NCBI GenBank assembly: GCA_902567495.1
Contig: CACFMO010000004.1
Coordinates: 1 to 64,000 of the forward strand
From: an uncultured Pelagibacteraceae bacterium
GTDB lineage: Bacteria > Pseudomonadota > Alphaproteobacteria > Pelagibacterales > Pelagibacteraceae
Reading direction: 5' to 3'
Length of the DNA stretch: 64,000 bases
Positions 1-64,000 of the stretch are shown piece after piece (the first letter of the stretch is position 1; each line of letters opens with the position of its first letter). Made by a program: the position numbers and the translations under genes. Under the pieces are notes generated by a model. That model was not told the origin of the DNA and made no database searches. It was given only the letters and a program-made list of their open reading frames with translations.

Positions 1-245
1 CATAGAATGATGATCTGGAAAAGGTGTTGCTGCAACAGGATAAGCAATTACTGATACGAGTAATGCGTAGATCAAACTAAAATTGATATGTAATTTAAAT
101 TTTATTAGAGTGTGAAATGTAAAAAAAGCAATTAAAAAATTCATTAGAGATGCATGGAGAATATAAGAAAACCACGAAACACCAAATATTTTAAAAATTA
201 CTGCTTGTACAAAATCATTCGTTAAACCTGATACAGCCCAAAAAT
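1..245 (-). repeat. Exact second copy of an internal segment of the 518-aa membrane protein gene (identical to 2153..2397)
   Basis: Line-by-line comparison: 1..245 equals 2153..2397 with constant offset 2152; sequences diverge at 246/2398. Confidence 0.97.
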
Positions 246-959
246 GAGATAATAAAAGATAGAAAAAATAAAAATTTTATATTTAAAGACTGAAAATACC
301 CTGCTGGAGTGATTAAAGAGTTTGTATAAATTTACTTTGGAATTTCCAGAATATCTTCTTCTTCTTTCACTTTTTATTCTCGATATTTTTTTTAAGTTAC
401 TTACTATAGCTGCAGGGTATGCCGCCCAAATATCCCTTTTATGTATCAAATATCCAATTGTTTGAAATTTAAGTAAACTAAAATTTCCAAATTTAATTTG
501 ATAACCTGTAAACAAAAATAAAACTGTTTTATGAACCAAGTATAAAAATTTAAACCAAAATGGTTCTTTCCTATTCGTTCTTTCAACAACAATAGCATCT
601 GAGATGTTCGTTTTATTCATTTTAATTAATTCGGTTATTGTATTCGGATCGTCCTGTCCATCTGCATCCATAATTATTATATCCTTATTTATATAGTCTT
701 TATTTTTTTTCAAATGATTAATCGCTAAAGCTATTGCTCTTTGGCTACCCATGTTTTGACTTAAATTTAATATATTAAATTTAATTATGTTATTATTTTT
801 TTTTAATTTTATTTCTTGTTTAAATTTTGAACAATCATTAACTACCAAAATACAAAATTTAAAATTATTTTTTTTTGCTATATAATTTAATTTTGATAAA
901 AGCCTATTAAGGTTTTTCCAATCGTTGTAAACTGGGAGTAGAATTGTATAAACTTTCAT
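222..959 (-). CDS. Family 2 glycosyltransferase, probably 3'-truncated at the repeat junction
   Basis: N-terminal GT2 features (ILLPVYNDWKNLNRLL, VVNDCSKF, MDADGQDDP). The last ~8 codons lie in the duplicated segment, read in a frame different from the parent gene. Confidence 0.8.
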   Translation of the reverse strand: MKVYTILLPVYNDWKNLNRLLSKLNYIAKKNNFKFCILVVNDCSKFKQEIKLKKNNNIIKFNILNLSQNMGSQRAIALAINHLKKNKDYINKDIIIMDADGQDDPNTITELIKMNKTNISDAIVVERTNRKEPFWFKFLYLVHKTVLFLFTGYQIKFGNFSLLKFQTIGYLIHKRDIWAAYPAAIVSNLKKISRIKSERRRRYSGNSKVNLYKLFNHSSRVFSVFKYKIFIFSIFYYLIFGLYQV

Positions 960-1012
960 ATAATATCAATACAATAAAGAACAAACTTTTAAATTATTTA
1001 TTATTATTTTTT

Positions 1013-2569
1013 TTAATTATCACATTTGATAATTGAAAATTTTGTTAATATTTCATTTATTTTTTCCCTCTGTAAACAGTCGTTATCTATTAAATTATCA
1101 AAAACATTTTTTTCTAATGGTTTGATAACGTAAATTGCTTGAATTCCCTTATTTTTAATATGATTGAGAAAAAACTGTTTATAGTCATCGTGATATTTGT
1201 CATTTTTAGTTGGATAAGCCACATCATCATACGTCCTACTAAAAGTATATGTATTTGGGAGTAATGAGGCAATAAATTGGTAATGTGTTATTAAAAACTT
1301 ATTTTTTTTATCATTAGATAGAATATTTATAGTTTTTTTTAAGATTTCAATCTCACTTGAAATTGATCCAGAGAAATTAGGGTTTATCCATTTTAAATAT
1401 TTCAATTTTTTATGAATTTTTTCTGCCTCTCCAAGATTTTCCAATTTTGTATTTTCCATTTCCATAAATTTTCTATTATCGACATAGCTTATTTTGTAAT
1501 AAGTTGTTGAGCTTATAGCCAAGAGAATAACTAAATAAATTAAATATTTTTTTTTTATTATTTTTTCCATGTATACATGGGAAAAACCAAGAAATATTGG
1601 GATTATAAAAAAAATAAATTTTTGATTTAAAGTCAACAGTTGATTTAATATTAGAGCATAGGCTGTAAATATTAATGAACATAATATAAAAAAATCTTTT
1701 TGTTTAAAAAATTTTATGTCTTTAGTAAAATTATTAATTAATAGATATATCAATGGTAATATAGCAATATGTATAAGTTTATATCTTAAAAATAATCTAT
1801 TAAATTCTAAAGGAAACAAAAATTCTAAAAGTCTATTATCTCCAATGGTTATTGGATACATTATATATTGAATATAAAATGAGTAGAAAGAGATTTTATT
1901 AAACATAAATAGAAAGAAAAATAATATTAAAATAAAAGAAAACCCTAAAAATAAAACTCCAATTTTTTTGAATGAGAAGTTATAAATAAAATAAATTAAA
2001 CCTAAAAAAGATATTATTATAAAAATGTATGCTGCGGGCGTTTGCTTTGAAAAAAAACCTAAAACTAAAAAAACAGGTAATAAAAATAAATAAAAATTCG
2101 AATTTGTCTTCAAATGTAATAGAAAGCAAAAAAGCCCAATTATGGAAAAAATCATAGAATGATGATCTGGAAAAGGTGTTGCTGCAACAGGATAAGCAAT
2201 TACTGATACGAGTAATGCGTAGATCAAACTAAAATTGATATGTAATTTAAATTTTATTAGAGTGTGAAATGTAAAAAAAGCAATTAAAAAATTCATTAGA
2301 GATGCATGGAGAATATAAGAAAACCACGAAACACCAAATATTTTAAAAATTACTGCTTGTACAAAATCATTCGTTAAACCTGATACAGCCCAAAAATCTT
2401 TGATTGGAAACTCTCCATTCAAAACCCTATTTCCAGAGTCAAAAAAGAGAAATGAATCTATGGGGTAAACACCTAAATAACCATAATACTGATTAATAAA
2501 TATAGAAAAAAAGAAAATTATTGATAAGTAGAAAATTTTTATATTTTCAAAATTTAAATTAGATTTCAT
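1013..2569 (-). CDS. Multi-spanning membrane protein, GT-C glycosyltransferase-like
   Basis: Many hydrophobic segments; N-terminal YPIDSFLFFDSGNRVLNGEFPIKDFW resembles GT-C mannosyltransferase-type enzymes. Confidence 0.6.
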   Translation of the reverse strand: MKSNLNFENIKIFYLSIIFFFSIFINQYYGYLGVYPIDSFLFFDSGNRVLNGEFPIKDFWAVSGLTNDFVQAVIFKIFGVSWFSYILHASLMNFLIAFFTFHTLIKFKLHINFSLIYALLVSVIAYPVAATPFPDHHSMIFSIIGLFCFLLHLKTNSNFYLFLLPVFLVLGFFSKQTPAAYIFIIISFLGLIYFIYNFSFKKIGVLFLGFSFILILFFFLFMFNKISFYSFYIQYIMYPITIGDNRLLEFLFPLEFNRLFLRYKLIHIAILPLIYLLINNFTKDIKFFKQKDFFILCSLIFTAYALILNQLLTLNQKFIFFIIPIFLGFSHVYMEKIIKKKYLIYLVILLAISSTTYYKISYVDNRKFMEMENTKLENLGEAEKIHKKLKYLKWINPNFSGSISSEIEILKKTINILSNDKKNKFLITHYQFIASLLPNTYTFSRTYDDVAYPTKNDKYHDDYKQFFLNHIKNKGIQAIYVIKPLEKNVFDNLIDNDCLQREKINEILTKFSIIKCDN

Positions 2570-2580
2570 TAAAAATGAAA

Positions 2581-4467
2581 TTACTTTTCAAGGAAACTTT
2601 TTAATTGTTTTGATCTGCTTGGATGCTTTAGCTTTCTCAGAGCTTTCGCCTCTATTTGCCTTATTCTTTCTCTGGTAACATTAAACTGTAAACCAACTTC
2701 CTCTAAAGTATGGTCAGTGTTCATTCCAATTCCAAATCTCATTCTTAGAACCCTCTCTTCTCTTGGTGTTAGGGAGGCTAAAATTTTAGTTGTTGACTCG
2801 CTAAGATTAGACCTGATAGCAGTATCTAAAGGCTGTAAAGCATTTTTATCTTCTATGAAATCTCCTAAGCTACTATCTTCTTCATCACCTACTGGTGTTT
2901 CAAGAGATACAGGTTCCTTAGAAATTTTTAAAACTTTTCTAACTTTTTCCAATGGCATAGCCAGTTTTTTTGCAAGTTCTTCTGGCGTCGCCTCTCTACC
3001 AAACTCACTTAATATTTGTCTTTGTGTCCTCACAATTTTATTAATCGTTTCGATCATGTGAACTGGAATCCTTATTGTTCTTGCTTGATCTGCTATTGAT
3101 CTAGTAATTGCTTGTCTGATCCACCAAGTAGCATAAGTAGAGAATTTGTATCCACGTCGGTATTCAAACTTATCAACTGCTTTCATTAATCCAATGTTTC
3201 CCTCCTGGATGAGGTCTAAAAACTGAAGACCACGGTTTGTGTATTTTTTTGCTATAGAAATTACCAACCTCAAATTTGCTTCAACCATTTCTTTTTTTGC
3301 AATTCGAGATTCTCTTTCACCCTTTTGTATTCTTTTAACTAATGATTTGAATTCTCCAACTGACAATTCTATTTTTTTACTAAATTCAATAAGTCTATCT
3401 CTTATTTCATGAAATTCTTTTTTATGTTTTTTAAAAAAGTTTTTCCATGTTTTGTTCTCTTTTAAAAATGTTTCAAATTTTGAATTTATTTCATTTCCTA
3501 CATAATATTTTATAAATTCTTCTCTTGAAATTTTATTTTCATTTGCAAGTCTTAGTAGGACACCTTCTAATGATAATATTTTTTTGTTCTCTTTGTAATG
3601 GGCCTGGACCAATTCTTCAACAACAGAGGGGCTTAATTGAAGGTTTTCAAAATCTTCAACTAGGATACTTTGTATTTTTTTAAGATTTTTGTTTTTAGAA
3701 ACTGACAACTCTTGAGAGTTTAGAATGCAATTAAGTTTTTCTATTTGATATTTTTTTAGTTTGGTATAATTTTTTGAGAGATTTTGAATAAGAGATATTA
3801 CTTTAGGTTTTATTTCTTCTTCCATTGCTGCAAGAGAAACATTAAATTCGTCATTTTGATCAACATATTCCTCTGTCTTTTCATCATTTTTATCTTTTGA
3901 CTCATCTTTTTTTTCTTTTGAATTATTGTTTTTTAATTTTTCTTTTGCAACTTTCTTTAAATTTTCATCTTCTGAATTATCATTCTCAAAATCTTCATAT
4001 GTTGAGTCGATGTCTATTATATCTCTAACTAAAAGTTCGTTTTTTTCAAGCTGGTCTTTCCACTCAAAGATTTTTTTTGAGATTAGAGGACTCTGAGTAA
4101 GAGCATTAATCATAACATTTTTTCCTGCCTCAATTCTTTTTGCAATTGCAATTTCTCCATCTCTTGATAGAAGTTCAACTCCACCCATTTCCCGTAAGTA
4201 CATTCTAATTGGATCATCACTTTTTTCTGAGGATTTTTCAGACTCAGCTTGGCTGACATCTTTTTTCTTCAGTGACTGAAATTCAGACTTTTTTGAGACT
4301 AACGTTACTTTTTTATCAAAAAGAATAATTAAAGCTTTTTCTAAATTTTCGTGTGAGCTATTTCTTTTACCTAGTGATTTTCCAAGTTCTTCATAAGTAA
4401 TAAAACCCCTATGAACACCTTTATCTAAAAGACGTTCAAATGACTTGGTTATTAGTTTGGTTTTCAT
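2581..4467 (-). CDS. rpoD: RNA polymerase sigma factor RpoD (sigma-70)
   Basis: Region 2/3/4 motifs: [96 protein letters not shown]. Confidence 0.97.
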
Positions 4468-4526
4468 ACAGTCAGATTATTGATTAAGTATATATAGAGA
4501 CAAATTATTAAAAATCTATACTTAAT

Positions 4527-6290
4527 TTACTCTTTATTTATCTTACTTTTAAGCTTTATTAAGTCAGAGTATGATTTTTCATCAAATTTCTCTATGAGCT
4601 TATTTTCTAGATTCTCAATTTTTTTAGAAAATTTGATATCATTAAGTTCTTTAAGAATTTCATTTAATAACTCAATTTGTTTTTCTTCATCTTTTTTTAA
4701 AAAAATATTTTTGATTACAGAGTTTTGGTTAATATCGCTTATCAAATTTAAATATCTTTTCGCTAATTCATCTAAATCTTTTTGATCAAATTTATGTTCA
4801 GATATAATCCCTAAAAGTTCTGACTTAAGCTTGTTAAGCTTACTACTCGAAAATTGAATATCATCAAAAAGCTCTGCTCTTGGTGAAATAATATTAGGGT
4901 GATTAAACATTATATACAAAATCGAATATTCTTTAATTTCCTCTTTAGAAAGATGTTCTTTTGCAAAAGAAATTTTTTTTGTCTCATTTAAAATTCTGTA
5001 ATTATTAATTATTTTGCCTTTACCTCTTTGTAAAGGTGTTAAATTTCTAATTTTTTCAAGATAGTTTTCAAGAATATATTTTCTTAAAGTTTTATCTTTA
5101 ATAGTCTCACAAAGATTTCTAAATTTTTTTTCAAATTTGGTCGAAGCAAAAGGATCAGATCTATCTAGATTATTTAAATAATTTTTCCAAATAAATTCTT
5201 CAATTGATAATTTGTTTGTTAAAAATTCTACAAAAGCTTTTTTTCCTTTTTCTTTTATAAAATCATCAGGATCAACTCCTTTTGATAATTTAACAAATCC
5301 AATTTTATTGCTCTCCTTTATGTGAGGTAGAAGACTTTCTGCAATACGCAAAGCTGCCCTTTGACCACTCACATCCCCGTCTAAACACAAAATTGGATTT
5401 GAAAAAAACTTCCAAATAAGATTAATTTGATTTTCTGTGAGTGCAGTCCCTGAGTTTGAAACAACATTTTTGATTCCAGCAGAATAAATACTTATAACAT
5501 CCATATAACCCTCGACAACTATAACTTCTGAATCTTTATTAGGAAATGATTTTGCCTTATCTAAATTAAAAATATGTTTACCTTTTTTATAAAATTCTGT
5601 TTCGGGTGAATTAATATACTTTGCGATTTTTTTATCTTTAATAATTCTTCCTCCAAAAGCCACTATATCGCCGACTATGTTTTTGATTGGAAATATAATT
5701 CTTGAGTGGAATCTATTTATATATTTTTTAAATTTTTCATTATTATAAAATAATCCAGTTTCCAAAATATTTTTTTCTGAATAATTTTTTATCAAATTTG
5801 AATAATAATCTGAGTTGCTCGGAACATATCCAATTTGAAACTCAAGAATGGTTTCTTTTCCAATTCCACGCTTGTTCAAATAATCCATCGAAAAATCAAA
5901 ATTTTCTAGAAGAAGTTTATGATGGTGGATGGTAAAATCTTTAAAAATATTTTTATAATTTTGGTATCTTTTTTCTTTCTCCACATCGAATTTAGAGAAT
6001 CTATATGGTTGCATTCCAGCTTGAGAGGCAAGTTGTCTTACCGCTTCTCCAAATTTTAATGATTGGGTTTTCATTAAGAAATCAAAGATATTACCATGTT
6101 CGCCGGAACTAAAGCAGTGATAAAATCCTTTTTCATCACTAACAGTAAACGACGGTGTTTTTTCAGATGTAAAAGGAGAAAGGCCGACAAACTCTTTTCC
6201 TCTTCTATTTAATTTTACGGTTTTTCCAACAACTTGTGAAACTTTTAATCTTAACTTTATTTCATCTAAATAATTTTTCGGATATTTCAT
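4527..6290 (-). CDS. dnaG: DNA primase DnaG with degenerate zinc-binding motif
   Basis: EKTPSFTVSDEKGFYHCF, TOPRIM region VIVVEGYMDVISIYSAGIKNVVSNSGTALTENQ; located next to rpoD. Confidence 0.95.
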   Translation of the reverse strand: MKYPKNYLDEIKLRLKVSQVVGKTVKLNRRGKEFVGLSPFTSEKTPSFTVSDEKGFYHCFSSGEHGNIFDFLMKTQSLKFGEAVRQLASQAGMQPYRFSKFDVEKEKRYQNYKNIFKDFTIHHHKLLLENFDFSMDYLNKRGIGKETILEFQIGYVPSNSDYYSNLIKNYSEKNILETGLFYNNEKFKKYINRFHSRIIFPIKNIVGDIVAFGGRIIKDKKIAKYINSPETEFYKKGKHIFNLDKAKSFPNKDSEVIVVEGYMDVISIYSAGIKNVVSNSGTALTENQINLIWKFFSNPILCLDGDVSGQRAALRIAESLLPHIKESNKIGFVKLSKGVDPDDFIKEKGKKAFVEFLTNKLSIEEFIWKNYLNNLDRSDPFASTKFEKKFRNLCETIKDKTLRKYILENYLEKIRNLTPLQRGKGKIINNYRILNETKKISFAKEHLSKEEIKEYSILYIMFNHPNIISPRAELFDDIQFSSSKLNKLKSELLGIISEHKFDQKDLDELAKRYLNLISDINQNSVIKNIFLKKDEEKQIELLNEILKELNDIKFSKKIENLENKLIEKFDEKSYSDLIKLKSKINKE

Positions 6291-6291
6291 T

Positions 6292-6747
6292 TTATTTTAA
6301 ATTTTCTTTTATTATTTGACTGACTTTTGAAAAATCCATAACATCTGCGTGTTCCTTTTTTAACGCTCCTATTACTTTGCCCATGTCTTTTATGGAGGAA
6401 GCACCTACTTGATTAATTTTTTCAATACACAGCTTTTTTGTTTCTTCATCATTTAGTTGTTTCGGCAAAAATTCATTTATAATTGATATTTCTGACAATT
6501 CATTCTCTAGAAGCTCTTTTCTTCCTGCTTTTTTGTAGGCTTCACAAGAGTCATTTCTTTGTTTTACCATTTTTTTTAAAAGTGATGTTAAATCACTGTC
6601 GGGTAATACATTTTTGTCCTTAATTTTTTTTGCAATTATGTTGTCTTTTATAGCTGCGATAATCAACCTTAAGGTGGAATAAGTTTTTTTGTCTTGAGCT
6701 TTTAGGGCTTCGCTTAGCTTAGTTTCTATTTTGCTTTGAAGGGACAT
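6292..6747 (-). CDS. GatB/YqeY domain-containing protein
   Basis: TLRLIIAAIKD...YKKAGRKELLENELSEISIINEFLPKQL is YqeY-like; adjacent to dnaG. Confidence 0.9.
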   Translation of the reverse strand: MSLQSKIETKLSEALKAQDKKTYSTLRLIIAAIKDNIIAKKIKDKNVLPDSDLTSLLKKMVKQRNDSCEAYKKAGRKELLENELSEISIINEFLPKQLNDEETKKLCIEKINQVGASSIKDMGKVIGALKKEHADVMDFSKVSQIIKENLK

Positions 6748-6801
6748 ATAAATTTAAACTTACTTTAATCACATTTTTTTTCAAAAGAAAAAAGAATGGG
6801 G

Positions 6802-6830
6802 TTGACGGCTGTGAACCTTTTTCATATAAA
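6802..6830 (+). promoter_or_regulatory. Putative sigma-70 promoter for carA: TTGACG-17 bp-TATAAA
   Basis: ttgacg 6802..6807, 17-nt spacer, tataaa 6825..6830, about 40 bp upstream of the annotated carA start. Confidence 0.7.
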
Positions 6831-6871
6831 GCCGAAAACCCTAATTAAAAGGATTTACTTTAACTCATGAG

Positions 6872-8074
6872 TTGTATTTGAGACAGGTCAAAAACAAAAA
6901 AAATAAATCACAAAATTTTTCAACAGGTATTTTAGTTTTTGAAGATGGCACCAAATTTTTTGGAATTGGGATTGGCCATGAAGGAAGTGCAGTTGGTGAG
7001 GTTTGTTTCAATACGTCGATAACTGGCTATCAAGAAATAATAACAGATCCATCTTACTCCGATCAAATTATAAACTTTACGTTCCCCCACATTGGAAATG
7101 TAGGAACAAATATTGAAGATAATGAGGCTGATAAAACATGGGCAAAAGGAGTTATTCTTAATTCAAATATAACTGATCCATCTAATTATAGGTCAATTCA
7201 AAAATTAGATAAATGGCTCAAAAAGAGAAAAATTATTGGAATTGTAGGATTAGATACTAGAGTTATTACAAACTATATAAGAGACAAAGGTGCTCCCAAG
7301 GGAGCAATACAATTTTTGAGAAAAGGAAATCATAATTTAAAAAAACTTTTAAAAATTACAAAATCGTGGAATGGATTATTGGGCCTAGACTTAGCTAAAA
7401 AAGTTACATGTAAAAACATTTATAAATGGAAATCTTTAAAGTCTTGGGATAAAAAAAATGGTTACGTTAAAAATAAAAAAAATAAATATCAAATTATCGC
7501 AATTGATTACGGAATGAAAAAAAATCAATTAAGATGTTTTTCTGATATTAATTGCGGTGTTACAGTTGTCCCAGCAAACTTTTCAGCAGATAAGATTTTA
7601 AAGCTTAAGCCTCATGGGGTTTTTTTATCAAATGGTCCAGGAGACCCTGCAGCAACTGGAAGGTATGCAATACCAATTGTAAAAAAATTAATAGAAAATA
7701 AAATACCTATTTTTGGTATCTGCCTAGGCCATCAAATTTTATCATTAGCTCTAGGAGCAAAAACTAAAAAAATGTCATTGGGTCACAGAGGTGCAAACCA
7801 TCCTGTTAAAGATCTAACCACAAATAAAGTCGAAATTACAAGTCAAAATCATGGTTTTGAAGTTGATGCTAAATCAATTCCTAAAAATGTAAAAGTCACC
7901 CACAAATCTCTTTTTGATGGGTCTATTGAAGGTATAGAGGTAAAAGATAAAAAACTATTTTCAGTTCAATATCATCCAGAGGCTAATCCTGGACCACAAG
8001 ATAGTAAATATTTATTCGAAAAATTTTTAAACAATATAAAATCAAGAAAAAATGGGAAAAAGAAAAGATATTAA
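6872..8074 (+). CDS. carA: Carbamoyl-phosphate synthase small subunit
   Basis: [42 protein letters not shown]; GATase GICLGHQ. Annotated start is TTG, so the true start is uncertain. Confidence 0.97.
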
Positions 8075-11000
8075 AAAAATTTTAGTCATTGGTGCGGGAC
8101 CAATTGTGATTGGTCAAGCCTGTGAGTTTGACTATTCGGGAACTCAGGCATGTAAAGCGCTTAAAGACGAAGGTTATAAAGTAATTTTAATTAATTCAAA
8201 TCCTGCAACAATTATGACTGATCCAGAGGTTGCTGATAAAACTTATATAGAGCCAATTACAACCGAGATTGTCGAAAAAATTATAAAAAAAGAAAAACCG
8301 TGTGCAATTCTTCCAACTATGGGTGGGCAGACAGCATTAAATACTGCAATCTCAATGGAAAAAAAAGGAATACTAAAGAAAAATAAAGTAGAATTGATTG
8401 GAGCAAAAGCTTCGGCAATATCAAGGGCAGAAGATAGAGCGCTTTTTAGAAAAGCAATGAAAGAGATAAAACTTGATTTGCCTAAGTCTGAAATTCTTAA
8501 CTCATTTAAAAACGCCAAAAAAGTTTTCAAAAAAATTGGATTACCTGCAATTATCAGACCTTCTTTCACTTTGGGCGGTTCAGGTGGTGGAATAGCAAAA
8601 ACCAAAAAAGAATTTTTTAACTTAATTAAATCTGGAATTACAGAGTCCCCCCAAAATCAAGTGCTTGTGGAAGAGTCATTAGAAGGGTGGAAAGAATTTG
8701 AGATGGAGGTTGTAAGGGATAAAAATGATAACTGTATAATAATTTGTTCAATTGAAAATGTTGATCCAATGGGAACTCATACGGGAGACTCTGTTACAGT
8801 GGCACCGGCATTAACATTAACCGATAAAGAGTTTCAAGTGATGAGGAATGCCTCAATCGAATGTTTGAGGAAAATTGGAGTAGAGACTGGTGGATCTAAT
8901 GTTCAGTTTGCAATCAATCCTAAAGACGGAAGAATGGTTATAATTGAAATGAACCCAAGAGTTTCAAGATCTTCAGCATTAGCATCAAAAGCTACAGGAT
9001 TTCCAATTGCGAAAGTTGCTGCTAAACTTGCTATTGGTTATACCCTTGATGAATTAAAAAATGAAATTACCGGATCAACACCTGCATCTTTTGAACCAAC
9101 AATTGATTATGTGGTAACGAAGATCCCAAGATTTACTTTTGAAAAATTTAAGTCGGCCGAAATAAAGCTTGGAACATCAATGAAATCTGTAGGTGAAGCA
9201 ATGGCAATTGGAAGAAATTTTAAAGAGTCTTTGCAGAAAGGCTTAGTATCTTTAGAGGTTGGGTATAAAGGTTTGGACTCATTGAATAATGTAACAAATA
9301 AAGAGTTAAGAAAAAAATTGAAACAGAATTTGCCTGACAAACTTATTGTAGTTGCAGAAGCAATAAGAAGAAATATAAATATTAAGAATATTTACAGATT
9401 AACAAATATCGATCCTTGGTTTCTTGATCAGATATCTGAGATCATTAAAGCAGAAAAAAAATTAAAAAAGAATGGAGTTCCAAAAACCTTTAAAGAATTT
9501 TCTTTTATTAAATCAATCGGATTTTCTGACAGTAAAATTGCCCAATTAACTAAAAGTTCAGTTAATTTTATTGAGAAGAAAAGAAAAAAACTTAAAATTT
9601 TTCCAGTATTTAAAAAAATTGACACTTGTGCAGCAGAATTTAAATCAGAAACACCTTATATGTATTCAACATATCAAAAATTATCAGGCAATTCTGTCGA
9701 CTGCGAGTCAAACCCTACAAAAAAAAAGAAAATTATAATCTTGGGAGGTGGACCAAACAGAATTGGTCAGGGTATAGAGTTTGATTATTGTTGTTGCCAG
9801 GCAAGCTTTGCCTTAAAGAAAAAAAAATATGAAACAATAATGATAAATTGCAATCCAGAAACTGTTTCTACTGATTATGATACAAGTGATAGATTATATT
9901 TTGAACCTTTAATTGAAGAACATGTTTTAAATATAATCTATAAAGAAATGGAAAAAGGTAAAGTGCTTGGTGTAATTGCTCAGTTTGGGGGACAAACACC
10001 AATTAAATTAGCTAAAACCTTAAGTGAAAATAAAATTCCAATTTTAGGTACTCAATTTGATTCGATTGATCTTGCAGAGGATAGGGAAAGATTCAAAAAA
10101 ATACTTATTAAAGAAAATCTTAAACAGGCAGAAAGTGGGATTGCTAGAAATAAAAAGGAATCTTTTAAAATAGCAAATAAAATTGGTTTCCCAATTGTAA
10201 TTAGACCATCGTACGTTCTCGGCGGGAGGGGAATGGAAATAATTTATTCTCAGTCCGATCTTAAAAAATATATTGATGAAGCTGTAAAAGTTTCAGGATC
10301 AAATCCTGTTTTGATTGATAGATTTCTTAATGATGCAACTGAAGTTGACGTTGACGCAATTTGTGACGGTAAATCAGTTTTTGTAGCTGGAATTATGGAA
10401 CATATTGAAGAAGCAGGAATACATTCAGGGGACTCAGCGTGTTCTTTACCTCCATATACTTTAAGCAAAGAAATTATTAAAAAAATTGAAATTCAAACTG
10501 AACAGTTGGCAAAAGCTTTAAAAGTAATTGGTTTAATAAATATTCAATTTGCTATTAAAGGAAATGAAATTTACGTTCTTGAAGTTAACCCAAGAGCAAG
10601 TAGAACAGTACCGTTTGTGTCAAAAGCAACAGGACTATCGGTAGCAAGAATTGCATCGAGGGTAATGGCAGGAGAAAAATTGTCTAAATTTGATCTTAAA
10701 AAGAAAAATAAAAATACTTTTGCGGTCAAAGAGGCTGTATTTCCTTTCAATAGATTTCCTGAAGTTGATGTTTTGTTGGGTCCTGAAATGAAATCAACAG
10801 GTGAAGCCATGGGCTTCGACAATAATTTTGGTTTGTCTTTTGCCAAAAGCCAAATAGCTAGTAATAATAGTATTCCGCTTAAAGGAAATGCATTTATTTC
10901 GGTTAAAGACAAAGATAAAGATAAAATATTAAATAATGCAAAAAAATTAGTAAAATTTGGTTTCTCTTTATTCGCTACCTCTGGAACTGCAAGATATTTA

Positions 11001-11270
11001 GTTGCCAATGGAGTAAAATGTAAAAAAGTAAATAAAGTTAATCAAGGATCACCTCATATAGTTGAAAGATTAAATAGAAAAAATATTTCTTTGGTTATAA
11101 ATACAACTGAAGGTAAAGACTCTATTTCTGACTCGTTTAGTTTGAGAAGAACAAGTTTAGTGAATAAGGTTCCTTATTTCACAACAATCGCAGCGGCGAA
11201 TGCATGTTTGGAGTCTATTGAAGCATTAAAAAAATACCCAATTAAAGTCAGGGCTTTACAAGATAATTAA
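8052..11270 (+). CDS. carB: Carbamoyl-phosphate synthase large subunit
   Basis: [25 protein letters not shown]; duplicated ATP-grasp halves; MGS domain at the C-terminus. Confidence 0.98.
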
Positions 11271-11458
11271 AGTCTACAACTCATATCTTGACCACAACAC
11301 AATGGAGATTTTATTTTTCCATGATCATTAGGACATTTAGATATCTGAACTTGTTTCCCATCTTCAAGTTTTAAATTGTCATTTACTAATGGGGTCGCAC
11401 ATTTACCACAAGTCGCATTCACTGACATTCCACATTTTGAACATTCGTATGTAGCCAT
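11267..11458 (-). CDS. Small Cys-rich zinc-ribbon-like protein (63 aa)
   Basis: CSKC...CGKC...C..DH...CCGQDMSC pattern. Confidence 0.7.
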
Positions 11459-11475
11459 ATAAAAAATATATACTA

Positions 11476-12141
11476 TTAAACTTCTACTTTCCAGTCTGTT
11501 TGAAAGGAAACATAGTTAATTTGTATACAACGTCTCTCTTTTTTTATCTCTTTTTTTTCCATCCCATGCCAAGTATTTGGTCCACTAGAAAAAAAATATC
11601 CATAGTTGTCCTTATATGGAACTGTTTTTATTTTATTTAATTTTTCATCATAAAAATCAGTCCCCAGGTTTTCAGACTCATTGAATGGATTAATAAATAT
11701 CAAGGACGATAAAAGTTTTTCCTTAATATCACAATGTGGTTTAAGCCAAAAACCTTGTCTATCACAAATTACCTCTAATCTAACATAAGAGTTTGCAAGA
11801 TCCTTTTTAATTAATTGGCCAATATATTGATAAACAGTTTTTGAACACAGCTCTTTTATAAAACTCGTTAGTTCAGGAAAATTTTTAGAATTTTCTTTGG
11901 TTACAAAACATCTATATTTTTTTGCTTTGCCACCTGATTTAATTCCTTCTCTAAATTTACCTTCTCCACCATCAATAGCTCTGGTTCCATCATAATTTAT
12001 TCCCTCAGAAACTGGATTTGCAATCTCTGCATTGCAAATTTCTTTGATTGCTAAATCTGTTAAAGGCCTTTTAATAGCCCAATGTGTAAAAGGTTTGTCG
12101 TAGGTTTCTAATCTGCTTTTAAGTGAATTAAATAATTCCAT
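11476..12141 (-). CDS. 2OG-Fe(II) oxygenase-like protein
   Basis: LKPHCDIKEKLLSSLIFINPF ... GPNTWHGMEK, HxD...H type arrangement. Confidence 0.6.
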   Translation of the reverse strand: MELFNSLKSRLETYDKPFTHWAIKRPLTDLAIKEICNAEIANPVSEGINYDGTRAIDGGEGKFREGIKSGGKAKKYRCFVTKENSKNFPELTSFIKELCSKTVYQYIGQLIKKDLANSYVRLEVICDRQGFWLKPHCDIKEKLLSSLIFINPFNESENLGTDFYDEKLNKIKTVPYKDNYGYFFSSGPNTWHGMEKKEIKKERRCIQINYVSFQTDWKVEV

Positions 12142-13078
12142 TTGTTTTCATTTTCTCTTTAACTAAAGTTGCAGCTTTATTTACTTCATCCAAGCCTGTG
12201 TAAGTCCAATTTTCAATTTTATTATCCAAATCCCTAATTATACCAAGTTCTTTAAATAATTTATAAAATTTGTCAAATCTATGTATGCTTCTTTTATTTT
12301 TCATCTGAGCAACGTATACTGGTTTACCAGTAATTGCAGCCTCAGAAATCATAGAAGTTGAGTCACAAGTAACTATTATTATATCTGCCAAACCAAGAGA
12401 AGATAAATACGCTTTTTTGTCCCTTTCCTTAATAACCAAATGATTATCGTTAAAATAATTAAATGCAAGTTTAACTATATTTTCTGGAGTTCGATAAGAA
12501 GGAATAACAATTAATTTATATTTTGAATAAACAAATAAATTTTTAATTTTTGCAAATGTCTCTGTCATTTGTTTTTCTGAAAAACTATAATATTTATTAG
12601 GTCCTCCAAGGATTAAGGTAATAATTTTTTTACCATCTGCTTTCGGATTAAGATAATTAACATTTTTTTTAATTTCATCGTTGGTCAGATAATGAATAGC
12701 GCCTTTAGTTCTTATAACATTGTCTCCTTCTAAATTGTCATGTTCTGGACAAATAATACAATCAAAGTTATCAAGCTTGACTTTTGGATCTTGAATATGA
12801 ATTGTAAAAACATCTTTATTAAATCTTTTTTTTAGCATAATTGAAGGTATTACACTTTTACGTCCACACGAAATTATTACCTTGGAATCACATATAAACC
12901 TATTTTCTAAAATGCGCTCTGTTACTGGAGTAAATTTTGGGGGAATAATACTCCAAATTTTTTTAAGCTTGATTGTTTCGTGCTTAAACTTTAAACCTAA
13001 AGCTTTAGACAGACCCTCAACCTGGCTTATCATTCCATGCATACCCTGGGTTAATAGAAGGGCTTTCGTTTTGAGCAT
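12128..13078 (-). CDS. Mitochondrial fission ELM1 family protein
   Basis: LLLTQGMHGMISQVEGLSKALGL; VIVTCDSTSMISEAAITGKPVYV. Confidence 0.8.
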   Translation of the reverse strand: MLKTKALLLTQGMHGMISQVEGLSKALGLKFKHETIKLKKIWSIIPPKFTPVTERILENRFICDSKVIISCGRKSVIPSIMLKKRFNKDVFTIHIQDPKVKLDNFDCIICPEHDNLEGDNVIRTKGAIHYLTNDEIKKNVNYLNPKADGKKIITLILGGPNKYYSFSEKQMTETFAKIKNLFVYSKYKLIVIPSYRTPENIVKLAFNYFNDNHLVIKERDKKAYLSSLGLADIIIVTCDSTSMISEAAITGKPVYVAQMKNKRSIHRFDKFYKLFKELGIIRDLDNKIENWTYTGLDEVNKAATLVKEKMKTNGII

Positions 13079-13161
13079 AAGTTATCTTATATATTTCTGG
13101 GTTTTATTTATCCACATATAAAAATAGATTAACTTTTTATTTAATTAACAAACCTTTATAC

Positions 13162-14208
13162 ATGTTTGATGGAAATATGCGTATTGAAGAAGATATCAAA
13201 CTGGATTATGCCGATGTCCTATTTCGGCCTAAAAGAAGCACTTTACACAGTCGAAAAGACGTAAAGTTAGAACGTACGTACAAATTTAAATATAGCAATC
13301 ACGAATGGTCCGGGATCCCTTTAATGGCTGCCAACATGGATGGTGTGGGTGAACTTGTTGTGGCTGAAAATTTAGCTACTCATCAAATTATGACCTGTTT
13401 AACTAAACAACACGACACCAAAATAATTAAAAAATTCAAATCAATCAAAAAAATATTTCCTCAAGTTATTTTAAGCACTGGAACAAGTGATCAAGATTAC
13501 AAAAGACTAAATGATATATTAAAAGAAAATAGTTTTTTTGAGTTTATTTGTATTGATATCGCAAATGGTTATTCTGATCACTTTAGTAAATTTGTAAGTT
13601 CGGTTCGAAAAAAATATCCAACAAAAACTATTATCGCTGGAAATGTTGTTACAGCGGATATGACACAAGAATTAATACTTGCAGGTGCAGACATTGTAAA
13701 AGTTGGAATTGGACCTGGAAGTGTGTGTACAACTCGTATTCAAACAGGCGTTGGTTATCCTCAATTAAGTGCTGTTATTGAATGTGCTGATGCAGCTCAT
13801 GGTTTAGGCGCACACATCATAGCTGATGGAGGATGTACATGTCCGGGCGATGTAGCAAAAGCATTTGGTGGAGGTGCAGATTTTGTAATGCTTGGTGGAA
13901 TGTTTGCAGGCCATGATGAAGGCGGAGGAAAAATAATAAAAAAAAACGGATCAAAAGTTATTGAGTTTTATGGTTCAAGTTCTGAGACAGCTTTAAATAA
14001 ACATTATGGTGGTCATGCTGATTACAGAAGCAGCGAAGGTAAAAAAGTTCAATTAAAATATAGAGGAAAAATTAATGATACGGTTTTAAATATTTTAGGT
14101 GGGTTGAGAAGTAGTTGCACTTATGTTGGAGCACCCTCTTTAAAACAATTGAGTAAATGCACAACTTTTGTGAGGGTTAATCAACAGTATAACGATACTT
14201 TTGAGTAA
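13162..14208 (+). CDS. guaC: GMP reductase
   Basis: [81 protein letters not shown]. Confidence 0.93.
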
Positions 14209-14255
14209 ATTTTGCAACTTTAAATTTTTTCAAAAATACCTATATAAGTTTAGTT

Positions 14256-15191
14256 ATGGTAAAACATTCTAAAGTACTAATTCTTGGATCCGGACCCGCT
14301 GGATATACAGCTGCAATATATGCGGCAAGAGCTATGTTAAAGCCAATTTTGGTTTTTGGATCCGAACCGGGAGGACAGTTAACAACAACAACTGACGTAG
14401 AAAACTTTCCAGGATATTCAAAAGTTATTCAAGGTCCCTGGTTAATGGAAGAAATGAAGGGCCAAGCAAAAGCTGTTGGAACAGAAATGATACAAGATCA
14501 TATAAAAAAAGTTGATCTATCAAAAAAACCTTTTGAAGCTATTGGAGATAGCGGACAAGTTTATAGCGCAGATAGTTTTATTATTTCCACGGGAGCTCAG
14601 GCTAGGTGGCTAAATTTAAAATCAGAACAAGAATTTAGAGGATTTGGTGTTTCAGCATGCGCAACATGCGATGGTTTCTTTTTTAAAGAAAAAGAAGTTG
14701 CTGTTGTTGGAGGTGGAAATGCCGCCGTAGAAGAAGCAATGTTTTTGACGAAGTTTGCCTCAAAAGTAAAACTAATCCATAGAAGAAATGAATTAAGGGC
14801 AGAAAAAATGCTCCAAGCAAAACTAAAAGCAAATAAAAAAATTGAAATTATCTGGGATAGCGTTGTTGAGGATGTTATCGGGGACACTAATCCAAAATCA
14901 GTCAAGGCTATCAAAATTAAAAATGTTAAAACTAATAAAACTAACGAATTGAAAGTTGATGGACTTTTTATAGCAATAGGCCATGACCCAGCTACTTCAC
15001 TTTTCAAGGGTCAATTAAATATGGATAAAGAGGGATATATTGTAACCAATCCTGACTCTACAATAACTAATGTGCCAGGTGTCTTTGCGGCTGGCGATGT
15101 TAAAGATAAAATATTCAGGCAGGCAGTTACCGCAGCTGGAATGGGCTGTATGGCTGCACTTGAAGCTGAAAAACATTTGTCTTCAAAATGA
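14256..15191 (+). CDS. trxB: Thioredoxin-disulfide reductase
   Basis: GSGPAGYTAAIYAARA; ACATCDGFFFK; GVFAAGDVKDKIFRQAVTAAGMGCMAALEAE. Confidence 0.95.
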   Translation: MVKHSKVLILGSGPAGYTAAIYAARAMLKPILVFGSEPGGQLTTTTDVENFPGYSKVIQGPWLMEEMKGQAKAVGTEMIQDHIKKVDLSKKPFEAIGDSGQVYSADSFIISTGAQARWLNLKSEQEFRGFGVSACATCDGFFFKEKEVAVVGGGNAAVEEAMFLTKFASKVKLIHRRNELRAEKMLQAKLKANKKIEIIWDSVVEDVIGDTNPKSVKAIKIKNVKTNKTNELKVDGLFIAIGHDPATSLFKGQLNMDKEGYIVTNPDSTITNVPGVFAAGDVKDKIFRQAVTAAGMGCMAALEAEKHLSSK

Positions 15192-16210
15192 GTGGAAAAA
15201 TATTACTTACAGGCATAAGTGGTTGGATTGCAAAACACACTGCTATAGAATTATTAAATTCTGGTTACGAAGTTTTAGGAACAGTAAGAAATAAAAATTT
15301 AATTGAACAAACGAAAGAAACTATAAGCAAATATGCCTCGATTGATAAATTATCATTTGTTGAATTAGATCTTATTAAAGATGATGGATGGGATGAAGCA
15401 GCAAAGGGATGTAAATATATATTTCACATAGCCTCACCTTTTCCTATGAAAGTTTCCAGAAATAGAGAAAGTCTATTACCTCCTGCTGTTGATGGAACTT
15501 TAAGAGTTTTAAAAGCTGGAGTAAATGCAAGTGTGGAACAAATAATTAAAACTTCCTCAATCGTTGCAATGTTTAGAAAACCCAACAGAAGCAATCCTTA
15601 TACTTTTGGAGAAAATGATTGGACTGATGAAAATTGGGTAGAGGGTGTGAATGACTACTTTTTGTCAAAAACAAAAGCAGAAAGATTAGCTTGGGAGTTT
15701 ATGGAAAGCAAAGGATTAAGAAATAAATTAACTTGTATTTGCCCTGGTGGAGTTTTTGGAGATGCTTTAGATAAAAAAGGAGGTACATCAATAGAATATG
15801 TTAGACAATTTATGGCAGGTAAATTTCCAGGTGCGCCTAAATTTGCAGTTTTAATTTCTGATGTGAAAGACATAGCAAAAGCACATGTGGCTTGCATTGG
15901 AAATAATAAAGTCGGTGGAAGAAGATTAATTGTTGGAAAAGAAGTAAAAAAACTAGTTGAGTTATCTCAAATCATGGCTGAAGCGATGCCTGAGTATGCA
16001 AAAAAACTTCCCAAAAAAGAACTTCCAAATTTCATGGTTAAATTAATAAGTTATATAGACTCAAGTGCTAAAATGATGATACCAGATCTTGGAATTTTAA
16101 TGCAAACTGATAGCAGTTACGCTGAAGAATTATTAGGTTTTAAATTTAAACCTGCAAAAGATTGTATGATTGAGAATGCTAAATCAGTGGTAAGATTAGG
16201 TTTAGTTTAA
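15188..16210 (+). CDS. NAD-dependent epimerase/dihydroflavonol-4-reductase-like protein
   Basis: LLTGISGWIAKHTAIELLNSGYEVLGTVR; FHIASPFP; YFLSKTKAE. Confidence 0.8.
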   Translation: MSGKILLTGISGWIAKHTAIELLNSGYEVLGTVRNKNLIEQTKETISKYASIDKLSFVELDLIKDDGWDEAAKGCKYIFHIASPFPMKVSRNRESLLPPAVDGTLRVLKAGVNASVEQIIKTSSIVAMFRKPNRSNPYTFGENDWTDENWVEGVNDYFLSKTKAERLAWEFMESKGLRNKLTCICPGGVFGDALDKKGGTSIEYVRQFMAGKFPGAPKFAVLISDVKDIAKAHVACIGNNKVGGRRLIVGKEVKKLVELSQIMAEAMPEYAKKLPKKELPNFMVKLISYIDSSAKMMIPDLGILMQTDSSYAEELLGFKFKPAKDCMIENAKSVVRLGLV

Positions 16211-16858
16211 AGTTAACTCAGCTATTTCATTAGACTCGAAAATAGTTTTATTATAATTCTTTTGAGGTATCTTTATCATCACTTCTGCAATTTTTTCCGA
16301 ATGGATTGGCTTCATTTTTTTTAATGGTCCCAAAAATAAAGGAGAAATCATTCTAAAGAATAATATACCAATTTTTTCAAATATTCTTTTTTCTTTTCTT
16401 TTACCCATTAAAAACGAAGGTCTCAAAATACCAAGTACAGGAAAATTCAATTTTTTTAATTCCTCTTCAACCTCACCCTTGTGCCTGAGATATGCACCAG
16501 AACTTTTAGGATTTGCAGATATAGATGAGACATAAACAAAAGAGTCTACAGAATTAGATTTTGCAATTTGGGCAATTTCTACAGGTATTTCATATTCGAC
16601 CCTTCTATATTCATCTTTATTAGGCGTTTTTTTTCTGGTTGTTCCTATACAAAAAAAACAGTCATCTCCTCTGATATTGTCTTTATAATTTTTTAAATTT
16701 TTAAAATCTGTTTTAATAATTTCCAATTTTTTATCATAAATTGTTGGATCGGAACGAACAAAAATCTTTATTTTGTGATAATTATTATTTTTAATTAGTT
16801 TAAGAAGAATATGACTACCGATTAATCCTGATGAGCCAAATAACAAGGCTATTTTCAT
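16202..16858 (-). CDS. NAD(P)H-binding oxidoreductase (TIP30/HTATIP2-like)
   Basis: LLFGSSGLIGSHILLKLI...CFFCIGTTRKK...FVYVSSISANPKSS. Confidence 0.75.
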   Translation of the reverse strand: MKIALLFGSSGLIGSHILLKLIKNNNYHKIKIFVRSDPTIYDKKLEIIKTDFKNLKNYKDNIRGDDCFFCIGTTRKKTPNKDEYRRVEYEIPVEIAQIAKSNSVDSFVYVSSISANPKSSGAYLRHKGEVEEELKKLNFPVLGILRPSFLMGKRKEKRIFEKIGILFFRMISPLFLGPLKKMKPIHSEKIAEVMIKIPQKNYNKTIFESNEIAELTLN

Positions 16859-18048
16859 TATTTTACTAAACTCTCACAAAAAGATCTTATTCTGTCTAAA
16901 GCTTTCTTGAGATTGTTCATAGAAGTTGCATAAGAAATTCTGAAATATCCATCCACACCAAATGCAGATCCTTGGACTACTGCCACTTCTGCTTTCTCAA
17001 GAAGTTTTTCAACAAATTCTTTATCTGTTTTCAGCTTAGTTTTATCTCCTAATAATTTTTTACAATTAGGGAATACATAGAAAGCACCACTAGGCTTTAA
17101 GCAGCTCAATCCATTTATGCTATTTAAGCTTTTAACAACAAAGTCTCTTCTTTCCTTAAAAGAATCTGATCTAGTTTTAATAAAATCTTGAGTTCCATTT
17201 AAAGCCTCCACAGCAGCTGCCTGACTAATTGAGGAAGGGTTTGTTGTGGATTGTGACTGAATTTTTGCCACCGCTTTAATTATATCTTTTGGTCCAGCTC
17301 CATAACCTATTCTCCATCCTGTCATAGAATAAGATTTACTTACACCGTTCATTGTTAAAGTTCGATCTTTTAAAGTATTTATCTGTGCCATAGTAAAAAA
17401 TTTAAAATTATCATAAGTTATATGTTCATAGATATCATCACTAAGAATAAAAACATGTTTATTTTCTATTAATACTTTTGATAAATTCTCAATTTCTTTT
17501 TTTGTGTAACAGGAGCCAGTTGGATTTGATGGTGAATTAATAATCAGCCACTTAGTTTTTTTACTAATTGCTTTTTTTAATTGTTCTGGAGTAATTTTAA
17601 ATTCATTCTCCTCAGAACATTCAACTATTTTTGGTGTTCCGCCAGCTAATAAAACCATATCAGGATAGGATACCCAGTAAGGTGCTGGAATAATAACTTC
17701 GTCATCTGGATTTAATGTAGCCATGAATACGTTGTACAATACTTGTTTACCACCAGTTCCTACAGAAATTTGGTCTAGTTCGTAAGATATGTTGTTTTCT
17801 CTTTTAAATTTTCCCTGGATGGCTTTTTTCAATGTTGGGGTTCCATCAACAGCAGTATATTTTGTGTCCCCTTTTTTTATGGCCTGTATAGCTGCCTCCT
17901 TAATATTGTCAGGGGTATCAAAATCAGGTTCTCCGGCACCAAGACCAATTACATCTTTGCCAGCTGCCCTCATTTCCCTGGCTTTTGAAGTAACCGCTAT
18001 GGTTGGTGAGGGTTTAATTCGCTTTAAACTATTGGAAACTATGCTCAT
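16858..18048 (-). CDS. aspC: Class I aminotransferase (aspartate aminotransferase)
   Basis: IGLGAGEPDFDTPDNIKEAAIQAIKKGDTKYT; NSPSNPTG; GVSKSYSMTGWRIGY. Confidence 0.92.
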   Translation of the reverse strand: MSIVSNSLKRIKPSPTIAVTSKAREMRAAGKDVIGLGAGEPDFDTPDNIKEAAIQAIKKGDTKYTAVDGTPTLKKAIQGKFKRENNISYELDQISVGTGGKQVLYNVFMATLNPDDEVIIPAPYWVSYPDMVLLAGGTPKIVECSEENEFKITPEQLKKAISKKTKWLIINSPSNPTGSCYTKKEIENLSKVLIENKHVFILSDDIYEHITYDNFKFFTMAQINTLKDRTLTMNGVSKSYSMTGWRIGYGAGPKDIIKAVAKIQSQSTTNPSSISQAAAVEALNGTQDFIKTRSDSFKERRDFVVKSLNSINGLSCLKPSGAFYVFPNCKKLLGDKTKLKTDKEFVEKLLEKAEVAVVQGSAFGVDGYFRISYATSMNNLKKALDRIRSFCESLVK

Positions 18049-18083
18049 TGAAATTTATAATATTTTGTTATTATTAACACAAA

Positions 18084-20255
18084 ATGCAAAATACATACCA
18101 AGAAAAAATTGATAATTTAGAGGCTAATAACGCTCCTGTTAGGAAAAAACTTGAGGGTGGAATAAGGTTTAAAATAAAAAGTAATTTTCAACCTGCTGGG
18201 GATCAACCTGAAGCAATTAAAAAGATACTTAAAAATTTAAAAGATAAACAGAGCGAACAGGTTTTGCTAGGAGTCACTGGATCTGGAAAAACCTTTACTA
18301 TGGCTAAAGTGATTGAATCTGCGAATCGACCTGCTTTGGTTTTAGCACCGAATAAAACTTTAGCAGCACAATTGTACGGCGAAATGAAAAGTTTTTTTCC
18401 AAACAACGCTGTTGAATATTTTGTCTCCTATTATGATTACTATACCCCGGAAGCATATGTTCCAAGATCAGATACATATATAGAAAAAGAAGCTTCAATA
18501 AACGAACAGATAGACAGAATGAGACACTCAGCAACAAGGTCTTTACTTGAACGTGATGATGTAATTATTGTGGCTAGCGTTTCTTGTATTTATGGACTTG
18601 GTTCAGTGGAAGCCTATAGCAAGATGACATTGGCATTAAAAAAGAATTATGAATATGAGAGAGACGAAATTATTAAAACATTTGTTAATTTGCAATATAA
18701 GAGAAATGATCAAAATTTTTTTCGAGGCACTTTTAGAGTTAGAGGAGAAAACTTAGAAATATTCCCATCACATTTAGAGGACAGGGCTTGGAGATTAAGT
18801 TTAAACGGAAATAAACTTGAGAAGATAGAAGAATTTGATCCTTTAACAGGAGACAAAACAAATGATTTTGCGGTAATAAAATTATATGCTAACAGCCACT
18901 ACATAACTCCAAAACCAACTATTGATCAAGCTATCAAAGAAATCAAAAAAGAATTGGAAGTGACTCTAGAGGATCATAAGGCAAACAATAAACTTCTAGA
19001 AGCTCAAAGGTTGAGGGAGAGAACTAAATTTGACCTTGAAATGATTGAAGCAACTGGAACCTGTGCAGGTATTGAAAATTATTCAAGATTTCTATCTGGA
19101 AGAAATAAAGGGGAACCCCCACCTACTCTTTTCGAATATTTTCCTGACAATACTATTATATTTGTAGACGAAAGCCATGTAACCGTACCTCAATTAAATG
19201 GTATGTACAAAGGTGATCACACGAGAAAGAAAACACTTGCAGAGTATGGTTTTAGATTACCTTCTTGTATGGATAATAGACCATTAAAGTTTGAAGAGTG
19301 GGATGCTATGAGAACCCAAACCGTTTTTGTATCTGCAACCCCTGGTCCTTGGGAACTAAAACAAACTCAAAATAAATATATAGATCAAGTTATAAGACCA
19401 ACGGGTTTAATTGATCCACCAGTTGAAATACGACCTGCAAAAACTCAGGTAGATGATTTGTTCCATGAGTCTAAAAAAGTTATTGATAAAGGATATAGAA
19501 TTTTAGTAACAACCCTTACAAAAAAAATGGCAGAAGATTTAACAGAATATCTTCACGAAAACAGTTTGAAAGTAAGATATATGCACTCAGACATAGACAC
19601 ACTTGAGAGAATTGAAATCATCAGGGATTTACGAATGGGTGTTTTTGATATCTTGGTTGGTATAAATCTATTAAGAGAAGGGTTAGATATACCTGAATGT
19701 GCTTTAGTTGCGATTTTGGACGCTGACAAAGAGGGTTTTTTAAGATCAGAAACCTCACTAATTCAAACTATAGGTAGAGCTGCTAGAAATGTAGATGGCA
19801 AAGTAATTCTTTATGCGGACAAAGTAACAAAAAGTATCGATAAAGCTATAAAAGAGACAGATAGGAGAAGAGGTAAACAGGTAGAATATAACAAAAAAAA
19901 TAATATAAGCGCAGAGTCAGTAAAGAAGGAGATTACCGATATTTTAGAGTCTGTTTATGAAAAAGATTATGTAAAAATTAGTGAAGGTTCAAATGTTGGC
20001 GGAAACTTAAAAAAACATTTAAAAGCACTCAATAAAAAAATGAAAGAATCTGCATCAAATTTAGAGTTTGAAGAAGCGGCAAAAATTAGAGATGAAATAA
20101 GAAAATTGGAGACAAATGAACTTGAGATTAACTTGAATCCAAAAATTTCACAGTATAATTTAAACAAAAAGGTTTATCCTCAAGGTAGATCTAAGATGGG
20201 AATGCCAGGCACTAAGCCAAGAAAATCTATAAAAAAATGGAAGCCAAAAAAATAA
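18084..20255 (+). CDS. uvrB: Excinuclease ABC subunit B
   Basis: [57 protein letters not shown] motif at the C-terminus. Confidence 0.98.
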
Positions 20256-20992
20256 TTATAACTGGTGGCGCTACTAGAATTGGGTCGGCTATAGCAAAGA
20301 GTTTAGCTGGATATGATGTTGATATTGTAATCCATTTTAATAAATCGAGAAAATCAGCATTGCAATTAAAGACAGAACTAGAAGAAATAGGCACTAAAGT
20401 TTTTTTGATTAAGGCTGACCTTAGTAATATTAATCAGACTAAGAAAATAGTCCCGTTTGCTTATAAAAAAATGAAGGGTTTAGATTGTTTAATTAACAAT
20501 GCATCTTTGTTTGAAAAAGATGATTTAGAAAATTTTAGTGATAAAAGCTTTTCAAAACATATAGATATAAATTTAAAAGCACCCGCGTTTTTAATTAAAG
20601 ACTTTAAAAGATACGTAAAAAATAAAGAGGCAAACATTATAAATATTATTGATCAAAGAGTTAAAAAACTCACTCCTTTCTTTTTTTCATATACTTTAAG
20701 TAAAGCTGCACTTGCAACACTTACAACAACTACTGCTATGAAACTTGCTCCTAATATTAGAGTAAATGGAATTTCGCCAGGTCCAACTTTAAAAAATAAG
20801 AGACAATCTGATAAACATTTTAAAGCACAATGGAAATCTACAATCCTTCAGAAGCAAGTTGATTTAAACAATATTTGTTCATCGGTTAAATATTTTATTG
20901 AAAACAATAGCATTACAGGTCAAATAGTTAGCGTAGATAGCGGACAAAGTTTAGCATGGAAAACACCCGATATAATAAACTCAAAAGAATGA
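20237..20992 (+). CDS. SDR family oxidoreductase, pteridine reductase/FolM-like
   Basis: [28 protein letters not shown]; directly upstream of folB. Confidence 0.8.
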
Positions 20993-21393
20993 AAATAATT
21001 AAATTTAAACAAAAAAGATCTTATAGTTATAAAAGAAAAATTCTAATAAAGGATCTAGTTTTAAAGATGCTTGTAGGAATTCATGATTTTGAAAAAAGGG
21101 AAAAGCAAAGAGTGAGAATTAATCTAGTTATAAATATTGATCAAAATTTAATTCCAAATGATAAAGATCTAAAAAGTATTGTAAACTATGAACAAGTAAT
21201 TAAAACTATTATGAGGATTACATCCAGAAGACATTATCCACTTCTTGAAACTTTAGCTGAAAAAATATTCTCAAAACTTTTTGAAAATTTGAGAATAAAA
21301 AAAATTCTTTTAAGAATTGAAAAATTAGATGTGATAAAGAATACTACTTCTGTAGGAATAGAGTTAGAAAAGACTAGATCAAATGAGTATTGA
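20989..21393 (+). CDS. folB: Dihydroneopterin aldolase
   Basis: [30 protein letters not shown] at 20989 overlaps the preceding TGA (ORF track starts at 20956). Confidence 0.85.
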
Positions 21394-23218
21394 AAAAGGT
21401 AAAGAAATAATTCGAAAAAAAATCGTAAATCTCACTAATAATCCTGGGGTTTATAAAATGTTAAGCGATAAGAATGAAATTCTTTATGTCGGTAAAGCTA
21501 AAAATATTCCTAATCGACTAAAAAGTTATGTCTCGGATAGTCACCTTCCAATACGAACAGAAAGAATGCTTTCGCTAACAAGAAAACTTGAAACTACGAC
21601 AACAACTAATGAGAGCGAAGCTCTTTTATTAGAGGCAAATCTCATAAAAAGGCATAAACCAAGATTCAATATTTTGCTTAGAGACGACAAGTCATTCCCT
21701 TACATATTTGTTGGTCAAAAAGATAAATGGCCACAATTAACCAAACTAAGAGGAAAAAAAAATAGAGATGGTTATTATTTTGGACCTTTTGCATCCGTAG
21801 GATCAGCGAACTGGACAATTAAAATTCTTCAAAAAATATTTTTGTTAAGAGTTTGTGATGATACAGTTTTTAAAAATAGAGATAGAGCGTGTATTTTGTA
21901 CCAAATTAGAAGATGCTCCGCTCCATGTGTGGGTAAAATAGAAGAGATAAATTATAAAAATTTAGTGAGTGATGCAGTTGATTTTATCTCTGGTAAGTCA
22001 CAAAGAATTCAAAAAAATCTATCTTCGGAAATGGAAAAAGCAAGTGAAGACTTAGATTATGAGAAGGCTGCTGTTCTCAGAGATAGAATAAAAGCATTAA
22101 CTCAAATTCAATCTTCCCAAAAAATAAATCAAACTAATCTCAAAGAAGCAGACGTTGTATCAGTTTTTAAAGAGTCTGGTAAAACTTGTGTTCAGGTTTT
22201 CTTTTTTAGATCAAAACAAAATTGGGGTAATCAAGCTTATTTTCCTAAACATGATCCCGATGAAAAAGAAGAAAAAATTTTATCTTCTTTTTTAAGTCAA
22301 TTTTACGAAAACAAAACGGTGCCAAAACTTGTACTTTTAAATATTGAAATTAATGAAAAAACTTTATTAGAAAAAACATTTTCTACTAGAGAAAAAAAAG
22401 AAATAATAATTAAAAAAGCTGCAACAAAAGATGAAAAAATTGTCTCAGAAATGGCCAAAAAAAATGCTAAACAGGCATTAACTCAAAAAATTTTAGAAAC
22501 CGAGAGTAATTCAAAACTGATAGACAACTTAGCCGATAAATTTAATTTAAATTTTAATGTAAATCTTATTGAGGTATATGATAACAGCCATGTACAAGGA
22601 TCAGATGCGGTTGGTGCTCTTATTACCTTTGGTAAAGAGGGGTTTGTCAAAAAAAGATATAGAAAGTTTAATATCAAATCAGATGCAGTTAAAGGTGATG
22701 ACTATGGAATGATGAAAGAAGTTTTGAACAGAAGATTTGTAAGGGCACTCAAAGATGAAAATACAAATATGACTTTACCAGATTTAATACTAATAGACGG
22801 TGGTAAAGGTCAATATTCCGTAAGTAGAGAGACCTTAAATGACCTGGGTCTTCACGAATTACCTATAATTGCAATTGCAAAAGGCAAAAACAGAAATGCG
22901 GGCGAAGAAACTTTTTTTCATCAAAATAAAGTTATTAAATTTAAAAAAAATGACCCTACCCTATTCTTTCTACAAAGACTCAGAGATGAAGCACATAGAT
23001 TTGCTATAAGTACACACAGAGCAAAAAGAAGAAAAAATCTCAGTAAATCATTACTTGATCAAATCTCAGGAATAGGTAGAAATAGAAAAAGAGCCTTGCT
23101 TCATCACTTTGGTTCTGCAAAATCGGTTGAGTCAGCAAGTTTTGAAGATTTAAAGTCCGTGGAAGGAATTGAGGAAAAGGTTGCTAAAAAAATTCACGAT
23201 TTTTTCCACGATAATTAA
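21383..23218 (+). CDS. uvrC: Excinuclease ABC subunit C
   Basis: [62 protein letters not shown]-terminal HhH. Confidence 0.97.
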
Positions 23219-23220
23219 TT

Positions 23221-23805
23221 ATGAAAATTAAAATACCTAATATATTAACTATCGGCAGAATTATAATTGTTCCTATTTTTGTTCTAAGTTTTTATATTCC
23301 AGGCATTGTTGGTGATTTAGTGCCGTTTTTTCTTTTTGCTATAGCTAGTTTTACTGATTATTTAGATGGTTTACTTGCTAGACTTTATAAAGAGGAATCT
23401 AAATTAGGTGAATTACTCGATCCTATCGCAGATAAAATTTTGGTTGCGGCTGCCTTGGTATTGTTGGTTATGAATGGGATCATAAAGAATCTTGAGGTAA
23501 TTGCAGCAATTATAATTTTGACAAGAGAAATTTTAATTTCTGGGTTAAGAGAGTTTTTGGCAAAAGAAAAAGAATTAAACTTACCAGTATCTAGTTTATC
23601 TAAATTCAAAACTTTTATTCAAATGTTTTCTATAGCCATACTTTTAACAGGGGAAACGGGTAATAAAATTATAAGCTTTCAAGATTATAATGCTCAGACA
23701 ATTGGTATTATTTTGCTATGGATTGCAGCATTTTTAACTTTATATACTGGATATGACTATTTGAGAAAAGGAATCGTGACTGCAATTAACGATGACGAAA
23801 AATAA
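23221..23805 (+). CDS. pgsA: CDP-diacylglycerol-glycerol-3-phosphate 3-phosphatidyltransferase
   Basis: NILTIGRIIIVPIFVL; DYLDGLLARLYKEESKLGELLDPIADK. Confidence 0.93.
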   Translation: MKIKIPNILTIGRIIIVPIFVLSFYIPGIVGDLVPFFLFAIASFTDYLDGLLARLYKEESKLGELLDPIADKILVAAALVLLVMNGIIKNLEVIAAIIILTREILISGLREFLAKEKELNLPVSSLSKFKTFIQMFSIAILLTGETGNKIISFQDYNAQTIGIILLWIAAFLTLYTGYDYLRKGIVTAINDDEK

Positions 23806-23808
23806 TTT

Positions 23809-24558
23809 ATGAGTTTGTCAGAAATTAATAAAAGAGAAAAAGATTTTCATAATAAACTTCATTTATCTGAAGAACTCGAAAGAAAAAGTCAGGGTAAGTT
23901 TTATAAGGCACTTTATGGATTATATAGCGATTTTTTAAATATACTGGAAAATGAGACCAAAACAAAGCAAGTGTTAGACTTCGGGTGTGGAACAGGAAAT
24001 TTCACAGAAAAAGTTATTAATTTTGATCCAAGAAAAATAGTAGCTGTAGACATTTCTGAAGAAGCAATAAAAAAAGCAAAAAATAATCCTAGCCTAAATA
24101 GAAAAAATATAGAGTATAGAGTTGAGAATTGTGAAGATTTAAGTTTAAATTCAGACTCTTTTGATGTCGCTTACGGTAGTGGGATACTTCATCATTTAAA
24201 TTTAAATAAGTCTTTGTCTGAATTAAAAAGGATACTAAAAAAGGACGGTAAAATAGTATTTATTGAACCTATGGCTACAAACCCCGTTATAAATCTTTAT
24301 AGAAAATTTACACCAAATGCTAGAACATCTGACGAGCATCCTTTTCGATTAAGTGATATAGAGCTTATAAAAAGTTTATTTGTCAATGTTGAAGTAAAAT
24401 ATTATGGGTTTCTTACTTTAATTTTTTTTTTATTTTATAAGGAACCAGAAAAATCAAATTTATTCCAAATTTTAAAAAAAATGGATGAAAAGATTTTAAA
24501 TTCAAGATATTTTAAGTTTCTTGCTTGGTCAGTTTTAATAAAAGCAAAAAAAGGTTAA
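23809..24558 (+). CDS. Class I SAM-dependent methyltransferase
   Basis: VLDFGCGTGNFTEKV; VAYGSGILHHLNL. Confidence 0.85.
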   Translation: MSLSEINKREKDFHNKLHLSEELERKSQGKFYKALYGLYSDFLNILENETKTKQVLDFGCGTGNFTEKVINFDPRKIVAVDISEEAIKKAKNNPSLNRKNIEYRVENCEDLSLNSDSFDVAYGSGILHHLNLNKSLSELKRILKKDGKIVFIEPMATNPVINLYRKFTPNARTSDEHPFRLSDIELIKSLFVNVEVKYYGFLTLIFFLFYKEPEKSNLFQILKKMDEKILNSRYFKFLAWSVLIKAKKG

Positions 24559-25442
24559 GCAGCTACCTTTTTTCTCACTAAATTAATGTAACTCTCAGAT
24601 AAGTTCTTTATAAGATCGCAAACAGTAAATTTATAATTATCTATTTGAGATACTGGTGTAATCTCTGCGGCTGTACCTGTTAAAAAACATCCAACAAAAT
24701 TTGACATTTCCTCAGGTTTAATTTTTCTTTCTATAATTTTGATTCCCTTGGACTTGGCTATACTGATTACACATTTTCTTGTTATCCCATCTAAAAAAGA
24801 ATCTGGTACTGGAGTATGTAGTGAACCATCCTTGTCTTTAAAAAAAATATTTGCACCAGTTGCCTCTGCAACATTTCCTTGATGATCCAACATAAGTGCA
24901 TCAGAATATCCCTTACTCTCAGCCTCATGTTTGGATAAAGTGCAAATCATATAAAGACCTGCGGCTTTAGTATCCCATGGAACCGAGTTTGGTGGAGGTC
25001 GTCTCCACGATGAAGTTTGAAGTTTAATTCCTTCGAGTTTTAGTTTTGGATCAAAATATGATCCCCATTCCCACGCAGCGATAGCTACATGTATTTTGTT
25101 TTTTTGTGCGGAAATTGCCATCATTTCACTTCCTCTCCAAACAACAGGTCTTACATAACCATTTTTAATTTTTTGTATCCTAATAATTTCATTAGACGCA
25201 TCATTAATTTCTTTTTCACTGTAAGGTATTTTTATTCCCATTCTTTTGGCTGAGTAAAATAATCGGCTTGTATGGTCTTGAAGTTTGAAGATTTCACCCT
25301 CATAAATTCTTTCACCTTCAAAAACACAACTAGCATAATGTAAGCCATGATTTAATAAGTGGACTTTTGCGTTTGTCCAATTGACTAATTCTCCATTAAA
25401 CCAAATTTTTCCAGATCTTTTATCGTAAGGAATTGTTTCCAT
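24555..25442 (-). CDS. ilvE: Branched-chain amino acid aminotransferase
   Basis: IWFNGELVNWTNAKVHLLNHGLHYASCVFEGERIYEG; EATGANIFF. Start taken at METIPYDK (25442) rather than the ORF-track start. Confidence 0.93.
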   Translation of the reverse strand: METIPYDKRSGKIWFNGELVNWTNAKVHLLNHGLHYASCVFEGERIYEGEIFKLQDHTSRLFYSAKRMGIKIPYSEKEINDASNEIIRIQKIKNGYVRPVVWRGSEMMAISAQKNKIHVAIAAWEWGSYFDPKLKLEGIKLQTSSWRRPPPNSVPWDTKAAGLYMICTLSKHEAESKGYSDALMLDHQGNVAEATGANIFFKDKDGSLHTPVPDSFLDGITRKCVISIAKSKGIKIIERKIKPEEMSNFVGCFLTGTAAEITPVSQIDNYKFTVCDLIKNLSESYINLVRKKVAA

Positions 25443-25520
25443 TAAGTATAAATTAAATAATTTTTTTCTAACAAAAAAGTATATTTGTTGATAAAATATG
25501 TCAACATATCTGACCAAAAT

Positions 25521-25964
25521 ATGAAAAATTTGCTCTATTTAAAGGATGAACAGATAAAAGATTGCATACAGTTATTGCTGTACGCATATAGGGAAACGTT
25601 TTCAGATCCCTTAGAAATTCTTAAAAAAAACTCATTAGGTGCCGCACATTATCGTGCGCTTCACTTAGTTGAGAGAAATGAAGGTATTAATATTAATGAG
25701 TTATTAATAAAATTAAAAATAACTAAACAAAGCTTAAATAGAGTTTTGAAAGAATTAAAAAGATTAAAACTAATTAAACAATTAAAGGATAAAAATGACA
25801 CAAGAAGAAAATTGCTTTATTTAGATCAAAATGGAAAAAAATTTTATCAAGAAGTATTTGAAAGTCAAAAGAAAAGAATTTTTAATGCATTAAAACATTC
25901 AGATTCGGACTCTGTTATAAAATTCAAAGAAGTCTTGAAAAAAATTATAAATGGAAAAAAATAA
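25521..25964 (+). CDS. petP: MarR-family transcriptional regulator, PetP-like
   Basis: wHTH MarR features; immediately upstream of an OmpR-type regulator, as in petP-petR. Start taken at MKNLLYL. Confidence 0.75.
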   Translation: MKNLLYLKDEQIKDCIQLLLYAYRETFSDPLEILKKNSLGAAHYRALHLVERNEGININELLIKLKITKQSLNRVLKELKRLKLIKQLKDKNDTRRKLLYLDQNGKKFYQEVFESQKKRIFNALKHSDSDSVIKFKEVLKKIINGKK

Positions 25965-26628
25965 ATTTCATATTCTAGTAGTTGATGATGATGATAAAAT
26001 AAGATCTCTAATTAAACAGTACCTTATTGAAAAAGGTTTTTTAATATCTACAGCTGAAAATGCTGAGAAAGCAAAAAAGATAATAGAAATTTTTAATTTT
26101 AATTTAATAATTTTAGATGTGATGATGCCTGGTCAAAGTGGATATGATCTTACTAAGGAACTTAAAGAGTCTAAGAATATTCCAATAATATTGTTGACTG
26201 CTAAGGGTGAAGTAGAAAATAGAATTCATGGTTTAGAGCTTGGTGCGGACGACTATCTTGGAAAACCTTTTGATCCTAAAGAACTTTTATTAAGAGTAAA
26301 TAATGTTATAAAAATTAACCTTGATCCAAACAAGGTACTTTCAAGTAAAATTGGCGAGGCAGAGTTAAATTTAAATAAAATGATCATCAAACTTAAAAAT
26401 AAAGTAAAAAAAATTAATTTGTCTGAAAAAAAAGTTTTAATGAAAATGCTGTCATCACCAGGTAAGATTTTTTCTAGATTGGAAATCGGTAAAATTGCTA
26501 ACATAACAAAAGAACGTTCAATAGATGTAATGATAACTAGACTGAGAAAAAAAATTGAAATAGATCCAAAAAATCCAAAGTTTTTACAAACAATAAGAGG
26601 TTCAGGATATGTTTTATGGGTTAAATAA
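25951..26628 (+). CDS. petR: OmpR/PetR-type response regulator
   Basis: ILVVDDDDKIRSLIKQYL; ILDVMMPGQSGYDL; LLTAKGEVENRIHGLELGADDYLGKPFDPKELLLR; Trans_reg_C domain. Confidence 0.87.
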   Translation: MEKNKFHILVVDDDDKIRSLIKQYLIEKGFLISTAENAEKAKKIIEIFNFNLIILDVMMPGQSGYDLTKELKESKNIPIILLTAKGEVENRIHGLELGADDYLGKPFDPKELLLRVNNVIKINLDPNKVLSSKIGEAELNLNKMIIKLKNKVKKINLSEKKVLMKMLSSPGKIFSRLEIGKIANITKERSIDVMITRLRKKIEIDPKNPKFLQTIRGSGYVLWVK

Positions 26629-27931
26629 CTTTATTAAAAAAATATTTCCTAAAAGATTATTTTATAGGGCTTTGATAATAGTTGCGGCACCAGTAATAAT
26701 CCTTCAAATAATAATCAGTATAGTTTTTTTTGATAGTATTTGGATAAAAGCAAATAAAGGAATGACAAGGTCTTTGGTGAGCGAGATAGAAACATTATTT
26801 GATGTTTACAAATCTAATCAAACGAAAGAAAATATAAAACAAATTACTGACCTTTACAAAAAAAATTTTGATTTTGTAATTAATATTAAATCCAATGAAT
26901 TACTTCCAGATACAAGATCAGATAGACGTTTTAGTCCAATGGACAGATCGCTTAGGAGAGAAATGAAAAGCGCGTTTCAGAATAATTTTTGGTTTGATAC
27001 CGTTACCTATATAGATTTAGTTGATCTAAGAATTAAAACAAATAACGAAGTTATTCAAATATTCTTCCCAAAAGATAAGATTGCTCCATCATCTGTTAGA
27101 GTTTTTGTTCTTTGGCTAACTGTTCCTTCTCTACTTTTAATATCGATTGCATTAATTTTTTTAAAAAATCAAACAAGACCTCTTGTTAAATTATCTAAGG
27201 CTGCAGAGAGATTTGGAAAAGGAGAATTGGTTGATGATTTAAGACCTTCAGGTGCATTAGAAATCAGAAAAGCTACTTATGAATTTGATAGAATGATGAA
27301 AAGAATTAATAGACATTTAGCTCAAAGATCTGAAATGTTATCAGGAATTAGTCATGATTTAAGAACTCCTCTCACAAGATTAAAATTACAGTTAGCCATG
27401 ATGGATAAAAAAGATCTGGCCAAAAAAATGACTAATGATATTGACGAAATGGAAAAAATGCTGAGTGATTATCTACAATATGCAAAATCACAAGCTGAAG
27501 AGAATTCAACAAAAATTAATTTAAGTAATATGATCACTGAAATACTTAAAAATTACGATAAAAATAGATGTGACTTTGAAAAAAGTGAAATAATAGAAAT
27601 TGAAGGTAGAAGGAATTTAATAAAAAGATGCATTATAAATATTATTGGAAACGGCCTCGCATATGGTGATAAAATTAAAATTCAAATTAAGAAATCCATT
27701 AACGGTGGTATAATTATTGTTGAGGATAATGGTCCAGGAATACCCGAAGGTGAATTCTTAAACGTTTTTAAACCTTTTTATAGAATTGATAAAAGTAGAG
27801 GGCTAAATAAATCTGGAGTAGGTCTGGGCTTGTCAATTGCACAAGACATAGTCAAATCACATGGGGGAAACATTACATTATCAAAAAGTAAAATGGGAGG
27901 TTTATTAGTTAAAATTTCTTTACCTTTTTGA
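26609..27931 (+). CDS. EnvZ-type sensor histidine kinase
   Basis: HAMP-like region, H-box MLSGISHDLRTPLTRLKLQ, NIIGNGLAYG, VEDNGPGIPE, GVGLGLSIAQDIVKSHGG. Confidence 0.93.
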   Translation: MFYGLNNFIKKIFPKRLFYRALIIVAAPVIILQIIISIVFFDSIWIKANKGMTRSLVSEIETLFDVYKSNQTKENIKQITDLYKKNFDFVINIKSNELLPDTRSDRRFSPMDRSLRREMKSAFQNNFWFDTVTYIDLVDLRIKTNNEVIQIFFPKDKIAPSSVRVFVLWLTVPSLLLISIALIFLKNQTRPLVKLSKAAERFGKGELVDDLRPSGALEIRKATYEFDRMMKRINRHLAQRSEMLSGISHDLRTPLTRLKLQLAMMDKKDLAKKMTNDIDEMEKMLSDYLQYAKSQAEENSTKINLSNMITEILKNYDKNRCDFEKSEIIEIEGRRNLIKRCIINIIGNGLAYGDKIKIQIKKSINGGIIIVEDNGPGIPEGEFLNVFKPFYRIDKSRGLNKSGVGLGLSIAQDIVKSHGGNITLSKSKMGGLLVKISLPF

Positions 27932-28150
27932 TTTCTTTTTTTTAAGATTTGTTATTTCTTTTTGTTGTTTCTCTATTATTTTTTTAAGAACATTGAACTC
28001 ATCTCTAGTTACTAGATCTAGTTTGCTTGCAAATTTCTCTTTATTAAATTTTACAGATGTTAAAAGTCCTTTGGCAATATCTTGAGAAGTTAGCACCCCT
28101 GTTTCGATCAAACCTGATAGCATCTTTAAAAATTTTTCAGAATTATTCAT
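27920..28150 (-). CDS. UbiK/BMFP-domain accessory factor
   Basis: Short protein with C-terminal coiled coil: KLDLVTRDEFNVLKKIIEKQQKEITNLKKK. Confidence 0.7.
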   Translation of the reverse strand: MNNSEKFLKMLSGLIETGVLTSQDIAKGLLTSVKFNKEKFASKLDLVTRDEFNVLKKIIEKQQKEITNLKKKKSKR

Positions 28151-28206
28151 TTAACTCACTTTAAATTATAAGTAATTTAATTTCAATTATGATAAATTAA
28201 ATTAAA

Positions 28207-29001
28207 ATGATAGTTCATAACTTTGATCCTGTATTTATTGACTTTGGAATAATCGAGATACGTTGGTACTCACTAGCTTATATATTTGGTATTTTATTTG
28301 GGTGGTGGTATGGGAAAAGGTTAATAAAAAAACAATTGGAAAAAAAATTAATCGATTTATACACTCATAAATATGATGATTTAGTTACTTACATAATTAT
28401 CGGTGTGATTGTGGGAGGAAGACTCGGTTACGTTTTCTTCTATAATTTTAATTTTTATCTAGAAAATTTCTTTGAGATTTTCAAAATATGGAAAGGAGGG
28501 ATGTCTTTCCATGGTGGTTTTATAGGTGTAGCTTTAAGTATTTTAATATTTTCAAGAAAAAACAATTTAAACCATCATGTTTATTTTGATAACATTTCTG
28601 CTGTTGCTCCTATTGGGTTATTTTTGGGAAGGATATCAAATTTTATAAATGGTGAACTTTATGGTACCGAAACACAAAAACCTTGGGGTGTAGTATTTCC
28701 AAAAATTGATGGTTTAATAAGACATCCATCCCAGATTTATGAAGCTCTTCTTGAGGGAGTGTTACTTTTTATAATCTTAAATTTGATTATTTTATTTAGA
28801 AGAAATAAACCTGGATTAATTTCCGGAATTTTTTTAATTTCTTATGGTTTTTTTAGGATCATTTGTGAAAATTTTAGAGAACCTGATAGTCACATTGGTT
28901 ATATTTTCCAAAATTATAGTATAGGAACACTATTAAGTTTTGTAATGATTTTGTTTGGAATATTGTATTCATTAAGGATAATAAATGCAGAGAAGAATTG
29001 A
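28207..29001 (+). CDS. lgt: Prolipoprotein diacylglyceryl transferase
   Basis: IEIRWYSLAYIFGILFGWWYGKRL; GGRLGYVFFYN; GRISNFINGELYGTETQKPWGVVFP; RHPSQIYEALLEG. Confidence 0.95.
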   Translation: MIVHNFDPVFIDFGIIEIRWYSLAYIFGILFGWWYGKRLIKKQLEKKLIDLYTHKYDDLVTYIIIGVIVGGRLGYVFFYNFNFYLENFFEIFKIWKGGMSFHGGFIGVALSILIFSRKNNLNHHVYFDNISAVAPIGLFLGRISNFINGELYGTETQKPWGVVFPKIDGLIRHPSQIYEALLEGVLLFIILNLIILFRRNKPGLISGIFLISYGFFRIICENFREPDSHIGYIFQNYSIGTLLSFVMILFGILYSLRIINAEKN

Positions 29002-30049
29002 TAAAATTTTTTTTAAGAAAAAATCTATTCCAGTTGATTTGTTTCTGGATAAAATTCTGTATCATAAAAAATTAGGGTATTATCAAAAGAAGAATCCATT
29101 TGGAAAAAAAGGTGATTTTGTTACTGCGCCAAACATTTCAAATGTTTTTTCTGAAATGATTGCAATCTGGTTTGTGAGTTTTTGGGAAAATTTGAATAGA
29201 CCTGATAGGATAAATTTTATTGAATTAGGTCCTGGGAATGGTGATTTCAGCTTGTCTTTTATAAATACACTAAAAAGTTTCCCAAATTTATCAAAGGCTA
29301 CGAAAATTTATTTATATGAGAGAAGTGAAAAACTTATTAGAATTCAGAAGAAAAAAATAAATTCAAGAAAAGTATCGTGGGTTAAAAATTTTGACCGTAT
29401 TAATAATGGTCCTGTTATTTTTTTTGGTAATGAGTTTTTAGATGCTTTACCTATTAAACAGTTTAAAAAAATTAAAAATAATATTTACGAAAAACATGTG
29501 TCAATTAAAAATAAAAAAATCAATTTTATTTTAAAAAAAGCTTCAAAGGTAAATATTAAAAAGCTAAGAAATTATAAACTTCTTGATGACGATGGAATTA
29601 TTGAATATCCTGTATTTGGTTTTAAGGAGCTCGATAAAGTGTGTAGTAAAATTAGGAAGCTAAATGGTGGGGCGCTATTTATTGATTATGGATATTACAC
29701 TAAAAAAAATATTGATACTTTACAGTCTGTGTTTAAGCATAGCTTTAATGACTTGAGTAAAAATATTGGCAACTCAGATGTAACATCACTAGTAAATTTC
29801 GATTTATATAGAAAGCACTTTCTTTTAAATGACTTGTATACTGAAAAAATTATTACCCAGAGTGAATTTCTTCAAAAAATGGGTATTTTGGAAAGGTATA
29901 AAATTTTATCTTACAAAATGAATAATGAAAAGAAAACTGATTTACTTTCAAGAATACAAAGGTTGATAAGCCCATCAATGATGGGGCAAACTTTTAAAGT
30001 AATTTTCACTAAAAACAAAAAATGTAAATTTTCTCTAGCTTTTAGATAA
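28985..30049 (+). CDS. MidA/NDUFAF7-type SAM-dependent methyltransferase
   Basis: KKGDFVTAPNISNVFSEMIAIWF; FIELGPGNGDFSLSFI; GNEFLDALPIKQF. Confidence 0.88.
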   Translation: MQRRIDKIFFKKKSIPVDLFLDKILYHKKLGYYQKKNPFGKKGDFVTAPNISNVFSEMIAIWFVSFWENLNRPDRINFIELGPGNGDFSLSFINTLKSFPNLSKATKIYLYERSEKLIRIQKKKINSRKVSWVKNFDRINNGPVIFFGNEFLDALPIKQFKKIKNNIYEKHVSIKNKKINFILKKASKVNIKKLRNYKLLDDDGIIEYPVFGFKELDKVCSKIRKLNGGALFIDYGYYTKKNIDTLQSVFKHSFNDLSKNIGNSDVTSLVNFDLYRKHFLLNDLYTEKIITQSEFLQKMGILERYKILSYKMNNEKKTDLLSRIQRLISPSMMGQTFKVIFTKNKKCKFSLAFR

Positions 30050-30819
30050 TGTTTTACTCTAGTAATTTAAAAAAAATTAACCAAATTAGGCATTGTTTTT
30101 TTTCAAGAAAGAATGGCAATTCTTCTGGAATTTATAAAAGTCTTAATTGTGGTGTAGGAAGTAAAGATAAAAAGCAAACAGTAGAAAAAAATTTATGTAT
30201 TGTAGCAAAAAACCTCAATGCAAAACGTGAAAAGTTGGTACTAATGAATCAAACTCACAGTAATAAAGTGTCAATTTTAAAGAATGAAAATGAAAAACTT
30301 AGGGTTAATGCTGACGCTATATTAACTAAAAAAAAAAATTTAGCTTTAGGGGTTTTAACAGCAGATTGCGCTCCAATATTAATTTACGAAACCAAAAAAG
30401 AAATTATTGGTTGTATCCATGCAGGATGGAAAGGTGCAATCGGCGGCATAATAGAAAATACTATTGATAAAGTAATTAAAATGGGTGGAGATGCAAAAAG
30501 TATAGTCGCTGCGGTCGGTCCTTGTATTAGTCAGGAGAGCTATGAGGTAAAAAAAGATTTTTATTTAAAATTTAAGGAGAATATAGAAAATAGCGATTCT
30601 TTCTTTATCAGAAAGGGAAATGGTTCATTCCTTTTTGATTTAAGAGCTTTTGTAACAAAAAAATTAAATAAAAATGGTGTTTTGCAAGTTGATAACATTA
30701 ATTTAGATAGTTTTACAATGACTGATGAGTATTTTAGCCATAGAAGGGCCAAAAAGTTAGGGGAGAATGATTACGGTAGATGTATATCAGTTATAATGAA
30801 AACTAATACACAAAATTAA
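30049..30819 (+). CDS. pgeF: Peptidoglycan editing factor PgeF/YfiH family (laccase domain)
   Basis: MNQTHSNKV; VLTADCAPILI; HAGWKGAIGGIIENTI. Confidence 0.9.
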   Translation: MFYSSNLKKINQIRHCFFSRKNGNSSGIYKSLNCGVGSKDKKQTVEKNLCIVAKNLNAKREKLVLMNQTHSNKVSILKNENEKLRVNADAILTKKKNLALGVLTADCAPILIYETKKEIIGCIHAGWKGAIGGIIENTIDKVIKMGGDAKSIVAAVGPCISQESYEVKKDFYLKFKENIENSDSFFIRKGNGSFLFDLRAFVTKKLNKNGVLQVDNINLDSFTMTDEYFSHRRAKKLGENDYGRCISVIMKTNTQN

Positions 30820-30839
30820 TTGAAACCCTTATTCATTGG

Positions 30840-31793
30840 ATGTATAAAGTAAATGTCCTAATGAAAATTTTATCAGGAACAAGCAACCCCACATTAAGTA
30901 AAAATATATCAAGATATCTTAGAACCAAACTTGTTAATACAAACATAAAAAAGTTTGCAGATGGCGAAATCTATGTTGAAATTAATGAGAATATTAGAGG
31001 TAACAGTGTTTTTGTTATTCAGTCTAGCGCGAATCCTGCTAACGATAATCTTATGGAACTTCTTTTGTGCATTGATGCTTTAAGAAGATCCTCTGCAAAA
31101 AACATTACAGCGGTAATTCCATATTTTGGATACGCAAGACAGGATAGAAAGGTTGTTCCAAGAACTTCGATTTCTGCAAAACTAGTTTCTAATCTTATAA
31201 CTAATGCTGGCGCAAACAGAATAGTCACAGTTGATTTACATGCTGGTCAAATCCAAGGTTTTTTTGATATGCCCGTTGACAATTTATTTACAACTCCATT
31301 GTTTGCCAGATTCATAAAAAAAAACATAAAAAGTAAAAATTTTATTTGTGTCTCACCAGATGCAGGTGCGATTGAGAGAACGAGAGCATTAGCAACTAAA
31401 ATTAACGCTGACTTAGCTATTATCGACAAAAGAAGACCTGAGCCAGGGAAATCCAAAGTTATGAATATTATTGGTGATGTTAAAGGTAAAGATTGTGTAA
31501 TTATAGATGATATAATTGATAGTGGAGGAACAATCATAAATGCGGCAGATGCTCTTGTTAAAAAAGGTGCTAAGAGTGTTTATGTCTTTATTTCACATGC
31601 GGTATTGAGTGGAAATGCAATTAAAAATATTCAAAAATCAAAAATTAAGAAATTAATTATTACAGATACAATCGATAATTCAAAAAAAATTAAAAAAACT
31701 AATAAAATACAAGTTTTATCCATCGCTCAGCTAATGGCTGAAGCAATAAAAAGGATTTCAAATTCAACATCTGTATCTAGCCTATTCAATTAG
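30840..31793 (+). CDS. prs: Ribose-phosphate pyrophosphokinase
   Basis: KFADGEIYVEINENIRG; YFGYARQDRK; DDIIDSGGTIINAADAL. Confidence 0.96.
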   Translation: MYKVNVLMKILSGTSNPTLSKNISRYLRTKLVNTNIKKFADGEIYVEINENIRGNSVFVIQSSANPANDNLMELLLCIDALRRSSAKNITAVIPYFGYARQDRKVVPRTSISAKLVSNLITNAGANRIVTVDLHAGQIQGFFDMPVDNLFTTPLFARFIKKNIKSKNFICVSPDAGAIERTRALATKINADLAIIDKRRPEPGKSKVMNIIGDVKGKDCVIIDDIIDSGGTIINAADALVKKGAKSVYVFISHAVLSGNAIKNIQKSKIKKLIITDTIDNSKKIKKTNKIQVLSIAQLMAEAIKRISNSTSVSSLFN

Positions 31794-31812
31794 CGCTTGT
31801 TTTATTTCAAAG

Positions 31813-32589
31813 TTGGGTTATAAATTGCTGTTTCAAATGACAAATAATTTAAAAGCAACTAAAAGAGAGTCAAAAACCTCTGGAGATCTGAATAACCTTC
31901 GATCAAAAGGATTTATTCCAGCGATTTTATACGGAGGAAATAACCCAAGTTTAAAAATAAGTGTTGAGGAGAAACTTTTAAGCAAGGTGTTTAGCTCTGA
32001 CTCATTTCTTTCGACAGTAATTGATTTAAATATAGATGGACAAACTGAGAAGGTAATTCCAAGGGACATTTCCTATCATGTAATTTCTGACAAGCCTATA
32101 CATATTGATTTTATGAGAGTAGCTAAGGGTTCAAAAATTATTTTACAAATACCAGTTATTTTTAAAAATAATAAAGATTGCCCAGGCTTAAAGAGCGGTG
32201 GCGTATTAAACATTGTACGAAGGAAAGTTGAATTAAGTTGTTCTGCAGAAAATATTCCAGAAAATATTACTGTCGATTTAGCTAATCTAGAAATTGGGGC
32301 AAGTATAAAAATTTCATCGGTAAAGCTTCCAGAAAATGCTCAACCAACAATTACTGATAGAGATTTTGTAGTTGCAACAATTGCTGCACCAACAATTGTC
32401 AAAGAGCCTGAAAAACCTGCTGAGGAAGTTCCTGTAGAGGGAGCTGAGGGTGAAGCCGCTGCTGCTGCAGAAGGCGGCGAAGCAGCTGCACCTACTAAAG
32501 ATGGTGATGCGGCTAAGAAAGATGACAAAGGTAAAGAAACTGCTGGCGATAAAAAGTCTAGTGGTGAAAAAAAACAAGAAAAAAAATAA
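31813..32589 (+). CDS. rplY: 50S ribosomal protein L25/Ctc with Ala/Glu/Lys-rich C-terminal tail
   Basis: RESKTSGDLNNLRSKGFIPAILYGG; followed by pth and ychF as in other alphaproteobacteria. Confidence 0.9.
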   Translation: MGYKLLFQMTNNLKATKRESKTSGDLNNLRSKGFIPAILYGGNNPSLKISVEEKLLSKVFSSDSFLSTVIDLNIDGQTEKVIPRDISYHVISDKPIHIDFMRVAKGSKIILQIPVIFKNNKDCPGLKSGGVLNIVRRKVELSCSAENIPENITVDLANLEIGASIKISSVKLPENAQPTITDRDFVVATIAAPTIVKEPEKPAEEVPVEGAEGEAAAAAEGGEAAAPTKDGDAAKKDDKGKETAGDKKSSGEKKQEKK

Positions 32590-32595
32590 ATATAT

Positions 32596-33168
32596 ATGTT
32601 ATTATTAGTAGGTTTAGGAAACCCAGGTCCAAATTACGACAATAACAGACACAATATTGGATTTAAGGTTATTGATGCAATCAATCAACAATTTAGTCTC
32701 TCAAAACAAAAACCAAAATTTAAAGGTCTTCTAACAACTGGAAATATTGAAAATAAAAAAGTTTACGCAATAAAACCTTTAACGTTTATGAATAACTCAG
32801 GAACGTGTATTAGAGAATTAATAGAATATTTTAAAATAGATGCCAAAAACGTTTTTGTTTTCCACGATGATCTAGACATTGACCTTGGTAAGGTTAAAGC
32901 GAAGTTTGGCGGCAGTAGTGCAGGACATCATGGTATAGAGTCAATTGATAAATCAATTGGAAAAGACTACTCAAGAGTGAGAATAGGAATTGGTCATCCA
33001 AAAAATGGCAAAAAAGTTGATACACACGTTCTTGAGGACTTCAGTGAGAATGAAGAAGACAGAATAAAAGATATAACTGAAAATATTGTAAAGCTTATTC
33101 CAACTTTAATTGAGAAAAAAATTGATATTTTTTCCAGCAAGGTGAACGAAAATCTTAATGGGATTTAA
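32596..33168 (+). CDS. pth: Peptidyl-tRNA hydrolase
   Basis: LLVGLGNPGPNYDNNRHNIGFKVID; KPLTFMNNSG; HDDLDIDLGKVKAKFGGSSAGHHGIESI. Confidence 0.97.
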   Translation: MLLLVGLGNPGPNYDNNRHNIGFKVIDAINQQFSLSKQKPKFKGLLTTGNIENKKVYAIKPLTFMNNSGTCIRELIEYFKIDAKNVFVFHDDLDIDLGKVKAKFGGSSAGHHGIESIDKSIGKDYSRVRIGIGHPKNGKKVDTHVLEDFSENEEDRIKDITENIVKLIPTLIEKKIDIFSSKVNENLNGI

Positions 33169-34231
33169 GTGTGGAATTGTTGGGCTGCCAAATGTTGGGA
33201 AGTCTACTTTATTTAATGCTTTAACATCATCTAAAAACGCCCAAGCTGCGAATTTTCCTTTTTGTACAATAGATCCCAATATTGGAATTGTTGATGTTCC
33301 AGATGAAAGACTTAATATTTTACATAAATTATCCAAATCAAAAAAAAAAATTAATACAAATATTACATTTGTTGATATTGCTGGACTGGTAAAAGGAGCA
33401 TCAAAGGGTGAGGGTTTAGGTAATAAGTTTTTATCACATATTAGAGAAGTTGATGCAATTATCCATCTTGTTAGATGCTTCGACTCAACAAATATACAGC
33501 ACGTAAATAAAAAAATAGATCCTATAAATGATTTAGAAACAATAAAAACAGAAATTTTGCTATCAGATATTGGGACATTGGAGAAAAAACTTGGGAAAAA
33601 CATAAAAAAAAAGATGTCGGATAAAGAGATAATATTGTTAGAGGAGGTTCTAAAAAAATTAAATACCGGTAATAATATTAAAGAACATAGTAGCTTAGAG
33701 AATTATAGTATTTTGAGAGAGATAGGTCTGATATCTATAAAACCATATATAATAGTTTGTAATGTTGATGAAGAAAATGTCTCGAAAGGAAATAATTACA
33801 CAAAAGTCTTAAAAGAAAAGTACCCTAACGAAAAATTTGTTACGATTTGTGCTGATATCGAAGACCAAATTACTGAACTAAAATCAGATGAAAAAGAACT
33901 TTATATGAAAAATATTGGTTTAGAAAAGACCGGCCTTAATAAACTTATAAATACAGGTTATGATTTACTTAATTTAAACACTTTTTTTACCTCAGGTCCT
34001 GAAGAAACTAGAGCGTGGACAATAAAAGAAAATACAGCCGCACCTCAAGCTGCTGCTGTAATACACACAGATTTTGAGAAAAAATTTATAAGAGCCGAAG
34101 CAGTTTCTTTTAATGATTTTCAAAAATACGGGAGTTTTGAGAAAGCTAAAGAAAATGGGAAACTAAGGTTAGAAGGAAAAGATTATTTAGTTAAAGATGG
34201 AGACGTATTATTTTTCAGAGTCAATCCTTGA
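33158..34231 (+). CDS. ychF: Ribosome-binding ATPase YchF
   Basis: GIVGLPNVGKSTLFNALTSS; FVDIAGLVKGASKGEGLGNKFLSHIREVDAIIHLVRCF; TGS domain. Confidence 0.97.
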   Translation: MGFKCGIVGLPNVGKSTLFNALTSSKNAQAANFPFCTIDPNIGIVDVPDERLNILHKLSKSKKKINTNITFVDIAGLVKGASKGEGLGNKFLSHIREVDAIIHLVRCFDSTNIQHVNKKIDPINDLETIKTEILLSDIGTLEKKLGKNIKKKMSDKEIILLEEVLKKLNTGNNIKEHSSLENYSILREIGLISIKPYIIVCNVDEENVSKGNNYTKVLKEKYPNEKFVTICADIEDQITELKSDEKELYMKNIGLEKTGLNKLINTGYDLLNLNTFFTSGPEETRAWTIKENTAAPQAAAVIHTDFEKKFIRAEAVSFNDFQKYGSFEKAKENGKLRLEGKDYLVKDGDVLFFRVNP

Positions 34232-34993
34232 CCAAATTCTTCTCATACTTAAGTAAACCAGTAAAGTAAATATTGTTAAGAAAATTATTACTTTAACTCC
34301 CATTTTATGTCTTGTTTCCAAATGTGGCTCAGCAGTCCAAGTAAGAAAAGTTGTTACATCTTTTGCCATTTGCGCTTGGGAAGTTTGTGTCCCATCAGCA
34401 TAAGTAACTATTCCTTCGGACAATGGATTTGACATTTTAATTTTTTGCCCATCCATATATTTATTGTAATAGACGCCGTCCTCCAACTCAAAACCTGCTG
34501 GTGGATCTTCATAACCCATTAGTACAGAATAAATATAGTCTGATCCTCCTTTTCGAGCTTTAACTAATACTGACATATCTGGGGGATACGCCCCTCCATT
34601 TGCGGCAGTTGCAGCCTGTACATTAGGATATGGTGAAACAAATTTATCTGATGGTCTACCTGGCCTAGTAAACATTTCACCATCAGAATTCGGTCCATCT
34701 TCGACCTCAAAATTTGCTGCAATTGCTTTAACTTGTTCCACTGAAAATTCTGGGCCACCAGGTTCACCTAGATTTCTGTAACTAACTAAATTCATTGAGT
34801 GACAAGAAGCACAAACTTCCGTGTAAACTTGATAGCCTCTTTGCAATGAGGCCCTATCAAATTTTCCTGTGACCCCTTTAAAGGACCAATCAATTTTAAG
34901 AAGTTTAACCTTTTCTTCTGATCTAACACTATTAAATGAAATTGAAAAAAATATAAGAAAAAGAATTAAAAATCGTACTCTAAGATTACACAT
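34208..34993 (-). CDS. petC: Cytochrome c1 (bc1 complex)
   Basis: [17 protein letters not shown]-terminal TM. Start taken at MCNLRVRF with a signal peptide. Confidence 0.93.
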
Positions 34994-36242
34994 CTTTTCT
35001 ATCACTTCTGGCCATTTCAGGTTTAAGCATACCACCTAATACGGGTTCTGAAATACTTAACGGCACTGGTTCTGTCTTTTCAATTCTACTTAGGACAGGA
35101 AGGACAATTAAAAAGTGAGCAAAATAATAAATTGTTCCAACTCTTGCTATTAGTAAGTATAAACCTTCCGCTGGCATTGCCCCTACGTATCCTAAAGCCA
35201 ATACGTCAATTACTAACAACCAAAAGAACTTTTTATAAAGTGGTCTAAAAACAGTAGATCTAACCTTACTACTATCTAGCCAAGGAAGAGCCATTAAAAT
35301 AAAAATGGATCCTAACATCAAAACCACTCCACCGAGTTTATCTGGAACAGCTCTTAAGATTGCATAAAAAGGTAATAGATACCATTCTGGAACAATATGT
35401 TTAGGTGTTACTAATGGATTTGCCTCTATATAATTATCGCTGTGACCAAGAATGTTTGGAGCGAAAAATATAAATCCAGCAAAAATAGTCATAAAAATTA
35501 AAAGTGCAAATAAATCTTTGATTGTAATATATGGATGAAATGGAACTGTATCCTTTGATGGTTTTTTAATATCAATTCCAATTGGATTGTTATTACCTGG
35601 TACGTGTAAAGCCCATATATGCAATACTACTAATCCTAGTATTAAAAATGGAAAGAGATAATGAAGGCTAAAAAATCTTGTTAATGTTGGATTATCGACT
35701 GAGTATCCTCCCCATAACCAAGTTACAATACTCTCACCTACTAAAGGAATTGCGCTAAATAAATTTGTAATTACTGTTGCTCCCCAAAAACTCATTTGGC
35801 CCCAAGGTAAAACATATCCCATAAAAGCGGTTGCCATCATCAAAAGATAAATTAACATTCCAAGAATCCAAATTATTTCTCTAGGTGATCTGTAAGATCC
35901 ATAAAAAAGGGATCTAAATATATGAATGTAAACTGCTAAAAAAAACATGGAGGCACCGTTGCTGTGAATGTATCTTATTAACCATCCATAATTTACGTCC
36001 CTCATAATATGTTCGATACTACTAAATGCCATATCGGCATGTGCAACGTAGTGCATACCCAAAACAATTCCTGTAATAATTTGGGATATTAAGCAAAAAG
36101 TTAAAATTCCCCCAAAAGTCCACCAGTAATTTAAATTTTTGGGTGTTGGATAATCTGTTAAATGTTTACTTAAAGTTAATAATGGAAGTCTATCATTAAA
36201 CCATTTTCCAAACTTTGAACTCGGTACGTAATTTTCACTCAT
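34986..36242 (-). CDS. petB: Cytochrome b (bc1 complex)
   Basis: [86 protein letters not shown]. Confidence 0.97.
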
Positions 36243-36248
36243 AGTTTT

Positions 36249-36764
36249 TTATCCAATCTTAATTGTGTTGTCATCAACGAAAGCATATTTAGGAATCTCC
36301 ATATTAGTTGGAGCAGGTCCTTTTCTTATTCTTCCAGAGGTATCGTAATGTGATCCATGGCATGGACAAAACCATCCATTGTATTCACCCTTGTCAGATA
36401 AAGGTACGCATCCAAGGTGAGTACAAATCCCTAACATTACCAACCACTCAGGATTTTTTACTCTATCTTGATCCTTTTCGGGATGAGGTAGATCGTCCAG
36501 ACTTACTGATTGCGCTTCAGCAATCTCCTCTTGAGTTCTTCTTTTAATAAAAACTGGTTTTCCTCTCCATAAAACTGTAACTGATTTTCCAGGTTCGATT
36601 TGGCTTATATCAACTTCGGTTGATGCCAATGCTTTGACTGAACTATCTGGATTCATTTGGTCAATTAAAGGCCAAATAGTTGCACCTATACCAATAGCTC
36701 CAACTGTATAGCTAGCTGTAAAAATAAAATCTCTTCTGTTGCCCTTTTTTTCTGGTTTATCCAT
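36249..36764 (-). CDS. petA: Ubiquinol-cytochrome c reductase Rieske iron-sulfur subunit
   Basis: CTHLGCVPL...FCPCHGSHYDTSGRIRKGPAPTNMEIP. Confidence 0.97.
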   Translation of the reverse strand: MDKPEKKGNRRDFIFTASYTVGAIGIGATIWPLIDQMNPDSSVKALASTEVDISQIEPGKSVTVLWRGKPVFIKRRTQEEIAEAQSVSLDDLPHPEKDQDRVKNPEWLVMLGICTHLGCVPLSDKGEYNGWFCPCHGSHYDTSGRIRKGPAPTNMEIPKYAFVDDNTIKIG

Positions 36765-36789
36765 AGATTTATAATATCATTTAATACTA

Positions 36790-36808
36790 TTAAATAAGGC
36801 TTATTTAA
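36790..36808. promoter_or_regulatory. 19-bp perfect palindrome TTAAATAAG-g-CTTATTTAA in the petA//hemF divergent intergenic region
   Basis: 9-bp arms read directly; a second smaller palindrome GTCAT-a-ATGAC lies at 36822..36832. Confidence 0.55.
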
Positions 36809-36891
36809 AGATCTTGGTAGGGTCATAATGACACAAAAATATACTAAAAAATCGAAGTTTTTTTAGATTATAAACAAGAAAATTATTTTTT

Positions 36892-37734
36892 ATGGACTTA
36901 AATTTAGAAATTCAAAAAAAACTATCTTCTGAGTGGTTTTTGTATCTTCAATCACTTATCTGTTATGAATTTGAAAGGATTGAAAAAGAGGTATCTAAAA
37001 GAAAAAGGATAGTATCAAAAAAATTTAAAAAAAATACGTGGAGTAAAAAAGATGTTAATGAAGGAGGTGGACAATACTTTATACTTAAAAATGGACAGGT
37101 ATTTGACCAGGTAGGTGTAAACTTTTCAAGGGTACAGGGAAGATTTCCTAAAAATTTTAGATCAAAAATACCGGGAGCAAATAAAAATCCTAATTACTGG
37201 GCATCAGGAATTTCGGTTGTTGCTCATATGAAAAATCCTAAAATTCCTGCAATACATTTTAATACAAGATTTATCACTACTTCTAAAAGTTGGTTTGGTG
37301 GCGGTATGGACGTAACACCAAGTTTTAAAGACAATAGAGAAAAAATATTAGTACATAAAAATTTAAAAAATTTATGTATTAAAAATAAAAAAAGTTATAA
37401 TAATTATAAAAAGTGGTGTGATAAGTACTTCTTTATAAAACATAGAGAAGAACCAAGAGGTATTGGAGGAATTTTTTTCGATTATTTGTATAACGATTGG
37501 GATCAAAACTTTAAATTTATAAGGGAGTTGGGACTGTGTTTTCTTACTACCTCTCAAGAGATTATAAATAGTAAAATCAAAAAAAAATGGAATAAAAAAC
37601 ATAAATATGATCAGAACTTAAAAAGAAAAAGGTATGTCGAATTTAATTTGTTATATGATAGAGGTACAAAATTTGGATTAAATACCGGTGGGAATGTAGA
37701 CGCAATTTTTATGTCGTTTCCTCCATTAAATTAA
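36892..37734 (+). CDS. hemF: Oxygen-dependent coproporphyrinogen-III oxidase
   Basis: GGGQYFILKNGQVFDQVGVNFSRVQG; AIHFNTRFI; WFGGGMDVTPSF; FNLLYDRGTKFGLNTGG. Confidence 0.95.
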   Translation: MDLNLEIQKKLSSEWFLYLQSLICYEFERIEKEVSKRKRIVSKKFKKNTWSKKDVNEGGGQYFILKNGQVFDQVGVNFSRVQGRFPKNFRSKIPGANKNPNYWASGISVVAHMKNPKIPAIHFNTRFITTSKSWFGGGMDVTPSFKDNREKILVHKNLKNLCIKNKKSYNNYKKWCDKYFFIKHREEPRGIGGIFFDYLYNDWDQNFKFIRELGLCFLTTSQEIINSKIKKKWNKKHKYDQNLKRKRYVEFNLLYDRGTKFGLNTGGNVDAIFMSFPPLN

Positions 37735-37735
37735 A

Positions 37736-38212
37736 ATGGAAAAAGAACCAATAACAACCCAAGGACTTAAAAAACTTCAAGAAGAGTTAGAAGATTTAAA
37801 AAATAATAAAAGACCAAAAGTAGTTGCGGCTATCGCCGAGGCTAGAGCTCATGGTGACCTAAAAGAGAATGCTGAGTATCATGCTGCAAAAGATCAGCAA
37901 GGCCATATAGAGGGAAGAGTTCTTGAGATTAATGATATCATTGCTAGAGCAAATGTTATTGATGTATCAAAAATTGATAATACAGGAAAAGTTATTTTTG
38001 GTTCAACAGTCTCTGTAAAAGATTTAGAAAATGAAAGTAAAAAAACTTTTAAAATAGTTGGTAAAGACGAAGCTGATATAAGTAAAAATTTAATTTATTT
38101 TAAATCACCAATCGGTAAATCACTTATTGGAAAATCTGTCAAAGATTTGATTACTGTAAATACACCATCGGGTGAAAAAAATTTTGAGATATTAGAAGTT
38201 CAATATATTTAA
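37736..38212 (+). CDS. greA: Transcription elongation factor GreA
   Basis: PITTQGLKKLQEELEDLKNNKRPKVVAAIAEARAHGDLKENAEYHAAKDQQGHIEGR. Confidence 0.97.
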   Translation: MEKEPITTQGLKKLQEELEDLKNNKRPKVVAAIAEARAHGDLKENAEYHAAKDQQGHIEGRVLEINDIIARANVIDVSKIDNTGKVIFGSTVSVKDLENESKKTFKIVGKDEADISKNLIYFKSPIGKSLIGKSVKDLITVNTPSGEKNFEILEVQYI

Positions 38213-38222
38213 TTTATTTAAT

Positions 38223-39470
38223 TTATTTAAATTTTTTTATAGTTTTTGATAATTGATCATCGTCTAAATTAAAATTATTTTCAAGCCACTTACCCTTAAT
38301 CTCTTGAATAGCCTCACCCATTTTTTTTCCACTTTTTAAACCTTTATTTAATAGGTATTCACCAGTGATTGGAAACTTAGGTATAGAAACGTCATCTATT
38401 TTTGACAAATTTTTAATAAATTCATTTGGTTTAAAATTTTTTTTGATTATATTGCTTAATAAAAATAATGATTTTATTTTTTCTTTACCAAACAAAAATA
38501 TATTTTTGCTCAGATCTTTTTTAAAAAAATTTTTATTTGATTGAATTTCTTTAAAATACTTTCCACAAAAATTTAAGTGCTCTTTGGACTCATTTGAAAT
38601 ATTATACTTATGTGAAAAATATTCATGATTGTTTGATCCGTCAATTAGAAGTGAAGCTAAAATATTGTTATTACTTAAAATGTTTGGGGAAAGTTTCCTT
38701 AAAGCTGAAAAATTATCTACCCTTTCAAAGTATTTAAATTCTGGAAAAACTAAATTAAAAATTTTAAGAAAATTTTTATTTTTATTTATTTCATCAAAAT
38801 TTTCCAATTTCAAAATCTTATTTAATTCAATAAATATTCTTTCTTTTGAAAGTTTTGTTACCCCAACCAAATTTTTTTGTATAGCCCGAAGTGTTTCTTT
38901 ATCAAAATCAAAATTTAAATACTCTATTGAAAATCGTACAAATCGTAAAATTCTTAAATAATCTTCTTTAATTCTTTGATCTGGATTTCCGATAAATTTT
39001 ACAACTTTATTTTTTAAGTCAGGAACTCCAAGGTGTGGATCAAAAATTTTACCTTTTTCGCTCATATAAATTGCATTAAAAGTAAAATCTCTTCTTCGAG
39101 AGTCATCTTCCCAATTATCAGTAAATTCCACGGATGCATGCCTTCCATCTGTAGATACATCTTTTCTTAAAGTGGTTATCTCAAAATGCTGTTTTTCCAG
39201 AACTAGTGTTAACGTTCCATGCTCAATTCCAGTTTTTTTCACTTTGATATTTGTTTTTTCAAATTTTTTAATTATTTCCTCTGGTTTTAAAACTGTTGCA
39301 ATATCTATGTCATCAATTTTTTGGTTTAATAAATATTTTCTTACACAACCTCCAACAAACATAGCTTGGGGTTTCTCATGTCCTTCGTTTAAAGTTTTAA
39401 AAATATATTTAATATTTTCTGATTTATAAAATGGAAATAGTAATTTTTTTAATTCGTAAAAAATATTCAT
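38223..39470 (-). CDS. cca: CCA tRNA nucleotidyltransferase / poly(A) polymerase family
   Basis: AMFVGGCVRKYLLNQKIDDIDIATVLKPEEI; DSRRRDFTFNAIY; DPHLGVPDLKNKVVKFIG. Confidence 0.92.
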   Translation of the reverse strand: MNIFYELKKLLFPFYKSENIKYIFKTLNEGHEKPQAMFVGGCVRKYLLNQKIDDIDIATVLKPEEIIKKFEKTNIKVKKTGIEHGTLTLVLEKQHFEITTLRKDVSTDGRHASVEFTDNWEDDSRRRDFTFNAIYMSEKGKIFDPHLGVPDLKNKVVKFIGNPDQRIKEDYLRILRFVRFSIEYLNFDFDKETLRAIQKNLVGVTKLSKERIFIELNKILKLENFDEINKNKNFLKIFNLVFPEFKYFERVDNFSALRKLSPNILSNNNILASLLIDGSNNHEYFSHKYNISNESKEHLNFCGKYFKEIQSNKNFFKKDLSKNIFLFGKEKIKSLFLLSNIIKKNFKPNEFIKNLSKIDDVSIPKFPITGEYLLNKGLKSGKKMGEAIQEIKGKWLENNFNLDDDQLSKTIKKFK

Positions 39471-39474
39471 ATTT

Positions 39475-39548
39475 TGGCTGGGGCGCTAGGATTCGAACCT
39501 AGGATGGTGGTACCAAAAACCACTGCCTTACCGCTTGGCTACGCCCCA
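39475..39548 (-). tRNA. tRNA-Gln (anticodon TTG), CCA encoded
   Basis: Minus strand TGGGGCGTAGCCAAGCGGTAAGGCAGTGGTTTTTGGTACCACCATCCTAGGTTCGAATCCTAGCGCCCCAGCCA folds as a cloverleaf; anticodon stem GTGGT/ACCAC, T-loop GTTCGAATC. Confidence 0.95.
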
Positions 39549-39582
39549 ATTCAATTTTTTGATATACCACAAAAAATGAAAT

Positions 39583-40440
39583 TTAAATAGTTTTACCAAC
39601 AACACACCAAAACTTGGGAAATCTTTTTCTGATTTTTTTTAATCCTATATCAGCACTCTTTTTTGTTAAAAATACACCAAAACAAGCAGAACCGGATCCT
39701 GTCACTCTCGAAAACTGACATCTTTTCAAACTCTTTAGCTCAAATAAAATTTTTTTAATTATAGGAAATTTTGATATTACAATACCCTGTAACGAATTTT
39801 GTTCATTTGACAAATTGTTGATTATTTTTTTTTTTGAACTTTTTGAATAAACTGTTTTTGACTTAAAATTATTTAAATTACGAATATTGGAATATATTTC
39901 TTTTGTAGAGCATCTAAGAAAAGGATAAACAAGAATAAAATAAAGCTTAATTTTATTTTTTAAATTTGTAATTTTGTATAATTTTTTTTGAAAAATTTGA
40001 TTTGAATAGAAAAATAATTTTAAATCAGAACCAATATGTTTTGAAAAAATAGACTTATTTTTCTCTGTTAGTTTTTTCTTTTCTACTAAGTTTTTGATTA
40101 AATAGGCCGCATTACTGGAACCACCTCCTAAACCAGAAAAAACGGGAATTTGTTTTTTAATTTTAATATCATACTTAAAATTTTGATCAATAAAACCTTT
40201 TTTCCTTAAAATATAAAGTGATTTAGTTATCGTATTATTTTTATTAATTTTATTACAAAACTTTCCATAAAATTTTACTTTATCTATTTTAGATTTATTT
40301 TTCTTAATTTTTATTTCATCAAATAAATTAATTAAAAAAACTAAACTTTGAATATTGTGAAGTCCAGTATTGTTAACTTTTTTCCCAATATTTAAAAATA
40401 GATTAATTTTAGCAAATGATTTAAACTTTTTATTTCGCAT
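39583..40440 (-). CDS. ispE: 4-diphosphocytidyl-2-C-methyl-D-erythritol kinase
   Basis: SFAKINLFLNIGKK; KKQIPVFSGLGGGSSNAAYLIKNL; SRVTGSGSACFGVF. Confidence 0.9.
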   Translation of the reverse strand: MRNKKFKSFAKINLFLNIGKKVNNTGLHNIQSLVFLINLFDEIKIKKNKSKIDKVKFYGKFCNKINKNNTITKSLYILRKKGFIDQNFKYDIKIKKQIPVFSGLGGGSSNAAYLIKNLVEKKKLTEKNKSIFSKHIGSDLKLFFYSNQIFQKKLYKITNLKNKIKLYFILVYPFLRCSTKEIYSNIRNLNNFKSKTVYSKSSKKKIINNLSNEQNSLQGIVISKFPIIKKILFELKSLKRCQFSRVTGSGSACFGVFLTKKSADIGLKKIRKRFPKFWCVVGKTI

Positions 40441-40449
40441 TTATTGTAA

Positions 40450-42153
40450 TCAAATTTTTTCTAAACCAAATAATAATTTATTTTGAATCTTTTTTTTGAG
40501 TTCATCTTCAGTATCCTCTAATGTTAAAACGTATTCCCAATAATATCTTGCTTGAATTTTCTTATCTATCATCCACAGACAGTCAGCAAAATGATCATTA
40601 ACAACTGGATCGTCAGGCATCATTTGTATTGCTCTCTCTAAATGAAATTTGGCTTTATTAAAATTCTTAAGCTTGTATTGAGCCCAACCTAAAGAGTCAG
40701 TTATATATCCATCATTTTTTTTTAAGTTATTTGCTTTCTCTAGCATAGAGAGTGCTTCTTTTGTTTTTTTATTCTGCTCTATCCAAGTGTATGCCAAATA
40801 ATTTAAAGTGTAAGCTTGATTAGGTTCTATCTTGAGAGATAACAGTAAATCTTTTTCCGCTAATTCCCAATTACCATTTCTCTCATAAGCAGTTCCTCTT
40901 CTATCCAAAATTCTAGGATACATTATATTGTCACTTTTCATTGTTGATAAAATATCTGAATAAAGCTTAATTGAATCGCTAAATTTATCATGCCCCCTCA
41001 AAAAATTTGCAAAGTCAAAAGTTCTAAAAATATTTTTATCAATATTCTTATAAATTCTATTTAAGTATTTAAGAGACTTTTCTGAACTATCCAACTCTTC
41101 GATAATTAATGCGATTTCTTTACTTGCATGCCATTTATAAAATGAACCAATTTTAAATAAATCTTCAAAAATTTTTTTTGACTCTTGATACTTTTTTAAC
41201 ATTAGTAAATTTTCTGCAAGTAAAGCATTGTAAGAAAGGAAATTTGGATTTAGAAACTTTGATAAGTTTATATATAAATTTGAAAGTTCATATTTTTTTT
41301 GAACAGATAGAGCATTAGCAAAAGCATAAAATATTTCTGCCAAAATATGCTCTGGTTTGTTACAAGAAAATTGATTTTTATTAAAATTATCTCTATTTAA
41401 ATTTTCCTTAAGCTGATTAATCAATAAGTTTCTAGGATATTTATCTATTGTTAAATCAATAATTGACCTGGCCTCTTCCTCTCTGTCTTTTTTAATCAAA
41501 TAGTTTGCGAAGAAAAAATTATATCTATAAAATTTTCCACTTTCATCTAATATAATTTTTGAAAATTTTTTATCTAAATCGGAATTATCAAAATAACAAT
41601 AAGCAAAAACTTCCTGTATGGCTTTGAAACTACCAAAACTATCTGGCATTGACTTTATTTTATCAATATCTTTAATATTATTTGATATCAAAATTTCAGA
41701 CCAGTTTATTAGGGAAATTTTAAGTGGTTCAAAAATTAATCGATTTTCAATATTAGAGTCTAATTTACTAAAATGTAGTTTGGCCAGAGTATAGTTTTTA
41801 TTTTTAAATTCGTACAAACCTAAAAAAAGTTTATTTTCGAAGTTAGCACTGCCTTTTTTATCTAAACTTTTAGAAAAAGAGTATGCTTCATTATATTTTT
41901 GAAGATTAATCAATGATTGAATAAAAGTTGAAGAAAATTTATTATTTTCTTTTTCTGATTTACTAAATTTATCAAAATATTTTTTTGAAACGTCGTATTC
42001 GAAGTTATTAAAAGCTACTGATCCTGAAAAATAATTGGATATATTTTTGGCATCTTTGCTAAAATCTAATATATTGGAGTGTGAATAAGTCGATATTATA
42101 AAAAATAAAATAGTTAATATGAAAGTTTTAAATATATTGTTGTTTGACGTCAT
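40450..42153 (-). CDS. Tetratricopeptide repeat protein with signal peptide
   Basis: N-terminal hydrophobic segment; TPR motifs such as RRGTAYERNGNWELAEKDLLLSLKIEPNQAYTLNYLAYTWIEQ. Confidence 0.85.
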   Translation of the reverse strand: MTSNNNIFKTFILTILFFIISTYSHSNILDFSKDAKNISNYFSGSVAFNNFEYDVSKKYFDKFSKSEKENNKFSSTFIQSLINLQKYNEAYSFSKSLDKKGSANFENKLFLGLYEFKNKNYTLAKLHFSKLDSNIENRLIFEPLKISLINWSEILISNNIKDIDKIKSMPDSFGSFKAIQEVFAYCYFDNSDLDKKFSKIILDESGKFYRYNFFFANYLIKKDREEEARSIIDLTIDKYPRNLLINQLKENLNRDNFNKNQFSCNKPEHILAEIFYAFANALSVQKKYELSNLYINLSKFLNPNFLSYNALLAENLLMLKKYQESKKIFEDLFKIGSFYKWHASKEIALIIEELDSSEKSLKYLNRIYKNIDKNIFRTFDFANFLRGHDKFSDSIKLYSDILSTMKSDNIMYPRILDRRGTAYERNGNWELAEKDLLLSLKIEPNQAYTLNYLAYTWIEQNKKTKEALSMLEKANNLKKNDGYITDSLGWAQYKLKNFNKAKFHLERAIQMMPDDPVVNDHFADCLWMIDKKIQARYYWEYVLTLEDTEDELKKKIQNKLLFGLEKI

Positions 42154-42158
42154 AAAAT

Positions 42159-42881
42159 ATGAAAAAAAAATTTAAATCAATTAAAGTTAAACTTTATCAT
42201 AAACTAATAAATAATAAACTGATCTATGACAATAAACCGCTAAATAGATACAAGAATAGTGTTAATATAATTCCGAATATGAGTTTAACTAAAAAACAAA
42301 ATTTATTGTCTTTACTCAAAGATAAAATTAAATCAATCAGAAATTGTGAACTCAAAAAAAATGCAACTAATCTGGTTTTTTCTGATGGCAATGCACTGGC
42401 TAAAATAATGATTATTGGCGAAGGACCAGGAGCTAACGAAGATAAAGAGGGAAAACCTTTTGTTGGTAGAGCTGGAAAACTACTTGATAAAATGCTTGAG
42501 TCTATCAAGCTGAACAGAAAAAATGTTTATATTTCAAACGTAGTGAATTTCAGACCTCCAGAAAACAGAAAGCCGACCGAAGAAGAAATAATTAGATATC
42601 TTCCATTTTTAGAAAAACATATAGAGATAATAAATCCTAAAATTTTGTTGTTGTTAGGAAGTACTGCATTGAATGCAATAATAGGAAATGAATTAGTTAT
42701 ATCCAAAGCAAGAGGAAAATGGATAAATAAAAAAATCGGTAATATTGAAACAAGTGTTATAGCATCTTTCCATCCTGCCTTTTTAATGAGACAGCCTGAT
42801 CAAAAAAAATTTGCATGGGAAGATTTAAAGATGATTAGGAAAAAGATTTCTGAATTTAAAATTAATTTGAATGGCAAATAA
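42159..42881 (+). CDS. Family-4-like uracil-DNA glycosylase, Fe-S ligands largely absent
   Basis: IMIIGEGPGANEDKEGKPFVGRAGKLLDKML; VYISNVVNFRPPENRKPT; ILLLLGSTAL; SFHPAFLMRQP. The true start may be MSLTKKQ at 42279. Confidence 0.88.
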   Translation: MKKKFKSIKVKLYHKLINNKLIYDNKPLNRYKNSVNIIPNMSLTKKQNLLSLLKDKIKSIRNCELKKNATNLVFSDGNALAKIMIIGEGPGANEDKEGKPFVGRAGKLLDKMLESIKLNRKNVYISNVVNFRPPENRKPTEEEIIRYLPFLEKHIEIINPKILLLLGSTALNAIIGNELVISKARGKWINKKIGNIETSVIASFHPAFLMRQPDQKKFAWEDLKMIRKKISEFKINLNGK

Positions 42882-43440
42882 ATTATTCGCAGGTGTGGAC
42901 GAGGTTGGAAGAGGTTGTTTAGCAGGACCTGTTGTTTCTTGTGTGGTGATTTTAAAGAAGAATATTAAAAAAAAGTTATTAAAAGATTCAAAGATGATTC
43001 CTTTCAAAGATCGTTTATATATTGCAGATCACATTAAAAAAAATTCTTGGTTTTCTATAGGTGTTGCGTCTGTGAGTGAAATAGATAAATATAATATATT
43101 TAATGCTTCACTACTTTCAATGGAAAGAGCAATTAAAAAATTGAAAAAAAAACCTGATCTTTATTTAATAGATGGCACGCATGGTCCAAAAAAAATAAAG
43201 AATTTTAAAACAGTGATTAAAGGTGACCAGAAAATAAAATGTATTTCTGCGGCATCAATAGTAGCAAAAGTTTTTAGGGATCTTTATATGATCAAATTGG
43301 GAAATAAATTTCCTCAATATAATTGGCAAAAAAATTTTGGGTACGGGACCTTGCAACATTTAAATGCATTAAAAAAATTTGGAATTTCTAATTACCATCG
43401 AAAAAGTTATAGACCTGTACACAATATCTTGTCAAAATAA
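42871..43440 (+). CDS. rnhB: Ribonuclease HII
   Basis: AGVDEVGRGCLAGPVVSCVVIL; LIDG; SIVAKVFRD. Confidence 0.95.
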   Translation: MANKLFAGVDEVGRGCLAGPVVSCVVILKKNIKKKLLKDSKMIPFKDRLYIADHIKKNSWFSIGVASVSEIDKYNIFNASLLSMERAIKKLKKKPDLYLIDGTHGPKKIKNFKTVIKGDQKIKCISAASIVAKVFRDLYMIKLGNKFPQYNWQKNFGYGTLQHLNALKKFGISNYHRKSYRPVHNILSK

Positions 43441-43498
43441 GAATCTTCAACACACGATAGACTCTTTTTTTCTTAAAAAAAAAATTGACTGAAGATTC
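43441..43498. promoter_or_regulatory. Inverted repeat GAATCTTCA...TGAAGATTC with embedded GANTC sites upstream of ccrM
   Basis: Arms 43441..43449 and 43490..43498 are perfect 9-bp reverse complements. GANTC occurs at 43441, 43460 and 43494, plus one at 43554 inside the CDS. Confidence 0.6.
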
Positions 43499-43520
43499 AA
43501 TTTCGGGTTGAATTCATTAA

Positions 43521-44591
43521 ATGACGAAATTTTGTAACAGGATTATCAACGGAGAATCTTTAGAAGTTTTAAAAAAAATTCCAAGTAAAACTTTTGATTT
43601 AGTTTTTGCTGACCCTCCTTACAACATGCAAATTGGTCAAAAATTAAAGCGACCCGATAATAGCAAAGTTAATGGTGTTAATGATAAGTGGGATCAATTT
43701 TTAAACTTCAAACATTATGATGAATTTTCCAAGGAGTGGTTAAAAGAATGCAAAAGAATTTTAAAGGACAATGGTTCTATGTGGGTGATAGGCACTTATC
43801 ATAATATTTTCAGACTTGGTTATCATATTCAAAACTTAAATTATTGGATTTTAAATGATGTGATTTGGAGAAAAAATAATCCAATGCCAAATTTTAAAGG
43901 AACGCGATTTACAAATGCACATGAAACATTGATTTGGGCATCAAAAAGTAAAAAATCAAAATACACATTTAATTATCAATCCTTAAAATGCTTAAATGAT
44001 GATTTACAAATGAGATCTGACTGGACGCTTCCAATTTGCAATGGAAAAGAAAGACTGAAAAAAAATGGAAAGAAAATTCATTCAACACAAAAACCTGAGG
44101 CCTTGTTGCATAGAATTATATTAGCAACAACAAATAAAGGTGATTTAATATGTGACCCATTTATAGGTACAGGAACCTCAGCTGTTGTTGCAAAAAAACT
44201 TGGTAGAAAATTTTTTGGAATAGAAAAAGATAAGAAATATTTTAGTGCAGCAAATAAGAGAGTAAATTCAACAAAAATTATTGAAGATAATTATCTTGAT
44301 ACAGTTGAGAATAATAAGTCTAAACCTAGGATACCTTTTGGTTCCTTAGTTGAAATGGGTATAATAAAACCAGGTTCTATTTTATTTGATCAAAAAAGGA
44401 AATTTAACGCCAAAATAATGGCTGATGGAAGTTTAAAACATAAGGGTAATGAAGGATCAATTCACAGAGTAGCGGCTAAAATCATGGGAACCGAAAGTTA
44501 TAATGGCTGGACTTACTGGTATTGCAATATAAAGGGAAACTCAGTTTCTATAGATAATTTGAGACAAAGATTAATATCAAAAAATTCTTAA
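43521..44591 (+). CDS. ccrM: CcrM-like DNA adenine methyltransferase (predicted GANTC specificity)
   Basis: VFADPPYNMQIGQKLKRPDNSKVNGVNDKWDQF; CDPFIGTGTSAVVAKKLGRKFFGIEK; C-terminal RAMA-type domain. Confidence 0.92.
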   Translation: MTKFCNRIINGESLEVLKKIPSKTFDLVFADPPYNMQIGQKLKRPDNSKVNGVNDKWDQFLNFKHYDEFSKEWLKECKRILKDNGSMWVIGTYHNIFRLGYHIQNLNYWILNDVIWRKNNPMPNFKGTRFTNAHETLIWASKSKKSKYTFNYQSLKCLNDDLQMRSDWTLPICNGKERLKKNGKKIHSTQKPEALLHRIILATTNKGDLICDPFIGTGTSAVVAKKLGRKFFGIEKDKKYFSAANKRVNSTKIIEDNYLDTVENNKSKPRIPFGSLVEMGIIKPGSILFDQKRKFNAKIMADGSLKHKGNEGSIHRVAAKIMGTESYNGWTYWYCNIKGNSVSIDNLRQRLISKNS

Positions 44592-45726
44592 TTAGTTGTA
44601 AACTTTTCCAATATAACTATTTAAAAAGATTTTATTTTTTAACATTACTTTTAAAGATTCATTTCTAATCGTTTTTAAGATTGGATTAGAAAAATGGAAT
44701 ATACGATAATTTAATTTAGATCTTCGATTAATAACTTTTGTTCTCTCTAATCTTTTTTTGAAAAAAAGATCTGGAGTATGTTTATTATCTTTAGATAAAA
44801 AATTAAATAATTCATTAGCAGCCTCGATTGACTGAGAGGCGCCCTGAGCCATAGTAGGAGGAAAAGTAAAAAAAGCGTCTCCTATATAAAATAAATTTTC
44901 ATAAATTGATTTTGAGGGTTTTTTTGAAGTATAAATCGGCCAATATTCTAATTTGTTCTCAAAAAGACTTTCTAAATTTTTTATTTTGTGAAATTATTTC
45001 TTTTTTAATTAGTGCTTTCAAATCAATATTATTGGATAATTTTTGACGTATTATACAAACAACGTTTAATTCACCTTTTTTATTAATTGGGTAGATTACG
45101 ATATGTGAATTTTTAAGCATGATTAGGGATATACTGTTTTTATCATAGTTAGACACCGGTAAATTTTTAAGGATTGTTCTTATTGCAATTGATCCATTAT
45201 AGACTGGTTGAATACTTTTGTTTTCTACAATTGATTTTGTATTTGAAAAGACACCATCTGAAATAACTATGAAATCTACCAGATCATTTGTGTTATCTTT
45301 AAAATTAATTAAAAGCTTTTCTTTAATTTGCGAAATTTTTTTTACCTCTTTTCCGAATCTCAGATTATTTGCAAATAATTCATTTTTTAGAAATTCAATT
45401 AAAACTGATCTTTTTAAAGTTGTATACTTAAATTCTTCAGAATTAAATCTTGATAGATTTAAATCACAAATCTTATGATTGTCGCTTGAATAAAAATTTA
45501 AATTAGATGGATTAGAAAATTCTTTATTATCTAAACTGGATAATCCAATTTTATTTAAAATAGAAACGCTATTAGGTGCCAATTGTATTCCATAACCTTC
45601 TTCGAGGCTTAATGTTTTTTCTTTTTCATAAACCATTATTTCAAAATTTAAATTATTTTTAAATAGATTTGCTATAGTCAATCCTGCAATTCCAGAACCT
45701 ATAACTGCAATTTTTTTTTTCATCAA
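44592..45726 (-). pseudogene. FAD-dependent monooxygenase split by a frame break at the A6 run (plus-strand T6 44977..44982)
   Basis: ORF 44959..45726 carries the N-terminal FAD motif GSGIAGLTIANLF. Removing one A restores NKNLESLFENKLEYWPIYTSKKPSKSIYENLFYIGDAFFTFPPTMAQGASQSIEAANELF, joining it to ORF 44592..44852. Confidence 0.85.
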
Positions 45727-46724
45727 TATAAATTCTCTACCTGTTTAAATATTTTTTTTGCGAATGTTGGTGTAAATTCTTTATTATCATATATAGAATA
45801 CCAATCTAAATCTTTTGGAATTTTATTTGAAAATTTGTAATATAAATTAATATTTAATCTTTTATTTGAAATCGAATTCTTGTAATTACACAAAAAATTC
45901 CAATTTTTAAATTTATTTTTTCTTGATTGTTTTTTAATTATTGGCAAACTACATTCCTTTAAAAAACCAATATCATTCTTTTTTGTCAAACCAATTTGTT
46001 TATTTTTATTGAGGTAACAAAAAATATCATAACTTTTTTTATTTGTTTTAATTTTGTCAGTTAATTTTGTATTTTTTCTAGAATTAGAAAATTTGCAAAT
46101 TTTATTAATTGGACAAATATTACAACTAGGTTCTTTTGGCTTACAAATTATAGCTCCAAATTCCATCATTGCCTCAGCAAAATCTGAGTTTCTTTTAGAA
46201 AAGAATAACTTTTTCCTATTTTTTTCAATAATTTTTTCAAAATCAATTTTTTTTTCGTGTTTGTTAAATATTCTAGAGAAAACTCTTTTAACATTCCCAT
46301 CTAAGGCTAATCTTGGTTGATTATACACGAGTGCGAGTAAAATGTTTCCTGTATAATCACCTATCCCAGGAAGTTTTTTTATATCATCTAAAGTTTTAGG
46401 TAGGATTGATTTTTTTTGTTTAGTAACGATTTTTGCTGTAGCCATTAAATTTCTACATCTTCTGTAATAACCTAAACCCTCCCATAACTTAAGAACTTTT
46501 CTTTCACTAGCAGAAGAAAGTTTTTTTAAAGTTTTAATTTCTTTTGTAAATTTCTTAAAATAAGGAATCACAGTTTTTACTTGTGTTTGTTGCAACATAA
46601 ATTCACTCAATAATCTATAATATAGCTTTCTTGGTGAATTATAATGCACTCTCCATGGTAAGACGCGCTTATTATTATCATACCAACTAATTATTTTTTT
46701 TGATAAATTCGTCTTAATATGCAT
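45723..46724 (-). CDS. mutY: A/G-specific adenine glycosylase
   Basis: ILPWRVHYNSPRKLYYRLLSEFMLQQTQVKTVIPYF; LPGIGDYTGNILLALVYNQPRLALDGNVKRVFSR; Fe-S C-x6-C-x2-C-x5-C. Confidence 0.95.
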   Translation of the reverse strand: MHIKTNLSKKIISWYDNNKRVLPWRVHYNSPRKLYYRLLSEFMLQQTQVKTVIPYFKKFTKEIKTLKKLSSASERKVLKLWEGLGYYRRCRNLMATAKIVTKQKKSILPKTLDDIKKLPGIGDYTGNILLALVYNQPRLALDGNVKRVFSRIFNKHEKKIDFEKIIEKNRKKLFFSKRNSDFAEAMMEFGAIICKPKEPSCNICPINKICKFSNSRKNTKLTDKIKTNKKSYDIFCYLNKNKQIGLTKKNDIGFLKECSLPIIKKQSRKNKFKNWNFLCNYKNSISNKRLNINLYYKFSNKIPKDLDWYSIYDNKEFTPTFAKKIFKQVENLY

Positions 46725-47207
46725 GGTAAAAAAGTTTATATTAATAAATCAATGTACTCTATTCAAGGACTTAAGACTGTATCAAATTCTTTGCCGAAAG
46801 GATTAAAAAAAATTTTTAAAAAGGGTGGTCATAATTATAACTCGATAATTGAAAATTGGTCTAATTTAGTCGGAAAGAAAATTTCAAATGTTTGTTACCC
46901 TAAATCTATTAAAACAAATAGAGAACTTAAAGATGGATTATTAATTTTAAACGTGTTTCATGGCGATCAGTTATTTGTTGAATATAATAAAAATGAAATA
47001 ATAGACAAGATTAATGTTTTCTTTGGTTATAAATTTATAAAAGACATAAAACTAGTTTTAATAAAAGAGAAAATAGATAAAGTTAACAAATATAATTTTT
47101 CTAAAGAAGAAAAAAATAAATTCCAAAAAAAAGTTGATAAAATAAATAATGAAAATTTAAAAAAAAATTTGACCAATCTATTAGATGTTTTTAATAAAAA
47201 AAAATAA
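46719..47207 (+). CDS. DUF721 (DciA-like) protein
   Basis: IIENWSNLVGKKISNVCYPKSI...DGLLILNV...; sits between mutY and a dsbA-family gene. Start may be MYSIQG at 46752. Confidence 0.75.
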   Translation: MHGKKVYINKSMYSIQGLKTVSNSLPKGLKKIFKKGGHNYNSIIENWSNLVGKKISNVCYPKSIKTNRELKDGLLILNVFHGDQLFVEYNKNEIIDKINVFFGYKFIKDIKLVLIKEKIDKVNKYNFSKEEKNKFQKKVDKINNENLKKNLTNLLDVFNKKK

Positions 47208-47814
47208 ACCTGAACTTTTAAGTTTCAATTTAATTTTTTCGCTAATTATATTCATTTTGTTTTTTAGTTTAAATTTGAATAGTGAAGAAAATAGGGTTGT
47301 TTTAAAAACAGGAAATCAAAAAGCAAAAGTTGTTGTTGAGGTTTTTTCATCTTTAACATGCCCTCACTGTGCAAATTTCCATAACAAAGTTTTTTTAAAT
47401 TTAGATAAAGAATTTATCAGTAACGGAAAGGTAAGGTATGAGCACCATGGTTTCCCTTTAGATTTAGCAGCATTGAATGCTGAAAAAATTCTAGGCTGCG
47501 TTGAAAGCAGGGAGTCAAAATTAAATTTATTAAATGAGCTTTACAAAAAACAAGATACTTGGGCAAGTGGTTCAGATATTAACAGTATTAATCAGAAAAT
47601 CTTTAAAATTTCAAATAATTACGGACTGAATAATGATAAAAATAATAGTTGTTTAAATGATCAAAATTTAGAAGATGAAATTTTAAATGGGAGAATAAAT
47701 GCAAATAAAAAATATTCTATTGAGGCAACTCCTACAATTTTCATCAACGAAAAAAAATATAATGGAAATCACAATTACGAAGATTTTAAAAAGGAAATTT
47801 TAAAATTTCTTTAA
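47185..47814 (+). CDS. DsbA-family thioredoxin-like protein
   Basis: VEVFSSLTCPHCANFHNKVF; YEHHGFPLDLAALNAEKILGC; ATPTIFINEKKYNG. Confidence 0.88.
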   Translation: MFLIKKNKPELLSFNLIFSLIIFILFFSLNLNSEENRVVLKTGNQKAKVVVEVFSSLTCPHCANFHNKVFLNLDKEFISNGKVRYEHHGFPLDLAALNAEKILGCVESRESKLNLLNELYKKQDTWASGSDINSINQKIFKISNNYGLNNDKNNSCLNDQNLEDEILNGRINANKKYSIEATPTIFINEKKYNGNHNYEDFKKEILKFL

Positions 47815-47817
47815 AAT

Positions 47818-50256
47818 ATGGAATTTAAAAAACTTGAACTTTCAGGATTTAAATCATTTTTTGATAGAACAAATTTTTTTATAGAGAGTGGTCTCACAGG
47901 TATTGTTGGGCCAAACGGATGCGGTAAATCTAATATTGTAGAAGCACTTCGATGGTGTATGGGGGAGACTTCTGCAAAAAGTATGCGTGGTTCAGGTATG
48001 GAAGATGTAATTTTCTCAGGTACTTCAAATAGACCTCAAAAAAATATTTCGGAAGTAACTATCACAATAGATAATTCGAAAAAACAGGGACAAGGTCGGT
48101 TCATAGATTTAGATGAAATACAAATTAAAAGGAAAATAGAGCGAGACAAGGGTTCAAAATATTTTATTAATGGTAAAGAGGTTAGAGCCAAAGATGCACA
48201 AACTTTTTTTGCAGATCTTTCAACCGGTGCTCATTCACCATCAATGATAAGCCAGGGAAGAATTGGAATGATTGTAACTGCAAAACCGTCTGAGAGAAAA
48301 TCTGTATTAGAAGAAGCAGCAGGTATATCAGGAATACACATAAGAAGACATGAGGCAGAAACTAGACTTAACGCTGCAGAAAATAACTTAAGAAGGGCAG
48401 ATGAGCTTAAGAAACAACAAGAAAAACAATTAGACAACCTAAAAAAACAGGCGGAGGAAGCAACAAAGTACAGAGATTTTTCAGAAAAAATTAAATCCTC
48501 TGAAGCCGCTCTATATTATTTAAAAATTCAAAATATTGAAAAAGAGAAAACTCAATTAAAAGATGATTCTTCAAACATAAACACACAAATAAGTTCATTA
48601 AAAAATACAATAGATAATACAAACTCACTGCTTGAAGAAGAAAATAGAAAACTACAGCCTTTGAAAGACAAAAAAATAGAAAATCTTTCTAGACTACAAA
48701 AAATTAATTTGGAGATCACAAATTTACAAAAGGAAGAGGAAAGAATTAAAGATCTTAACAAAAAAATTCAGAATAATTTGAGAACTATAGACTCTGACTT
48801 GGAAAGAGAGAAAAGTATTTCTTTAGATGCTTCTTTAAATGAAAAAAGAATGCTAGAGGAAAAAAATGAACTTTTGAAAACAGAAAAAGAACTTTTTGAC
48901 ATAGAAAACAAGTCAAAGTTAGATCTTGATGCATCTAGCGGAAAGCTCCAAAAATTACAAACTCAATTAAATAATTTAATAAACGAAATTGGAACATACA
49001 TTGATAGTGACAGAAAACTTTCCAAGGAAATTTTTGAAGAACTTAAACAATTAATAAATAAAATAACATCAAGTCAAGAAGAGTATGCAATATATTTTGG
49101 TAAAAATGAAACTATTAAAAGTGACTCTATTAAAAGAAAAGAAAGGATCAATAATATTGATCAAGAACTTGAAAATTGGAAGGATTTAAAACTTAATTCG
49201 GAAAAAATGGTTTTAGAGTTAAATGAAAGACGGAAAAAATTAAGTATTGAATTAGAAGAAAATCAAAAAAATCCAGAAAAAATTGCGATTAATAAGGGAC
49301 AAAATTTACAAAATTTGGAAAATACGAAAAAACAAAGTGAGGAGTTAGAAGTTGAAATAGAAAGTGCTGAAACAAGGTTTAATTCAATTAATGAGGAACT
49401 AAAATCTCTACAAGAGAAATTTGCAGTTTTAAGAGAAAATAAAGCAAGATTTGAGGCTACGGTAGAGGGTATTGATCAAAGAAAAATGGATTTGATTTAT
49501 GTTGTTAAAAAAGAGTTAAAAATTGAAAATATAAATAACTTATTTTCAATAACGGGATTCACAGATCCTGAAAAATTGCCATCAATAGATGAGCAAGAAG
49601 TTAATTTATCTGAATTAAAAAAAAGCAGGGATGCATTAGGTTCTGTAAATTTAAGAGCAGATTTAGAAACTGAAAAATTTAAAGTCACAATAAAAAAAAT
49701 GGAGGAGGATAGAGCTGACTTAGTATCAGCAATAGTTAAACTTAAATCAAGCATAAATGAACTTAATCAAAAAGGTCGTGAAAGACTTTTAGATGCGTTT
49801 TCAAAAATTAACAAAAAATTTAATGAAGTTTATGTGAAACTCTTTAATGGAGGTAACGCTAAACTTGAGTTGGTGGACTCTGAGGACCCGTTAGAAGCAG
49901 GTCTAGAAATGTTAGTTTCTCCTCCAGGAAAAAGATTGCAATCAATAACTTTATTGTCTGGAGGTGAACAAGCTTTAACAGCTTTATCATTAGTATTCGC
50001 AATATTCTTAACAAACCCTTCTCCAATTTGTGTATTGGATGAGGTTGATGCACCATTAGACGATGCAAACGTAACCCGTTTTTGCTCGCTTTTAGAAGAA
50101 CTTACAAACATCACAAAAACAAAGTTCGTTATTATAACTCATCATGCCTTAACTATGTCTAAAATGAATAGACTTTATGGTGTTACAATGCCTGAAAAAG
50201 GTATTAGTAAATTAGTGGCTGTAAACTTGGAGAGAGCTGAAGAACTAGTCGCATAA
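47818..50256 (+). CDS. smc: Chromosome segregation protein SMC, short (812 aa), no recognisable hinge
   Basis: N-head KLELSGFKSFFDRTNF...GIVGPNGCGKSNIVEALRWCMGE; C-head LLSGGEQALTALSLVFAIFLTNPSPICVLDEVDAPLDDANVTRFC. Confidence 0.93.
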   Translation: MEFKKLELSGFKSFFDRTNFFIESGLTGIVGPNGCGKSNIVEALRWCMGETSAKSMRGSGMEDVIFSGTSNRPQKNISEVTITIDNSKKQGQGRFIDLDEIQIKRKIERDKGSKYFINGKEVRAKDAQTFFADLSTGAHSPSMISQGRIGMIVTAKPSERKSVLEEAAGISGIHIRRHEAETRLNAAENNLRRADELKKQQEKQLDNLKKQAEEATKYRDFSEKIKSSEAALYYLKIQNIEKEKTQLKDDSSNINTQISSLKNTIDNTNSLLEEENRKLQPLKDKKIENLSRLQKINLEITNLQKEEERIKDLNKKIQNNLRTIDSDLEREKSISLDASLNEKRMLEEKNELLKTEKELFDIENKSKLDLDASSGKLQKLQTQLNNLINEIGTYIDSDRKLSKEIFEELKQLINKITSSQEEYAIYFGKNETIKSDSIKRKERINNIDQELENWKDLKLNSEKMVLELNERRKKLSIELEENQKNPEKIAINKGQNLQNLENTKKQSEELEVEIESAETRFNSINEELKSLQEKFAVLRENKARFEATVEGIDQRKMDLIYVVKKELKIENINNLFSITGFTDPEKLPSIDEQEVNLSELKKSRDALGSVNLRADLETEKFKVTIKKMEEDRADLVSAIVKLKSSINELNQKGRERLLDAFSKINKKFNEVYVKLFNGGNAKLELVDSEDPLEAGLEMLVSPPGKRLQSITLLSGGEQALTALSLVFAIFLTNPSPICVLDEVDAPLDDANVTRFCSLLEELTNITKTKFVIITHHALTMSKMNRLYGVTMPEKGISKLVAVNLERAEELVA

Positions 50257-50263
50257 AAAATTA

Positions 50264-50551
50264 ATGACAAAGCAAGATGATTTAGAAACTCGCCTTAAAA
50301 TTGCAAAATCTAAATTAGAAATTAAACACTCAAAAGCCGATACAAAAAAAGGTGCTTTTCTTGGAAATGCATTTAAATTAGGTACTGAGCTTGTTGCCGC
50401 AGTTGCAGTGGGATCAATTATTGGGTTTATTTTAGATAATTGGTTTGGTACTAAACCATTACTGATAATTTTGTTTTTTCTTTTTGGCTCCGCAGCCGGG
50501 ATATACAACGTTATAAAAACAGCAAAGAAGATGCAAGAAAACAAGGAATAA
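50264..50551 (+). CDS. atpI: ATP synthase assembly protein AtpI family
   Basis: Two TM segments, GSIIGFILDNWFGTKPLLIILFFLFGSAAGIYNV; upstream of atpB. Confidence 0.85.
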   Translation: MTKQDDLETRLKIAKSKLEIKHSKADTKKGAFLGNAFKLGTELVAAVAVGSIIGFILDNWFGTKPLLIILFFLFGSAAGIYNVIKTAKKMQENKE

Positions 50552-50554
50552 ATT

Positions 50555-51289
50555 ATGGCTACTAACCCAATGCATCAGTTCAACGTTTACAAAATTGGAC
50601 CTGAAATTAAAATCAATGGTATAGATTTGTCATTTACAAATGCAAGTCTATTCATGCTAATTAGTGCAATTTCTATATCCATTTTTTTATTATTAGGAAC
50701 AAAAGACAAAAAAATTATTCCTGGAAAATTTCAACTATTATCAGAGATACTTTACAATTTTATTTCCAAAATGATAAGCGATACCGCAGGTAAAAAAGCA
50801 AAACCATACTTTCCATTTATTTTTAGCCTTTTCATATTCGTATTGTTCTGCAATATGGTAGGTATGTTGCCATATTCTTTTACAGTAACAAGTCATATAA
50901 TTGTGACTTTAGCATTTGCTATGTTTATTTTTATTGGAGTTACTATTTTGGGTTTTGTAATTCATGGTTTCAAATATTTGAAAATTTTTGTTCCTAGTGG
51001 CGTACCGGTAGTTTTATTACCTATTATTATGATAATTGAAATTATATCTTATTTGAGCAGACCAGTTAGTTTATCAGTGAGATTATTTGCCAATATGATG
51101 GCAGGTCACACAATGTTGAAGGTTTTTGGTGGATTTGTTATTAGTCTTGGTTTAGTTGCTGGTTGGTTACCGCTCACTTTTTCTGTTGCCCTTACAGGTT
51201 TAGAAATTTTAGTAGCATTTTTACAAGCTTATGTTTTTGCAATTTTAACATGCATTTATTTAAATGACGCGTTAAATTTACATCACTAA
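50555..51289 (+). CDS. atpB: F0F1 ATP synthase subunit a
   Basis: LSVRLFANMMAGHTMLKVF; LEILVAFLQAYVFAILTCIYLNDA. Confidence 0.97.
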   Translation: MATNPMHQFNVYKIGPEIKINGIDLSFTNASLFMLISAISISIFLLLGTKDKKIIPGKFQLLSEILYNFISKMISDTAGKKAKPYFPFIFSLFIFVLFCNMVGMLPYSFTVTSHIIVTLAFAMFIFIGVTILGFVIHGFKYLKIFVPSGVPVVLLPIIMIIEIISYLSRPVSLSVRLFANMMAGHTMLKVFGGFVISLGLVAGWLPLTFSVALTGLEILVAFLQAYVFAILTCIYLNDALNLHH

Positions 51290-51309
51290 CAATAAAAAAA
51301 GGAGGAAAC

Positions 51310-51537
51310 ATGGAACTAGAAGCAGCAAAGATGATTGGCGCAGGATTAGCTGCCATTGCATTAGCTGGTGCTGGTGTTGGTATCGGATTAATATTTGGAA
51401 ATTATTTATCTGGTGCTATGAGGAACCCATCAGCTGCTCAAAAGCAATTTCCTAATTTACTTTTAGGATTTGCTTTGGCAGAGGCAACTGGACTTTTCGG
51501 GCTGGTTGTTGCTTTAATAATACTTTTTGCATTTTAG
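51310..51537 (+). CDS. atpE: F0F1 ATP synthase subunit c
   Basis: GAGLAAIALAGAGVGIGLIFGNYLSGAMRNPSA...GFALAEATGLFGLVVALIILFAF; strong AGGAGG SD just upstream. Confidence 0.97.
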   Translation: MELEAAKMIGAGLAAIALAGAGVGIGLIFGNYLSGAMRNPSAAQKQFPNLLLGFALAEATGLFGLVVALIILFAF

Positions 51538-51552
51538 TAAAAAGGAAAAAGC

Positions 51553-52125
51553 ATGATTAAAATTATAAGTTTAACAACTTCATTGTTGTTAACTTTAAAT
51601 ACTGTATTTGCTGCTGAGGCTGGTATGCCTCAGCTAGACCCAACTTATTGGGCATCTCAGGTATTTTGGTTAACTATAATTTTTTCAGCAATTTACTTTT
51701 TAATAGCAAAAATTTTTGTGCCAAAAATAAAAGTAAATATTGATGCTAGAGAAAGTCAGATAAGAAAAGATATTGACGAAGCAAATTCTCTTAAGGAAGA
51801 GGCTGATAAGAAACTACAAAAATATAACAGTCTTATTGATGAGGCTAAGCTAGAGGCCAGAAAAATATTATCTGAAGGTCGAAAAAAAATTAATGAGGAT
51901 ATACAGGCAAAGAAAGATCAGATCGAAAAAGATATTCAAAAAGAAACTTTTGGTGCTACCAAAGAAATCGAAAAATTTAAAATAAATTCCCTAAATAAAG
52001 TAAATGTTATTTCTGAAGAAATAATATCTGAGATTATTCAAGATATTTTTAAAGAAGATTTAAATAAAAGCAGTATAAAAGCGACAGTTTCAGAAGTTAT
52101 GAAAGAGAGAAAAAATCAAATATGA
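51553..52125 (+). CDS. F0F1 ATP synthase subunit b'
   Basis: MPQLDPTYWASQVFWLTIIFSAIYFLIAKIFVPKIKVNIDARESQI. Confidence 0.93.
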   Translation: MIKIISLTTSLLLTLNTVFAAEAGMPQLDPTYWASQVFWLTIIFSAIYFLIAKIFVPKIKVNIDARESQIRKDIDEANSLKEEADKKLQKYNSLIDEAKLEARKILSEGRKKINEDIQAKKDQIEKDIQKETFGATKEIEKFKINSLNKVNVISEEIISEIIQDIFKEDLNKSSIKATVSEVMKERKNQI

Positions 52126-52619
52126 ACTTTGATGCTACATTTTGGGTTGCGGTCTCTTTCTTTTTATTTGTGGGAGTTTTGCTATATTTTAAAGTTCCCC
52201 AAAAAATATTTGCAACATTAGATGAAAGTATAAACAAGATTAAAAAAGATATAGAAGAAGCTGAAAAATTAAAAGAAGAAGCCAAGAACATTCTTAGCGA
52301 TTATGAAGCTAGATTAGATAAGTCTAAGGTTGAGATTGATCTTATGATTAAAAATGCCCAAAAAGAGTCTGATGCTAATATTATTAAAACCAATGATCAA
52401 TTTCATAAAATATTTGAAAATAGAAAAAAAATGGCAGAGGAAAAAATAAAACAGATGAAACTTCAAGCAACAAAAGATATTAAAAATTATTCTGTTGAAG
52501 TTGCGATAATTGCACTGGAAAAAATCATTAAAAATTCTATCGATAAGAAAAAGCTTGATAAAATTTATGATTCAAGCGTCAATGAGGCAAAAAAAATTTT
52601 AAAAAACAAATCAATCTAG
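52122..52619 (+). CDS. atpF: F0F1 ATP synthase subunit b
   Basis: DATFWVAVSFFLFVGVLLYFKVPQKIFATLDESINKIKKDIEEAEKLKEEA. Confidence 0.93.
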   Translation: MNFDATFWVAVSFFLFVGVLLYFKVPQKIFATLDESINKIKKDIEEAEKLKEEAKNILSDYEARLDKSKVEIDLMIKNAQKESDANIIKTNDQFHKIFENRKKMAEEKIKQMKLQATKDIKNYSVEVAIIALEKIIKNSIDKKKLDKIYDSSVNEAKKILKNKSI

Positions 52620-52635
52620 CGTAAGATCACTATCT

Positions 52636-54102
52636 ATGACAAAAAAAGTAATTGTTATCGGATCAGGATTTGGTGGATTAGCTTCAGCTCTAAGATTGAG
52701 AGCAAAAGGTTATGAGGTAACTTTAGTAGAAAAACATCCTGATTTAGGTGGAAGAGCTAGAGTGTTTAAAAAGGGTAATTTTATTTATGATGGCGGACCA
52801 ACTGTTATAACAGCTCCTTATTTAATAGAGGAATTATTTTCATTATTTAACAAAAAAATATCTAATTATGTAAAAATAGTTCCTTTAGACTTATGGTACC
52901 GTTTTGTTTTTAATGATGGTGAAACTTTTGATTATTCAGGTAACGAAAAATCAATGGAGAAAGAAATTAAGAGATTTTCAGAGAAAGATTATGAAGGGTA
53001 TAATAAACTAGTAAAGTTCACCGAAAAAATTTTTGATAAAGGTTTTACCGACCTATCAGATAAACCATTTAATAACTTTTCTTTCATGATAAAGCAAATT
53101 CCATCTTTATTAAATTTAAAAAGTTATAAGTCAGTTTATGGATTAGTTTCAAACTATATATCAAATGAAAAGTTAAGGCGAGTTTTTAGCATGCATCCTC
53201 TTCTTGTAGGTGGAAATCCTTTTACTACTACGTCGATATATGCGCTTATTCTCTTTTTGGAGAAAAAGTGGGGTATTCATTATTCAATGGGTGGTACTGG
53301 GTCTGTGGTAAAAGCCCTTGAGAAGCTAATGGAGGAAGAAAATATAACAGTTATTAAAGATGCAGAAGTTACTGAAATAATTTCAAAAAACAAAGATGTT
53401 AAAGCAGTGAAAATTAATAATTCAAAAATCATTGATTGTGATTATGTTGTTTGTAACTCTGATCCACCAAATGTATATAAAAATTTAATAAAGTCTAAAG
53501 ATAACTATAATTTTTTATTTAAACAAAAAATGAAAAGAATGGATTATTCGATGGGACTTTTTGTATATTATTTCGGGTCAAAAAAACAATACAAAAATGT
53601 AGCTCATCATACAATTTATTTTGGAAAATCTTACAAAGAACACCTAGAGAAAATTTTCGAAAAAAAAGTTTTATCAGAAGATATAAGCTATTATTTACAT
53701 CGACCATCAGCAACGGATCCAAATATGTCTCCAAATGGTCAAGATGCCTTTTATGTATTAGTTCCAGTTCCAAATAATTTATCAAATATTAATTGGTCAA
53801 ATGAGGGTGAAAAATTTAAAGATTTAATATTAGATAAAATGGATAAATCTGTTTTGCCTGGAATTAAAGAAAATGTAGTGAGTGATTTTTATTTAACACC
53901 AGACTACTTCGAGAAAGATTTAGCGACTCTTCATGGTTCTGGATTTTCAATTCAACCCAAATTTTCTCAATCTGCTTATTTTAGATTTCATAACCAATCA
54001 GAAGTTTTCGATAATTTGTTTTTTGTGGGAGCTGGAACCCACCCTGGCGCTGGAATGCCAGGTGTAATCTCATCCGCTAAGGTTTTAGATAAAATTTTAT
54101 AA
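52636..54102 (+). CDS. crtI: Phytoene desaturase CrtI
   Basis: VIVIGSGFGGLASALRLRAKGYEVTLVEKHPDLGGRARVFKKGNFIYDGGPTVITAP; FFVGAGTHPGAGMPGVISSAKVL. Confidence 0.97.
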   Translation: MTKKVIVIGSGFGGLASALRLRAKGYEVTLVEKHPDLGGRARVFKKGNFIYDGGPTVITAPYLIEELFSLFNKKISNYVKIVPLDLWYRFVFNDGETFDYSGNEKSMEKEIKRFSEKDYEGYNKLVKFTEKIFDKGFTDLSDKPFNNFSFMIKQIPSLLNLKSYKSVYGLVSNYISNEKLRRVFSMHPLLVGGNPFTTTSIYALILFLEKKWGIHYSMGGTGSVVKALEKLMEEENITVIKDAEVTEIISKNKDVKAVKINNSKIIDCDYVVCNSDPPNVYKNLIKSKDNYNFLFKQKMKRMDYSMGLFVYYFGSKKQYKNVAHHTIYFGKSYKEHLEKIFEKKVLSEDISYYLHRPSATDPNMSPNGQDAFYVLVPVPNNLSNINWSNEGEKFKDLILDKMDKSVLPGIKENVVSDFYLTPDYFEKDLATLHGSGFSIQPKFSQSAYFRFHNQSEVFDNLFFVGAGTHPGAGMPGVISSAKVLDKIL

Positions 54103-54966
54103 TGAATACAAAAAATTATTTATCTATTTACGCAAAATCATTTAATTGGTCTGGTTTCTTTTTGCCAAAAAAAATCTATTATAAATGCTCTGTTTTATAT
54201 GATTTTTGTCGGACAATAGATAACATTGCTGACCAAAATAAAGATCTAGAAATTAAAAAAAAAGAACTTGGAGAATTTAGAAAAAAGTTTGAGCAAAAAA
54301 ATAAAGATGATGGTGTTATAAAAAATATGTGGGATTTAATGAATGAGAAAAATATTTCAAAAAAAATTGTCGGAGATTTATTTGACGGGATTAATTATGA
54401 TTTAAAAAAGGAAGTTAGGATAGAGACAGAAAAAGAGTTATTGATTTATTCCTATAGGGTAGCAGGAACAGTTGGTTTAATGATGGCAAAAATATTTGGT
54501 GTTAAGAAAAAAGAATCTTTACAGAGAGCTATTGATTTAGGGATAGCAATGCAATTAACAAATATTGCAAGGGATGTCGTTGAAGATGAACAAAAAAATA
54601 GATTTTATTTGATAAAAAGTTCCAACGATGTTTTTTAAAAGTATTCAAAATATAATTTTAAAAGCCGACTCTTTTTATGATAGCTCTTTTGAAGGTATTA
54701 GAGATATACCTCTGAATAGTCGTTTTTCAATAATAGTTGCTAGAAGAGTTTATAGACAAATAGGTAAAAAAATTTGTAATCAAAAAGATATTAACCATTA
54801 TCGACAAGCTGGAAAAATTTATGTTTCTAACTTTGGAAAAATAATTCAAACACTTTTTTCATTAAAAGATTTGATAATACTTTTCTTTGTTAAGGAAAAA
54901 AAATACGAAAAGGAATTGGAATATAATTTAATTAATGAAGATATAAGTTTAAATGAAAGAATATGA
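54102..54966 (+). CDS. crtB: Phytoene synthase CrtB, frame broken at T6 54631..54636
   Basis: YDFCRTIDNIAD; GIAMQLTNIARDVVEDEQKNRFYL. Deleting one T joins ...SSNDVFKSIQNIILKADSFYDSSFEGIRDIPLNSRFSIIVARRVYRQIG. Confidence 0.88.
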
Positions 54967-56018
54967 TTTTGTAATAGTAGGTGGTGGTTGTGCTGGCTTA
55001 TCTTTAGCTTATGAGCTTGATACTCATAATAAACTTAATGATAAAACACTTGCGATTGTTGAAACTAGAGAAGAATATAAAAGAGACAAAACTTGGTCAT
55101 TTTGGAGAGTTAATGAACATAACTTTAATGACTGTATTAAAAAAAGTTGGAAGCAGTTTTCTATAAAAACTAATTCAGAAACAAAAGTTATTAAATGTGA
55201 TCAATTTCCATATGAAAGTATAGATAGTGGGCTTTTTTATAACAAAATAAATACACGATTAAAGAAAAATAAAAACATAAAATTTTTTAAAGATATTAAT
55301 GACTTAAATACTAGCAAGTCGTTTATATTTAATAGCTTACCCACTGTAAACGAAGATAATGATAATAATCTTTGGCAACTTTTTCATGGTGTAGAAATTG
55401 AAACAAGAGAAGATTGTTTTAATGAGAGTACTGTAAATTTAATGGATTTTAACTGTGAACAAAGAGATGGGGTTCATTTCTTTTATGTTTTGCCTTTTAG
55501 TAAAAATAGAGCAATGATTGAAAGTACATGGTTATCGAAAAAAAATGATTCTTTAAAAGATTATGAGTCTCAAATAAAAATTTATTTAAATGATTTGGGT
55601 ATCAAAGACTATAAAATTAATTATAGGGAGGAAGGCGCTATTCCACTTTTTTATCCGATAAACAGGAAAGAAAACAATAAAATTAATATTGGAACTGCTG
55701 GCGGGATGACAAGACTTAGTACAGGTTATACCTTTTTTAAATATTCAAGAACATTCAAAATATATTCGTAAGAATATTGAAAATATTGAAATGACAAAAG
55801 TTTTTGAGATTGGTAAGAAATATAGATTTTTAGATGAGATTTTTCTTAGGGTTTTAAAGAAACATCCGGAAAAAATGCCAAATATATTCTCAAAAATATT
55901 CAATAGCTCATACAGAACAGCTATTAAGTTTTTATCAAATAAAAGTAATACTATTGAGGATATATCTGTAATTTTAAAAATGCCAAAATGGATATTTATT
56001 AAATCTATTTTCAATTAA
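54953..56018 (+). CDS. crtY: Lycopene beta-cyclase CrtY, frame broken at T6 55733..55738
   Basis: YDFVIVGGGCAGLSLAYELD; GTAGGMTRLSTGYTF. Deleting one T gives TFLNIQEHSKYIRKNIENIEMTKVFEIGKKYRFLDEIFLRVLKKHPEKMP. Confidence 0.87.
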
Positions 56019-56019
56019 A

Positions 56020-56962
56020 ATGATAAAAAAAATATACGGCAAACATACATTCTTGTTCACATTACTAACTGTTGGATTGTCGATTTTTGCTTTATTAGGT
56101 AAAGATTTTTTTTCATCTTTAAATGAGTTAGTTATTTTATTTGTTTGTTTATTTTTTATTTTATCAATTGGAATATCGCATGGAACTTTGGATAACTATA
56201 AGGCAAACAAATTACTCAAAATCTATAGGGTAAACAATAGGGCTATTTTTTTTTTAATTTATATTATTATATCTGCATTAGTAATTTTTATTTGGAGTTT
56301 ATATAGTACTTACACTTTGCTAGCTTTTTTAATTGTTGCTTCTTATCATTTCGGACTTGAAGATACTTCGTTTTTACACGGAGGAAATTCATTCCTAGAT
56401 CAATTTTTTTATTTAATTAAAGGATCATTGATAGTTTTTGCGCCACTTTTTTTTCATTTTGATGAAACATTAAAAATTTTTGAAACTTTAATGGTAAATA
56501 AAACGTTTTTGACTTTCCTTGAATTAGAGCATTGGATAATTAATTTTTTTCTTTTTTTAAGCTTTATTGGCTATTTATATTTTGCAAATAAAAATAAATT
56601 TGAAGATTTTGAGGTTTTATTTTTTGGATATGTTATCAATTGTAATTTTAAATTATATTTTTTCTCCAATAATTGCTTTTACACTTTACTTTTGTTTTCT
56701 TCACTCAATAAGACATATTATATCTTTGTCTAACGAACTTGATAAAAATGACTTTTCAAATGGTGTAAAGATTTTTATTAAAAAAGCTTTACCTTTAACG
56801 GTTGTAACAGCAATTTTATATTTGGTAGCAAGCATTTTGTTATCAAAATCCTATGGTTTAAATGATGTGATCATTAAGGTTATATTTATTGGTTTGGCGT
56901 CACTTACTTTTCCGCATATATTGTTGGAATATTTGTTAGAAATTAATGAAAAACGAAATTAA
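56020..56962 (+). CDS. blh: Brp/Blh-type beta-carotene 15,15'-dioxygenase, frame broken at T6 56620..56625
   Basis: SIGISHGTLDNYKANKLL; ASYHFGLEDT. Deleting one T gives FEVLFLDMLSIVILNYIFSPIIAFTLYFCFLHSIRHIISL, joining ORF 56567..56962. Confidence 0.87.
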
Positions 56963-57881
56963 AATTTATTTAGCTGCTCCAAGAGGATTTTGTGCTGGCG
57001 TTGATAGAGCTATAGAGATAGTAAAAAAAGCTTTAGATAAATATGGTTCTCCAGTTTATGTAAGACATGAGATAGTTCATAATAAAAATGTAGTCGAGTC
57101 TTTAAAAAAATTAGGTGCCGTTTTTGTAGAAGAGTTATCCGAAATAAAGGATGCATCTAGACCAGTTATTTTTTCAGCACACGGTGTACCAAAAAAAATA
57201 CCTGAAGAGGCAAAATCAAAAAAAATCTTTTATGTAGACGCTACTTGCCCTCTTGTTTCGAAGGTTCACCGAGAAACAGAGCAGCTATTTAAGAAGGGTT
57301 TTGATATTGTTCTAATTGGTCATAAAAATCATCCAGAAGTTATAGGCACAATGGGACAACTACCCACGGGTTCCATTAAGCTAATTGAGACTGTTGGGGA
57401 TGTTAAAAATTTAAGTTTTTCAAAACCAGTTGCTTATGTTACTCAAACAACACTGTCTGTTGATGATACAAAAGAGATTATTGATGCATTGAAACAAAAA
57501 TTTCCAGAAATAAAGGGACCAATTAAAGAAGATATTTGCTATGCAACAACGAATAGACAATCAGCGGTTAAAAAAATTGCTCCAAATTGTGAGATGTTTT
57601 TTGTTTTAGGAAGTAGAAATTCGTCAAATTCAGCAAGATTGGTTGAAGTAGCTAAAAAATCTGGTTGTGAAAATTCAGAATTAATTTTTTATGGCAAAAA
57701 AGCTCCAATAGATAAAATAAAAAATTGTAAGACTATTGGTCTTTCATCTGGTGCTTCAGCACCTGAAGAATTAGTGCAAAACTTTATTTCAGAAATAAAA
57801 GAGAGTATGGATGTTTCAATTGAGGAAATTGTTACTGCAAACGAAAAAGTAGTTTTTAAATTGCCAAAAGAAGTGAGTTAA
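56946..57881 (+). CDS. ispH: 4-hydroxy-3-methylbut-2-enyl diphosphate reductase
   Basis: APRGFCAGVDRAIEIV; YVRHEIVHNKNVV; DATCPLVSKVH; EDICYATTNRQ. Confidence 0.97.
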   Translation: MKNEIKIYLAAPRGFCAGVDRAIEIVKKALDKYGSPVYVRHEIVHNKNVVESLKKLGAVFVEELSEIKDASRPVIFSAHGVPKKIPEEAKSKKIFYVDATCPLVSKVHRETEQLFKKGFDIVLIGHKNHPEVIGTMGQLPTGSIKLIETVGDVKNLSFSKPVAYVTQTTLSVDDTKEIIDALKQKFPEIKGPIKEDICYATTNRQSAVKKIAPNCEMFFVLGSRNSSNSARLVEVAKKSGCENSELIFYGKKAPIDKIKNCKTIGLSSGASAPEELVQNFISEIKESMDVSIEEIVTANEKVVFKLPKEVS

Positions 57882-58850
57882 ATGGCTGTATACACAAAAT
57901 TAGAACAAGAAGAGATTAATAATATTTTATTAAATTATAAACTGGGTAAACTTAAAAAATTTGAGGGTATTAAAGAAGGTATTGAAAATACAAATTATTA
58001 TATTGAAACTGAAAAGGGTAAATATATTTTAACAATTTACGAGAGAAGAGTTAAGGAAACTGATTTACCCTTTTTTTCAAATTTGATGGTCGAACTTAGT
58101 AAAAATGGTTTTGTTTGTCCAAAACCTATATCAAATAAGGATAATAACTATATATCAGATTTTAATGATAAAAAATTTATGATCGTCAGTTTTTTGGATG
58201 GAAAATCAAAAAGTAATTTATCACCTTCTGAATGCAAGATTGTTGGAAACCAAATTGCTAGAATGCATCAAATCACAAAAAATTTTAAATTCACAAGGAA
58301 TAATGATTTATCAGTTAGATCTTGGAGAAGTATTTTTTCTCAAGTTAAGGACAGGTGTAATAAAATTCATGCAGAGCTCCCAAGTTTAATTGAGGCAAAT
58401 TTATCTAGTATTGAGAAAGAATGGCCAAAAAATTTACCATCTGGAATTATTCATGCAGATTTATTTAGTGATAATATTTTTTTTAAAAATAATAAGTTTT
58501 CTGGATTTATTGATTTTTATTTTTCATGTAATGACTTTTATGCTTTTGAAATAGCAATATGCTTCAATGCATTATGCTTTGATGGCATGAAACAAAATTT
58601 AAGTTTTAATGTAACAAAAGCAAAAAAATTAATGGAGGGATATAATGAAGTTAGAAAAATATCCAAAGATGAAAAAGATGCTATTAAGGTTCTGTCCCAA
58701 GGTGCTGCTTTAAGATTTCTTCTAACGAGAGTTTTTGATTATATTAATACAGTTGATAATGCAGTTGTGAAAATAAAAGATCCAGAAGAATACTTAAAAA
58801 GGCTTGAATTTCATAAAAATGCAAAAAGTTTTGAAGATTATTTGATTTAA
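57882..58850 (+). CDS. thrB: Homoserine kinase (ThrB2-type)
   Basis: EGIENTNYYIETEKGKYILTIYE; GIIHADLFSDNIFFKNNKFSGFIDFYFSCND. Confidence 0.92.
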   Translation: MAVYTKLEQEEINNILLNYKLGKLKKFEGIKEGIENTNYYIETEKGKYILTIYERRVKETDLPFFSNLMVELSKNGFVCPKPISNKDNNYISDFNDKKFMIVSFLDGKSKSNLSPSECKIVGNQIARMHQITKNFKFTRNNDLSVRSWRSIFSQVKDRCNKIHAELPSLIEANLSSIEKEWPKNLPSGIIHADLFSDNIFFKNNKFSGFIDFYFSCNDFYAFEIAICFNALCFDGMKQNLSFNVTKAKKLMEGYNEVRKISKDEKDAIKVLSQGAALRFLLTRVFDYINTVDNAVVKIKDPEEYLKRLEFHKNAKSFEDYLI

Positions 58851-58851
58851 T

Positions 58852-59280
58852 ATGAAATACAAAATTTATACTGACGGTGCATGCTCAGGAAATCCAGGTC
58901 CTGGTGGATGGGCTGCGATAATACTAGTAGATGATAAAATCAAAAAAGAGATCTCAGGTAGTGAAAAAAACACAACAAATAACAAAATGGAGTTATTAGC
59001 ACCAATTAGAGCGATACAAAAATTTAAAAAAAAATCTGAAATTTTAATTTACACGGACTCTAATTACGTAAAAGATGGTATTACAACTTGGATAAAAAAA
59101 TGGGAAAAAAACGGATGGAAAACTGCTTCAAAAAAACCAGTTAAAAATATCGAACTATGGAAAAAGTTAAAAAATTTATCCTCAAAACACTCTATAAAAT
59201 GGATATGGGTAAAGGGTCACGCTCAAAATAAGTACAATAATCTTGTTGATGAAATTGCACAGAGAGCTATAAAAAGGTAA
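58852..59280 (+). CDS. rnhA: Ribonuclease HI
   Basis: IYTDGACSGNPGPGGWAAIIL; NNKMELLAPIRAI; YTDSNYVKDGI; WVKGHA. Confidence 0.97.
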   Translation: MKYKIYTDGACSGNPGPGGWAAIILVDDKIKKEISGSEKNTTNNKMELLAPIRAIQKFKKKSEILIYTDSNYVKDGITTWIKKWEKNGWKTASKKPVKNIELWKKLKNLSSKHSIKWIWVKGHAQNKYNNLVDEIAQRAIKR

Positions 59281-59661
59281 ATGATTAAACAAATTCCAAG
59301 TGATAAAATTAAAGATTTCATAAAAGAGAATCCAAAAAGTATTTTGTTAGACGTTAGAACAAAAGAAGAGTGGGACCAAATAGGAAAACCCGATGGTGAT
59401 AAAATAGGGATTAAAACATATTTTTTATCGTCCCAGTTTCAAGGAAGAATTATTAATGAAAATTTTATAAAAGAATTTGAAGATTTAAAAATTGATAAAA
59501 ATTCTGAAATTCTAGTAATGTGTGGATCAGGTAATAGATCCCAAAGGGCAGCGGAACTTTTAACTGAAAAAGGTTTTAAATGCTTAAATGTTTCAGATGG
59601 TTTTAGAGGAGACGGTGGAGAGAAAATTGGTTGGAAAAATAATCAACTTCCAACTAAGTAA
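59281..59661 (+). CDS. Rhodanese-like domain protein
   Basis: ILLDVRTKEEWDQIGKPDG; ILVMCGSGNRSQRAAELL. Confidence 0.88.
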   Translation: MIKQIPSDKIKDFIKENPKSILLDVRTKEEWDQIGKPDGDKIGIKTYFLSSQFQGRIINENFIKEFEDLKIDKNSEILVMCGSGNRSQRAAELLTEKGFKCLNVSDGFRGDGGEKIGWKNNQLPTK

Positions 59662-60150
59662 TTAAATTTTATTTAAAAAATTTTCTGCTGCAGACAATTC
59701 ACAAGTTGCTGTTTCTTTTTCTTCTTCAATTTTTTTAACAATTCCGTCTTCTAACAACATTGTATATCTATTTGACCTTATTCCTAAACCTTTTGCCGAT
59801 TTATCTACTTCAGCCCCAATAGCTTTGGTAAATTTGCAAAAAGGATCTCCCACCATTAATATTTTATTTCCTACGTTTTGATTTTGTCCCCAAGCTTTCA
59901 TTACGTTTGGATCATTAACCGCTAAACAAATTATTTTTGTAACCCCCTTTTTTTTTGCAAGATCATAGTTTTTTATGTAGCCCGGCAAATGAATTGCTGA
60001 ACAAGTTTTTGTGAAAGCTCCAGGCATCCCTAAAATTATTATTTTCTTAGCGTTAAATAAATCATTAGTTGAAATTTTTTTTACTTCATTGGTATCATCT
60101 AAATAAAAAAAATCATTTTGAGGTAATTTGTCACCAGGTTTTATTTTCAT
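59662..60150 (-). CDS. Peroxiredoxin (Prx5-like/AhpC-TSA redoxin)
   Basis: ILGMPGAFTKTCSAIHLPGYIKNYD. Confidence 0.9.
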   Translation of the reverse strand: MKIKPGDKLPQNDFFYLDDTNEVKKISTNDLFNAKKIIILGMPGAFTKTCSAIHLPGYIKNYDLAKKKGVTKIICLAVNDPNVMKAWGQNQNVGNKILMVGDPFCKFTKAIGAEVDKSAKGLGIRSNRYTMLLEDGIVKKIEEEKETATCELSAAENFLNKI

Positions 60151-61523
60151 GATATTTTTCCTAATATATAGTTCTTCACATCCTTTATTTTGTTTTCCAA
60201 AATATCATAATTTTCTTTTTTATTCATTAAATGTGCTATCTGTTTTGGGGTTTCGACTTCCTGTGAAGTTGCCATTTTAATTGTTTCTAAAAATTTATAA
60301 GGATGAGCAGTGCCCAAAATTAAAATTTCTGAACCATTTTTTATATCTTTAGAAGCACCAACTGCAGTTGCTGTATGTGGATCAATAACGAAATTATATT
60401 CTTTTGAAAAACTTTTTATTATTTCAATGGTTTCTTTGTCATTTATTTTTTTGGCACTGAAATCTTTTTTTATGATAGCAATCTGTTCTTTATTTAATAA
60501 AAATGAACCTTTAGATTTTAAATCATTCATAAAAATTGATACTTGTTTATCATCTTCATTGAGTACATCAAAAAGTAGTCTTTCAAAATTACTTGATATT
60601 TGAACATCCATGCTTGGGGACAGGGACGGTTTTACTTTAGTCGGTTTGTATTCACCTGTATTTATAACTTTTTCTAATATATTATTTTCATTAGTAGCTA
60701 CTATTAATTTTTCAATTGGTAATCCCATTTTTTTAGCTACATAACCTGCAAAAACATCCCCAAAATTACCAGTAGGAACTGCGAAACTAACCTTTTTATT
60801 TTGAAATTTAAAATAAGAATAAAAATAATAAACTATCTGACAAATTATTCTAGCCCAATTTATAGAATTTACACCCGACATGTTAATTTTTTGTCTAAAA
60901 TCATTTTGAGAAAACATTTCTTTTACAAGTTTTTGGCAATCATCAAATGTTCCTTTGATAGCAATGTTGTAAATATTGTTGGATCCAATTGTTGTCATTA
61001 TTTTTCTTTGTATATTTGAAATTTTTTTATGTGGGTGCAAAACAAATACATTAATATTTTTTCTATCATTTAATGCTGCGATAGCTGCCGAACCAGTATC
61101 ACCTGATGTAGCAACTATAATGTTTACTTTGTTGTCTGAGGAAATATTAAATTCATCATACATGTTTCCTAGAACTTGCATTGCTATATCTTTGAAGGCC
61201 AATGTAGGGCCATGATAAAGCTCTATTAAATTTAAATTTCCAAACTTCTTGAGTTCTATAACTTCTTCGGAAGAAAAGTTTTTGTATGATTTTTTAATTA
61301 TATTTTTTAATTTATTTTTTTCTAGACTTGATGAACAAAATTTAAATATTATTTCTGTTGCAAGATCAACATAATTTAAGGTGCTTAATTTTTTAATCTC
61401 TGCTTCATTATACTTTTTAATTTGATTTGGAATAAAAAGTCCACCATCGGGAGCTAGACCTCTAAAAAAAATATCCTTAAAATTATATTTAAGATTTTTA
61501 TTCCTTGTGCTGATATATTCCAC
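60147..61523 (-). CDS. thrC: Threonine synthase (GTG start)
   Basis: YISTRNKNLKYNFKDIFFRGLAPDGGLFIPNQI; ELYHGPTLAFKDIAMQVLGN; VATSGDTGSAAIAAL. Confidence 0.96.
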   Translation of the reverse strand: MEYISTRNKNLKYNFKDIFFRGLAPDGGLFIPNQIKKYNEAEIKKLSTLNYVDLATEIIFKFCSSSLEKNKLKNIIKKSYKNFSSEEVIELKKFGNLNLIELYHGPTLAFKDIAMQVLGNMYDEFNISSDNKVNIIVATSGDTGSAAIAALNDRKNINVFVLHPHKKISNIQRKIMTTIGSNNIYNIAIKGTFDDCQKLVKEMFSQNDFRQKINMSGVNSINWARIICQIVYYFYSYFKFQNKKVSFAVPTGNFGDVFAGYVAKKMGLPIEKLIVATNENNILEKVINTGEYKPTKVKPSLSPSMDVQISSNFERLLFDVLNEDDKQVSIFMNDLKSKGSFLLNKEQIAIIKKDFSAKKINDKETIEIIKSFSKEYNFVIDPHTATAVGASKDIKNGSEILILGTAHPYKFLETIKMATSQEVETPKQIAHLMNKKENYDILENKIKDVKNYILGKIS

Positions 61524-61696
61524 TAGTTAGATAATTTTGTCTCTTTTTTAAAATTTTTCTTCCAAGATCTATTAAGCAATCCTAGAAGTGAAAGTGAAAT
61601 TACAATAACTAATAATGCCATCTGACCACCTGAGGTTTCTGATATACATACGGCACACATTTTGAGTGTTTCAGGATTTGAAATATCAATAATCAT
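61523..61696 (-). CDS. Unlisted 57-aa single-TM microprotein with CxxC (MIIDISNPETLKMCAVCISETSGGQMALLVIVISLSLLGLLNRSWKKNFKKETKLSN)
   Basis: Manual translation of the ctaG-thrC gap: start overlaps the ctaG stop (ATGA) and stop overlaps the thrC start (TAGTG). Confidence 0.8.
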   Translation of the reverse strand: MIIDISNPETLKMCAVCISETSGGQMALLVIVISLSLLGLLNRSWKKNFKKETKLSN

Positions 61697-62130
61697 TTTT
61701 TAAAATATACAAATTGAATTATAGCTTCTTTTATATTCTTTGTCACATTTGGGTCAACTAATAAAACTAAGGCATATTTTTCTTTAGCTCCTGCTTTTAA
61801 AGTTTGTTTCTCATAGCAAAAACAGTTCATTTTAGTCATAAAATCTTTAAGTTCAGGAGGGTAAACCTGAAAGGTTGCCATTGCTGAAACACTTTTGTTA
61901 CCCAAATTTTCTACTGAGTAATTTATTGTTTGTATCTCGCCTGGCTGCAAAATGATATTTGTCTGATCTGACTCAAACTTTAACGGCAAATCTTTATGAA
62001 CGCTTGTTATTAGTTTAGTTGGAATTTGTTGGGTAATATTTCTCCCATTTTGAAAAAACAAAAAAGAAAGAGTTATTATTAAAGTAATAATGCTTATTAG
62101 TATGAAAATTAATTTATTATTTTTAAGCAA
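61693..62130 (-). CDS. ctaG: Cytochrome c oxidase assembly protein CtaG/Cox11
   Basis: ENLGNKSVSAMATFQVYPPELKDFMTKMNCFCYEKQTLKAGAKEKYALVLLVDP. Confidence 0.9.
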   Translation of the reverse strand: MLKNNKLIFILISIITLIITLSFLFFQNGRNITQQIPTKLITSVHKDLPLKFESDQTNIILQPGEIQTINYSVENLGNKSVSAMATFQVYPPELKDFMTKMNCFCYEKQTLKAGAKEKYALVLLVDPNVTKNIKEAIIQFVYFKK

Positions 62131-63037
62131 ATTTGTCCACTAAAATTGATATAAAAATTGCAAATAAATATAGAATTGAAAAAGCAAATATTTGTTTAGA
62201 AATACTTCTTTCAGACTTTTTATCTTTTGTTCTTAAAAGCCTAAAACAAATAAAAATATAATATGCACTTAAAGGAAATGAAAATAATAAATAGATAATA
62301 CCCAAAAAATCAATATAGTATGGAGCTATTGCTACTGGAAATAATAATATTGAATATACAAAAATATTTTTTTTAGTTGTTTCTACTCCTGATGTGACAG
62401 GTAACATCGGTATATTGGCTTTTTTGTAATCTTCAGATTTAAATAGACTTAAAGCCCAAAAATGAGATGGCGTCCAAACGAAAATTATTAAAAATAAAAT
62501 TATAGGTTCTATTGAAACACTCCCTGTAGCTATTGCCCATCCAATTACTGGTGGTAGTGCACCTGCTGCACCTCCAATTACAATATTTTGCGGGGTCTTT
62601 CTTTTAAGCCAAATTGTATAAACGAATACATAAAATAAAATCGTCAACGCAAGTAAAGAGGCAGCCATTAGGTTTGAAAAATAATATAAGGCTCCAACAG
62701 AAACAAAAGACGATATTACTCCAAAAATTAAAGCTTCTTTTTTAGTTAATCTCCCAGTTGGAATGGGTCTTAAACAAGTTCTAGACATTAATTTATCAAC
62801 ATCGGCTTCGTACCAACAGTTAAGAGAACCCGCGGCGCCGGATCCAAGTGCAACAGCAGTAATGGATAAAATTGCATATAAATAGTCCACACTTTTATAA
62901 GGAGTAATTAAAAAACCAACTACACAAGTAAATATGGCAAGAGACATTACTCTTGGCTTCATTAATTCGAACAAAGCCTTAATATAATGAGTGCTGTCGA
63001 ATTTAAATTCTCTAGTTTTTGTGTTGGTATCTAACAA
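62123..63037 (-). CDS. ctaB: Protoheme IX farnesyltransferase
   Basis: LMKPRVMSLAIFTCVVGFL; NCWYEADVDKLMSRTCLRPIPTGRL; GGAAGALPPVIGW. Confidence 0.96.
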   Translation of the reverse strand: MLDTNTKTREFKFDSTHYIKALFELMKPRVMSLAIFTCVVGFLITPYKSVDYLYAILSITAVALGSGAAGSLNCWYEADVDKLMSRTCLRPIPTGRLTKKEALIFGVISSFVSVGALYYFSNLMAASLLALTILFYVFVYTIWLKRKTPQNIVIGGAAGALPPVIGWAIATGSVSIEPIILFLIIFVWTPSHFWALSLFKSEDYKKANIPMLPVTSGVETTKKNIFVYSILLFPVAIAPYYIDFLGIIYLLFSFPLSAYYIFICFRLLRTKDKKSERSISKQIFAFSILYLFAIFISILVDKFA

Positions 63038-63055
63038 TTGAGATCCTGTTATTAA

Positions 63056-63406
63056 TTATCCGCCCAAGACAAAATAAATAAGTCTTGAAAAAAATGTGTA
63101 TTTAGCTTCAGCGACCATTAAGCCAACAAAACAAGCTATTGCTGTCATTGGCCACAACAGTACGTTCACAAGAGTATATCTTTCCCAAAAAAGATGCATA
63201 AAGAAGGCCATAATTAGACCTGCTTTTAGAAACATAAAAAATAATATTAAAGACCATCTTAAGATTCCTTGAAATTGATACCAGTCGACCATGTATGAAA
63301 AAAAACTAAGAACAAACAAAAGACCCCATATCCAGAGATATATTCCAATCTTGTGTGTTTGTGCTGGTTTCTCTTTATTTTTATCTATTTCTGTATTTTC
63401 ACTCAT
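63056..63406 (-). CDS. Cytochrome c oxidase subunit IV-like protein
   Basis: Three TM segments, KAGLIMAFFMHLFWERYTLVNVLLWP; sits next to subunit III and ctaB. Confidence 0.8.
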   Translation of the reverse strand: MSENTEIDKNKEKPAQTHKIGIYLWIWGLLFVLSFFSYMVDWYQFQGILRWSLILFFMFLKAGLIMAFFMHLFWERYTLVNVLLWPMTAIACFVGLMVAEAKYTFFSRLIYFVLGG

Positions 63407-63415
63407 TGTAAAACC

Positions 63416-64000
63416 TTACCAAAGATAGAAGAACGCGAAAATAAAAACCCAAACTAAATCCACAAAATGCCAATAAAGACCCAGTATTTCAATTGAAACG
63501 TAGTCTGATTTCATTGTTGTGAAAAATCCACGTCTACCTGTATCAAAATCTCCTCTGTAAACTTTTCTAGCAAAAATAAATAGAAATATTACACCTATTG
63601 ATACATGGGTGCCATGAAAACCGGTTATCATGAAAAAGTAAGATCCGAATTGACCAGCGCCGAAAGGATTTGACCATGGTCTCACGCCCTCGTGAATAAG
63701 TTTAGACCACTCAAAAGCTTGCATTCCCACAAAAATTAATCCACCAATGGCCGTGGCAAGAATAAGATGACCACACATTTTTCTGTTTTTTTCGTAACCA
63801 TACTTTACTGCTAAAGCCATAGTTCCACTACTCGTGATAAGAACAAAAGTCATTATTGCAATTAAGAGTAAAGGTACTGGCACTCCCATAAAATCTAATG
63901 AGAAAACATGGCTGGTGTTCGGCCAATCAACTACAGTTGATGCCCTTCCTTTCATGTAAGAAATTAAAAAACAACTAAATATAAAAGTATCGCTCAATAG
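63416..64000 (-). CDS. coxC: Cytochrome c oxidase subunit III (5' part probably beyond window)
   Basis: MQAFEWSKLIHEGVRPWSNPFGAGQFGSYFFMITGFHGTHVSIGV; YWHFVDLVWVFIFAFFYLW. The frame stays open to the window edge. Confidence 0.93.
   Translation of the reverse strand, partial: LLSDTFIFSCFLISYMKGRASTVVDWPNTSHVFSLDFMGVPVPLLLIAIMTFVLITSSGTMALAVKYGYEKNRKMCGHLILATAIGGLIFVGMQAFEWSKLIHEGVRPWSNPFGAGQFGSYFFMITGFHGTHVSIGVIFLFIFARKVYRGDFDTGRRGFFTTMKSDYVSIEILGLYWHFVDLVWVFIFAFFYLW

Follow-up and report, generated by a model that had tools for sequence, protein, structure and literature searches.

DnaG primases read the template trinucleotide with an N-terminal zinc domain, which works together with the polymerase core. 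Its three cysteines and one histidine are called highly conserved, and zinc is said to stabilise the motif and to sense DNA, although its precise role is admitted to be unsettled (review PMC6163395). Textbooks treat the zinc site of this essential enzyme as universal. The dnaG gene in the stretch of DNA analysed here (64,000 nt from an uncultured Pelagibacteraceae bacterium; the window) raises the question of whether a replicative primase can dispense with this metal site. Its zinc ligands C/H/C/C are replaced by S38/T41/C59/S62, which leaves Cys59 as the only one remaining. A first-pass annotation had reported the motifs 38-SPFT-41 and 59-CFSS-62 with three ligands gone in a gene otherwise full length and equipped with TOPRIM; residues and coordinates proved to be exactly as claimed, and the 587-aa open frame retains VEGYMD and DGD. 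The relevant features of the window are:

2581–4467, minus strand: rpoD, downstream neighbour of dnaG (Pfam Sigma70 domains)
4527–6290, minus strand: dnaG, DNA primase, 587 aa, single copy (TIGR01391; Pfam Zn_ribbon_DnaG, DNAG_N and Toprim)
5325–5531, minus strand: TOPRIM catalytic domain, residues 254–322, with VEGYMD and DGD motifs (Pfam Toprim_4)
6006–6290, minus strand: N-terminal zinc-ribbon-type domain, residues 1–95, without zinc ligands (AlphaFold2, Foldseek, dN/dS)
6096–6119, minus strand: second ligand pair and the positions that co-vary with it, H58-C59-F-S61-S62-G-E64-H65 where canonical DnaG has x-C-F-G-C-G-A-x
6168–6179, minus strand: first ligand pair, C-P-F-H in canonical DnaG and here S38-P-F-T41
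6292–6747, minus strand: yqeY (GatB/YqeY), upstream neighbour of dnaG (Pfam YqeY)

The N-terminal domain reads GLSPFTSEKTPSFTVSDEKGFYHCFSSGEHGN, and the codons at the four ligand positions are TCT for S38 (6177–6179), ACA for T41 (6168–6170), TGC for C59 (6114–6116) and TCC for S62 (6105–6107). The protein matched the TIGR01391 dnaG model with 397 bits over residues 3–410 (cut-off 283.6), and its N-terminal domain matched Pfam Zn_ribbon_DnaG with 101 bits (cut-off 24.9). The domain resembles the CHC2 zinc finger (PF01807) in sequence and predicted fold and lacks the Cys-His-Cys-Cys ligands of that family. No second CHC2-domain gene was found in the same genome, dnaG being the sole CHC2 match. 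The gene order carA-yqeY-dnaG-rpoD is shared with Sphingomonas parapaucimobilis, and the yqeY context recurs in Sphingomonas and Sinorhizobium records; in all of these DnaG is of the zinc type. The full-length model match, the TOPRIM Glu and Asp motifs, the housekeeping locus and the single copy together identify the gene as the DnaG primase. Two further open reading frames of the window, both on the minus strand, had no Pfam or NCBIfam family match: one of 518 aa adjoining rpoD (1013–2569), and one of 221 aa (11476–12141) that overlaps the end of an ELM1-like gene (12128–13078).

One explanation would be a sequencing or assembly error, or a domain decaying as a pseudogene. The closest relatives (92–96% identity, separate assemblies) carry the same DnaG motif, and the Cys/His/Cys ligands are gone in 111 of 111 Pelagibacterales loci, some of which derive from the same genomes and some from independently assembled single-cell genomes. 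Throughout these loci the first position is Ser, the second Lys, Thr or Ser, the third Cys and the fourth Ser or Thr. The first-pass annotation had named consensus errors at the ligand codons among the observations that would overturn its reading; the shared ligand loss across Pelagibacterales excludes them, and chance can hardly account for it. Among the close relatives, dN/dS was 0–0.07 in the domain and 0.05–0.15 in the remaining protein. Because the domain value lies below that of the rest of the protein, the zinc-free domain is selected rather than decaying, and purifying selection acts on it more strongly than on the remainder. Together with the open frame of 587 aa and the intact TOPRIM motifs, these comparative data and dN/dS values led us to reject error and decay, whose probability we regard as negligible.

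Aligning DnaG across Alphaproteobacteria, as the first-pass annotation had proposed for locating the loss, placed it in all Pelagibacterales loci examined and also in 17 other sampled families. In this one-per-family sample, 117 genomes have the complete CHCC set and 17 are zinc-free besides the Pelagibacterales one. A profile search with the SAR11 domain retrieved many further zinc-free proteins, including some from genomes of 5–9 Mb. Named cases are Methylobacterium bullatum (L321), a megaplasmid of Methylorubrum extorquens AM1 (L322), Pelagibacteraceae records and the DnaG encoded by Caulobacter phage Sansa (L325). The zinc-free form also occurs in 20 of the 80 viral contigs fetched (L363–L442), Sansa's IMG/VR record among them. 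The four ligands are kept in Sinorhizobium meliloti, Paracoccus denitrificans, Sphingomonas parapaucimobilis, Tistrella and E. coli, and in a sample of other non-alpha Pseudomonadota.

Three side observations accompany this distribution. Phage DnaG-type primases come in both zinc and zinc-free forms, which points to exchange with hosts. A small alphaproteobacterium outside Pelagibacterales, assembled as a single contig of 1,410,127 bases (G146, locus L184), has a zinc-free DnaG. Finally, a single sampled family (f115) contains both forms, in G396 (L230) and G229 (L306); this mixture could reflect recent transfer or bin contamination (G396 comprises 420 contigs with 4% contamination).

In an alignment of 197 DnaG proteins (mostly cellular, with a few plasmid records and one phage), two states were found and no intermediates: 138 proteins have all four ligands and 59 have the zinc-free pattern S-x-[C/D]-[S/T/A]. 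The domain thus reads either CPFH…CFGC or SPFx…H[C/D]F[S/A][S/T]x[E/K]HG. Residues beyond the ligands follow the same division. Position 61 is Gly in 136 of 138 zinc forms and Ser (55/59) or Ala (4/59) in zinc-free ones; position 64, mostly Ala in zinc forms, is Glu or Lys in 55 of the 59; and Leu17 of the zinc forms becomes Val. Asp replaces Cys at position 59 in 12 of the 59 zinc-free proteins, and none of them has gained a new conserved Cys or His. All 59 keep the TOPRIM Glu motif and 58 the Asp motif as searched by regular expression, the exception reading DSDESG. Two zinc-free domains, from genomes of 8.8 Mb (L277) and 3.8 Mb (L279), contain neither Cys nor His, and the same holds for a viral one (L382:2501-2782). 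Because no such residue occurs anywhere in the domain, zinc independence of these three lineages is hard to escape, and it is likely for the homologous SAR11 form.

The structure prediction proposed for the N-terminal domain gave a consistent picture. An AlphaFold2 model built from the window and SAR11 sequences without templates had a mean pLDDT of 91 and the canonical arrangement. Its best Foldseek matches were 1d0q (TM 0.89, rmsd 0.9 Å) and 2au3 (TM 0.82), the zinc-binding domain of B. stearothermophilus primase and the A. aeolicus primase, respectively. The Cys/His-free viral domain was modelled with a pLDDT of 92.5 and a TM of 0.92 to 1d0q. Because AlphaFold2 is inclined to predict the fold of a family regardless of ligands, these models indicate that the zinc-free sequences are compatible with the ribbon fold and do not speak to its stability without metal. 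With this proviso, the zinc-independent fold suggested by the first-pass annotation appears well supported by the predicted structure and the three Cys/His-free relatives.

Metal might still be bound through other residues, for example H58, C59 or D59, E64 and H65. H58 and H65 are indeed more conserved in zinc-free forms (0.95 and 0.97) than in zinc forms (0.80 and 0.67), and H58, C59, E64 and H65 are invariant within SAR11, where a residual metal site stays conceivable. Both histidines are, however, also frequent in canonical domains as non-ligands, Lys and Glu are about equally frequent at position 64 of zinc-free forms, and the domains L277, L279 and L382 offer no Cys or His at all. We therefore consider such an alternative site very unlikely.

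The reading we prefer, and hold to be highly probable, is that the window gene encodes a genuine housekeeping DnaG that functions without zinc (a 'C-minus' form), a recurrent alphaproteobacterial alternative rather than a SAR11 peculiarity. A working primase is the most likely interpretation because the fold appears conserved, the TOPRIM motifs are intact, selection is strong and no second CHC2-type primase gene accompanies it. In the mechanism we propose, the N-terminal ribbon would keep its canonical fold and, as before, hold the template DNA for presentation to the RNA polymerase core. In place of the loop–loop clamp that zinc provides in canonical DnaG there would be a co-evolved polar set, namely Ser38, a non-His residue 41, Cys or Asp59, Ser61, Ser or Thr62 and Glu or Lys64, among which hydrogen bonds and a salt bridge probably join the two knuckles. 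The form may have spread by lineage inheritance combined with some transfer or repeated conversion.

Why zinc was lost is a separate question. The first-pass annotation had offered metal saving in a streamlined marine bacterium as a plausible reading, and DnaG of the oligotrophic SAR11 bacteria is indeed uniformly zinc-free. The distribution argues otherwise: the same form is found in phages and in Alphaproteobacteria with large genomes (2.5–8.8 Mb), soil species as well as Methylobacterium and Methylorubrum among them; the four ligands are kept in 12 alphaproteobacterial genomes of 1.2 Mb or less; and genomes with zinc-free DnaG have a median size of 2.8 Mb, against 2.4 Mb for those with the zinc type (Mann-Whitney p = 0.61). 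SAR11 topoisomerase I, moreover, retains its Cys4 ribbon. With genome size unassociated and small genomes keeping the ligands, streamlining was rejected as the cause, and we attach very little probability to it.

On contig C6 of the same genome, ribosomal proteins L36 (L330) and L31 (L331) also lack zinc cysteines. This could be taken as a sign of SAR11-specific zinc saving; we discarded it as such because our survey showed a zinc-free L36 throughout the class, with 0–1 Cys in 30 of 30 alphaproteobacterial L36 loci read regardless of DnaG type, and L31 likewise according to the literature, which describes a class-wide zinc-free ribosomal set (PMC3087516).

A broader version of the idea is that zinc economy across the whole class favoured zinc-free DnaG whatever the genome size, a tendency already proposed for the ribosomal proteins of the class. 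In Alphaproteobacteria nearly every zinc ribosomal protein has given way to its zinc-free counterpart (PMC3087516), in agreement with the L36 survey. Most sampled alphaproteobacterial families, however, have a zinc DnaG alongside a zinc-free L36, so that DnaG departs from the ribosomal pattern. Class-wide economy is thus possible, if rather doubtful as the explanation; because most families keep zinc DnaG, it does not by itself account for the DnaG pattern.

The history of the two forms was approached with a tree of the catalytic core (197 proteins) built without the zinc domain, which is too short on its own for a resolved tree. On the core tree the zinc-free label is scattered and needs 18 changes, at least four of them forced by well-supported branches; with a mixture model on a reduced set, one clade uniting the zinc-free proteins was not rejected (p-AU 0.064). 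Outside the signature columns, the domains of SAR11/other zinc-free pairs are more alike (0.57) than those of zinc-type/SAR11 pairs (0.48), compared at 30–35% catalytic identity. This extra likeness would fit gene or domain transfer, common constraint, or both, and phage carriage is a plausible vehicle for the spread of zinc-free DnaG. More speculatively, and on balance improbably, the two forms could be ancient interchangeable DnaG types that were repeatedly exchanged in Alphaproteobacteria and phages, the zinc-free one reading a different start trinucleotide or having relaxed specificity. If true, the rules for starting Okazaki fragments would differ in SAR11, Methylobacterium and their relatives.

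With a replicative primase that is present in single copy and naturally lacks zinc, the role of the metal would become directly testable, both in a bacterial group that ranks among the most abundant on Earth and in Methylobacterium and Caulobacter phage systems that can be cultured. Such an enzyme is also relevant to primase inhibitors directed at the zinc domain. Compared with the canonical DnaG zinc domain (1d0q, 2au3; PF01807), the window form is homologous and has the same predicted fold, position and gene context, and it differs in the absence of three of four ligands and in the co-varying changes G61 to S and A64 to E or K. Zinc ligands have also been lost from the TOPRIM-type primase zinc domain of metazoan Twinkle, a T7 gp4-like protein. 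Twinkle, however, has additionally lost the catalytic primase motifs and primase activity (PMC3610141), whereas the window DnaG has intact motifs and is the only CHC2-type primase gene of its genome. Searches of open-access literature turned up no earlier account of DnaG proteins that form a class without zinc; zinc-plus and zinc-minus ribosomal proteins and the cysteine loss of Twinkle were known before, and zinc-free DnaG is apparently new.

A close parallel to this DnaG is offered by the C-minus ribosomal proteins S4, L31, L33, L36 and S14, which likewise form C-plus/C-minus pairs of one essential nucleic-acid protein with a mixed phylogenetic distribution, Alphaproteobacteria being rich in C-minus forms (PMC3087516). 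For the C-minus form of S4, a salt bridge has been proposed as the substitute for zinc (PMC3087516). C-minus ribosomal proteins are sometimes paralogous and zinc-regulated, whereas in the window genome the single-copy replicative primase itself has switched, with no second copy. Like the C-minus class, DnaG combines ligand loss and a retained (predicted) fold with purifying selection, and it has a distinct sister form that bears zinc. The division into zinc-plus and zinc-minus forms, known from the ribosome, would thereby reach the replisome.
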